Position numbers and translations under genes: made by a program. A stretch of DNA of 44,246 nucleotides from the NCBI GenBank assembly GCA_024277115.1, contig JAJRVW010000083.1, positions 1-44,246 on the forward strand, given 5' to 3'. Source of the DNA: Calditrichota bacterium (GTDB lineage: Bacteria; Calditrichota; Calditrichia; Calditrichales; J004). This document shows positions 1-44,246 of the stretch, piece after piece. Position 1 is the stretch's first letter. Each line of letters starts with the position of its first letter. The notes under the pieces were generated by a model. The model worked only from the letters and a program-made list of their open reading frames with translations. It had not been told where the DNA came from and ran no database searches.

Positions 1-24
1 AAAGCGGTTAAAAAGAGCGCGTAA
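1..24 (+). CDS. C-terminal tail of a gene upstream of rnfD (probably rnfC), partial
   Basis: The first 24 bases read as seven codons (KAVKKSA) and a TAA stop in frame 1. A lysine- and alanine-rich tail directly before rnfD fits the end of RnfC, which precedes rnfD in the common rnfC-D-G-E-A and rnfB-C-D-G-E-A orders. Too little is visible to identify the family; the assignment rests on position only. Confidence 0.35.
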   Translation, partial: KAVKKSA

Positions 25-45
25 GAAAAAGTGGGAATAATTCAA

Positions 46-77
46 GATTTAATGATTTAATGATTTAATGATTTAAT
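46..77. repeat. Perfect tandem octamer repeat, four copies of GATTTAAT
   Basis: Four head-to-tail perfect copies of the 8-base unit GATTTAAT lie between the stop at 24 and the rnfD start at 137. A fifth partial unit (G) follows. The array is intergenic, so copy-number change would alter spacing inside the rnf transcript rather than a reading frame. Confidence 0.9.
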
Positions 78-136
78 GAAAAAATATAAGTGAAATTAAA
101 CTTTAGACACAACAAACAAAAGAAACCTTTAGGTAA

Positions 137-1147
137 ATGAAGACAGCGCCAAAACTTCTACTTACATCATCGCCCTTCTTAAAACAACAGGAAGACACGC
201 CGGCAGTAATGCGCCAGGTGATTTACAGCTTAATCCCTGCCCTGATTGCTGCAATCTACTTTTTTGGGATTAGCGCATTGCTGGTCATTTTTATCACCAC
301 TTTGGCAACGGTTGGCACAGAGAGGGTCTTTAATATTTCCACAAAGCAAAAGACCAACTCTTTAAAAGATTATTCCGCTTTATTGACCGGCCTATTGCTG
401 GCCATGACACTGCCTCCGGGCTTCCCATTATGGATGGCTTTTTTAGGTGGTGTAATTGCCATTGTTTTAGGCAAGCTTATTTTTGGAGGGATTGGCTCAA
501 ATATTTTTAACCCGGCTTTAGTTGGGCGCGCCTTTTTGCAATCCTCTTTTCCGGTAGCCATTACAACCTGGTCGCCGTTTTCGGATTTTAGCGGTTTCTT
601 AGAAATACGCGGCTATACCTTTACTATCCCTTTTGTAAAGGCTGGCACAGACGCAACAACGGCAGCAACACCTTTGGCGCATTTTAAATTTGATGGCATT
701 ACAACCGATACGGCCAATATCTTTTTTGGCTCCTCTGCCGGTTCCCTTGGCGAAACGATGGCTTTTTTGATTTTACTTGCGGGGATTTATTTAACTGTAC
801 GCAATTATATTAACTGGCGTATCCCGGCCGGTGTTTTCATTGCCGTGATACTTTTTGCCTCCGGCTTGCAATTAATTGATGCCGATAAATTTGCACCGCC
901 TATGTTTCATTTATTTTCCGGTGGACTAATGCTTGGGGCCATCTTTATGGCGACCGATCCGGTGTCTTCGCCCATAACACATAAAGGTTGCTGGATTTTC
1001 GGGTTGGGAGTAGGGTTTCTTGTTGTTTTGATCCGTACTTTTGGCGGCCTGCCCGAAGGTGTAATGTATGCTATTTTATTGATGAACGCGGTAACACCGT
1101 TGATAAACCGTGTTACACAACCAAGGATTTATGGCGAAGTTAAATAA
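137..1147 (+). CDS. rnfD: RnfD, membrane subunit of the Rnf electron transport complex
   Basis: RnfD is a polytopic inner-membrane subunit that carries covalently bound FMN and takes part in ion-coupled electron transfer between ferredoxin and NAD. The 336-residue length fits RnfD better than the longer NqrB. Many hydrophobic helices are visible. The conserved 'NPALVGRAF' segment lies near residues 125-133. The flavinylation motif appears as 'TTAATPLA', with Thr178 the likely FMN-linked residue. The start has an AGG five bases upstream. It is the first complete gene of a same-strand block rnfD-rnfG-rnfE-rnfA plus a small NqrM-like gene; rnfB must lie elsewhere, probably upstream as in Bacteroidota. 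Confidence 0.95.
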   Translation: MKTAPKLLLTSSPFLKQQEDTPAVMRQVIYSLIPALIAAIYFFGISALLVIFITTLATVGTERVFNISTKQKTNSLKDYSALLTGLLLAMTLPPGFPLWMAFLGGVIAIVLGKLIFGGIGSNIFNPALVGRAFLQSSFPVAITTWSPFSDFSGFLEIRGYTFTIPFVKAGTDATTAATPLAHFKFDGITTDTANIFFGSSAGSLGETMAFLILLAGIYLTVRNYINWRIPAGVFIAVILFASGLQLIDADKFAPPMFHLFSGGLMLGAIFMATDPVSSPITHKGCWIFGLGVGFLVVLIRTFGGLPEGVMYAILLMNAVTPLINRVTQPRIYGEVK

Positions 1148-1159
1148 TTGACCGCAGGA

Positions 1160-1330
1160 AAGAAGATTCTCTCGTTCTGAAGCTCCGGATTCGGAGCGCA
1201 ATTGGATTGAAACTTTATTTCAGATAATTACACTAAGAATAATACAAACTGGAAAACACAGTTTCCTGGCAAAAGCGTTCACAAACAGAGTTTATGAACG
1301 AGGATAAAGGCAATAAACGCAATACATTTA
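1160..1330. repeat. Dispersed hairpin repeat cluster between rnfD and rnfG
   Basis: The 207-base gap holds no gene. It contains the imperfect hairpin at 1276-1300 (GTTCAcAAAC, AGA loop, GTTTaTGAAC) and, to its left, two further segments of the same repeat family: 'GAGCGCAATTGGATTGAAAC' near 1194 and 'ACTGGAAAACACAGTTTCC' near 1247. The same kinds of module recur at 15300-15680, 22359-22400 and 24798-24830. Confidence 0.7.
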
Positions 1331-1354
1331 AAATATCAAGCAAGGGATTTTAAA

Positions 1355-2047
1355 TTGTCAAAAAAAACAGAAACAAAAACTGAAGAAACGGAAGAGCAGG
1401 TAAGTGGCGGTAAGATGCTTTTTTCTATGGGCACCATAGGCATAATTGCGGGCGTACTGATTGTATTTACTTTTACATTTACTATGCCTTATATCAAAGC
1501 CAATGAAGCTGCTTTTTTAGAGGAATCTATTTTTGACGTAGTGCCGGGCGCTTATACAAAAAAAGTAGTGACCCTTGATGAAAACAATACGATCATCCCG
1601 GTAACCAATCCTGACGAGGTAGCATTTAAGCTTTATTCCTGTTACGACAAGCAGGATTCTTTGGTGGGCATTGCCATTGAGGCAAGAGAGCAAGGCTTTC
1701 AGGATGTGATCAAAATTATTTACGGCTATTCCCCGGAAAAGCAAGCCGTGGTAGGTATGAAGGTTTTACAAAGCACAGAAACGCCCGGCCTTGGCGATAA
1801 GATCGAAACCGATAAAGATTTTCAGGAGAATTTTAAACATTTGGATGTAAGCCTGAATGAAGATAAATCGGCCTTAAAGGAATTGATTGTGCTTGTTAAA
1901 AATGGCAAGAAAACAAAAAAAAGCCAGATCAGCGCAATAACCGGCGCCACAATCTCATCAAAAGCTATTACAAAAATGATGAGCCGGAGTACAGCTTTAA
2001 ATGTACCGGTTATTTATAAAAATTTGGATATTTTGAAAAAAAAGTAA
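1355..2047 (+). CDS. rnfG: RnfG, FMN-binding subunit of the Rnf complex
   Basis: RnfG is a single-pass membrane protein whose periplasmic domain carries FMN on a threonine. The 230-residue product has a charged N-terminal stretch (1-20), one membrane helix (about 23-46), the conserved 'ETPGLGDK' loop at 142-149 and the flavinylation motif 'TGATIS' with Thr199 as the expected FMN attachment site. The start is TTG at 1355; AAGGG lies about ten bases before it and the reading matches the usual RnfG start before a lysine-rich leader. A gap of about 200 bases full of repeats separates it from rnfD, which is unusual for a tightly packed rnf operon. Confidence 0.94.
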   Translation: MSKKTETKTEETEEQVSGGKMLFSMGTIGIIAGVLIVFTFTFTMPYIKANEAAFLEESIFDVVPGAYTKKVVTLDENNTIIPVTNPDEVAFKLYSCYDKQDSLVGIAIEAREQGFQDVIKIIYGYSPEKQAVVGMKVLQSTETPGLGDKIETDKDFQENFKHLDVSLNEDKSALKELIVLVKNGKKTKKSQISAITGATISSKAITKMMSRSTALNVPVIYKNLDILKKK

Positions 2048-2163
2048 ACAAGAGGAAGCAACACAACTATTTGGCGCAGTTACACTGTGAAAAGAAGTAT
2101 AGGTTTTTTTTTCACTGTTGCACTCAAAATGGCAAAAGATAAAAGACACTGGAGTAAAAAGAA

Positions 2164-2811
2164 ATGCCCGAAACAAAAAATACAACACCTGAAAATATGG
2201 AAATATTTTTAAAAGGTGTATGGAAAGACAACCCGGTTTTTGTAATGCTGCTGGGTATGTGCCCGGTTCTTGCCGTTACAAATTCGGTGATCAATGCCAT
2301 CGTGATGGGCGTGGCAACAACGGCAGTGTTAATACTTTCCAATTTTCTGGTTTCGAGCCTGCGTAATTTTATCCCAAAACAGGTACGGATTGCGACGTAT
2401 ATTTTAATTATCGCCACTTTTGTGACCGTTGCGGACTATGCCATAAAAGCAGTTAGTCTGGAAGTACACAAAAGTCTGGGGGCTTTTATTTCTTTAATTG
2501 TTGTAAACTGTATTATTTTAGGTCGTGCCGAGTCCTTTGCATCTAAGAATAGTGTCGGTAAATCTGTGCTGGATGCTCTGGGGATGGGCGCCGGCTTTAC
2601 CATCGCTGTTTTGGCCCTGGGCATTGTGCGCGAAGTTCTGGGCAATGGTACATTTTTAGGATATTCACTATTTGGCGAGCATTTTCAACCGCTCGTAATA
2701 ATGATCTTGCCTGGAGGAGCCTTTTTTGTTTTGGGTGCATATCTGCTCTTTTTTAACTGGTTGAAAGAGCGAAAAGAAAAACAAGCATCAATCGAGACAA
2801 GTGCCATATAA
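2164..2811 (+). CDS. rnfE: RnfE, integral membrane subunit of the Rnf complex
   Basis: RnfE is a polytopic membrane protein that pairs with RnfA; in the homologous NQR complex the equivalents NqrD and NqrE share a membrane-buried iron centre. The N-terminal 'NPVFVMLLGMCPVLAVTNS' stretch contains the conserved cysteine of the first half-helix, and 'VVNCIILGRAE' contains the second. The length (215 aa) is typical. GGAG at 2152 sits eight bases before the ATG. The C-terminal 15 residues are charged and probably cytoplasmic. Confidence 0.95.
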   Translation: MPETKNTTPENMEIFLKGVWKDNPVFVMLLGMCPVLAVTNSVINAIVMGVATTAVLILSNFLVSSLRNFIPKQVRIATYILIIATFVTVADYAIKAVSLEVHKSLGAFISLIVVNCIILGRAESFASKNSVGKSVLDALGMGAGFTIAVLALGIVREVLGNGTFLGYSLFGEHFQPLVIMILPGGAFFVLGAYLLFFNWLKERKEKQASIETSAI

Positions 2812-2855
2812 TTAACTAATTGATCTTTTATCACTAATAATAAATAGTAAAGAAA

Positions 2856-3440
2856 ATGGTTACCGAACAATACTGGTTTATATTTTTAAACGCTGCGCTA
2901 ATTAATAACTTCGTACTTAGTTCCTTTTTAGGAATATGTCCTTTTCTCGGTGTTTCAGGAAAAGTTGAAACGGCCACACGCATGGGGGCGGCTGTAGCAT
3001 TTGTGATGTTTATTGCATCATTGGCAGCTTACGGCATACACAATCTTTTAATTTTGATCGATGCCCAGTTTTTACAACTTATTTCATACATCGTGGTGAT
3101 TGCGTCTACGGTTCAACTGGTAGAAATGATCATTAAAAAATTTAGCCCTGCCTTGTTTAAAGCGCTTGGGATATTTTTACCACTTATTACAACAAATTGC
3201 GCTATTTTAGGCCTGGCGCTTTTTCAGACCAACCGCAGTTATGATTTCTTTCAATCTATTTCATTTGCATTGGGTGCGGGACTTGGTTTTACCATCGCCT
3301 TAGTTATTATGGCCGGGATTCGGGAAGAACTGCAACTTTCTCAGGTTCCAAATGTTGTAAAAGGGGCGGCACTAACTTTGATGGTTGCCGGGATTTTATC
3401 AATGGCCTTTATGGGCTTTGCAGGTTTAGGAGGAAACTAA
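2856..3440 (+). CDS. rnfA: RnfA, integral membrane subunit of the Rnf complex
   Basis: RnfA is a six-helix membrane protein homologous to RnfE, inserted in inverted topology, and the two together hold the iron site in the membrane. The 194-residue product shows the signature 'NNFVLSSFLGICPFLGVS' near the N-terminus and 'LPLITTNCAILGLAL' mid-protein, each with its conserved cysteine. Its stop overlaps the start of the next small gene by one base (TAATG), a sign of translational coupling. No rnfB follows. Confidence 0.95.
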   Translation: MVTEQYWFIFLNAALINNFVLSSFLGICPFLGVSGKVETATRMGAAVAFVMFIASLAAYGIHNLLILIDAQFLQLISYIVVIASTVQLVEMIIKKFSPALFKALGIFLPLITTNCAILGLALFQTNRSYDFFQSISFALGAGLGFTIALVIMAGIREELQLSQVPNVVKGAALTLMVAGILSMAFMGFAGLGGN

Positions 3441-3616
3441 TGTTATTTCAGATGATTAAAGCAGCGCTGATTATAGCTTTTCTTATGGTTGGCTGGGTGA
3501 GCTTACAATATATTGTCCGTAAAAAGAAAAAACTTACTGTGGATTGCGATTTACTGGAAGATAAAAAAGGTTGCCTGGGTTGCACTGGGAATAGTTGTAG
3601 CCATAAGCACGGTTAA
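3440..3616 (+). CDS. Small membrane-anchored four-cysteine protein, NqrM-like maturation factor
   Basis: This 58-residue protein starts in the TAATG overlap with rnfA. GGAGG at 3429-3433 gives it a strong ribosome binding site. It has one N-terminal membrane helix (about 7-25, ending in 'YIVRKKKK') and a soluble tail with four cysteines: Cys36, then Cys45 and Cys48 in 'GCLGC', and Cys53 in 'NSCSHKHG'. This architecture matches NqrM (DUF539), a small anchored four-Cys protein needed for iron delivery to the NqrD/NqrE membrane site. Since RnfE and RnfA are the homologues of NqrD and NqrE, an equivalent role for Rnf is a reasonable inference. The family match is by architecture, not by alignment. 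Confidence 0.75.
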   Translation: MLFQMIKAALIIAFLMVGWVSLQYIVRKKKKLTVDCDLLEDKKGCLGCTGNSCSHKHG

Positions 3617-3676
3617 GTTTTATCATTTTTCTGATGTCACTCAATTAGAACCCTTCTCTCCACAGCCATACGCCCC

Positions 3677-3716
3677 ATCCCTGATTCTCAGGTTGTAAAT
3701 CCCTATAATCAGGGAT
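3677..3716. repeat. Inverted repeat downstream of the rnf operon
   Basis: A perfect 10-bp inverted pair, ATCCCTGATT at 3677-3686 and AATCAGGGAT at 3707-3716, encloses a 20-base loop; a smaller hairpin CCTGA-TTC-TCAGG sits inside. No T-run follows on the plus strand, so it is not a classical intrinsic terminator for rnf, but it may stabilise or end the mRNA. Confidence 0.6.
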
Positions 3717-3789
3717 AAAAAGAAAACAAGCGTTTAGAGAAAGATTTTCTTTTTTCACCACCATCAAAATAATCATAGCATACAAAAAA

Positions 3790-4254
3790 ATGGATTACAG
3801 CTTAACAATCTTTCGACAAACACGCCAAAATATTTTTGATTTAACCCGCCAACTTAATGACAATCAATTGCTTAAAATTCCACAAAACCATCGTAACAAT
3901 ATTTTATGGAATATGGGGCATGTAGTCACAATACAACAACTCCTCGTTTATCGTTCCATTGGATTGGATACAAACGTGCCGGAAGATTTTATTAAAAATT
4001 TTAAAAAAGATAGTAGCCCGCAAAACTGGGAGTCCCCACCGGATATACAGGAAGTTAGAAATGCACTAATTGATACCTCCAAAAAGTTTTTATCCGATTT
4101 TAAAAATGGCCTGTTCGAGAATACAATCTTGCAAATGAAATTTAAAATGATATTTGGCGTAACTGTTACAACTTCCAGCGAGGCCATATTATTTAACAAC
4201 ACACACGAAGCAATGCATCTTGGAATTATTATGTCCATAATTAAACAAATCTGA
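3790..4254 (+). CDS. DinB-like four-helix metal-binding protein
   Basis: The 154-residue protein fits the DinB/YfiT-like superfamily, metal-binding four-helix bundles often acting as thiol-dependent transferases. The three expected metal-ligand histidines are visible: His44 in 'WNMGHVV', and His139 and His143 in the 'HEAMH' motif near the C-terminus. The substrate cannot be inferred. It stands alone, 173 bases after the small rnf-linked gene and 164 bases before the response regulator, so it is probably a separate transcription unit. Confidence 0.75.
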   Translation: MDYSLTIFRQTRQNIFDLTRQLNDNQLLKIPQNHRNNILWNMGHVVTIQQLLVYRSIGLDTNVPEDFIKNFKKDSSPQNWESPPDIQEVRNALIDTSKKFLSDFKNGLFENTILQMKFKMIFGVTVTTSSEAILFNNTHEAMHLGIIMSIIKQI

Positions 4255-4418
4255 TTTAGCCTTTCTATGATTTTACCAGCCACAAGATAGCCCACGAAAA
4301 AGAACCATACCGCAATCAATTTCATTGATCATCAATCAACCAATAAAACAATCTAAGTAATTTTGTTTTTAACGTTACCGATAACAAATAAAAATTAAAA
4401 TACTTAAAGGACCTCCCC

Positions 4419-4916
4419 ATGATTGATGCACCTTGCCCTGTTGATTTTGATAAATCTCTTGTTTTAATTGCAGACGACAACCCAGTAACATTAAAGCTTT
4501 TAACAACCTTCCTTAAAAAAGAGGGCCTGAGGTATATAACCTGTGATAATGGCAATGATGCGCTTAGGCTTGCCAAAGAAAAATTGCCCGACCTAATTTT
4601 ACTGGATATTATGATGCCCGGTACAGATGGTTATGAAACTTGCAGGCTGCTAAAAAAGGAGGTGAGTACCCTGGAAATTCCGGTCATCTTTTTAACAGCC
4701 AAAGCCGATTCGTTTGATAAAATAAAAGGTTTTGAAGCCGGGGCGGTGGATTATATTACAAAACCGTTTGAAAATTTAGAGGTAATTCTGCGGATTAAAA
4801 CCCAGTTAAAATTAAAAAAAGCGATGGATAAGTTGAATGAGTACGTCCATTGGTTGGAACAAGTTATGAACAAAGAGACGGAGAAAAAAAAAGAACTTTG
4901 CGAAGAAGCCGTATAA
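4419..4916 (+). CDS. Response regulator, receiver domain plus short coiled tail
   Basis: Residues 14-130 form a CheY-like receiver: acidic pair Asp19/Asp20, phospho-acceptor Asp63 in 'LILLDIMMPG', the Thr of 'VIFLTAK', and Lys of 'YITKPF'. The last 35 residues are a charged helix ('KKAMDKLNEYVHWLEQVMNK'), like the linker that normally leads to a kinase or cyclase domain, but the gene ends there. AAAGGA precedes the ATG by about nine bases. No kinase is adjacent, so the partner is unknown. Its stop lies three bases from the stop of the convergent PHP gene. Confidence 0.9.
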   Translation: MIDAPCPVDFDKSLVLIADDNPVTLKLLTTFLKKEGLRYITCDNGNDALRLAKEKLPDLILLDIMMPGTDGYETCRLLKKEVSTLEIPVIFLTAKADSFDKIKGFEAGAVDYITKPFENLEVILRIKTQLKLKKAMDKLNEYVHWLEQVMNKETEKKKELCEEAV

Positions 4917-4919
4917 TTG

Positions 4920-5771
4920 TTAAGAAAGCGCCGCTTTTAAATCAAGAAAAACCTGATTTGGAACATTGAGGTTGCCACGGCCAATCCCCAGCTCAGTATC
5001 CGGTTTTATACTTCCATGAAAATCTGACCCGCCTGAAATAAGCAGATTACTTCTTTGTGCAGCATTAAGCAGATAATTTGTAAAATTTCGTGTATGTGAG
5101 GCATAGTATGCCTCTACACCGTCAAGACCTATTGATTTTAATTCTTTTAGAAATGCTTCGGTATCTTTGTATGTTTTCTGCTTCAGGCTTACAGGGTGTG
5201 CCAGGATCGCCAGTCCTTTTGCTTTATGGATTAGGTCTATGGCCGTCTGTAATTTCAATTTTTTTTTTGCCACATAGCCAGGCCGTCCCTTTGATAAAAA
5301 TTTATTGAAGGCTTCCCAAACACTGCTCACAACTTTTTTATCCATTAGCAATTTTGCAAGATGTGGCCGCCCGGCGCTTCCCTGACCTACGATAATATCC
5401 AGTTCGTCCTTTTTTACATCAATTCCATAATCTTGTAATTTTTGTATAATTGAGTAAGCCCTGCCCTGTCTGGCATTTCTTAATTCATCGAGGGTAGAGG
5501 TGAGTTCATCATTTTCAAGATTGAGGAAGAGCCCCAATAGATGTAAATGGGCGGTTCCTGGCAATTCGATATCAATACTAAACTCTACGCCGGGCACAAA
5601 TTCTACATTTAAATTACGCACATAATCTTGTGCAATCTTATTTGCACCAATCTCATCATGATCGGTGATGGCAATGGCTGTCAGTTTATAATCTTCTGCT
5701 TTTTGGATGAGCTCTTGCGGAGTTAGCGTGCCGTCTGAAAAGTTTGTATGTGTGTGAAGATCGACCGCCAT
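4920..5771 (-). CDS. PHP-domain phosphoesterase
   Basis: PHP-domain proteins of this size hydrolyse phosphoesters, for example 3',5'-nucleoside bisphosphates or RNA 5' ends (YciV/RNase AM group). Metal-site residues are clear: 'DLHTHTNFSDG' (His6, His8, Asp13), 'AITDHDE' (Asp37, His38), and 'LAHPV' and 'SGGSDFHG' further on. The 283-residue length is normal. The ATG lies in a TAATG overlap with the stop of the preceding 66-codon gene, so the two are co-translated. The precise substrate is not determinable. Confidence 0.88.
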   Translation of the reverse strand: MAVDLHTHTNFSDGTLTPQELIQKAEDYKLTAIAITDHDEIGANKIAQDYVRNLNVEFVPGVEFSIDIELPGTAHLHLLGLFLNLENDELTSTLDELRNARQGRAYSIIQKLQDYGIDVKKDELDIIVGQGSAGRPHLAKLLMDKKVVSSVWEAFNKFLSKGRPGYVAKKKLKLQTAIDLIHKAKGLAILAHPVSLKQKTYKDTEAFLKELKSIGLDGVEAYYASHTRNFTNYLLNAAQRSNLLISGGSDFHGSIKPDTELGIGRGNLNVPNQVFLDLKAALS

Positions 5772-5971
5772 TATAAATACCCTAAATCTTTCAATCGTTG
5801 ATTTACCTCATCCGAAATTGGAACATCCTGACTGTTCTTTTTACTTGTGTTCTTTTCTAAATAATCTTCCAAAACAAACTCGATGAGTTCATTAACGGTC
5901 TTAAAACTTGTCTGCGTAAGATGCTCTTTTAAACGTATTAATAAGGCATCATTTAAGAAATTATTATCCAC
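5771..5971 (-). CDS. Small ribbon-helix-helix-like protein coupled to the PHP gene
   Basis: This 66-residue protein has an N-terminal stretch with the spacing of a CopG/Arc-type ribbon-helix-helix ('LLIRLKEHLTQTSFKTVNEL' then 'IEFVLEDYLEK'), a polar linker, and the tail 'NQRLKDLGYL'. It resembles small bacterial and archaeal proteins that end in 'RLRDLGYL'; this is recollection of a pattern, not an alignment. Its stop overlaps the PHP gene's start by one base. DNA binding is possible, but the short first strand is weak, so the function is left open. Confidence 0.65.
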   Translation of the reverse strand: MDNNFLNDALLIRLKEHLTQTSFKTVNELIEFVLEDYLEKNTSKKNSQDVPISDEVNQRLKDLGYL

Positions 5972-6042
5972 AACCTGCTTGTTTTTTTATTTTTAAAGGA
6001 TTAATTCAGAAGATACAATCTATGAAATGAATGGTTTTTGAC

Positions 6043-6072
6043 AAAAAAAAAGGCGGACTAAATCCGCCTTTT
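6043..6072 (-). terminator. Intrinsic terminator after the exopolysaccharide precursor genes
   Basis: Read on the minus strand, AAAGGCGGA and TCCGCCTTT form a perfect 9-bp stem around a 5-base loop, followed by a run of about nine T. It lies 15 bases beyond the stop of the UDP-sugar dehydrogenase gene at 6088 and ends the block transcribed from the right. Confidence 0.92.
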
Positions 6073-6087
6073 AAGTGTTTATTTTAA

Positions 6088-7398
6088 TTAAGCTTTAACA
6101 ATCTTATCTCTGCCGTTTGTCACATCTTGCGTCGCATTACGGGTATCCACAATCAGCTTGGAATGTTCCACAATAAAATCCCATTCATAAACCGAGTGAT
6201 CAGTTGAGATTAGAACACAATCAAAGCTTGCAAGGTTTTCGGCTGTCAACTCAACACTTTTTTTCATAATATCATAATGGTGCATATTGGGCAGTTCCGG
6301 CACATGCGGATCGTTGTAATCTACTTCGGCCCCTTTGGCCAATAAAATCTCCATCAATTTAAAGGATGGTGATTCACGCGGGTCATCAATATCCTTTTTA
6401 TAAGCAGCGCCCAGCACTAATACCTTGGAACCTTTAAGGCTTTTTCCATGATCGTTGAGTGCATCCATCACTTTATTTATAACCCAGAAAGGCATGTTTG
6501 TATTTACTTCGCCGGCAAGTTCGATAAAACGTGTGTTCATTTCAAATTCGCGCGCTTTCCATGTAAGGTAAAATGGGTCAATTGGGATACAATGGCCACC
6601 AAGCCCAGGCCCTGGATAAAAGGCCATATAGCCAAACGGTTTGGTTTTCGCTGCGTTTATAACTTCCCAAACATCAATTCCCATTTTATCAAAAATCATT
6701 TTCATTTCATTTACAAGGGCAATGTTTACGCTACGGAAAATATTTTCCAGTAGTTTCGTTGCTTCCGCTGCCTGGCTGCTGGAAACAGGTACTGTGCTCA
6801 CAATAACCTGATTATACAATGCAGAAGCCAACTGACGCGCGTACTCCGTATTGGCACCAACAACTTTGGGAATGGTGTGTGTATTAAAATTTGGATTATT
6901 GGGATCTTCCCGTTCAGGTGAAAATGCAACCCAAAAATCGGTGTCGGCCTTTAGCCCCGATTCTTCCAAAATTGGTTTTAAGACTTCTTCCGTTGTTCCG
7001 GGATACGTTGAACTTTCCAATACGATAAGCTGGCCCTTACGAATATGTGGCGCCAGGTTTTTAGCTGTTCCAATTATATAGGACATATCCGGTTCACGAT
7101 GCTTTGTTAGCGGCGTTGGTACAGCAATCAAAATACAGTCGGCTTCTTTAATACGTGTAAAATCTGTAGTTGCCTCAAAAAGACCCGTATCCCTAACCGA
7201 TTTTACCCGATTCTCATCGATATGTTTTATGTACGATTTTCCATCATTTAACATGGTCACTTTGCGGTCATCAATATCAAAACCGATTGTCTTAATATCG
7301 CGTTCTACAAATTCCATTAATAAGGGTAATCCAACATAGCCAAGCCCCACAACCGCGATCGTAGCTTTTTTGTCATTTATGCTATTTAGTAATTCCAT
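6088..7398 (-). CDS. wbpA: UDP-N-acetylglucosamine 6-dehydrogenase type nucleotide-sugar dehydrogenase
   Basis: This 436-residue enzyme belongs to the UDP-glucose/GDP-mannose dehydrogenase family and oxidises C6 of a nucleotide sugar to a uronic acid using NAD. It has an N-terminal Rossmann motif ('VVGLGYVGLPL'), the 'ESSTYPGTTEEVL' segment typical of the WbpA branch that acts on UDP-GlcNAc, and the catalytic Cys270 in 'GLGGHCIPIDP'. It lies 11 bases downstream of ugd with AGAGG before its ATG, so the two are co-transcribed. The product would feed capsule or exopolysaccharide synthesis. UDP-ManNAc is an alternative substrate. Confidence 0.85.
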   Translation of the reverse strand: MELLNSINDKKATIAVVGLGYVGLPLLMEFVERDIKTIGFDIDDRKVTMLNDGKSYIKHIDENRVKSVRDTGLFEATTDFTRIKEADCILIAVPTPLTKHREPDMSYIIGTAKNLAPHIRKGQLIVLESSTYPGTTEEVLKPILEESGLKADTDFWVAFSPEREDPNNPNFNTHTIPKVVGANTEYARQLASALYNQVIVSTVPVSSSQAAEATKLLENIFRSVNIALVNEMKMIFDKMGIDVWEVINAAKTKPFGYMAFYPGPGLGGHCIPIDPFYLTWKAREFEMNTRFIELAGEVNTNMPFWVINKVMDALNDHGKSLKGSKVLVLGAAYKKDIDDPRESPSFKLMEILLAKGAEVDYNDPHVPELPNMHHYDIMKKSVELTAENLASFDCVLISTDHSVYEWDFIVEHSKLIVDTRNATQDVTNGRDKIVKA

Positions 7399-7409
7399 TT
7401 TTAACCTCT

Positions 7410-8735
7410 TTAGTTTTTGTTATTTGGTCTTCCAATTGAGAAATAATCAATTCCATATTTTTTCATTCTTTTTGGATCATAAATATTACGTCCGTCAAAG
7501 ATAGCCGCAGCACTAAGGGTTTCTTTTATTAAGAAGAAATCGGGCTCTCTAAATTCGTTCCATTCGGTCATAATAATTAATGCGTCCGTGCCTTCCAGGG
7601 CATCATAGCGTTTATTGAACAAATCAATTCCTTTTCCAAGCCTGTCTTTAAAAATTCGTTCGGCTTCTTTCATTGCTTCGGGATCGTGTGCTTTTACACT
7701 TGCACCGGCAGCGATTAATGCATTGATCATTTCGATGGCCGGAGCATCACGCATATCATCTGTTTTGGGTTTAAAGGCCAAGCCCCACATGGCAAAAGAT
7801 TTTCCTTTAAGATCACCGTTAAAATAATCATTTATTTTCCCGAGCATAATCGTTTTTTGGCTGGCGTTTACATTTTCAACTGATTTTAAAATATTCAGGT
7901 GAATATCATTTTCATTGGCTGTTTTAATCAGTGCTTTTACATCTTTTGGGAAACAGGAACCGCCATAGCCCGTACCGGGGAAAATAAAATAGGGCCCGAT
8001 CCGCACATCGCTACCAATTCCCTTGCGCACCATTTCAATATTGGCGCCCACTTTATCACACAAATTGGCGATTTCGTTTATAAAAGATATTTTAGTGGCC
8101 AAAAGCGCATTGGCAGCATATTTAGTCAACTCGGCACTTTTTTCATCCATCACAATTATTGGTTTGCCTGTACGCACAAAAGGCGAATAGAGATTGCGCA
8201 TAATATCGGCGGCCTCTTCATTGCTTGTACCAATAACCACACGGTCCGGCTTCATAAAATCGGCAATAGCCGCACCTTCTTTTAAAAATTCAGGATTTGA
8301 GACTACGGCAAAATCATGATCCGTATATTTTTTAATTTCTTGCGAAACTAAGTCTGCTGTACCAACAGGAACCGTACTTTTATCCACTACAACTTTAAAC
8401 CCGTTCATGTGCTGGCCAATACTTTTGGCAACGGCAAGAACATATTTTAAATCTGCAGAACCATCTTCATCTGGCGGTGTACCAACTGCAATAAAAATAA
8501 TTTGAGAATCTTTAACCGCTTTCTCAACATCCGTTGTAAAAGTGAGACGCTCTTCCCGCATATTCCGCTTAATCATTTCTTCGAGACCAGGCTCATAAAT
8601 CGGTACCTCGCCTTTGTTGAGGCCATCTATTTTTTCTTTAACAACATCTACACAAACAACTTCATTTCCCGTATCAGAAAAACATGTACCGGCCACAAGG
8701 CCAACATATCCGGTTCCTACAACCGCAACTTTCAT
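7410..8735 (-). CDS. ugd: UDP-glucose 6-dehydrogenase
   Basis: Converts UDP-glucose to UDP-glucuronate with two NAD. The 441 residues show the Rossmann motif 'VVGTGYVGLVAG' at 5-16, the 'STVPVGT' loop (120-126) and the catalytic Cys261 in 'GTGYGGSCFPKD'. AAGGAG lies ten bases before the ATG. It follows the Wzc-type kinase gene by about 100 bases; bacterial tyrosine kinases commonly phosphorylate and activate Ugd, so the adjacency is functionally sensible. Confidence 0.93.
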   Translation of the reverse strand: MKVAVVGTGYVGLVAGTCFSDTGNEVVCVDVVKEKIDGLNKGEVPIYEPGLEEMIKRNMREERLTFTTDVEKAVKDSQIIFIAVGTPPDEDGSADLKYVLAVAKSIGQHMNGFKVVVDKSTVPVGTADLVSQEIKKYTDHDFAVVSNPEFLKEGAAIADFMKPDRVVIGTSNEEAADIMRNLYSPFVRTGKPIIVMDEKSAELTKYAANALLATKISFINEIANLCDKVGANIEMVRKGIGSDVRIGPYFIFPGTGYGGSCFPKDVKALIKTANENDIHLNILKSVENVNASQKTIMLGKINDYFNGDLKGKSFAMWGLAFKPKTDDMRDAPAIEMINALIAAGASVKAHDPEAMKEAERIFKDRLGKGIDLFNKRYDALEGTDALIIMTEWNEFREPDFFLIKETLSAAAIFDGRNIYDPKRMKKYGIDYFSIGRPNNKN

Positions 8736-8836
8736 TTTGCACTCCTTGCAATTCTTTTAATGATTGAACTGTACTCGGTTTTCTCAACCGTTAGTTGAGT
8801 CCATTTCATTTTTTTGTTAATAATTTTTTAATTGTA

Positions 8837-11101
8837 CTAATAAGCTCTTTTTTTACCTTTTTTACCGGGCTTGGAGTAGTAATTATGGTAGTAATAATAA
8901 TAGTAAGTGCCGTACATCCCGCCAACTTCAACACCATTTAACAACGCCCCAAGCATCCTGGCATCTACATTTTCCATTAACGATTTTGCACGAACTACCG
9001 CATCATAATTTGTTTGGCCGGATTTTACAACTAAGAGTACCCCATCAACTTTTGTGCTTAAAATAGCCGCATCGGTAACTGCAATTACAGGGGGCGTATC
9101 AAAAACCACTAAGTCAAAATCCCCTTTTAAACGTTCGATTAAATCTTCCATTTTTTGCGATGAAATTAACTCTGACGGGTTGGGTGGCAATACCCCGCTT
9201 GGAATAATAAATAGATTATCCATGATTGACTTTTTAATCATTTTATCATAACTGATATCATCCATCAGATAATTTGTAATACCATCTTCTTTTTCCAGGC
9301 CAAAAATAGAATGCACGACAGGCCGTCTTAAATCACCATCGATTAGGACAACGCGTTTACCGGATTGGGCCATGGCAATGGCAAGGTTGGCCGAGGTAGT
9401 TGATTTCCCTTCTTTTGGACCGGAACTTGTAACAAGCATCGTACGAACAGTTTTATCTATTTTACTAAATTGCAAATTGGTACGTAAAGTCCGGTATGCT
9501 TCCGAAACAGGTGATTTAGGATCAAGATGGGTGATGAGGCGCGCCTCAATACGTTTCCCTTCGATTGGGCCAAGCTTGCTAAGTTTTGCTTCCAGTTTTT
9601 CTTCCACCTTACTCATTTCGATCTGTGGAATATTGGCCAGCACATTATAACCCAGCTTTTCAAGGTCCTCATGTGTTTTGATCGTATTATCAAAATATTC
9701 TCTTAAAAATGTGATACCAATACCTAGTCCAAGCCCAAGCACCAAACCAAGGGCCAGGTTCAATTTCTTCTTAGGCTTTGTCGGAGAGAGTGGCTCTATG
9801 GCTTCATCGATTACACGCACGTTTTTACGCTGACCGGCTTCCTGTATTTTTGTTTCTTCCAGTTTTTTGGTCATCATGATATAAGTCTGTTCATCAACCA
9901 ACCTTCTACGTTCTAAACGTGCAAGGCCTAACACTTTAACAGGAAGCGTTTCCAGCTCCGCACTATAATCTGCCACAATATCCTGTAGAATATTTATTTT
10001 AGCCGTGCCTGATTTTATTTCTGCATCAAGGTTTATTAGGCTCGTTACTAAATCTTGTGTTAATTGGAAAGGGTCTTTTACCAAACTAGAGGTCGATATT
10101 TTTTGTGCTTCTTCCTGCAACTGTTCTTTGAGGGCATTGATTTTATCATCATATTGCGCAACACCTCTCTGAAAAAACTGTTTATTAACACCCTGCGCTT
10201 CTACCTCTACCGCCGTTGTATATTTTGTTTTTTCGGCAACAAGTTTGGCCAGCTCGGATTGTAAGGTAGTAATATAAGGTGTGGAAATTTCTGTAATTTC
10301 AACTGCTAGGGTTTCACGGCGTTTCTCAAGTTGTGCTTCAAACGAGGATTTCATTTCCAGATTGGCTTCTAACATAACCCTGGTTTGCTCTAATTCTGCT
10401 TCTACCTGAGAGAGCCGGGTGACCATTCCGGTTGTTTCTTCATCCAGGCTGGCAACACGTTCTTTTTCCAGATACTCCCGTAATAATTCCTCAGATGTTT
10501 TTAACTCCTGTGATTTACGTTCCAGCTGATCTTCCAGAAAAGTTCTGAGGTCCTTTATTTCTCCCTGGTTAAACTCGCTGCTGGAGCGTTCATATTCACT
10601 GGCAAGTGTATTTGTAATAAAGGCAGCCTCGAAAGCGCTTGGGGCAGATAGGGTAATTTCGATAATATCTGTCTCTTTTTTATTTATTACTTCCATGCTC
10701 TCCCGGATTATTACAACCATATCACGCAACGTCTTATATTCACCCTCTTTATTGGGATGAAATAGCGATAAAGAGTCCCTGACGTTAGAAAGCTCCAGAT
10801 TTTTAATTACACGTTCGGCTATCGAACGGCTTTTGATAATTTCCATTTGGTTGGCAATATGCGTGCTTTGATTGCCAAAAGAATTGAAATCGAATAATGC
10901 TGTTCCCATCCCCTGATTATCTTCAATAATTAATGAGGTTGTAGCATCATAAACAGGGCGGGTTGTAAATGTATAATAAACAGTCGCTGTAAATACAACC
11001 AGAAATGAGAATAATATTATCCATCTTCCTCTGTATATTATGCGCAAATAATCAGTTAATGTAACTTCCTGATTTTGTTGATCTTGTACTTGGTTTACCA
11101 C
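8837..11101 (-). CDS. wzc: Wzc-type polysaccharide co-polymerase and tyrosine autokinase
   Basis: The 754-residue protein combines a Wzz chain-length domain and a BY-kinase. Visible in order: cytoplasmic N-terminus with 'LTDYLRIIYRGRW', a first membrane helix (about 31-49), a long periplasmic coiled coil, the proline-rich 'PLSPTKPKKK' before the second helix, then the kinase with Walker A 'GPKEGKST' (561-568), Walker A' 'VVLIDGD' (584-590) and Walker B 'LVVFD' (664-668). The C-terminus carries a tyrosine cluster (Tyr730, 733-738, 741, 742), the usual autophosphorylation site. The start is GTG with AGGAGA about nine bases upstream. It would control exopolysaccharide chain length and export. 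Confidence 0.93.
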   Translation of the reverse strand: MVNQVQDQQNQEVTLTDYLRIIYRGRWIILFSFLVVFTATVYYTFTTRPVYDATTSLIIEDNQGMGTALFDFNSFGNQSTHIANQMEIIKSRSIAERVIKNLELSNVRDSLSLFHPNKEGEYKTLRDMVVIIRESMEVINKKETDIIEITLSAPSAFEAAFITNTLASEYERSSSEFNQGEIKDLRTFLEDQLERKSQELKTSEELLREYLEKERVASLDEETTGMVTRLSQVEAELEQTRVMLEANLEMKSSFEAQLEKRRETLAVEITEISTPYITTLQSELAKLVAEKTKYTTAVEVEAQGVNKQFFQRGVAQYDDKINALKEQLQEEAQKISTSSLVKDPFQLTQDLVTSLINLDAEIKSGTAKINILQDIVADYSAELETLPVKVLGLARLERRRLVDEQTYIMMTKKLEETKIQEAGQRKNVRVIDEAIEPLSPTKPKKKLNLALGLVLGLGLGIGITFLREYFDNTIKTHEDLEKLGYNVLANIPQIEMSKVEEKLEAKLSKLGPIEGKRIEARLITHLDPKSPVSEAYRTLRTNLQFSKIDKTVRTMLVTSSGPKEGKSTTSANLAIAMAQSGKRVVLIDGDLRRPVVHSIFGLEKEDGITNYLMDDISYDKMIKKSIMDNLFIIPSGVLPPNPSELISSQKMEDLIERLKGDFDLVVFDTPPVIAVTDAAILSTKVDGVLLVVKSGQTNYDAVVRAKSLMENVDARMLGALLNGVEVGGMYGTYYYYYYHNYYSKPGKKGKKRAY

Positions 11102-11341
11102 CTATGATTCTCCTACAAATGTACTTTTTGGATTTTGGTTTAGATATGAAGGTCGATAATTTATTGTTTTTCGGAAAGATTTTGCAGATTGTAAATTTTT
11201 ATTAAACTTTAATGATGCAGATAATTCCTGACAAGCTCTTCTATATTTTACATTTAGCGATAAAATATTTCTATAAAAAAAATTTGCCAACAAACTATCA
11301 GGCAAATATTTGCTCCAACCAATAAATACTAAAAACTGATC
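11102..11341. other. Gap between lolA and wzc, no convincing gene
   Basis: This 240-base stretch contains the wzc ribosome binding site (AGGAGA near 11108-11114) and an AT-rich 67-codon minus-strand frame that abuts wzc but has no recognisable domain and no good start context. It is probably the promoter and 5' leader of the exopolysaccharide genes. Confidence 0.5.
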
Positions 11342-11974
11342 TTACCGCATGTCAACTACTTTCATTTCTTCTGTCGCTTTTAATGTGAAAAAATCGTCTT
11401 TTAAGTCCTGATCAATTTTTATATCTAAAATATCGAATGTACTTTTATTGCTGTTTAAATCAGTCGTCTCTATACGTAAGATCAACCATTCGTCATCCTC
11501 GACCCAGATTTTCATACTTTTGATAAAACCATGTACATTCTCTTTAGGGTCTAATTTAATTACAAATACATTTTTGCCGCGCAGCTTCTCTTCCCGAAGC
11601 AAAGTAGAATAATATTCTTTTGGATATTTAAAGAGCATATCCCGTGGGAGCAATGCACCGGAGTTTTTCCGTACACGGTCAATAATAAATTGTTTTGAGA
11701 TTGAATTATAGGTCCAGACTGTTTCCCCATCTGTTGCAATGGATTGATCATCCGATTCAAAACGATATTTTATGCCATCTTTTATATAAATTTTTCCGAT
11801 TGTCTCACTAATAGTCCCGGTAAGTTTAAATGATTCCATCCTTTTAAATGTAGCGGAAATATCTTCAATTTCGTCATATTTATCCTGCACTTCCTCGATA
11901 ATGTCGTCAACATCCTTGGCCATACCAAACTGGATGATGAAAATAGCAAAGAAAATATATTTTAAAAATTTCAT
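11342..11974 (-). CDS. lolA: LolA-like outer-membrane lipoprotein carrier
   Basis: A 210-residue protein with a signal peptide (about 1-19, 'MKFLKYIFFAIFIIQFGMAK') and the LolA/LolB-like fold signature: 'DVDDIIEEVQDKYDEIEDIS' with 'ATFKR', a run of beta strands, 'WTYNSISKQFIIDR' and 'STFDILDIKID' near the end. LolA carries lipoproteins through the periplasm to the outer membrane. It lies directly downstream of ftsK, a common pairing in this part of the tree. Sequence similarity to LolA is typically low, so the call rests on fold pattern, length and position. Confidence 0.82.
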   Translation of the reverse strand: MKFLKYIFFAIFIIQFGMAKDVDDIIEEVQDKYDEIEDISATFKRMESFKLTGTISETIGKIYIKDGIKYRFESDDQSIATDGETVWTYNSISKQFIIDRVRKNSGALLPRDMLFKYPKEYYSTLLREEKLRGKNVFVIKLDPKENVHGFIKSMKIWVEDDEWLILRIETTDLNSNKSTFDILDIKIDQDLKDDFFTLKATEEMKVVDMR

Positions 11975-12048
11975 AATGTATCCTTATTAATCTGATCCCG
12001 GTAATTTAAGAAGAAAATAAATTAAATGCGTGCGCTTAAGCACCTAAC

Positions 12049-14469
12049 TCAGGAGATGGCCCCAAGTTCCTGTGCGGTCATTAAAACTTCGCGCGGTTTT
12101 CCACCAACAGCGGCGCCTACGATACCTTCCTCTTCCATATCGTCAATAAGACGGGCGGCGCGTGAATAACCGATTTTTAACCGGCGCTGCAATAGTGAAA
12201 TTGAGCCGGACTGCGATTGCACAACTATGGCACGTGCATCATTATACAGTTCATCGCCCGCACTGTTAATGCCATCATCAAATGATTCCCTGCGCGATTC
12301 GCTGGGCTGGGGTAAGCTGTAATACGGGAGTTTGGGTTGCTTTTTTATGTGGTTGATAACCTGTTCTACTTCTTCTGTGGCCACAAAAGGGTTTTGCAAA
12401 CGCACCGCTTTGGCCGTACCTGTCAGTTTAAAAAGGAGGTCGCCATTTCCCAGCAGTTGCTCGGCGCCATTGGCATCTAAAATTGTGCGTGAATCCACTT
12501 TGGTTGCGACCTGATAAGCCAAACGGGCAGGCAAATTGGCTTTGATCAAACCGGTAATTACATCAACACTTGGCCGCTGCGTAGCCACAATCATGTGGAT
12601 GCCCCCTGCACGTGCCATCTGTGCCAATCGGGCGATGGGCAGTTCCACATCCTTAGAAGCAACCATCATTAAATCGGCCAACTCGTCAATCAACACAACA
12701 ATGTAGGGCATTTGCTGGTGTTCGGTATTTTTATATGCTTTGGGATTGGCCAATACTTTTGCGTTGTACTCACGGATATTGCGCACCGATAAATGATGCA
12801 TCCTGTCCATGCGCCGCTCCATCTCCAAAACCATCGTATTAAGCATACTCACAGCATTCCCGGCCTTTGTGATCACCGTTTCATCAAGATCGGGACGCCA
12901 AAGCAAATAATGGTTTTTCATTTCTTCATACAACGAAAGTTCCAGTTTTTTAGGATCGACCATCACAAATTTTACTTTGCCCGGATCGACCGAATAAAGC
13001 AAGGAGCAGATAATTGTATTTATCCCCACACTTTTACCGGCGCCTGTTGCCCCCGCAATTAGCAGATGTGGCATTTTTACCAAGTCTACCACAAACGATT
13101 CGCCATTAATCGCCTTGCCAACAGCAATGGGCAGTTCAAATTCTTTATGGTTAAATTTTTCAGAGCGTATCAGGGATTTTAAGTAAACAGTTTGGGGATG
13201 CTTGTTGGGTATTTCGATTCCCACGGCGGCTTTCCCGGGAATGGGTGCAATAATCCGGATGCCACGTGCTTCCATCGCCAGTGCCAAATCGTTTTCTAAA
13301 TTTACGATCGAGTTTACCTTTACGCCCGGTGCAGGTTGCAGTTCGTACAAGGTTATAACCGGCCCGGCGGTGACACGTACAACTTTGGCCTTAACCCCAT
13401 AATCCAATAATTTATATTCCAACAGTTCCGCATTGGATTTTAACTCTTCTTTTGAGATCGAATTTCTATTGGGTGGTGGGTCGTTTAAAAGATCGATAGA
13501 GGGAAATTTAAAACGGGCAATACTTTCTTTTACAAGATCGTCATAATCCAGTTGTTCTTCTTCTACCGGCCCTTCCAGTTCAAAATCAGGACCCTCCCCG
13601 GTTTCGAATGGCTCATCAGTCGAAAAGCTATCGATCGGCTCCTCTTCCGTCTTATTAGGGCCATGCTGGAAATTATCCGATTCATTTGAGAAAATATCAG
13701 GGCCTTTATCTTCAACTTGTTCGGAAATATTAAATTCTAAAGGGGGAACCTCATTTTTACTAATTGGTTGCGGTTCAACATCTGTTGGCTTTTCTGTCTC
13801 CGCTTCCTTATTTATACGTTTCTGCTCTTTTTTGCTTGCACGTAGTTCTTTTTTAGCCGCCCTTTGTGCTTTTAGATCAGCCCACTTCTCATTGATTGAC
13901 TGAAGAACGCCCTCTACGATTGCATTGATCGAAGCCATCATGGCATGGACGCTATCTTTCATAGAAGCAAACAGAACGAGCCCCGTTAACATAATCAATA
14001 ATAAAAAACTACCGATTTGGCCAAGGTAGAGTACAAATTTAGCAGCCAGCCAACCACCTATTAATCCGCTTGGATAATATTCCACCAAATTGCCGTGAGT
14101 TTTTAAAGCAGCCGGAAAAGCAAGGATAATGGAAATTAAAAGTGACCAGATTACTACTTTTATAATTAAATTCTTATATGTACCAATATTTTGATTTTTA
14201 AAGAATGCCAGGCCAGAAATAAACAGGATAACCGGAGATACCAAGGCCGCATAACCGAGGGTCCATTGCATAATCAAATGGGCAAAGGCCGCGCCAAACG
14301 GACCAAACCAATTATGTGTGGTAACAGGATTATCTGCAATATTTATATTTACAGGATCATCAAGATGATAGGATACAATCGCTAAAAACATAAAAGCAGC
14401 AAGGCCCATAAACACAAGGCCACTAATCTGCAGGCTATTTGATTCTTTGAGGTTTTTCTTTTTTTTCAT
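12049..14469 (-). CDS. ftsK: FtsK/SpoIIIE-family DNA translocase
   Basis: FtsK pumps chromosomal DNA at the division septum. It has four N-terminal membrane segments, a charged low-complexity linker (about 205-325 of the longer reading), the motor with Walker A 'GATGAGKS' and Walker B 'VVLIDELADLM', and a C-terminal winged-helix gamma domain ('LKIGYSRAARLIDDMEEEG'). The frame is open from an upstream ATG at 14499, but the start at 14469 (MKKKKN) is chosen because the ten extra residues are atypical. The product is then 806 aa, normal for the family. lolA follows. Confidence 0.95.
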   Translation of the reverse strand: MKKKKNLKESNSLQISGLVFMGLAAFMFLAIVSYHLDDPVNINIADNPVTTHNWFGPFGAAFAHLIMQWTLGYAALVSPVILFISGLAFFKNQNIGTYKNLIIKVVIWSLLISIILAFPAALKTHGNLVEYYPSGLIGGWLAAKFVLYLGQIGSFLLLIMLTGLVLFASMKDSVHAMMASINAIVEGVLQSINEKWADLKAQRAAKKELRASKKEQKRINKEAETEKPTDVEPQPISKNEVPPLEFNISEQVEDKGPDIFSNESDNFQHGPNKTEEEPIDSFSTDEPFETGEGPDFELEGPVEEEQLDYDDLVKESIARFKFPSIDLLNDPPPNRNSISKEELKSNAELLEYKLLDYGVKAKVVRVTAGPVITLYELQPAPGVKVNSIVNLENDLALAMEARGIRIIAPIPGKAAVGIEIPNKHPQTVYLKSLIRSEKFNHKEFELPIAVGKAINGESFVVDLVKMPHLLIAGATGAGKSVGINTIICSLLYSVDPGKVKFVMVDPKKLELSLYEEMKNHYLLWRPDLDETVITKAGNAVSMLNTMVLEMERRMDRMHHLSVRNIREYNAKVLANPKAYKNTEHQQMPYIVVLIDELADLMMVASKDVELPIARLAQMARAGGIHMIVATQRPSVDVITGLIKANLPARLAYQVATKVDSRTILDANGAEQLLGNGDLLFKLTGTAKAVRLQNPFVATEEVEQVINHIKKQPKLPYYSLPQPSESRRESFDDGINSAGDELYNDARAIVVQSQSGSISLLQRRLKIGYSRAARLIDDMEEEGIVGAAVGGKPREVLMTAQELGAIS

Positions 14470-14552
14470 TTTTTTAAGTTTTATGAAGCAAGTATGCAAA
14501 ATATAATTAAGATAAAAACCTAATCCAAGTGAAAGAAATTTAAAGATATATT

Positions 14553-15260
14553 TTAGAAAATTTCCCGGATAAGCTGGATGGCTTTTTGCTGATCAAGAAA
14601 AAAAGGGCTGGTTGCAATTGTAACCAATTTCGCTTGTTTTTCATACGCCCTGATTTTAGCGATTTTTATACTTTTGGGGATATAATCCATCTCAGCGCTA
14701 AAAATATCCATGTCCACATCCAGAACAATCTGCCCGGAAAATAATTTTTCAAACGTAACGCTGCTATCAATAATTTCGACAGATTTAAACAATCCAATTT
14801 TTATTGCGGGTTGGATAAAATTGCCAACATTCAGTTTAAAATTGGTGTAATCAAAAACTTCATTGGCATCCATAAATTCTTTTTTACTGATCCATTTTAA
14901 GGGTTCACGCATATCTGTGTGTTGATCCACATGAACCAAGGTTTCTCCGAAATCAATCAGTTTTTTTTGGAGCGCATAAGCCCAAAAGAAAAATGCATGG
15001 TTATGATTATCAAATATAAAATATTCCCGGCCTTCTTTTTGCCAGTGAATAAAGTTTTTTAAACCATAAAAATTCTTTTCTGTGCCATCCTCCAACTCAG
15101 AAAAAACAATTTGTTGGCCAATCTTCAAATCCTCGGGTGTACCATCAATTAAAGGAGGAATAAAGATTTCACTCTGTTTTCTCGCATTAAAGGAAAAAGC
15201 GTTATTTCCAACCGCTTTTGCAATCGAAAAGCCCTTATAAAAGTGCCGGGGATTCAGCAT
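14553..15260 (-). CDS. UPF0489-family protein, arginase-like
   Basis: This 235-residue protein matches the UPF0489 family, which has an arginase/deacetylase-like fold; some relatives are peptide arginases that turn arginine into ornithine in ribosomal peptides. Candidate Mn ligands are in place: 'FDNHNHAF' (His86, His88), 'VHVDQHTDMR' (His110, Asp112, His114, Asp116) and 'LDVDMDIFS' (Asp181, Asp183, Asp185). No peptide precursor or maturase is adjacent, so the substrate is unknown. It is separated from gcvT by a repeat-filled gap and from ftsK by 83 bases. Confidence 0.72.
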   Translation of the reverse strand: MLNPRHFYKGFSIAKAVGNNAFSFNARKQSEIFIPPLIDGTPEDLKIGQQIVFSELEDGTEKNFYGLKNFIHWQKEGREYFIFDNHNHAFFFWAYALQKKLIDFGETLVHVDQHTDMREPLKWISKKEFMDANEVFDYTNFKLNVGNFIQPAIKIGLFKSVEIIDSSVTFEKLFSGQIVLDVDMDIFSAEMDYIPKSIKIAKIRAYEKQAKLVTIATSPFFLDQQKAIQLIREIF

Positions 15261-15320
15261 GTTTTATTTTATCACTTTCTCTAGCTTACTTTTATCTGAA
15301 ACAAAGTTTCTAACCACAGG

Positions 15321-15345
15321 CGTTCTCAAACAGAGTTTGAGAACG
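15321..15345. repeat. Perfect dispersed hairpin (REP-like)
   Basis: An 11-bp perfect stem, CGTTCTCAAAC with GTTTGAGAACG, closes a three-base loop. It is the cleanest copy of the family also found at 1276-1300, 22359-22382 and 24798-24818. Confidence 0.9.
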
Positions 15346-15518
15346 AGGGTACACACCACAACAAACCTTGTTCACAATCTCCTAATCGAGAACACAATTG
15401 CAATGAAACCGCGCTTCGGAACAAAGGCTTAAAAACAATAATACTCCCGTCATGCTGAATTAATTTCTGCAGCCGTTCATAAAAACCATAAATAAAATCT
15501 TGGGATACATTGTTTTCT

Positions 15519-15590
15519 ACCACAGAGGACGCTGAGTTCACTGAGGCTTTTTTTTAAATTGTTTTTCCTCTGTGTTTTCCGTGAACTCTG
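15519..15590. repeat. CCACAGAGG-type repeat with interleaved inverted arms
   Basis: CACAGAGGA (15520-15528) pairs with TCCTCTGTG (15565-15573), and GAGTTCAC (15533-15540) pairs with GTGAACTC (15580-15587). The arms alternate (A B A' B'), so both cannot form a simple nested hairpin; a pseudoknot or alternating structures are possible. Confidence 0.75.
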
Positions 15591-15679
15591 TTGTCAAATA
15601 GAAAGGGCAACTACTTTTCTCGTTAACAACCTCCCGATTGGGAACGCTATTGTAAGGAAACTGTGTTTCCCAGTATAAC

Positions 15680-16750
15680 CTAAACAAACGGTGGCTTAAT
15701 TATCTCAGCCTTCACCATTTTATTGCGTACCTCAATCTCAATTTCCGTACCAATTTTTGTAAACCCCTTTTTTACATATCCCAAGCCAATGCCCTTCTCT
15801 AAGATAGGGGAAACCGTGCCACTCGTAACCGAGCCTAATTCTTCACCATCTTTAAAAATTTTATACCCTTTACGCGGAAAACCCGGCGCTTGTAAAACAA
15901 AAGCAACCAGCCGCCTTTTCAATCCATCTTCTTTCACTTTTCGTAAAGCATCTGCCCCGATAAAATCGCCTTTATCCAATTTGGTAATCCATCCCAAACC
16001 TGCTTCCAAAGGATTAGTTGTCTGATCTATGTCGTTGCCATAGAGGCACATTTTTTTCTCCAGGCGCAACGAATCACGCGCGGCCAACCCGATCGGTTCA
16101 ATCCCGAACGGTGAACCAGCATCAAAAACCGCGTCCCATACTTTTTGCGCATACTGGTTTTCAAAGTAGAGTTCAAATCCCGGCTCGCCCGTATAACCTG
16201 TCCTGGAAATTAGCATCGGTGCCCCGGCAAGTTCCCCCTCTTTGAACCAATAAAATTTTATGGCTGCTAAGTCGACACTTGTAAGCTTTTGCAAAATTTC
16301 TTCCGCCTTTTTTCCCTGAACGGCCAATTGGGTGATTTGATCACTGGTATCCTTTACCTCGCAATCTTGCAATTTATTTTTTATTATCCAGGCAAGGTCT
16401 TTATCTTTATTGGCGGCATTGACCACCAACAGAAATTTGTCCGGGTAGCGATATACAAGCAAATCGTCCACAATCCCACCATCTTCGTAACACATGGCCG
16501 TGTAATGCGCCTGGCCAACTTCAAGCGCGGCCACATCATTAACCGTCAACCGCTGAACCATTTCGAATGCATTTTCGCCACTTACTTCTATCTCGCCCAT
16601 ATGCGAAACATCAAACACGCCAACTGTTTCCCGTACACGACGATGTTCATCACGGATGCCCTTATATTGGATGGGCATACTAAATCCGGCAAACTCAACC
16701 ATCTTAGCGCCCAAGGCAACATGCGTATCATATAATGCTGTTTTTTTCAT
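15680..16750 (-). CDS. gcvT: Glycine cleavage system T protein (aminomethyltransferase)
   Basis: GcvT transfers the methylene group of aminomethylated GcvH lipoate to tetrahydrofolate, releasing ammonia. The 356-residue length is normal. Signature stretches are 'FDVSHMGEIEVSG' near residue 47, 'GIVDDLLVYR', 'SRTGYTGEPGFELYF' and 'EPIGLAARDSLRLEK'. No gcvH or gcvP lies nearby and no glycine riboswitch was recognised upstream, so it is a lone gene. Confidence 0.95.
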   Translation of the reverse strand: MKKTALYDTHVALGAKMVEFAGFSMPIQYKGIRDEHRRVRETVGVFDVSHMGEIEVSGENAFEMVQRLTVNDVAALEVGQAHYTAMCYEDGGIVDDLLVYRYPDKFLLVVNAANKDKDLAWIIKNKLQDCEVKDTSDQITQLAVQGKKAEEILQKLTSVDLAAIKFYWFKEGELAGAPMLISRTGYTGEPGFELYFENQYAQKVWDAVFDAGSPFGIEPIGLAARDSLRLEKKMCLYGNDIDQTTNPLEAGLGWITKLDKGDFIGADALRKVKEDGLKRRLVAFVLQAPGFPRKGYKIFKDGEELGSVTSGTVSPILEKGIGLGYVKKGFTKIGTEIEIEVRNKMVKAEIIKPPFV

Positions 16751-16910
16751 TTAATTTACTCCATCTATAAAAATTCAATCTTTAAACAATAACTCTACAA
16801 ACTTATTTAATTCCTACGTTTAATCACGGGTAAAATTCGACTTTATCTTATTTTGGCAAATTTCTAATATGACAAAGATCCTTACAGGATGACAAAATAA
16901 ACCAATCTTT

Positions 16911-16945
16911 CAATTTTTTCCCGATTAAGATCATCGGGATTTCGC
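16911..16945. repeat. CCCGAT...ATCGGG hairpin repeat downstream of uvrA
   Basis: TTCCCGAT, a seven-base loop and ATCGGGATTTCG form a 6-bp hairpin beside the uvrA stop. A close relative sits at about 19899-19940 on the other side of uvrA in the same orientation. Confidence 0.7.
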
Positions 16946-16954
16946 ACAGAGCGC

Positions 16955-19795
16955 TCAACAATCTTTCAATGCAATCCCCAATTCTTCCACCAAAAACTGC
17001 CCCGTATAAGAATCTTTAACTTTGGCCACCTGCTCCGGCGTGCCTTTGGCGATTATCTTGCCCCCGCCATCGCCACCTTCCGGGCCGATGTCAATAATCC
17101 AGTCTGCCGTTTTAATAACATCAAGATTATGCTCGATCACCACCACCGTATTGCCTTTTTCAACCAAACTATTCAATACTTTTAGCAACATGCGGATATC
17201 CTCAAAATGCAGGCCGGTTGTTGGTTCGTCCAAAATATAAAAAGTGCGGCCTGTCCCTACTTTGGATAGCTCCGTGGCCAGTTTTACGCGTTGGGCCTCC
17301 CCGCCGGAAAGTGTTGTGGCCGCTTGCCCTAAATGAATATAGCCCAAACCGACTTCAGATAGTGTCTTTAAACGCCGCTTCACGGTTGGAATATTTTCCA
17401 TAAATTCCAAAGCCTGGTCCACCGTCATCTCCAGTACATCGGCGATGGTTTTACTTTTATATTTTATTTGCAGCGTTTCGCGATTATAGCGCCGCCCCTT
17501 GCATTCCTCGCACTGCACATAAACATCGGGCAAAAAGTGCATCTCGATCTTTTTTACGCCATCGCCTTCACATGCCTCACAACGTCCGCCCTTCACATTA
17601 AAGCTAAAACGTCCCGGTTTATAACCGCGTATTTTAGACTCGGCCAGCTGGCTGAATAAATCCCGGATAGGGCCAAACAAGCCCGTATAAGTTGCCGGGT
17701 TAGAACGTGGCGTGCGGCCAATGGGCGATTGGTCCAGATCGATTACTTTGTCCACATGCTCCAATCCCAAAATCTTGCTGTGCTGTAAAGGATTTTTTTT
17801 CGATCCGTAAGAGTGGCGACTAAGCGCGGCATAGAGCGTTTCGTTTACCAGCGAGCTTTTCCCCGAGCCGGAAACGCCTGTTACACAAATAAATTTACCA
17901 AGGGGAAACTTGGCATTCACGTTCGTCAGATTATTCCCTTTTGCCCCCTTCACCTCGATAAATTTACCATTGCCTTTGCGCCGTTTGGCAGGGATTTCAA
18001 TCTTTTCGATTCCCGCTAAAAATTTCCCGGTCAGGCTTTTTTTGGATTTTTTTATCTGTGCGGCATTCCCCGTAGCGACAACTTCACCGCCATGCCTGCC
18101 TGCGCGCGGCCCCATATCAATAATATAATCTGCGGTTTCCATAGTTTCTTTGTCGTGTTCCACCACCAAAACGGTATTGCCCAAATCGCGTAAATGCTGC
18201 AAGGTATGGATCAATTTTTGATTGTCGCGCTGGTGCAGGCCAATACTGGGCTCATCCAAAATGTATAAAACGCCGACCAACTGCGAGCCGATTTGCGTGG
18301 CCAGCCTGATGCGTTGTGCCTCGCCACCGGAAAGTGTGCCCGCTGCCCGGCTGAGGCTTAAATAATCCAGACCGACATTATTTAAGAACTGCAAGCGTTG
18401 CCGCGCTTCTTTTAAAATCTGGTGGGCAATCTCCGCATCCTGCCCGGAAAGTTTTATCTTTTCAAAAAACCGCGAATTCTCTTTTATGGACATCGCCGTT
18501 AAATCGGAGATACTTTTATCATCGATGGTCACGGACAACGCTTCTGGTTTTAGGCGCGCGCCATGGCATTTCTCGCAGGGGATATTGTTCATAAAGCCCT
18601 CAATCCAGCGGCGGATATGATTGGACGATGTCTGCTTATAACGCCTTTTCAGATTATTGACGACACCTTCGTAATGGCTCTCCCACTCGACATAGGCATT
18701 TTTTCGTTTGTAAATAAACTTAATTTTTTCATCGCCCAGACCATACATCAAAATGAGTTTTACTTCTTCTGTCAGTTTTTTCCATGGGGTTTTTAGTGAA
18801 AAATTATATTGTTTGCCCAAGCTCTCCACCATTTCATAATTCCAGCCTTCGTTACGTGGGGTCAGCACTTTTATGGCGCCCTCACTGATGGACAAATTCT
18901 CGTCGGGAACGATCAAACGTGGGTCAAGCTCGGTTAAAATGCCAAGCCCGTCACAATTTGGGCACGCGCCAAAAGGGCTGTTAAAAGAGAACATCCTCGG
19001 CGAGGGTTCTTCGTATGATTTTTGTGTGGCCGGGTCAAAAAAGTTCTCGCTAAAAAGTACGTCCTCGTTTGTATCCGCATTATTTACAAATAAAATGCCA
19101 TCCGATTGTTTTAAGGCCAGCTCCACAGATTCAGTCAACCTTTTAAGCATCCCTTCTTCTACAACCAACCGATCGATCACCAAATCGATATCGTGTTTTC
19201 TCTTTTTATCCAGATCGATTTCATCGTCCAACGCAAACAGTTTCCCATCCACACGCACCCGTACAAACCCATCCCGCCGGAACTGGCTAAACAATTCCTT
19301 ATATTCACCTTTACGGCCACGCACCACCGGAGCAATAATCTGGATACGCGTACCCTTTTTCCATGTCAGGATCGAATCACAAATTTGCTGAACGGTTTGT
19401 TTTTCCAACAACTTACCTGTTACCGGCGAGTGTAGTTTGCCGATGCGCGCAAAAAGAAGACGGTAATAATCATAAATTTCGGTAACCGTGCCCACAGTAG
19501 AGCGCGGGTTGCGTGACGTGGATTTTTGTTCAATTGACACTGCGGGGGAAAGGCCGTCGATATAATCCACGTCCGGCTTCTCCATCAACCCCAAAAACTG
19601 ACGGGCATAGGCTGAGAGTGATTCCACATAACGCCGCTGCCCTTCAGCATAAATTGTATCAAAGGCCAGGCTGGATTTCCCTGATCCGGAAAGCCCGGTT
19701 ATAACGACCAGTTTATTGCGCGGTATGGTCACATCAATATTTTTTAAATTATGCTCGCGTGCGCCCTTTACCGTGATAACATTTTTCATTGCCAT
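16955..19795 (-). CDS. uvrA: UvrA, excinuclease ABC subunit A
   Basis: UvrA is the damage-recognition ATPase of nucleotide excision repair. The 946-residue protein has two ABC modules: Walker A 'GLSGSGKS' (34-41) and 'GVSGSGKS' in the second half, two 'TLSGGEAQR' signatures, and zinc-binding cysteines in 'CPNCDGLG', 'CEKCHGARL' and 'CEACEGDG ... CEECKGRRY'. The length and order are standard. The start could be Met1 or Met3, since no Shine-Dalgarno decides. It is flanked by related hairpin repeats at both ends. Confidence 0.97.
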
Positions 19796-20172
19796 AAATT
19801 TTTAAACCTACAAAATGTGAATTAATGAATTATTCTGGTGAACATAGAATGTCCGGTCAAATTAAATAAAAGATACCAGACTAGTTCTTCAATCTTCAAT
19901 CTTTTCCCGATACAGAACATCGGGATTTCGTAAAAGAATACTCAACAATCATCTAAGTTAACATCTATTTAAATTACTACCAATAATTGAAATAAAATTG
20001 CCTCAAAAAAAAGTTTAAAAAAAATTAATGCTTTTAGTCACAACTGCCGATTAGCGCGACCCTTAATATTTATGCCACCAATATTTGGACATTTATGCAT
20101 CCTTTTTCCCAAAAGGCCATCCGCATTTATTTCTGAATCCATTAATCTAAAGTACGATAACCGATCACCAGA
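19796..20172. other. Gap between divergent uvrA and the first protease
   Basis: This 377-base AT-rich spacer must hold the promoters for leftward uvrA and the rightward protease. It contains one hairpin repeat, TTCCCGAT ... ATCGGGATTTCG at about 19909-19930, related to the one at 16911. No gene or recognised regulatory element is otherwise seen. Confidence 0.6.
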
Positions 20173-20184
20173 ATGGAGTCCTTT

Positions 20185-22353
20185 ATGCGATTTTTTACTT
20201 TATTGTTTTTATCCCTCATCCTTTTTTCTCAAATTTTTGCGGTAGAATCAACCCGTACAAAGCTGAACGAGATTGTTGTTAAATTTAGTCCAAATCAATT
20301 ATCCCAAATTGATATTCAACGTGCCCTCACAGAAGGCCGTACAGGTATAAGCAGTTTAGATGCCTTGGTTGAGAAGTATGGAATTGTTTCATTAAAGCAA
20401 CGTTTTCCATTTGCCAAAACAAAAGATATATTTGGCGAGCCCATGAACTTACGTGGTTGGTTTAAAGTCCGCTTTAACAATGAGGTGGATGTGGAAGCCG
20501 CAGTTCAGGACTACAAACTTATCAATGGCGTTGTAAATGCAGAAATAATAAAAGCACACCGTTTGGCTGTTGTCACGCCAAATGACCCAAATTATACTGC
20601 TGGTGACATGTGGTATCTAAATCAGGTGAGCGATAAAGATATTGACGCGCCGGAGGCATGGGATATTGAACGTGGAAATACAAGTGTGATTGTTGCAGAC
20701 TTGGACAGTGGTTTTCGTTATTACCATAAAGACCTTGGAGGGGTCAACGCATCAGCTGCCAATCCCGAAAATGCCCGTGGAAATATGTGGACAAACAGTG
20801 GCGAGATGGGCGCGCTTTCCACAAATGGCATCGATGACGATGGCAATGGCTATATTGATGATTGGATCGGTTGGGATTTTGTGACCGGTAACCCCCAAAG
20901 CTTTAATGTGGGCGACGACTACGATGTTGAAGATAACGACCCGCGCGATCATAACGGCCATGGCACCCATACAATTGGCACAATTGGCGCTATAACAAAT
21001 AACAATTATGCGGTATCATCCGTTTCCGGCGGAAATGGTGAGACTGCCGGTGTTGGCAACGGTGTTAAAGTTATGGGACTCCGTGTTGGCTGGAATGACA
21101 TCTTGGACCTGGGTTTTGTAGGAATGGATTTTGCTGCCGGAGCTTTTATCTATGCCCGTGACAATGGTGCAAATTTCGCATCATGCAGTTGGGGTTCTTC
21201 AAACACAGGTGGACTAGGTGAGGCAATTGATTATTTTCTTTACGGTACAACAACCCCCACTGGAAGCGAACCACGTTTAGGCCTTATCTTTAAAGCTGCC
21301 GGTAATGATAATGATGAGGGTTCTGATTATATGCTGGACCGTACTGATATTATCGGGGTTGCTTCTACTGACCAGAATGATGTCAAATCAGACTTCTCCA
21401 CGTATGGCACTTTTGTTGATATTTCCGCCCCAGGTACAGATATAATCAGCACATGGCATTCTAACACCGACCCCGTTCCGGATTTTGTAAATACCATTAG
21501 CGGAACATCAATGGCCACGCCATGTGTTGCTTCGGTTGCCGCTTTAGTGCTGGCACATAATAATGCCCTTTCCCCTGATGAAGTAGAACAAATTCTTTAC
21601 AGCACAGCGGATGATATTTACGGTATCGCAGGCAATGCAACCTATGCAGGAAAACTTGGCGCAGGCCGCGTAAATGCTTTCGCAGCCGTTACACAGGCTG
21701 ATCTTGCCCTGCCGGTCGAACTCACCTCCTTTTCCGCTTCTGTAAGTGACGGCAATGTCGTTTTAAAATGGAATACGGCGAGCGAAATGGAAAATCTTGG
21801 ATTTGCTGTACTGAGAAGCGCTGAAGAAGACGGAGAATATCTTAAGCTGACTGACTATACAGAGACAAGCGATCTTAAAGGTCAAGGCACATCTTCATAC
21901 GGGAAAGACTATTCCTACATTGATTATACAGTCTTAGGTGAAAACACCTACTATTATAAAATACAAGATATTGATTTTAATGGCCTTGCCACCGAACATG
22001 GGCCGATTGCCGTAACAATTAATTCTAAAAAGGATATCGCCATTGACAATGGCGTGCTTCCAAAAGAATTTAGCCTATCACAGAACTTCCCAAATCCTTT
22101 CAACCCAAGTACAGCATTTAAGTTAAATGTTCCAAAGCTTCAAAACGGAACAACAACTCTAAAAATCACTGTATATGATCTTCTCGGTAAACACATCAAT
22201 ACACTCTTTGATGGCGAGATTTCCTCCGGCGTGTACACTTTCCAGTGGAATGGTCAAAATCAGCTTGGCAATGCTGTGCCATCAGGAATGTATATATACA
22301 CGGTGGCTTCACCTGAGTTTTCACATGCAAATAAAATGGTTTTAATGAAATAA
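20185..22353 (+). CDS. Secreted subtilisin-like (S8) protease with T9SS cargo domain
   Basis: A signal peptide (to about 'FAVES') and an inhibitor-like propeptide ('NEIVVKF ... GWFKVRF') precede an S8 catalytic domain. In numbering from the ATG at 20173 the triad is Asp178 in 'ADLDSG', His263 in 'NGHGTH' and Ser446 in 'SGTSMATP', with oxyanion Asn378. A linker 'LPVELTSFSASVSDGNVVLK' leads to the terminal type A T9SS domain 'FPNPFNPST ... GMYIY ... NKMVLMK'. The start at 20185 is preferred because GGAG lies 6-9 bases before it; this GGAG is inside the longer reading. The protein should be exported by Sec, then across the outer membrane by T9SS. Confidence 0.93.
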   Translation: MRFFTLLFLSLILFSQIFAVESTRTKLNEIVVKFSPNQLSQIDIQRALTEGRTGISSLDALVEKYGIVSLKQRFPFAKTKDIFGEPMNLRGWFKVRFNNEVDVEAAVQDYKLINGVVNAEIIKAHRLAVVTPNDPNYTAGDMWYLNQVSDKDIDAPEAWDIERGNTSVIVADLDSGFRYYHKDLGGVNASAANPENARGNMWTNSGEMGALSTNGIDDDGNGYIDDWIGWDFVTGNPQSFNVGDDYDVEDNDPRDHNGHGTHTIGTIGAITNNNYAVSSVSGGNGETAGVGNGVKVMGLRVGWNDILDLGFVGMDFAAGAFIYARDNGANFASCSWGSSNTGGLGEAIDYFLYGTTTPTGSEPRLGLIFKAAGNDNDEGSDYMLDRTDIIGVASTDQNDVKSDFSTYGTFVDISAPGTDIISTWHSNTDPVPDFVNTISGTSMATPCVASVAALVLAHNNALSPDEVEQILYSTADDIYGIAGNATYAGKLGAGRVNAFAAVTQADLALPVELTSFSASVSDGNVVLKWNTASEMENLGFAVLRSAEEDGEYLKLTDYTETSDLKGQGTSSYGKDYSYIDYTVLGENTYYYKIQDIDFNGLATEHGPIAVTINSKKDIAIDNGVLPKEFSLSQNFPNPFNPSTAFKLNVPKLQNGTTTLKITVYDLLGKHINTLFDGEISSGVYTFQWNGQNQLGNAVPSGMYIYTVASPEFSHANKMVLMK

Positions 22354-22358
22354 TACCG

Positions 22359-22382
22359 GTTCCCAAGCTGAGTTTGGGAACG
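22359..22382. repeat. Dispersed hairpin repeat after the first protease
   Basis: GTTCCCAA and TTGGGAAC close an 'GCTGAGT' loop five bases after the protease stop, followed by 'GAAGTTGCAATGG'. It belongs to the family found at 1276, 15321 and 24798. Confidence 0.8.
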
Positions 22383-22465
22383 AAGTTGCAATGGACATTT
22401 TGCACAAAGTATTCTTGGAGGCAAATCGTTGAGACTATCAAAATAGTTTCAACACTTTAATACGG

Positions 22466-22490
22466 CCCTGGTTTTAACCGGGGTCTTTTA
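22466..22490 (+). terminator. Probable terminator or attenuator between the two proteases
   Basis: CCCTGGTT and AACCGGGG form an 8-bp stem (one G-T pair) with a two-base loop, then 'TCTTTTA'. It lies 113 bases after the first protease and about 10 bases before the second protease's ribosome binding site, so it could end the first transcript or attenuate the second. Confidence 0.5.
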
Positions 22491-22508
22491 AAATATTTGG
22501 AGGAGAGT

Positions 22509-24791
22509 ATGATACAAAAATTAATACTAATTTTATTTCTAATATTGGCTGGCATTCTTAGCGCCCAGGAATTCACCAATAACGAAAACCTGAAAAAACT
22601 TCAGGAAAAATATCATCAACGTTTTTTAAAACAACGGGCCATAGCAGAAAAATGGGCTGCAGAAAATGGTATACCTATGCGCCAGGTACTTGAAGATGGT
22701 ACCGTAATTGAATTACAAAGGATAGAGAACGGGATTCCGCTTTACCTCCAGACAGATAATGCCACCGCAGCCCAAACAATTTCTACCGATGAAGTATGGA
22801 CCGGCGGGGCTGCAGGACTAAACCTTGACGGAACAGGAATTGTTTTAGCTGAGTGGGATGGTGGCTCGGTGCTAAGTACACATCAGGAGCTTACAGGGCG
22901 TGTTACCCAGGAAGATACACCCTCCGGGACAAGCGAACACAGTACGCATGTTGCCGGAACAATGATGGCAACCGGCGTTGACCCTCTTGCACAGGGCATG
23001 GCCGAGGCAGCAACTTTACGAGCTTGGGACTATAACAACGATACATCAGAAATGGCCGGCGCAGCAGCTTCCCTAATCGTCTCAAACCACTCTTATGGAT
23101 TTACGACAGGGTATTATAATTTCGGATTGTCTTGGGCAGGTGATACCAATATCGACCCGAACGAAGATTGGAAATTTGGCTATTATACTGCTGATACTCA
23201 AGAGCATGATCAGATAGCTTACGATGCCCCGTATTATCTTATCTGTAAATCCTCCGGAAATGACCGGGGCGATCTACCTTTTGCCGGCCCATCCCCACCG
23301 CAAGATGGTGACGTTGACGGTGGTTACGATACCTGCGGCCCGGTAAAGGTTGCAAAAAATATTTTAACCGTAGGTGCCATTGAAGATATTCCAAATGGCT
23401 GGACACAAACCTCTGATGCAGTAATGTCCAGTTTTAGCAGTTGGCGCCCGGCGGATGATGGGCGCATTAAACCGGATGTAGTTGGAAATGGTGTAAGCCT
23501 TTACTCCAGCAGCGATGCCGGCAATACAAATTATGCGACGCTTAGCGGTACTTCTATGGCAACGCCCAATGTTACCGGTTCCCTGGGGTTATTGGCCCAA
23601 CATTACCAAAACCTTAGTAGTGGCTCAAATATGCGTGCCGCAACATTAAAAGCGCTTGTTATCCATACCGCCGATGAAGCGGGTAACACTGGTCCAGATT
23701 ATCAATTTGGCTGGGGTGTAGTAAATATCCAGAGTGCTGCCGCCCTGCTCTCTTCTGTTTTTGTAAATCAAAACACACATTCTGTTCAGGAAAGAACACT
23801 TAATGATGGTAACAGCTATTCATTTCAGGTCACATCCGATGGCTCACAGGCATTACGTGTTACCATCGTTTGGACGGACGTTCCCGGAACACCTGTCTCA
23901 CCTGTTACACAAGTAGACCCTCCTGATCTTATGCTTATTAATGACCTCGATTTGCGTGTAACGGGAAACAGCACAACTTATACGCCCTGGATTTTAGATC
24001 CGGCCAACCCGGCCAACCCGGCAACAACAGGTGATAATTTCCGGGACAATGTGGAACAGGTGTATATTGCAAGCCCGGTTGCCGGAACCTACACAATCAC
24101 TGTAAACCATAAAAATACACTCACAAACGGATCACAGGCATTTTCATTAATTTTAAGCGGCGCAAATTATTCTGATAACTCCCTTCCTGTTCAGCTTTCC
24201 AGTTTTAATGTTGCGCTTGTAAATAATAGCGTAAAATTGAACTGGGTTACCTAAAGCGAAACACGGAACCTTGGATTTGAAATTTATAAAGCCGAAGAAG
24301 ATGGCGAATTTGAAATGATTGCAGATTATGAAAGTAATCCTAAGTTAAAAGGTGCCGGAAATTCGTCTATCCAGCATACTTATCAATTTATTGACGATGA
24401 TATTATTATCGGAAACTCCTATCAATACAAATTAGCCGATCTTGACTATGCCGGACGGAGGACTTTCCATAAAGCTGTTTCGATTTCTACACAAAGCTCA
24501 AAATATTTAAAAGATGAGCCCATTGCAGATGAATATCTTTTATTGAATAATTATCCAAATCCTTTTAACCCTTCAACAGCTATTTCGTTTAGCATCCCTA
24601 ATTCGGAAAAAGTACGTGTAACTATTTATAACGGGCTTGGACAGCATATTGCCACTTTGGTAGATGAAGAGTTAAGCGCAGGAAAGTACACATTCCGTTG
24701 GAGTGCACAAAATAACTCGGCAGGCGTGTACTATTATCATATTGAAACAAACAGTTTTAACCAGACAAAGAAGATGATCCTGATCAAATAG
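22509..24791 (+). pseudogene. Secreted S8 protease with T9SS cargo domain, interrupted by an in-frame TAA
   Basis: The ATG at 22509 has GGAGG seven bases upstream. A signal peptide ('MIQKLILILFLILAGILSAQ') leads to a complete S8 domain with Asp117, His144 ('SEHSTH') and Ser349 ('SGTSMATP'), then a beta domain with 'NDLDLRVTG'. At 24252-24254 a TAA interrupts the frame at 'LNWVT*SETRNLGF'. Downstream the same frame stays open to 24791 and encodes the rest of the linker and a full T9SS domain ('NYPNPFNPST ... GVYYYHIETN ... KKMILIK'). The paralogue upstream reads 'LKWNTASEMENLGF' at this point, and 'TQSET' is a frequent form, so a single CAA-to-TAA change is the simplest cause. Without read-through the enzyme would lose its secretion tag. 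Confidence 0.85.
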
Positions 24792-24797
24792 TGTCAC

Positions 24798-24818
24798 TTC
24801 CCAAACTGAGTTTGGGAA
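24798..24818. repeat. Perfect dispersed hairpin after the second protease
   Basis: TTCCCAAAC, loop TGA and GTTTGGGAA form a perfect 9-bp hairpin six bases after the stop, followed by 'CGAGATTGGAAG'. A second hairpin, GGAGGTT (24841-24847) with AACCTCC (24858-24864), follows. Confidence 0.85.
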
Positions 24819-24895
24819 CGAGATTGGAAGTAAAGACCTTGGAGGTTGCAATGGAGTAACCTCCAGGGTCAATAAGACAAAGTGACAACTTTAAT

Positions 24896-24929
24896 AAAAA
24901 AAAGGAGCTTTATAAGCTCCTTTTTTTTT
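24896..24929. terminator. Bidirectional intrinsic terminator between the protease and hypE
   Basis: AAAGGAGCTT and AAGCTCCTTT form a perfect 10-bp stem with a three-base loop, flanked by an A-run on the left and a T-run on the right. It can stop both the rightward protease transcript and the leftward hydrogenase transcript ending at hypE (24949). Confidence 0.92.
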
Positions 24930-24948
24930 ACAAATCCATAAAATGTAC

Positions 24949-26010
24949 TTAACAAATACGCGGCAACTGTTCCCCGACCAACATATCAACAATACGCCAG
25001 GCGCCGATACGCGTTTGCATGGTAACCATCCCCGGTTTATCCAAAACGACATCCCCGATAATGGCGCTCTCTTTTCCTAATGGATCGGCCTTCATAACCT
25101 CGAAGACTTTTTCGGCACTTTTGCGTGCGACAGAAACAACCATTTTCCCCTCGTTTGCCACATACAACGGATCGAGCCCCATAATTTCACACGCGCCTTT
25201 GACAGGATCATTAATCGGGATCAAACCTTCTTTTAGCCGGATTGTTATGGCCGAATCTTCGGCAAATTCATTTAAGATTGCCGCCACACCGCCACGGGTG
25301 GCATCACGCATGGCATGAACATCCTGGCCACCAGATTTAATTATTTTTTCAATTAAGCCATTCAGGGCTGCCGTGTCACTTTTAATTGGCGCTTCAAAAG
25401 CCAAGCCTTCTCTTTGCGACATAATTGCCATGCCATGATCGGCAATCGTGCCATTGATGATCAATACATCGTCCGCTTGAAGATTGGAGGAACCGATCGA
25501 AAAATCATGCTCAATAATTCCAATACCTGCCGTATTTATAAAAAGCTTATCGCCTTTGCCTTTGTTGACAACCTTCGTATCCCCGGTTACAATCATCACA
25601 CCTGCCTGCCTGGCCGCATCGCGCATAGATTCAACCACCCTTTGCAATTCTTTCATGGAAAAGCCTTCTTCGATAATAAATCCGGCGCTTAAAAAAAGTG
25701 GCCTGGCACCGCTCATGCTCACATCGTTTACCGTGCCGTTTACCGCCAGCTCGCCAATATCCCCGCCGGGAAAAAAGAGCGGATCGACCACAAACGAATC
25801 GGTACTGAAAGCCATTTTTTGGCCGTTCATCTCAATAATGGCCTGGTCGTCTTTTTTATTTAAAAGGGGATTGTCAAAGGCCCACAAAAAAAGTTTACTG
25901 ATCAGATCGTTCATCATCTTACCGCCACTGCCATGGCTAAGCTGCACCGTATCATAGTTTGAGATGGGTAAGGGACAGGACATGTTTTCCGGTTTTATAA
26001 CATTTGTCAT
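24949..26010 (-). CDS. hypE: HypE, hydrogenase CN-ligand synthesis protein
   Basis: HypE dehydrates the carbamoyl group passed to its C-terminal cysteine by HypF, producing the cyanide ligand of the NiFe active site. The 353-residue protein has the AIR-synthase-like signature 'SHGSGGKMMNDL' near the N-terminus, 'FSTDSFVVDPLFFPGGDIG', 'DATRGGVAAILNE', and ends in the required 'PRIC' with Cys353 as the carrier residue. It is the last gene of the hydrogenase operon. A 418-bp inverted-repeat cassette separates it from hypD. Confidence 0.97.
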   Translation of the reverse strand: MTNVIKPENMSCPLPISNYDTVQLSHGSGGKMMNDLISKLFLWAFDNPLLNKKDDQAIIEMNGQKMAFSTDSFVVDPLFFPGGDIGELAVNGTVNDVSMSGARPLFLSAGFIIEEGFSMKELQRVVESMRDAARQAGVMIVTGDTKVVNKGKGDKLFINTAGIGIIEHDFSIGSSNLQADDVLIINGTIADHGMAIMSQREGLAFEAPIKSDTAALNGLIEKIIKSGGQDVHAMRDATRGGVAAILNEFAEDSAITIRLKEGLIPINDPVKGACEIMGLDPLYVANEGKMVVSVARKSAEKVFEVMKADPLGKESAIIGDVVLDKPGMVTMQTRIGAWRIVDMLVGEQLPRIC

Positions 26011-26045
26011 TATAGCCTCATTTTCTAAAAAGCACTTGGATGAGA

Positions 26046-26463
26046 GAGTGAAGAGTTAAAAATTAATAGTGAAAAATAACAACTATTTATTTCTTTTTGA
26101 GGTTTTTACTGTTGCAACCAGCATTGATATTATTTCGTCACAATCCTTTTTTAAACTATTATAAATACTCTCATTTATGTATTTTGATTCTTGTAGAATA
26201 TCCAACCAATAATCTGTTTCATTTGCTTCTTTTAATGCAATACTCATTTTACTAATAAAATCGGCCCTACTTTGTGCAAATTCTGCTTCCCGAATTAATG
26301 CCCCAATCGCAGTACCACTTTTTAAGATTTGTTTACTCAGCACAAATTCTCTACTCTCATCAACTAAAAATCGTGACAGTTCCACTATTCTAACTGCAAA
26401 CCTAAAGCTTTTTTCTTTTAATATAGATTTACTCATAATCCACTAATTTTTCACTCTTCACTC
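26046..26463. mobile_element. Four-helix-bundle gene cassette bounded by 20-bp inverted repeats
   Basis: The left end GAGTGAAGAGTTAAAAATTA (26046-26065) is matched in inverted orientation by GAGTGAAGAGTGAAAAATTA on the minus strand (26444-26463), 19 of 20 identical. The cassette contains only the four-helix-bundle gene. The right end overlaps the last codons and stop of hypD ('KSEE' is encoded by the repeat). The gene type is related to the protein encoded in intervening sequences of some bacterial 23S rRNAs, whose ends also pair. Calling this a mobile cassette is inference from these features. Confidence 0.6.
26083..26436 (-). CDS. Four-helix bundle protein (23S rRNA intervening-sequence protein family)
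   Basis: This 117-residue protein matches the four-helix bundle family (TIGR02436/S23-like, bAvd-like): 'KSFRFAVRIVELSRFLVDES' with 'REFVLSKQILKSGTAIGALI', then 'REAEFAQSRADFISKMSIAL' and 'KEANETDYWLDILQ'. All four helices are present and it appears intact. Family members are basic, may bind nucleic acid, and are found inside 23S rRNA intervening sequences or beside retroelements; no reverse transcriptase or rRNA is here. It has no known role in hydrogenase maturation and sits between hypD and hypE within an inverted-repeat cassette. Confidence 0.88.
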   Translation of the reverse strand: MSKSILKEKSFRFAVRIVELSRFLVDESREFVLSKQILKSGTAIGALIREAEFAQSRADFISKMSIALKEANETDYWLDILQESKYINESIYNSLKKDCDEIISMLVATVKTSKRNK

Positions 26464-27557
26464 TTCGTTTTTTCAAACCGGTGATACGCGTAATACGCCG
26501 CGCAGGCCCCTTCCGAAGAAACCATTGTAGCGCCCAGGGGATTTTGTGGCGTGCATTTTTTACCAAAGGCCGGACACTCGTGCGGTTTTTTTAAACCTTG
26601 CAAAATTATCCCACTGATGCACTCGGGCGGTTCATCCACCTTAATTTCGCCTAAATCAAAAACCTTGTCCGCATCATGGTTTTCAAATTCCGGTCTCAAA
26701 CTAAAACCGCTTAATGGGATTTCCCCAATACCACGCCATTTACGATCAGAAACCTGAAAAATTTTATTTATTAAATCCCGTGCAGGCAAATTCCCTTCCT
26801 TTTTTACAAGCCGGGCATACTGGTTTTCAACTTTATGCGTCCCCTTTTCCAATTGATGGACAGTCAATAAAATCCCCTCCACAATATCCATCGGTTCAAA
26901 ACCTGTCACAGTAATGGGCACTTTATACTTGGCCGCAATGGGGATGTACTCTTCCCAGCCCATAATCGTGCACACATGACCCGCTGCTAAATAACCCTGA
27001 ACACGGTTTTGGGGCGAGGAGAGTAAAGCTTCCATCGCCGGTGGCACTAAAACATGCGAAACTAAAATCGAAAAATTTGTTAAACCTTCCCGGTGTGCCT
27101 GCCAAACGGCCATGGCATTATTGGGTGCAGTAGTCTCAAATCCCACGGCAAAAAAAACGACCTTTTTATCCGGGTTTTCACGGGCAATTTTAACAGCATC
27201 CAGGGTTGAATAAACGATACGCACATCCGCGCCTTCAGATTTGACCATAAACAAATCTTTGCTCGAACCCGGTACACGCAGCATATCGCCAAAGGAGGTA
27301 AAAATGACATCAGGGCGGGAAGCAATATCCAAAGCTTTATCGATTTGCTCCAGGGGCGTCACACAAACCGGACAGCCGGGGCCATGCACCAGTTCAATTT
27401 TATCCGGTAAAAGCTGATCGATGCCATTTTTCATAATCGAGTGAGTTTGCCCGCCGCAAATTTCCATGATCACCCAAGGCTTGGTAGTGATGGCATGGAT
27501 TTCTTCAAACATTTTTTTTACAATATCCGGGTTTCTGTATTCATCAAGGTATTTCAT
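26451..27557 (-). CDS. hypD: HypD, hydrogenase Fe(CN)2CO assembly protein
   Basis: HypD with HypC forms the scaffold on which iron receives CN and CO. The 368-residue protein has the redox and iron-binding motifs 'ICGGQTHSI' (Cys near 34), '[10 protein letters not shown]', '[10 protein letters not shown]', and the cysteines of the [4Fe-4S] cluster in 'CTIMGWEEY', '[20 protein letters not shown]' and '[20 protein letters not shown]'. GGAG precedes the ATG. The final 'KSEE' and stop lie in the inverted repeat of the adjacent cassette, so the native C-terminus may have been changed slightly. Confidence 0.97.
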
Positions 27558-27630
27558 GTTTTCTCCAAAAGGTATAAGGGTACAAGGTTTTTAGGCAAAT
27601 TACCTTTCCACCCTTCACCCTTGTTATCAA

Positions 27631-27906
27631 CTATTCGTTTTCAAGCGGCATGCCAAAAATATCCAATCCTTCTTTCTCGGCGGCCTCAATCATTTCTTCC
27701 CAAACCTCATATGTTTTCCGGGCTTCTTCCTCATCGATAATATTTATGGCAAACCCGGCGTGGATTACCGCATATTGCCCTATTTTTATTTCCGGCACAT
27801 ATTCCAAACAAGCCGAGTTGATTGTTCCTGCATAATCCAGCTTGCCCATTTTAAGGCTGTGCTCTTCATATATTTCGATTAATTTCCCAGGTATGGCTAG
27901 GCACAT
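27631..27906 (-). CDS. hypC: HypC, hydrogenase maturation chaperone
   Basis: A small beta-barrel chaperone that binds HypD and carries the Fe(CN)2CO unit to the large subunit. The 91-residue protein begins 'MCLAIPGKLIEI', with the essential Cys2, and has the conserved 'GQYAVIHAGFAINIIDEEEA' near the middle. AAGGG lies about nine bases before the ATG. It sits between hypF and hypD. One HypC must serve both hydrogenases here unless another copy exists outside the window. Confidence 0.97.
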   Translation of the reverse strand: MCLAIPGKLIEIYEEHSLKMGKLDYAGTINSACLEYVPEIKIGQYAVIHAGFAINIIDEEEARKTYEVWEEMIEAAEKEGLDIFGMPLENE

Positions 27907-27966
27907 ATTTTTTTCCCTTCATTTTAAAATTGGATACTACGTTCCGCGGCATGAGCAATGCACGCC

Positions 27967-30240
27967 TCACGCTTGTAGCGCCGCATTGGCAATGGCAATC
28001 TGCCCCAAAGCCAGGCCGCCATCGTTGGCGGGTACCTGCGAATGGGTCAGAACATCAAAACCGTTTTTAACTAAAAGCGCTGATAATGTATTAAAAAAAT
28101 AGATATTTTGGTAAACACCGCCGCTTAGAGCAACCCGGTTAATTCCGGTTTTCTCCCGTGCCGTTTCTGCTACCCGTGCAAAAATCATGGCCAAAGTATT
28201 ATGAAATTTTGCTGAAATTGTAGGAACATTCAGCCCGTTTTGAAAATCTTCAACAATATTTTTTATGATATTTTTTACAGAAATTATCCCGGAACTCCTT
28301 CCATCAAAAACATAAACACCTGTCACCTTTTTATCAAGCGCCATTTCCAATTGGATTGCCGCCTCGGCTTCGAAGGTCACTTCTGTGCAAACGCCCAAGA
28401 TGGCAGACACGGTATCAAAAAGCCGCCCACAACTTGATGTTAACGGGCTGTTTATATTTTTAAGAATCATTTTTTCGATTAAATCCATCTCCTGAACGGG
28501 CCTGTTTTTTATAAGGGGCAAATCTAAATTTGCAGCCTCTGCACCAAAAGCGCTAAAAAGGTAACTCAGCGCCATCCGCCACGGTTGTTTAATGGCCGCA
28601 CTGCTGCCGGGCATGGCTACGGGTTCCAGCCAGGCAAAACGTTCAAAGCCATTAAAATCGCCAATTAAAACTTCCCCGCCCCAAATTGTCCCATCAGGTC
28701 CAAAGCCGGTGCCATCCAAAATCAGTCCGATGGTTGGCGCGCTGATTTTATTCTCGGCCATTACAGCGGCCAAGTGGGCATGATGATGTTGGATTTCTAC
28801 AACGGGCAGGCCTTGTTTTTTTGCCCATTTTGTTGATAAATATTCCGGGTGCAAATCGCAGGCGACCACCGCCGGGCTAATTTGAAGAATGCCCGATAAA
28901 TGGGTGATACTTTCTTCAAAAAAATTGTACGCCGCCGGATTATCAAGATCACCGATATGCGGGCTAAAAAAAACGGCATCGGCACGGCTGAGGGCAATTG
29001 TATTTTTTAGTTCCGCCCCAACCGCCAAAATATTTTTACCGGTTGTCACTTCCAAAAACAATGGCTCGGGAACAAATCCCCGCGAACGCCTGATTAACCG
29101 AGGCCGGTTATCAACAACCCGGATAATCGAGTCATCGCAGCGTTGCACAATCTCACGGTTATGCACCAAAAAATAATCGGCTATTTCGTGCAGACGCTCC
29201 ACGGCCTCTTCGTTTTTTATAACGATGGGCTCATCGGTAAAATTAGCGCTGGTCATTATCAGGGCATCAAAATTTTCCATTAAAAGAAAATGGAGCGGTG
29301 CGTACGGCAGCATAAATCCCAAAAAATTATTGCCCGGCGCGATGGCCTTTAAAACCGGGACAGTTCCCTTAGCCTGCAATAAAACAATCGGGCGGGTATG
29401 GTGTTTTAACGCGTGCGCTTCTCCCTGCGACACATGGCAATACTTTTTTATGGATTCGACTGTCGGGGCCATCAGGGCAAAGGGTTTTCCCTGGCGGCCT
29501 TTCCTTTTCCGTAGCTCCTTTACGGCATTTTCATTAAAAGCATCCACAGCAAGATGAAACCCTCCCAAACCCCGGATGGCCACAATCTTGCCCTTTTTTA
29601 AAAACTTTACCGCTCCGGCCAAAGGATCATCCAAACCAGGTGTTTTACCCGCGCCATCCCACAAAAAAAGTTGCGGCCCGCATTTAGGGCAGGCATTGGG
29701 CTGTGCATGGAAACGCCTGTCCGTGGGATTGTGATACTCCTTTTCACAGTCCGCGCACATGGGGAAAACACGCATGGATGTAAAGGGGCGGTCGTAGGGA
29801 ATGCTTTCAACAATCGTATAGCGCGGCCCGCAATTGGTACAATTTATAAAAGGATAATGGTAGCGGCGGTCTTGCGGGTCGTTCATTTCTTCAAGACAAT
29901 CATCGCATACACAAACATCGGGCGCGATAAATGTGCTCGCCGGGGCAGTGTTTTCCGTTTTAATAATTCGGAAACTGGTTTCATTTTTAGGGGGGATTTC
30001 GTGCGATTTTATTTGATTGATTTTTGCGAGGGGTGGCGCTTGTTTTTCGATAAGTTCATTAAGTTTTTTTAAGGATTGTGGCAATCCTTGCGCTTCAATT
30101 AATACACCTTCGCTATTATTGTTTACAAATCCGGTAAGATGGCACTGATTGGCGATGCGGTAAATAAAGGGCCGAAAACCGACCCCTTGCACAATGCCGT
30201 TAATGTGGATTTTTTGTCGGATTATTTTGTTCGTGTCCAA
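27967..30240 (-). CDS. hypF: HypF, carbamoyltransferase for NiFe hydrogenase maturation
   Basis: HypF makes carbamoyl-adenylate from carbamoyl phosphate and loads HypE. The 757 residues show all domains in order: acylphosphatase ('INGIVQGVGFRPFIYRIA', 13-30), two zinc fingers ('CDDCLEEMND ... CTNCGPRY' and 'CADCEKEYHN ... CPKCGP'), a YrdC-like domain ('IVAIRGLGGFHLAVDAFNE') and a Kae1-like domain with 'HHHAHLAAVMAEN' and 'ALSGGVYQN'. The start is TTG at 30240: an in-frame TAA lies immediately before it, and no later Met precedes the acylphosphatase motif. Confidence 0.96.
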   Translation of the reverse strand: MDTNKIIRQKIHINGIVQGVGFRPFIYRIANQCHLTGFVNNNSEGVLIEAQGLPQSLKKLNELIEKQAPPLAKINQIKSHEIPPKNETSFRIIKTENTAPASTFIAPDVCVCDDCLEEMNDPQDRRYHYPFINCTNCGPRYTIVESIPYDRPFTSMRVFPMCADCEKEYHNPTDRRFHAQPNACPKCGPQLFLWDGAGKTPGLDDPLAGAVKFLKKGKIVAIRGLGGFHLAVDAFNENAVKELRKRKGRQGKPFALMAPTVESIKKYCHVSQGEAHALKHHTRPIVLLQAKGTVPVLKAIAPGNNFLGFMLPYAPLHFLLMENFDALIMTSANFTDEPIVIKNEEAVERLHEIADYFLVHNREIVQRCDDSIIRVVDNRPRLIRRSRGFVPEPLFLEVTTGKNILAVGAELKNTIALSRADAVFFSPHIGDLDNPAAYNFFEESITHLSGILQISPAVVACDLHPEYLSTKWAKKQGLPVVEIQHHHAHLAAVMAENKISAPTIGLILDGTGFGPDGTIWGGEVLIGDFNGFERFAWLEPVAMPGSSAAIKQPWRMALSYLFSAFGAEAANLDLPLIKNRPVQEMDLIEKMILKNINSPLTSSCGRLFDTVSAILGVCTEVTFEAEAAIQLEMALDKKVTGVYVFDGRSSGIISVKNIIKNIVEDFQNGLNVPTISAKFHNTLAMIFARVAETAREKTGINRVALSGGVYQNIYFFNTLSALLVKNGFDVLTHSQVPANDGGLALGQIAIANAALQA

Positions 30241-30387
30241 TTAATATTCTCACCCTCTCAGTCTCCAAAAATACAATTTGGAAGCTATGTGCCTCAGTAA
30301 CAAAAATCCGTGATATTAAAGAAAGATTACCTCCTGGCTTCCACAGTTGGGATGCTTCGTCCCGCAGCATGACAAACTATGTACGCA

Positions 30388-31056
30388 CTACGCCTCACGC
30401 TTTCCTTTCACCAGCTCTTTCAGCCAATCATACCATTCTTCGAGGCCTTCTCCCGTCCGGCAGGAAAGTTCAAATATTTTCAGGTCGCCATTAATTTGCA
30501 GCGCGTTTTTCTTTACGGTTTCCAGGCTAAAGTCACATAATTCCAACATATCAATTTTATTGATCACCATAACCGAGGAGCGGCGGAACATGGATGGATA
30601 TTTGAGCGGCTTGTCATCGCCTTCGGTAACGCTGATCAGCACTACTTTCATGTCTTCGCCCAAATCATAGCTGGATGGGCATACCAAATTGCCTACATTT
30701 TCGATGATGAATAAATCCAAATCCGAGCTGTCAATTTCCGGCAAAACCTTGCTGACCATTTTTGCATCCAAATGGCACGAGCCACCGGTTACGATCGGTT
30801 TAATTTTTTCACCACCGGCGCTGATGAGACGCTTGGCATCATTCTCAGTTTGTACATCGCCGGCAACCATGCCAATTTTCATTTCACTCCTTAGGGCTTG
30901 CAGGGTTTTTTCCAGCAGGCTGGTTTTTCCCGATCCCGGCGAGCTTACAAAATTTAGTGCGGCGACTTTATTTTTAGTTAATTCGTCCCGTATTTCAGCT
31001 GCCAGCTTATCATTTTCCGACAGTACTTTTTTCTCGAGTTTGATTGTGGTTGTCAT
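30388..31056 (-). CDS. hypB: HypB, nickel-insertion GTPase
   Basis: HypB is the GTPase that works with HypA to insert nickel. The 222 residues have Walker A 'SSPGSGKTSLLEKT' (about 38-51), the metal and switch region 'GGSCHLDAKMV', 'FIIENVGNLVCP' and the guanine motif 'VINKIDM'. The N-terminus lacks both the CxxCGC nickel motif and a histidine-rich stretch found in some relatives, so storage function is probably absent. AAGGA is ten bases before the ATG, just inside the end of the broken RAYT gene. Confidence 0.96.
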   Translation of the reverse strand: MTTTIKLEKKVLSENDKLAAEIRDELTKNKVAALNFVSSPGSGKTSLLEKTLQALRSEMKIGMVAGDVQTENDAKRLISAGGEKIKPIVTGGSCHLDAKMVSKVLPEIDSSDLDLFIIENVGNLVCPSSYDLGEDMKVVLISVTEGDDKPLKYPSMFRRSSVMVINKIDMLELCDFSLETVKKNALQINGDLKIFELSCRTGEGLEEWYDWLKELVKGKREA

Positions 31057-31069
31057 ATTTTAGATTCCT

Positions 31070-31613
31070 TTATTGATAATACATGTCATCCGCCCATTTT
31101 AAAGGATTATGGCGGATATATGTTTTAATACAGTAAAATTCTTCTTCATTACGGATGATCCGTTCATGAAAATTTCTTTGCCAAACGGGAATACCCGGCA
31201 AATTACAGTTTTCATTTATTTGCTTGGTAACCGCCGTTTTAAATCCACGGACAATCGTCCCTAATGTTTTAAGGGTGATTTTAATCCGGGCGACGTTTTA
31301 GGTTCCCCGATGGATCAGCATCAATAGAACGCAGGGGCGTATTGCAATACGCCCCTGCGTTCCCATATTCCACAATCTGAATTATCCCATGTACATGATT
31401 TGGCATTACCACAAATTCATCCAATCGGATATTGGGCTTTTTGTTAGGTGTTTTGAACCATTCGGCCAATATAATTTCACCATTATTAATATCAGTAAAT
31501 AATAATTCACGTTTATAGCTGCAAATCGTTACAAAATATAACCCCGGTTTACCATAATCGTATTCTTTTAAGCGGATTGATTTACGTTTGTGGATTTCGG
31601 GATTATAGACCAC
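31070..31613 (-). pseudogene. Frameshifted REP-associated (IS200-like) Y1 transposase, RAYT
   Basis: The first 110 codons (from a GTG at 31613, one base after the upstream gene's stop) encode 'RRKSIRLKEYDYGKPGLYFV'-type RAYT sequence with the 'MPNHVHGII' metal-binding HxH motif. That frame stops at 31281. A +1 change near 31290-31300 restores 'TLGTIVRGFKTAVTKQINEN', then 'GIPVWQRNFHERIIRNEEEF' and 'IKTYIRHNPLKW', ending at 31070. The catalytic Tyr (in 'EEFYCIKTYI') lies in the second frame, so the product is inactive unless frameshifting occurs. A 36-bp palindrome lies inside the gene. (The quoted start is KRKSIRLKEYDYGKPGLYFV in this copy.). Confidence 0.88.
31327..31362. repeat. Perfect 36-bp palindrome inside the RAYT gene
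   Basis: Left arm GAACGCAGGGGCGTATTG (31327-31344) is followed without a loop by its exact reverse complement (31345-31362). In the transposase frame it encodes 'NAGAYCNTPLRS'. Related palindromic segments occur at this point in RAYT genes I recall from related bacteria, so it may be both coding and a structural or recognition site. Confidence 0.95.
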
Positions 31614-31614
31614 T

Positions 31615-32316
31615 TTACAATCCTAAAAAAACAATGGCCAGCCCCGAGAGAAAAATTGCCAACCCTGAAACAGGATGGACATATTTTTCCATTCTGCCAA
31701 AATCTATTTTTGATATGCCCCAAACGGAAGCTAAAACAACACCCAACATTGTGACTATGGTAATCACGCCAAAAACAACGGCAACATAAATAACGTCCAT
31801 GGTACTATTTCGCGCTGCCGGGTACATTAAAAGCGGGATCAACGGCTCACACGGACCAAGCACAAAAATCACAAATAGCAACCAGGGCGTTGTTTCATTT
31901 TTTTCGTGGGATTCATCTGCCGAACCTGAATGGTCGTGATCGTGATAGTGGTGTTTATGCGCCCCAAAAAGATGACTGTGCCCGGCTTTGCCACGGTAGA
32001 TTTTATGCATCCCCCATACAAAATAGCTTAAACCGAAAACGATCAATGCCCATGCCGCAAAATCACCACGTATCGATTCAATCGATTCCAGTTTAAAAAC
32101 GGCAACAGCAAAAGTAATCCCAACCACCCCAAGGAAAACGGAACTAAGCACATGCCCCAGGCCGCAAACCAGGGTTACCCAAGTTGTTTTAAAAATCGTC
32201 CATTTTCGTGCCCGCGCCATCATCACAAAAGGGAGATAATGATCCGGGCCTAAAAGTGTATGAAAAAAGGCGATCGAGGCGGCGGTGCTTATTAAGACAA
32301 ATGTCTCATTACCCAT
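31615..32316 (-). CDS. Nickel-transporter-like membrane protein with His-rich loop
   Basis: Placed between hypA and hypB, this 233-residue protein has about six membrane helices, an 'HTLLGPDH' motif in the first helix (His19, Asp25, His26) like the HxxxxDH site of NiCoT/UreH-type nickel permeases, a histidine-rich loop ('HLFGAHKHHYHDHDHSGS'), and 'GPCEPLIPLLMYPA' in a later helix. The start at 32316 is chosen over 32340 because GGAGGTGG lies directly upstream; it makes an 8-base overlap with the end of hypA. Nickel import for hydrogenase is the likely role; a TauE/SafE or LysE-type exporter is an alternative. Confidence 0.8.
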   Translation of the reverse strand: MGNETFVLISTAASIAFFHTLLGPDHYLPFVMMARARKWTIFKTTWVTLVCGLGHVLSSVFLGVVGITFAVAVFKLESIESIRGDFAAWALIVFGLSYFVWGMHKIYRGKAGHSHLFGAHKHHYHDHDHSGSADESHEKNETTPWLLFVIFVLGPCEPLIPLLMYPAARNSTMDVIYVAVVFGVITIVTMLGVVLASVWGISKIDFGRMEKYVHPVSGLAIFLSGLAIVFLGL

Positions 32317-32674
32317 CTTCCACCTCCAGCTCTTCGGCAATTTCCATATATGTTATGTCTAACTCCTCGCCCTGCTCCATTTTAATGGAGGTTGATTGAC
32401 AGTGCGGACAACTAAAAACCAACTCCCGGACTTCAAAAGATTTTGAGCAATTAATGCATTTGCCAGCAATGGGAATTACCTCAATCTCCAATTTTGTTTT
32501 ACAGAGGACTGTTTCCAATTTAATAGCATCAAAACCAAATTCTAACGCGTCAGGAAAGATGCCGCTTATAGCGCCAATTTTTAAACCAATGGCCTTTACT
32601 TCACCAAGGTTTTTTGTCTTTATTTCATCAAGGACGATGTTTATAATTGAGTTTGCTATCGAAAGTTCATGCAT
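32309..32674 (-). CDS. hypA: HypA, nickel metallochaperone
   Basis: HypA delivers nickel to the hydrogenase large subunit with HypB. The 121-residue protein begins 'MHELSIANSI', with His2 and Glu3 of the nickel site, and has the zinc site Cys73-x2-Cys76 and Cys89-x2-Cys92. The last 20 residues are acidic. It follows the hydrogenase protease gene by about 93 bases and overlaps the nickel-transporter gene by eight bases, so they are coupled. Confidence 0.96.
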   Translation of the reverse strand: MHELSIANSIINIVLDEIKTKNLGEVKAIGLKIGAISGIFPDALEFGFDAIKLETVLCKTKLEIEVIPIAGKCINCSKSFEVRELVFSCPHCQSTSIKMEQGEELDITYMEIAEELEVEDG

Positions 32675-32767
32675 CGAAATTCCATATTTTAGACTTTTGT
32701 AAATATAATAAATTCAAATAATTATCAAAAGGAAATTATGACATATTAAATTAAAATATTGTATTTC

Positions 32768-33232
32768 TTATTCTATTTCTTTTAGGATTTGATCTACGAT
32801 TTCAGGAATGGCGGATTCAACCTCAGAAGAAAGCTCTAAGGATAAACCTTCGGCAAGCGGCGCTATACTTATGGCATAAAGAATTACTTTGGGGACAGTA
32901 TCAAGCAAATAAAAAGCATCCAGTAAATCCTTAAGGCCAATATCGTGAGCGGTTAAAGTTTTAGGATAATCTTTTGAAAATTTGGGGGTCAACCGTTTAA
33001 TTGTACCGGGCTTTTCTCCATCAATCGTTGCATCAATAAGAATAACCCGATCTGCGTTTTGCATTATGCCCAATAATACAAAACTCCCGGTACCACCATC
33101 AACAACTTCAACAAAGTCCGGGAGTTTTTTTTGATTTAAATAATTTGCGACATGTACACCAACGCCTTCATCGGCAAGTAAGGTATTTCCAATCCCAAGG
33201 ATAAGGGTTGTGTTGATTTTTGTGTTTTGCAT
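32768..33232 (-). CDS. hyaD: NiFe-hydrogenase maturation endopeptidase for the group 1 enzyme
   Basis: HyaD/HybD-family peptidases remove the C-terminal tail of the large subunit after nickel insertion. The 154-residue protein shows 'GIGNTLLADEGVGVHVA' (nickel-sensing Glu22), 'DATIDGEKPGTI' (Asp ligand) and 'TAHDIGLKDLL' (His ligand). The start at 33232 (MQNTK) is chosen over 33259 because the extra residues overlap an intergenic inverted repeat and are not family-like. It follows the large-subunit and cytochrome b genes, whose product it presumably processes. Confidence 0.93.
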   Translation of the reverse strand: MQNTKINTTLILGIGNTLLADEGVGVHVANYLNQKKLPDFVEVVDGGTGSFVLLGIMQNADRVILIDATIDGEKPGTIKRLTPKFSKDYPKTLTAHDIGLKDLLDAFYLLDTVPKVILYAISIAPLAEGLSLELSSEVESAIPEIVDQILKEIE

Positions 33233-33234
33233 AT

Positions 33235-33270
33235 AACCTTCGGGATTTAATAAAAGCAACCTCGAAGGTT
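33235..33270. repeat. Inverted repeat between cytochrome b and the protease gene
   Basis: AACCTTCG (33235-33242) and CGAAGGTT (33263-33270) form an 8-bp stem around 20 bases, just after the cytochrome b stop and before the protease start. It may tune the drop-off between structural and accessory genes. Confidence 0.6.
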
Positions 33271-33283
33271 ACTCTTCAATTAA

Positions 33284-33979
33284 TTATTCATCGTTATTTA
33301 TATTTTCATCTTTTTCAAACTTCCAACCACCAACCATCGAAGATGTTGTTCCCCTACCTTCAATATAATCGTGATAAAATACCAAATATATATGGATTAT
33401 AATAAAAATAATAAAAACCCACATAAAAATATGGTGCCATTGCCTAACAGCGAAATCTCCTCCCATCAACGGAATAACCCATGTAAAAAGTTTAGGTAGA
33501 AAGGACTGGCTATTTGCCGCGTATAAAGCAAAACCGGTTACAGATTGAAAGGCGAAAGCAAGAAATGAAAAAAAATATATAAAGCCTGCCAAAGCATTGT
33601 GCCCAATTTCTATACGCATTGAGGGATCAACTTGAAGAACATCTACTTTCAGGACATTTACAATTTCTTTCCACCGTGCTTTTTTTAGTGGAATAAAATT
33701 TGTCCATCGGGCAAACTGATTACCTACAAAACCCCAATATATCCTTACCAGAAAATTGAAAAAGAAAATAAAGGCTGAAACAAAATGAATAAAACGTACA
33801 GTTCCAAACCAATATTGCTGATAGGCTTCATTTGCATAAAAAAGTTGTAATGGGTTTCCAATCAGAAACCCGGTAATAATCAAAAAAAGGATAGTAAACC
33901 CATTAATCCAATGATAAAGGCGTACCGGAAATTCCCATACATAGATACGTCTATATATTGCTTTTTGTGTTTGTTCCAT
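33284..33979 (-). CDS. hyaC: Group 1 hydrogenase cytochrome b subunit
   Basis: This membrane cytochrome b passes electrons from the periplasmic hydrogenase to the quinone pool. The 231-residue protein has four membrane helices and candidate heme histidines in 'RLYHWINGF' (His23), 'RFIHFVSAF' (His65), and the 'QWHHIFMWVF ... IHIYLVFYHDYIEGRG' C-terminal segment typical of HyaC/HupC. GGAGGCGG precedes the ATG. It follows the large subunit by 11 bases. Confidence 0.95.
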   Translation of the reverse strand: MEQTQKAIYRRIYVWEFPVRLYHWINGFTILFLIITGFLIGNPLQLFYANEAYQQYWFGTVRFIHFVSAFIFFFNFLVRIYWGFVGNQFARWTNFIPLKKARWKEIVNVLKVDVLQVDPSMRIEIGHNALAGFIYFFSFLAFAFQSVTGFALYAANSQSFLPKLFTWVIPLMGGDFAVRQWHHIFMWVFIIFIIIHIYLVFYHDYIEGRGTTSSMVGGWKFEKDENINNDE

Positions 33980-33990
33980 TGCCGCCTCCG

Positions 33991-35712
33991 TTAAACAACT
34001 TTTATATCATGGATGTGTTTACCGTCCGGATCATATAAATGAACAGAACATGCCAGGCACGGATCGAACGAATGGATAGTGCGCAATATCTCCAGTGGCA
34101 TATCCTTATCCGCAATGGGCGTCCCGATCAATGCTGTTTCATAAGCGGATTTCTGTCCGCTTGGATCGCGTGGTGAAGCATTCCAGGTGGTTGGGACTAC
34201 AAGCTGATAATTCTCGATTTTACCGGAATTAATTTTAATAAAATGGGCAAGTGCACCGCGGGGCGCTTCGGTCATGCCTACGCCTTCACATGATTGCGGC
34301 CATGAAGACGGTTCCCATTTTTCCTTAGTAAAAGTTGTTGTATCGCCAGCTTTTACATTGGTTACCAAATCATCAAAGAACCCTTTTAGCCAACCTACGA
34401 TTAATTTTGTTTCCAACCCTCTTGCCGCTGTACGGCCAAGTGTTGAAAACAAAGCGCCAACCGGTACATTTAAACGGGCCAGTGTATCATTGACAATATC
34501 CTGTACTTCGGTTACCCCGGCGGCATAAGCTACAAGCATACGGGAAAGCGGCCCTACCTCCATGGCTTTGTCTTTCCAACGTGGCGTCTTTATCCAGGAG
34601 TATTTATTCTGGACATCAAGTTGATCAAATGGTGGCTTGGGCCCGGTAAAATTAAATTCTGTTTCACCTTCCCATGGATGCAGACCGGCTTCATCCCCGG
34701 CGCCATATTTATACCAGGAATGTTTGATATATTCTTTTATTTGCTGTGGATCACGCGCATCGACTTCAACAACTTCATTCAAGTTTTGTCCAAGAATTAT
34801 TCCCCTCGGGAATTTAAAAGAATCGGTCTGATTATACCCATGAGTGGGAAAATCACCGTAACATAAAAAGTTCTCCATGCCGCCGCCAATAGCGCCCCAA
34901 TCTTTATAATAAGGTGCAATGGCCATCAAATCGGGTATATAAACCTGGTTTACAAATTGCATGGCATCTGTAATTAGCTTACTAACATGGTTTAACCGTT
35001 CAGAGTTGATGGCATTCACTTCATTTAAATTAATTGAACAGGGAACACCGCCAACAAGATAATTTGGATGCGGGTTTTTTCCTCCAAAGATGGCATGTAT
35101 TTTTACAATCTCTTTTTGCCATTCCAGGGCTTCCAGATAGTGGGCCACTGCTAGTAAGTTTATCTCCGGAGGTAATTTCATTGCCTTGTGCCCCCAATAC
35201 CCATTGGCAAAAATACCGAGCTGCCCGCTTTCAACAAACGTTTTTAAACGCGTAGCAACATCCTTAAAATAACCTACCGATGATTTTGGCCAATGCGAAA
35301 TAGACTGGGCAATTCTTGATGTTTCTTTAGGGTCGGCCGAAAGGGCGCTAACTACATCAACCCAATCCAGTGCATGCAAATGATAAAAATGAACCACATG
35401 GTCCTGAACATACAGGGCCGCTTCCATAATATTACGAATTAATTCTGCATTTTTAGGGACACTGATACCGACAGCATCTTCTACGGTACGCACACTAGCC
35501 AAGGCATGGACGGTCGTACAAACGCCACAAGCGCGTTGTGTAAAAGCCCAGGCGTCACGGGGATCGCGCCCTTTTAATATAATTTCAAGGCCGCGCACCA
35601 TAGTGCCGGAGCTAAATGCGTCCGTTATAATTCCGTTTTCTACAACGGCCTCTACCCTAAGGTGCCCTTCGATTCTCGTTACGGGATCAACTACTATTCT
35701 CTTGGTTGCCAT
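33991..35712 (-). CDS. hyaB: Group 1 NiFe hydrogenase large subunit
   Basis: The catalytic subunit holds the NiFe(CN)2CO centre. Motifs are 'VTRIEGHLRVE' (11-21), the first Cys pair Cys62 and Cys65 in 'RACGVCTTVH', and the second pair Cys552 and Cys555 in 'DPCLACSVH'. Cleavage is expected after His558, removing 15 residues. The 573-residue length is normal for group 1. Its ATG overlaps the small-subunit stop (TGATG), with GGAGGG upstream. It has no signal peptide and should be exported by Tat with the small subunit. Confidence 0.97.
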   Translation of the reverse strand: MATKRIVVDPVTRIEGHLRVEAVVENGIITDAFSSGTMVRGLEIILKGRDPRDAWAFTQRACGVCTTVHALASVRTVEDAVGISVPKNAELIRNIMEAALYVQDHVVHFYHLHALDWVDVVSALSADPKETSRIAQSISHWPKSSVGYFKDVATRLKTFVESGQLGIFANGYWGHKAMKLPPEINLLAVAHYLEALEWQKEIVKIHAIFGGKNPHPNYLVGGVPCSINLNEVNAINSERLNHVSKLITDAMQFVNQVYIPDLMAIAPYYKDWGAIGGGMENFLCYGDFPTHGYNQTDSFKFPRGIILGQNLNEVVEVDARDPQQIKEYIKHSWYKYGAGDEAGLHPWEGETEFNFTGPKPPFDQLDVQNKYSWIKTPRWKDKAMEVGPLSRMLVAYAAGVTEVQDIVNDTLARLNVPVGALFSTLGRTAARGLETKLIVGWLKGFFDDLVTNVKAGDTTTFTKEKWEPSSWPQSCEGVGMTEAPRGALAHFIKINSGKIENYQLVVPTTWNASPRDPSGQKSAYETALIGTPIADKDMPLEILRTIHSFDPCLACSVHLYDPDGKHIHDIKVV

Positions 35713-36833
35713 CAGCTGTTCCCTCCTTTGTCTTCATCGTTTATTTCTACAGATTCATCTTTAAGTTCTTTCACTAATTTACGTTTTCGTATATTTGCAA
35801 CAATTGCGTGGGCCGCAACCCCGGCGGTGGCTGCAACTCCTACTGCTGTACCAATAGTATCAGCCGTGGATTCAATTCCAAAACCCGGAAAGGAAGCCAA
35901 ATGTTGGTAGAAAGGACCATTGTCCCAAAATCCGTTTTCACTGCAACCAATACAGCCATGGCCAGACTGGATTGGATAACTAACCCCACCATTCCATTTT
36001 GTAACAGAACAAGCATTATATGTTACAGGTCCACGGCAACCTACTTTATACAAGCAATAGCCTTTCCTGGCATTTTCATCATCAAAGGATTCCACAAACA
36101 TACCGGCGTCATAATAAGGACGGCGATAGCATGTATCGTGCACACGGCGAGAATAAAATTCTTTTGGGCGTCCCTGGCTATCCAGCTCGGGCGAGCCTCC
36201 ATACACAAGAAGATGGGTTATGACCCCTGTCATTACATCCGCGATGGGCGGACAGCCCGGAACATTTATCACCGGTTTATTAATTATTTTATGGATAGGC
36301 GTCGCATTTGTCGGATTTGGATTGGCATTCTGTACACAGCCATTTGACGCACAACTTCCCCAGGCAATAACGGCTGCCGCGTCTTTTGCCGCTTCCTGTA
36401 TGATTTGTTCGGCGGAACGTCCGCCTATCATACAAAAAACGCCATCATTACCGGCAGGTATCGATCCCTCTACAAGTAAAATATATTGGCCCGCATAGTT
36501 TTTTATTGTGTCCTGATAACTTTTTTCTGCCTGGTGCCCGGCAGCCGCCATTAGTGTTTCTGTATAATCCAGCGATAAGTAATCGAAAATCACATCGGCA
36601 ACTATCGGGTGGGTTGAGCGGATAAACGACTCGCTGCAACAGGTACATTCCTGAAAATGCAACCAGATTACCGGTGGGCGCGGCTTTGTCTCAAAAGCCC
36701 GCACAATGGATGGAAGCCCGGCTGCTTCTATTCCTAAGATTGCCGCAGCAGCTGAACAATATTTTAAAAAATCCCTGCGTGAATAGCCTTTGCTTTCTAT
36801 CGCTTCGCGCATAGTGGGCATTTCTTTTGGCAT
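35712..36833 (-). CDS. hyaA: Group 1 NiFe hydrogenase small subunit with oxygen-tolerance signature
   Basis: The 373-residue protein has a Tat signal ('YSRRDFLKY', Arg19-Arg20), three Fe-S clusters and a C-terminal membrane anchor (about 325-347) followed by a charged tail. The proximal cluster shows 'ECTCCSE' (Cys63, Cys65, Cys66), 'GSCASNGC' (Cys161, Cys166) and 'VPGCPP' (Cys194). The two extra cysteines, 65 and 166, correspond to Cys19 and Cys120 of E. coli Hyd-1, which form the [4Fe-3S] cluster of oxygen-tolerant enzymes. Distal ligands are His232, Cys235, Cys260, Cys266; medial ones are Cys275, Cys294, Cys297. GGGGAGG precedes the ATG. Confidence 0.97.
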
Positions 36834-36909
36834 GAGACCTCCCCTTATTTTGAAGTTAAAAGTCCAAAGTTTTTAGCCTTGCTAACAAATATCGTGAATT
36901 GTCTAAAGC

Positions 36910-37137
36910 TTAAATTTTATCATTTGGTTTACCAAAATAAGACTTGACCTGAAAAACTTTATACTCGCATGTTACATCAAGCTGTTCGCCAAGCCGTATG
37001 TCTTCAATGTTGCTCATTGGTACTTTTATATAGGCCGGTTTAATCAAAATCTTTGCGGAGTGTTTGCTTCCATCAGTATAAATCTCCACAACATTCCCTG
37101 AAAAGATTGCTTTTTGGGCAATTACTTTTGTTTTCAT
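36910..37137 (-). CDS. Unknown 75-residue protein, first gene after the sigma-54 promoter
   Basis: The frame is open from an ATG at 37185, but that start lies within the predicted sigma-54 promoter; the ATG at 37137 (MKTKV) lies about 26 bases after the predicted transcription start and is preferred. The product is a basic, beta-rich small protein ('AIFSGNVVEIYTDGSKHSAK', 'VPMSNIEDIRLGEQLDVTCE') without signal peptide or cysteine motif apart from one Cys. A small OB or HypC-like barrel is imaginable, but there is no Cys2 or other HypC hallmark. No function is assigned. It may instead be a leader for the hydrogenase genes. Confidence 0.6.
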   Translation of the reverse strand: MKTKVIAQKAIFSGNVVEIYTDGSKHSAKILIKPAYIKVPMSNIEDIRLGEQLDVTCEYKVFQVKSYFGKPNDKI

Positions 37138-37506
37138 AGATTTCAAGGGGGTATAAAGTGATGAAAATATATGGGCAATTAGCATGCCATTAAATGAAGG
37201 CTGAAGTGTGGGTAGTTAGTCTCTATCCTTAAGTCCTTTGAGTATCATTCCCAGATATTTTATCAGGACCCATAAAAATCCAATTTTAAACTCCCCCGAT
37301 GAATCGAGGATTTACAACTGCTTAAAACACATCCCGACAAGAAGCATTGAGGATTATAAACAGGAATGACAGGCTTTGAGAAAGGTGTCCTGATTTATAG
37401 CATATTCATGTTTAATTAGGAAAATGGGCTTCATACTGTTTTTTCTACTCTATTGACAGGCGCTATTTATATAAAAAAGGGCGAGGAGTAACGGATTTCC
37501 GCATAA
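37138..37506. promoter_or_regulatory. Hydrogenase operon control region with possible activator sites
   Basis: This gap lies between the sigma-54 activator gene and the hydrogenase operon. Besides the sigma-54 core at 37175-37189 it holds inverted copies of one octamer, ATCAGGAC at 37262-37269 and GTCCTGAT at 37387-37394, about 75 and 200 bases upstream of the core, the distances normal for enhancer-binding proteins. Whether they bind the activator is inference. Confidence 0.45.
37175..37189 (-). promoter_or_regulatory. Sigma-54 promoter of the group 1 hydrogenase operon
   Basis: On the minus strand the sequence reads TGGCAT-GCTAA-TTGC, matching the sigma-54 consensus TGGCAC-N5-TTGC at nine of ten defined bases with exact spacing of the GG and GC doublets. 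Transcription should begin near 37163, before the start at 37137. Confidence 0.7.
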
Positions 37507-37528
37507 TCATCTTCGGATTTCCGCATAA
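37492..37528. repeat. Direct 15-base repeat across the end of the activator gene
   Basis: CGGATTTCCGCATAA occurs at 37492-37506 and again at 37514-37528, 22 bases apart. The second copy is in the last codons of the activator gene, the first just beyond its stop. Confidence 0.85.
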
Positions 37529-38511
37529 ACAGCAGGTAGGGCCGGGTTTAATATATTATACTTTTTGAGCTTGTCCCTAAAAGTAGACAGGCTCATTTTA
37601 AGGGAACGGGCGGCTTGCGACTGGTTGCGGCCATGCTCTTGCAAAGCCTGCTTAAGTATATTTATTTGTAAACAATCAACAACCTGGTCAAAACTCATTG
37701 AGTTTTCTATAAAACAATTGTCACAGGCTTTTAACAATACATCCAGTCCATCTGTTTGTTGGAACTCCACAGGCAATTCGCTTAACTTGATTTCTGATTC
37801 CCCAAATAAAGCGAGGCGTTGCGCAACATTGCGGAGTTCCCGTACATTTCCGGGCCAATTATAAAAACTTAAGGCTTTGCTTACTTTATCAGAAAGGGAT
37901 AATTGTTTTTCACCGGCATAGTGGGCTAAAAAATGTTTAAACAAAAGAGGTATATCGTCTCTTCTTTCCCTTAATGGCGGGATGGTTAGCGGAACAACAT
38001 TTATCCGGTAATATAAGTCTGACCGGAACTTATCCATTTTAATCAATAACTTTAAATCTATCTTGGTAGCCGTAATCAACCTTACATCTACCGGGATAAA
38101 TTTAGTGCCACCTACGCGCATTAACTCTCCCGATTCCAACACCCGTAAAAGCTTTGTCTGGATTGCAATTGGTACGTCGTCAATATCATCAAGAAAAATA
38201 CTACCACCATTGGCAATTTCAAACAATCCTTGTTTTTCAGAATGTGCCGATGTGAAAGAACCTTTTTCATGGCCAAAAAGCTCACTCTCCAACAGTTCTG
38301 ATGGTAAAGCGGAAAGGCCCACTTTTACAAACGGTTTGTGCTTTCGTAAACTGGTGCGATGAACATAATCAGCAAAAACTTCTTTACCAACGCCCGTCTC
38401 GCCAATTAGCAATACCGAACTATCCGAGTGAGATATCTTGTCAATAAGCGAAATGAGTTCCAACATCCGCATATTTTGTGTAATTAATGTGGCAAGCTTT
38501 TCTGGATTCAT
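37507..38511 (-). CDS. Sigma-54-dependent activator without receiver domain
   Basis: A 334-residue enhancer-binding protein: AAA+ domain from about residue 10, Walker A 'GETGVGKE' (38-45), Walker B 'GSIFLDDI' (103-110), arginine-finger region 'FRSDLYYRINVVPL', and a Fis-type helix-turn-helix at the end ('GRNQSQAARSLKMSLSTFRD'). The usual N-terminal receiver, GAF or PAS domain is missing. The sigma-54 contact loop reads GSFTSA (84-89) instead of GAFTGA, keeping Phe and Thr, and the Walker B glutamate is Asp109. It lies directly upstream of a sigma-54 promoter, so it is the probable activator of the group 1 hydrogenase operon. Confidence 0.92.
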   Translation of the reverse strand: MNPEKLATLITQNMRMLELISLIDKISHSDSSVLLIGETGVGKEVFADYVHRTSLRKHKPFVKVGLSALPSELLESELFGHEKGSFTSAHSEKQGLFEIANGGSIFLDDIDDVPIAIQTKLLRVLESGELMRVGGTKFIPVDVRLITATKIDLKLLIKMDKFRSDLYYRINVVPLTIPPLRERRDDIPLLFKHFLAHYAGEKQLSLSDKVSKALSFYNWPGNVRELRNVAQRLALFGESEIKLSELPVEFQQTDGLDVLLKACDNCFIENSMSFDQVVDCLQINILKQALQEHGRNQSQAARSLKMSLSTFRDKLKKYNILNPALPAVYAEIRR

Positions 38512-38872
38512 TTACGATCACCCATAATTTTATATTAATGAGTCTGGTCTATAAAACCACTTACCTCGCAAAACAATATAATCAGGTTCAAGAAAACAAT
38601 GGTTTACAAAAACAATGGAATCCTCAGCACATCTTTTTATAAGTGGCATTTAGATGACCAGGGATATAAAAACGATTAAGCAGAAATTTGAGTTAGTTTG
38701 TCCCAACAAATTAGAAATATTATCTTCCGATAAGTAAACATAAGATTGGAAACAAAAGGCAAAAAGTCAAGAACCTCATAAGAAGGCTTTCTATCAATAT
38801 AACTGACCGATATTGACATTGTAAGTACAGTGGTGTGCTTACTGTATATGATGATATACGGTTGTAAAAAAG
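38512..38872. other. Gap between the ACT gene and the sigma-54 activator gene
   Basis: This 361-base AT-rich stretch holds no gene. Near its left end are the inverted pair GTATAT/ATATAC (38844-38859) and an overlapping GTAAG/CTTAC pair near 38821-38842, possibly ending the upstream transcript. No sigma-54 site was seen, so the activator gene probably uses a housekeeping promoter. Confidence 0.5.
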
Positions 38873-39337
38873 CTATGGCAATTCAAAACGCTTTAGGATT
38901 GCCGCTTTTGCCAGATCGATCTGATTGGTTTTGATAATACAACACACGCTGGAAATACTGCTGGAAATACCGAGGATATTTACGCCTGCCGCGCCAAGTA
39001 ATGTACAATACCGGGCGGCAATGGAATTTTTTTCCCTAAAATGCGGCCCATAAATCGAAAGGGTGCTCACCTCTTCAACCTTTACAATTTTTAAGGTTTC
39101 TATGGCTGTTTTATTTTCTGCCATAAACCGTTCAACCTCTTCCACAAATTCATCTTTAATGCACACGGCAATCACCGCCGAGCCGTCCATGGTGCTGGAT
39201 TCGGTTATGTACTCGAGATTAATGTTCCGTTGTGCATAAAATTTTAAGATCGAACCTGCGGCACCCGGCTCATCTTTTAATGTGGCCACACGGTACAAAG
39301 TGAGCCCGGTATTTTCAAGAAGTCCGCCAATTTGCAT
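38873..39337 (-). CDS. Tandem ACT-domain protein of unknown role
   Basis: The 154-residue protein is two ACT domains and nothing else: 'LYRVATLKDEPGAAGSILKF' (14-33) starts the first, and 'STLSIYGPHFREKNSIAARY' with 'CTLLGAAGVNILGISSS' the second. The pattern resembles the regulatory half of aspartate kinase, including 'VNILGISSS'. ACT pairs bind amino acids or other small ligands. It starts 61 bases inside the end of the histidine kinase gene, so translation is probably coupled. Its place next to a kinase and a receiver in a hydrogenase operon suggests a small-molecule input to control. Confidence 0.85.
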   Translation of the reverse strand: MQIGGLLENTGLTLYRVATLKDEPGAAGSILKFYAQRNINLEYITESSTMDGSAVIAVCIKDEFVEEVERFMAENKTAIETLKIVKVEEVSTLSIYGPHFREKNSIAARYCTLLGAAGVNILGISSSISSVCCIIKTNQIDLAKAAILKRFELP

Positions 39338-40683
39338 TTTTCGTTTCCGTCTAGAGGCAAGTAAATTTTAAATATCGTCCCTTCGTCCAATTTAGATAAA
39401 ACCTCAATTGAACCGCCATAATTCTCAATAATTTGTTTTACAAGGCTCAAACCAAGACCCGTGCCAAAATTGACAATTTTTTTAGCATTTTCTGATCTGT
39501 AAAACTCAGCAAAAATGTTTTCCAAATCTTTTTCCGGTATACCGATTCCACTGTCCGTAATCTCGATGACTGCTATTTTATTATTTACTTTTGATTTTAT
39601 GGTAACCTGGCCATTTTCTTTATTATAGCGGACGGCATTGCCGATCAAGTTGGAAAATATCTTTTCAAAATCACTCACCTGCCCAATAAGAGATGGTTCT
39701 TGCGCATCAATTTCTGCATGTATTTGTATATTTCTCGAGGAAGCCACACTTTTCTCATTTTCAATGACAGCTTTAAGAATTTTATTAATTTCAATCTTTT
39801 CCTTATAAACCTGTGGCTTCAATGTCCTGTTTCGCGATAAATCCAGCAACTCTTTAATAATATCCAACATCTGGGTCGACCGTGCGGAAGCCCTTTTAAG
39901 AACGTTTAACGGACGCTCTTCTATTTTATCGCCATAGTTGGCGATTACACCGTCTAAAGAAGACTTTATGGCAATTATCGGAGATTTTAATTCATGGGAA
40001 GTATATTGAAAAAACTGCGTCTTTTGCTGATCTGCTTTTACCAGCTTCCTGTTTAAAACATCTATTTCACGTTTGCTCTGTCGAAATATTTTCATAAAAT
40101 TAGTACAAATATAGGTAGTTATATAAATAGTTACGGCAAAGATGGATAAAATCAAACTGGTAAGGGCAATGTTCTCATGGGCATTAGTTTGGAATACACA
40201 ATAATGCGGAATAAAAGCTGAATATTCACTATAAACAAGGCTGGAAAACAGAGCGATCACAAAAGTTGCTATTATATATGGGTACCAGCGTGGCAGAACA
40301 ATACTGCTCAAAACGATATGAAAGATATAGAAAAGATAAACAGGGTTTTCGATTCCACCAGAGAGATGGATTAGCACCGTAAGAACAATCAAATCGATAA
40401 TTATATGGAGGGTTAGAAACAGTATTTCATAGAAAAAAGTGAATTCCTTAAAAACTTTGAGGATAAATAAATAACCCAGGTTTACAACGGTGAGGAGAAG
40501 TAGGGCTTGCCAGATTAAATGAAACGGTAAGGATAAATCAAAGAAGTATTTGGTTACAAGCGTAGCCAGGAAAAAACCAATTATCGCCAACCACCGTAAT
40601 CGAATAGACCAAGACAAACGTGATTGTAAAATACCGATACTCAGAAACGGAAAACGATCCGCAAGAATGTGATGTAGTTCCAC
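39277..40683 (-). CDS. Membrane sensor histidine kinase with RegB-like quinone motif
   Basis: The 468-residue protein has about six membrane helices (30-195), a coiled linker, a DHp domain with His230 in 'YTSHELKSP', and a full ATPase domain: N box 'NLIGNAVRYNKENG', 'DSGIGIPEKDL', 'EFYRSEN' and 'GTGLGLSLVKQI'. Between helices is 'HLSGGIENPVYLFYIFH'; its 'GGIENPV' (109-115) resembles the GGxxNPF heptapeptide that binds quinone in RegB/PrrB. The start is GTG at 40683 with AAGGA before it. It follows the receiver gene by 32 bases and overlaps the ACT gene. A redox or quinone sensor controlling hydrogenase is the likely role. Confidence 0.92.
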   Translation of the reverse strand: MELHHILADRFPFLSIGILQSRLSWSIRLRWLAIIGFFLATLVTKYFFDLSLPFHLIWQALLLLTVVNLGYLFILKVFKEFTFFYEILFLTLHIIIDLIVLTVLIHLSGGIENPVYLFYIFHIVLSSIVLPRWYPYIIATFVIALFSSLVYSEYSAFIPHYCVFQTNAHENIALTSLILSIFAVTIYITTYICTNFMKIFRQSKREIDVLNRKLVKADQQKTQFFQYTSHELKSPIIAIKSSLDGVIANYGDKIEERPLNVLKRASARSTQMLDIIKELLDLSRNRTLKPQVYKEKIEINKILKAVIENEKSVASSRNIQIHAEIDAQEPSLIGQVSDFEKIFSNLIGNAVRYNKENGQVTIKSKVNNKIAVIEITDSGIGIPEKDLENIFAEFYRSENAKKIVNFGTGLGLSLVKQIIENYGGSIEVLSKLDEGTIFKIYLPLDGNEKCKLADFLKIPGSLCTVWPH

Positions 40684-40715
40684 AGCATTCCTTCTAATTT
40701 AATATCAAATCACGC

Positions 40716-41102
40716 CTAAAAGCCTAAATTACTTTTAACCACTTCAATCAAGACTGCCGGGTTTACAGGTTTTTCGATAAACTCATTAACAGGGAGAAAA
40801 TCTTCATCCTTCTCCTTATCAAAAGAAAAACCGGTTTCCTGCCCTACTGCGGAAAGCATAATAATAGGCAGATCGGCCATACTTTCTGTATTTTTTATTT
40901 GATAAGCAACGTGAAACCCCTCATCCTGCGTGCCCATCATAACATCTAAAATAACCAGGTCAGGGTTTTCACTTTCTATTTTAGCGATCCCCTTTTCGCC
41001 TTCCTGCGCGTCAATCACTTCAAAACCAGCGCCCTCGAGTGTCATGCGCATGGCTTCCACTAAATCGATATCATCATCAATTATTAAAATTTTCTTCGGC
41101 AT
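40716..41102 (-). CDS. Single-domain response regulator in the hydrogenase operon
   Basis: A 128-residue CheY-like receiver with acidic Asp9 to Asp11, phospho-acceptor Asp53 ('LVILDVMMG'), Ser84 and Lys111 ('FIEKPVNP'). The insertion 'QETGFSFDKEKDEDFLPVNE' before the Lys is unusual and resembles receivers I recall beside hydrogenase genes. It has no output domain. Its ATG lies 26 bases inside the protease gene. The likely kinase partner is encoded next door; the receiver-less sigma-54 activator at 37507 is a possible target. Confidence 0.92.
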   Translation of the reverse strand: MPKKILIIDDDIDLVEAMRMTLEGAGFEVIDAQEGEKGIAKIESENPDLVILDVMMGTQDEGFHVAYQIKNTESMADLPIIMLSAVGQETGFSFDKEKDEDFLPVNEFIEKPVNPAVLIEVVKSNLGF

Positions 41103-41544
41103 AATTCTGTGCCTCCTCCTTTATCAAATTCAAAATATCAGGAATACTTTTTTTTACTTCGTCCGATAAACCCTTATCAAATGCAATGGTCTTGGGCTCT
41201 ATACCGATTATTTTACAAGGTGCCACTTCGCCCATTCCCTTTGCCATTTTGTATACATCGCCAAAACCGAAACCATGCAGCGATACGATTTTTGCAACGG
41301 AGCCAATTGTCGCTTCATCTACTTTAAACATCTTTACTTCACCGGCCTGCAAACCCATTTTAGCGCAATCAATAATTAAAATCGGGTCATTTTCCATAAG
41401 ATGCTCCAAAACAGTAAAAGCATCCGCACCGGCATCGATCAGTTTTGCCTGTGGGCCCGGTTGTACTTTTTCAAGCTCTTCAATTATCAATGGCCCGATG
41501 GCATCATCGCCACGCAAGGCATTACCAATTCCAATTACTTTTAA
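41077..41544 (-). CDS. NiFe-hydrogenase maturation endopeptidase for the group 3 enzyme
   Basis: A 155-residue HyaD/HycI-family protease: 'MLKVIGIGNALRGDDAIGPL' with the metal-binding Asp16, 'ILIIDCAKMG' and 'VSLHGFGFGDV' with the His ligand. It starts seven bases after the large-subunit stop, so it should process that subunit. The ATG at 41544 is chosen because the longer open frame to 41676 is a shadow of the large-subunit gene. The 3' end overlaps the receiver gene by 26 bases. Confidence 0.93.
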   Translation of the reverse strand, partial: LKVIGIGNALRGDDAIGPLIIEELEKVQPGPQAKLIDAGADAFTVLEHLMENDPILIIDCAKMGLQAGEVKMFKVDEATIGSVAKIVSLHGFGFGDVYKMAKGMGEVAPCKIIGIEPKTIAFDKGLSDEVKKSIPDILNLIKEEAQNYAEENFNN

Positions 41545-41551
41545 CATAGTT

Positions 41552-42856
41552 TTATTCAACAAACTCCACATCCAGCATGTGTACCGAGCAGGAAATACAC
41601 GGATCATAAGCGCGTACCAGCATTTCCAATTTATGGGTGATTTTCTCCTTGCCCTCTTCAATAATTTCCGGGACAAGCTTTTTCATGTCTTCATCGATAT
41701 TGGCCAGGTTTTGCCCGGTCGGGATTATACAATTGGCTTTTTCGATATTACCCTGCCGGTTGTATGTATAGTCATGAAATAAAATACCGCGCGGCACCTC
41801 GGTAATGCCATAGCCCCGGCCATATTTTGTTGGCTCCTGATTGGGCTTTTCATTTTTTAATCCTTCGGCCAAAACAGTGTCAATCAACTCGATTGTGTTG
41901 TCAATACAGTTGGCCACTTCCACAACCTGTGCAATCGTGTTCATGTACGGATTATAATTAGGCACCGAAAGGCCAAGTTTTGCCGCAACATCTTTTCCAA
42001 GCGGCCTAAGCTGATCGTAACTATTATTAAACCGGGCAAGCGCACCTACCATATAAGAACTACGGTTAAACCGGGCATGTTTACCGGAAGAATGTTCCAC
42101 AACAAATTCGTTTGTCACATCCAGGTACTTATCACGCTCATAGCTCCCAGAGTCCGAAGAAAAAATCAGGCCATCGTAAAAACCATATTCCTGATCACTT
42201 TTGACACTAATGTATTCTGTTTCCCGCTCAAATACCGGAATTTTATCGGCAAGTGACGCAATCACATCCACAATAAATGTTGCATCTTTTAATCCCTCTG
42301 TGGCCATTTTATCCCTAAGGGCTTTTAACGCAGCTTCCGTTGGGAAAGAGGTAAATCCACCAGGCACGCAACTGATTGGATGAATAGCCCGGCCACTGAT
42401 CAGATCGCCAATATCGTTGGCCAAACGTTTTAGCCTAAGCGCGGCAAGAACAACATCTTTGTGTGTGTTTATCAAAGGAAATACCGAGCCCACATTCAGA
42501 AAATCCGGCGCGGCCAAAAACAAAGAGTGTAAAGTGTTACTCTGGAAGGTCGCCCCATCTACTAAAATCCGGCGCAGCAATTCAGTCTGGCGCGAAACCT
42601 CCAGCCCGAGCGCATCTTCGGTTGCTTTTAATGAGGACATCTGATGCCCCAATGAACAAATCCCGCAAATTCGCGAAGTAATTATGGCCACCTCATGAAA
42701 ATTACGTCCTTTGAGCATTGCTTCAAAAAAACGGGGCGCTTCCACTATATCCAATTGTGCTTTTTGGAGAACGCCATTTTTCATATCCACAACAATATTG
42801 CCATGGCCTTCCACACGGGTAAGGTGTTTTACTTTTATATTTAAATCTCTTTTCAT
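41552..42856 (-). CDS. hydA: Group 3b-type NiFe hydrogenase large (alpha) subunit
   Basis: The 434-residue catalytic subunit has 'LTRVEGHGNI' (12-21), Cys64 and Cys67 in 'SRICGICSLGHQ', and Cys420 and Cys423 in 'DPCISCSVH'; processing after His426 would remove eight residues. The short length and the neighbouring HydD and HydG genes point to the bidirectional NAD(P)-linked group 3b (sulfhydrogenase-like) rather than group 1. It would act in the cytoplasm. A 95-bp inverted-repeat element lies between it and hydD. Confidence 0.94.
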   Translation of the reverse strand: MKRDLNIKVKHLTRVEGHGNIVVDMKNGVLQKAQLDIVEAPRFFEAMLKGRNFHEVAIITSRICGICSLGHQMSSLKATEDALGLEVSRQTELLRRILVDGATFQSNTLHSLFLAAPDFLNVGSVFPLINTHKDVVLAALRLKRLANDIGDLISGRAIHPISCVPGGFTSFPTEAALKALRDKMATEGLKDATFIVDVIASLADKIPVFERETEYISVKSDQEYGFYDGLIFSSDSGSYERDKYLDVTNEFVVEHSSGKHARFNRSSYMVGALARFNNSYDQLRPLGKDVAAKLGLSVPNYNPYMNTIAQVVEVANCIDNTIELIDTVLAEGLKNEKPNQEPTKYGRGYGITEVPRGILFHDYTYNRQGNIEKANCIIPTGQNLANIDEDMKKLVPEIIEEGKEKITHKLEMLVRAYDPCISCSVHMLDVEFVE

Positions 42857-42890
42857 AATCTCACCGTTTAGTTTTGTTATATACTTATAC

Positions 42891-42985
42891 TGTCATGCTG
42901 AGGCACAGTCTGTCGTCCGGATGGCGGAGAAGCATCCCCCAATTAATGGGATTCTTCTCTCTACTACGCGGCGTTCAGAATGACA
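42891..42985. repeat. 95-bp dispersed element with 11-bp inverted ends, inside the hyd operon
   Basis: The ends TGTCATGCTGA (42891-42901) and TCAGAATGACA (42975-42985) are inverted repeats with one mismatch. The interior contains GAAGCATCCCC and GGGATTCTTC. It fills most of the 139-base gap between hydD and hydA. Fragments of the same repeat ('GGGATGCTTCGTCCCGCAGC' and 'ATGACA') occur near 30349-30375. Confidence 0.8.
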
Positions 42986-42995
42986 TCTATCCTAT

Positions 42996-43733
42996 TTAGT
43001 TTTCAATCTCTAACGCGTTGAACATTTGCATTTTTTTTAAGGCCTCTTTTGTTGAAAATCCATGTTGTTTCAGCATATTGATTGCACCCTTTTCATTTAC
43101 ATTGGAAATCACCCCACGGCACCCTGTACAATATTGTCCAAAAGTTGGGCAGATGGCATCACAACCGGCGCGGGTTACCGGACCAAGGCAAAACATCCCT
43201 TTATCGAGGACACATTCATTTTCTTTTAGCTTGCATTCCACACAAACTGCATGGTCAAAAATTTCAGGTTTACGGCCTAATATCAACGATTTTAATACAT
43301 GCAAAAACTCCGGCGTACTCATCGGGCAACCCCGGATTTCATAATCCACCTTTACAACTGCCCCAACGGGTTGCACTGGCATCGAAGGAAATAAATATTT
43401 GTCCTCGCCATAAACTTCTTCCTTCACCCAATCGGCCGGGTGCAGGTTTTTCATACCGTTTACCCCGCCCTGAACGGCGCAGGCACCCAAGGCAACCAGT
43501 ATTTTGGCCTTCCTGCGGATTTTATGAATCCGCTCAATACATGATGGTGTGCTGATACTGCCTTCTATAAAGGCGATGTCATAATAATCGGCTTTATCGT
43601 CCATGGCCTCACGAAACTCAACTATATCCACAAGTTCCAACAATGCCAAAAGATCGTTTTCCAGGTTCAGTTTATTTAACTGACAGCCTTCACAACTTGT
43701 AAAATCAAAAAATGCAACTTTTGGCTTGCTCAT
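42996..43733 (-). CDS. hydD: Group 3b-type NiFe hydrogenase small (delta) subunit
   Basis: The small subunit carries Fe-S clusters from the NiFe site to the diaphorase. The protein of 245 residues begins 'MSKPKVAFFDFTSCEGCQLN' (Cys14, Cys17), continues with 'ALGACAVQGG' and 'RGCPMS', and ends with ferredoxin-like cysteines 'CVECKLKENECVL' and 'FGQYCTGCRG'. There is no Tat signal, so it is cytoplasmic. The ATG at 43733 overlaps the hydG stop as ATGA, with GGAGG upstream; this decides against the longer frame. Confidence 0.94.
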   Translation of the reverse strand: MSKPKVAFFDFTSCEGCQLNKLNLENDLLALLELVDIVEFREAMDDKADYYDIAFIEGSISTPSCIERIHKIRRKAKILVALGACAVQGGVNGMKNLHPADWVKEEVYGEDKYLFPSMPVQPVGAVVKVDYEIRGCPMSTPEFLHVLKSLILGRKPEIFDHAVCVECKLKENECVLDKGMFCLGPVTRAGCDAICPTFGQYCTGCRGVISNVNEKGAINMLKQHGFSTKEALKKMQMFNALEIEN

Positions 43734-44246
43734 ACGGCTTCCTCCAATTCTTTTGCGCGGGGATAATGATACACAGGCCCATCCTGACATACATAGGTGT
43801 CATTAATCTGGCAATGGCCACATTTCCCTACACCGCACTTCATTCTCCGTTCCAGTGAAAGATAAATATTTTCATCCGGGATACGTTTTCCTTTTAGGGA
43901 CATCAACACAAATTTGTACATAATTGGCGGGCCGACCACTGTGGCAATTGTATTTTCCACATCCAGTTTTAATGGTGGGATCAAAGTTGTAATCACGCCC
44001 ACATTGCCTTTCCAGTTTGCATCGCCCCGGTCAACACTCATAGAAAACTCAACATCTTTGTCTTCCTCCCAGGATTTTATCTCCTGGGGAAATAATATTT
44101 CTGACGGCGATTTTGTACCATACAAAATAATAATCCGGCCAAAATCATTTTTTTTGGCAACGGTATAATCAATTAAAGATTTTAAAGGGGCAAGCCCGAT
44201 TCCGCCACATACAAAAAGCATATCTTTGCCATGGAATTTTGCTACG
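43730..44246 (-). CDS. hydG: Group 3b hydrogenase diaphorase (gamma) subunit, partial
   Basis: The gene runs off the right edge; the frame is open through 44245 ('VAKFHGKD' before 'MLFVCGGIGLAPL'), so the internal Met is not the start. The visible C-terminal 172 residues have the NAD(P)-binding 'CGGIGLAPLKSLI', 'LYGTKSPSEILF' and 'VVGPPIMYKFV', and a [2Fe-2S] site 'MKCGVGKCGHCQI ... VCQDGPV'. This is the ferredoxin-NADP reductase-like subunit that links HydAD to NAD(P)H. HydB is expected further upstream. Confidence 0.93.
   Translation of the reverse strand, partial: VAKFHGKDMLFVCGGIGLAPLKSLIDYTVAKKNDFGRIIILYGTKSPSEILFPQEIKSWEEDKDVEFSMSVDRGDANWKGNVGVITTLIPPLKLDVENTIATVVGPPIMYKFVLMSLKGKRIPDENIYLSLERRMKCGVGKCGHCQINDTYVCQDGPVYHYPRAKELEEAV

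Follow-up and report, generated by a model that had tools for sequence, protein, structure and literature searches.

Does the small gene that overlaps the end of rnfA in a Calditrichota bacterium serve the RNF complex, and in what capacity? The window, that is, the whole stretch of 44,246 nucleotides that was analyzed (contig JAJRVW010000083.1), carries the following features around this gene.

137 to 1147, plus strand: rnfD (TIGR01946, 339 bits).
1355 to 2047, plus strand: rnfG, with a TGAT flavinylation-type motif (PF04205 FMN_bind; TIGR01947 just below cut-off).
2164 to 2811, plus strand: rnfE, with C33 and C116 as predicted [2Fe-2S] ligands (TIGR01948, 240 bits over cut-off).
2856 to 3440, plus strand: rnfA, with C28 and C115 as predicted [2Fe-2S] ligands (TIGR01943, 243 bits over cut-off).
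3428 to 3433, plus strand: AGGAGG, a perfect ribosome-binding site within rnfA, 6 nucleotides before the ATG of the small gene (read from the sequence).
3440 to 3616, plus strand: the rnfA-linked small cysteine-rich membrane protein, 58 amino acids (translation; orthologues after rnfA).
3443 to 3529, plus strand: its predicted single membrane helix, residues 2-30, with the family's W19-x3-Q23 (AlphaFold2; alignment A3).
3545 to 3598, plus strand: its cysteine tail, C36 (in a subgroup only) and C45-x2-C48-x4-C53 (family core) (alignments A3 and A5).
3790 to 4254, plus strand: the next gene downstream, of the DinB superfamily, with a four-helix metal-binding fold (PF12867, 9e-19).

The product of the small gene, MLFQMIKAALIIAFLMVGWVSLQYIVRKKKKLTVDCDLLEDKKGCLGCTGNSCSHKHG, has cysteines at residues 36, 45, 48 and 53. 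Its ATG overlaps the rnfA stop as TAATG at 3438-3442, and this overlap and the AGGAGG inside rnfA indicate that the small gene is translationally coupled to rnfA. An AlphaFold2 prediction with 45 homologues gave one confident helix at residues 2-30 (pLDDT about 95 at residues 1-20 and 84 at 21-30), in which W19 is invariant and Q23 nearly invariant in the alignment. The helix is followed by a basic flank, RKKKK, and then by the tail with the four cysteines, which was predicted at low confidence and without structure. The preliminary description of a 58-residue reading frame with one helix and four cysteines overlapping the rnfA stop was therefore confirmed by translation, structure prediction and the sequence itself.

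We asked whether the gene is real. At the same position, a sister species of the same genus (G001) encodes a protein with 82% identity, and the two copies differ by 12 nonsynonymous changes in 141 sites versus 27 synonymous changes in 33 sites, demonstrating that the gene is under purifying selection. A reading frame with a helix and a cysteine tail followed rnfA in 59 of 80 loci from named genomes but none of the other 342 gene ends of these loci, a count made by calling ATG, GTG and TTG reading frames under strict shape rules, independently of homology. A chance reading frame is ruled out by the selection and by this control.

Orthologues lie directly after rnfA in G001 to G005, G030, G036 and G037, and a profile placed the small gene beside rnfA in 70 of the 80 named loci. 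These loci were obtained by scanning named GTDB genomes with the RnfA of the window and hold the most similar RnfAs, so that the set is biased toward RnfAs resembling that of the window; a set of 385 genomes served as a counterweight. The latter was searched with a profile of ten sequences, all from Calditrichota. The five best matches outside the class (E values from 4e-12 to 2e-3) and a further one in G275 (0.016) were all directly after rnfA, all four profile matches in another phylum adjoined rnfA, and every match that could be placed did so except those in G028 and G038. Genomes with the gene after rnfA belong to Calditrichota, Bacteroidota (Marivirga, Roseivirga and Algoriphagus), Hydrogenedentota, Proteobacteria (Thiothrix, Thiodiazotropha and Woeseiaceae among the Gammaproteobacteria; also Rhodocyclaceae), Planctomycetes (CA13), Fibrobacterota, Acidobacteriota and Spirochaetes.

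The core of the family is W-x3-Q in the helix and three cysteines, usually spaced C-x2-C-x(1-6)-C. Among 72 members, the tail has four cysteines in 50, three in 17 and five in 5. The four-cysteine pattern that had been proposed thus holds for the subgroup of the window, while in the wider family only the last three cysteines are common to all. The 15 residues after the helix contain on average 2.6 lysines and arginines in the 72 members, indicating by the positive-inside rule that the cysteine tail is cytoplasmic. No model in Pfam (2025) or NCBIfam (2026) takes these proteins, a PDB sequence search returned nothing relevant, and the literature searched, which included few subscription papers, describes no such protein for RNF. 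Judged by sequence, the rnfA-linked small proteins are a real and uncatalogued family.

A tree of 237 RnfA and NqrE proteins, which included an independent genome sample of 118 'wide' RnfAs cut at about 235 bits, showed how the family is distributed. All 73 RnfAs with the gene fell into one RnfA clade of 88 members (SH-aLRT 99), and none of the 149 RnfA and NqrE proteins outside the clade, including all NqrEs, had it. Presence and absence of the gene required at least 10 changes of state on this tree. The expectation that the gene would co-occur with rnf rather than nqr was borne out by these numbers and by the 70 named loci. The gene is not consistently absent from related rnf operons within the clade, but outside it most RNFs lack it, for example the clostridial and Caldithrix types in our sample. 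Rsx of E. coli is not known to have such a small gene either. Many of the named bearers are aerobic, which hints that oxygen exposure may be the reason why only one RNF clade would need the small protein.

Fifteen RnfAs inside the clade have no such gene beside rnfA. Two of them have a degenerate candidate (a 56-residue CxC protein in contig C178 of the genome of the window, G000, and a 16.5-bit match in G315), and several others come from the second RNF operon of a Calditrichota genome that carries the gene in its first. In G021 and G023, a genome-wide profile search found no family member. Conversely, G028 and G038 keep the small gene and a hemerythrin gene beside the same type of ferredoxin-domain gene, with rnfB-rnfA missing there; G028 has another RNF elsewhere in its genome. 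We also observed, in a third RNF operon of G001 (contig C7; L061, positions +162 to 371 after rnfA), a 69-residue one-helix reading frame with three cysteines, to which the family profile gave no match.

The RNF operon of the window appears to be split between contigs. Because the contig starts just upstream of rnfD, where a short tttaatga tandem repeat is found at positions 50-78, we place rnfC, a giant POR-like gene and rnfB on another contig. Complete loci (G001, G030, G036 and G279) are arranged as rnfB, a giant POR-related Fe-S protein, rnfC-D-G-E-A and the small gene, with 2-oxoacid oxidoreductase genes upstream of rnfB. In G001 (contig C11; L386, positions 1622-6091), the interval between rnfB and rnfC encodes a giant protein of about 1500 residues with weak POR and several Fer4 matches, apparently a degenerate pyruvate:ferredoxin oxidoreductase. 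The second RNF operon of the genome of the window (C178; L076, L387) consists of rnfB, a classical PFOR of 1635 residues in the place of the giant, rnfC-D-G-E-A and, downstream, an NAD-binding oxidoreductase; the 56-residue one-helix CxC reading frame, which separates its rnfA from the oxidoreductase gene, resembles a family member that has degenerated.

The genes that follow the small gene vary. It is succeeded in Bacteroidota by an NAD-binding oxidoreductase and rnfB, and in four loci (G143, G092, G275 and L230) by apbE. The apbE gene serves flavin attachment in RNF and NQR, and nqr operons with nqrM have it as a companion too. In G028, G036 and G038 the next gene encodes a hemerythrin-domain protein (L388, 7468-7929; L396, 12606-13073), and a DinB-superfamily gene takes its place in the window and in G002 to G005, where it is a conserved neighbor. 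In two Gammaproteobacteria (L220 and L221) a PEP-synthase-like gene comes next, which suggests that their RNF feeds ferredoxin to pyruvate/PEP metabolism.

What, then, does the small protein do? RNF, a widespread enzyme that transfers electrons and pumps ions, holds a [2Fe-2S] cluster between the two subunits RnfA and RnfE, and the related NQR branch has an assembly factor, NqrM, which sets a precedent for a small protein in this role and is the only helper that a review of the subject reports for placing the buried cluster (PMC12174285). The RnfA of the window has exactly two cysteines (C28 and C115), as does its RnfE (C33 and C116), and these four are the ones predicted to hold the cluster, so that the ligands appear intact. 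The position of the small gene, its coupling to rnfA, the cytoplasmic cysteines, the apbE neighbor, the intact ligands and the NqrM precedent together make delivery to RnfA/RnfE the best reading. We infer that the small protein is a factor that delivers iron or a cluster to the RnfA/RnfE site, like NqrM in function, and consider the chances of this to be evenly balanced. The protein would be co-made with RnfA through translational coupling and anchored in the inner membrane by its one helix, with the cysteine tail in the cytoplasm. The C-x2-C-x(n)-C tail would bind iron or a nascent [2Fe-2S] unit, which would then be passed to the intramembrane four-cysteine site that RnfA and RnfE form together; metal binding, the recipient and the sequence of steps are our proposal. 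Several observations count against delivery: most RNFs have the same cluster without the gene; some members of the clade have no such gene beside rnfA, and none is seen genome-wide by profile in G021 and G023; the gene persists in G028 and G038 without rnfBCDGEA at the locus; and the similarity to the NqrM profile is confined to the helix.

A permanent accessory subunit would give the same genomic pattern as a delivery factor. Its helix would pack on RnfA/RnfE, and a cluster or metal in its tail would relay electrons, coming from RnfB or from the large POR-like partner of the clade, or would stabilize the complex. Strict adjacency and translational coupling to rnfA agree with such a role, as does the confinement of the gene to one RnfA clade, in whose operons POR/Kor-type genes are found as well. 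The four cysteines in 50 of the 72 tails would suffice for a cluster, and the profile resembles weakly (89%) the N-terminus of RnfB, a transmembrane helix with CGxCG. However, 17 of the 72 tails have only three cysteines and the spacing varies, the tail is predicted without structure, and RnfB is already present. Because a few members of the clade do without the protein, we regard it as more like a factor than like a core redox subunit, and the patchy loss together with the orphan copies in G028 and G038, which have no adjacent rnf, favors a factor acting in trans. The subunit role, the main rival of delivery, seems less likely to us.

Another idea arose because no rnfB was seen close upstream of rnfC: that the small protein is a mini-RnfB replacing a missing one. 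Like the N-terminus of RnfB (helix and PF04060), it has a membrane helix followed by a CxxCxxxxC-like motif, and in many other RNF operons it is rnfB that follows rnfA. Unlike RnfB, it lacks the fourth, distal cysteine; neither the four-cysteine Fe-S domain PF04060 nor any ferredoxin domain was found in the 58 residues. Replacement is ruled out, because a genuine RnfB is encoded in the same operons, further upstream or, in Bacteroidota, downstream; the small protein is therefore no substitute for RnfB and is not needed for electron input.

Among the profiles tried, the FeoB-associated cysteine-rich proteins (PF12669) are nearest to the family by profile comparison. Both have one helix and then a short cysteine cluster, and hhalign gave 96% and a score of 44, the best of those tried, over 40 columns at 5% identity, against scores of 34 for the RnfB N-terminus and 32 for NqrM. 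Eight of 25 members match PF12669 weakly (best E value 8e-4), and hemerythrin or DinB genes, which encode metal-binding four-helix bundles, lie downstream in several Calditrichota. The small protein might accordingly be of the FeoB-associated type and serve general iron supply, or protection from redox stress or oxygen, near RNF rather than at one site. No function has been established for PF12669 itself (PMC8749426). We consider membership in the FeoB-associated type quite improbable, since the matches fall below the curated cut-off (11.5 bits for the protein of the window, with a cut-off of 27), no member was found beside feoB in the genomic contexts viewed, nearly all placed members adjoin rnfA, and the W-x3-Q signature sets the family apart. 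Moreover, the genome of the window encodes a separate PF12669 protein elsewhere (contig C73, 27.6 bits).

The preliminary description had called the protein NqrM-like, and in build this stands: both are small one-helix proteins with the C-terminus inside, a basic flank and a cytoplasmic cysteine tail, as judged from AlphaFold2 and from the lysine, arginine and cysteine counts, and both genes lie beside the operon for the subunits holding the intramembrane [2Fe-2S], sometimes with apbE. In sequence it does not. At E≤1, the NqrM profile (PF04400, formerly DUF539) matched neither the protein of the window nor a single one of 25 members. We took the biology of NqrM from the review cited above and its cysteine pattern from PF04400 matches in our sample (set A4), in which G(S/T)CGG after the helix, with CxC/CxxC further downstream, is invariant, (S/T)CGG following the glycine; this GSCGG-type motif is absent from all members of the family alignment, which have W-x3-Q and C-x2-C-x(1-6)-C. 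The lack of NqrM-type cysteine spacing thus speaks against homology but not against a similar function.

Genomic context also separates the two, the small gene being tied to rnfA rather than to nqr. PF04400 proteins were found beside apbE and/or nqrF (G321, G088, G376, G254, G311, G072 and G121) and, where context was readable, only at nqr-type loci. G376 has NqrM after nqrF and a family member after rnfA, showing that the two coexist as separate genes. None of the 40 genomes of the class of the window has a PF04400 protein, and none of the nqrE-nqrF loci of the class has a small gene. The class does have NQR operons (C173 in the genome of the window, and others), so that NQR there must mature without NqrM or by something else.

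An hhalign comparison of 70 members with NqrM gave 88% and a score of 32 over 24 columns, in the helix only; RnfB N-termini and FeoB-associated proteins did equally well or better, and with the missing PF04400 match and motif this leads us to reject NqrM as a family assignment. Because the values for NqrM, RnfB and PF12669 each exceed 60 column-shuffled controls, which keep the composition of helix and tail, we assign descent from none of them. If the protein were a genuine NqrM that diverged strongly while following the RnfA/RnfE branch from a shared ancestor, the agreement in build, size and topology and in genomic logic would be explained, but without GSCGG or a PF04400 match, and with an alignment confined to the helix, this reading is highly unlikely.

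Taken together, the delivery reading can be extended, more tentatively, to an unrecognized multi-phylum family of RNF-specific factors for inserting a metal cluster, with no common descent with NqrM, in an RNF clade whose operons are joined to 2-oxoacid:ferredoxin oxidoreductase genes; the two branches of RNF/NQR would have recruited their helpers independently. The earlier idea of a dedicated RnfA/RnfE factor in this lineage gains from the linkage to rnfA and reaches well beyond one lineage, into many phyla, yet it covers one RNF clade only, and its iron-centre function is what we propose rather than observe. The family is a candidate helper for placing the buried RnfA/RnfE [2Fe-2S] in a large branch of RNF. 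Since this branch includes cultured and genome-sequenced bacteria such as Marivirga sericea and Thiothrix fructosivorans, the question reduces to a single gene. When these RNFs are expressed in other hosts, a missing helper may explain an inactive enzyme, as with NQR.
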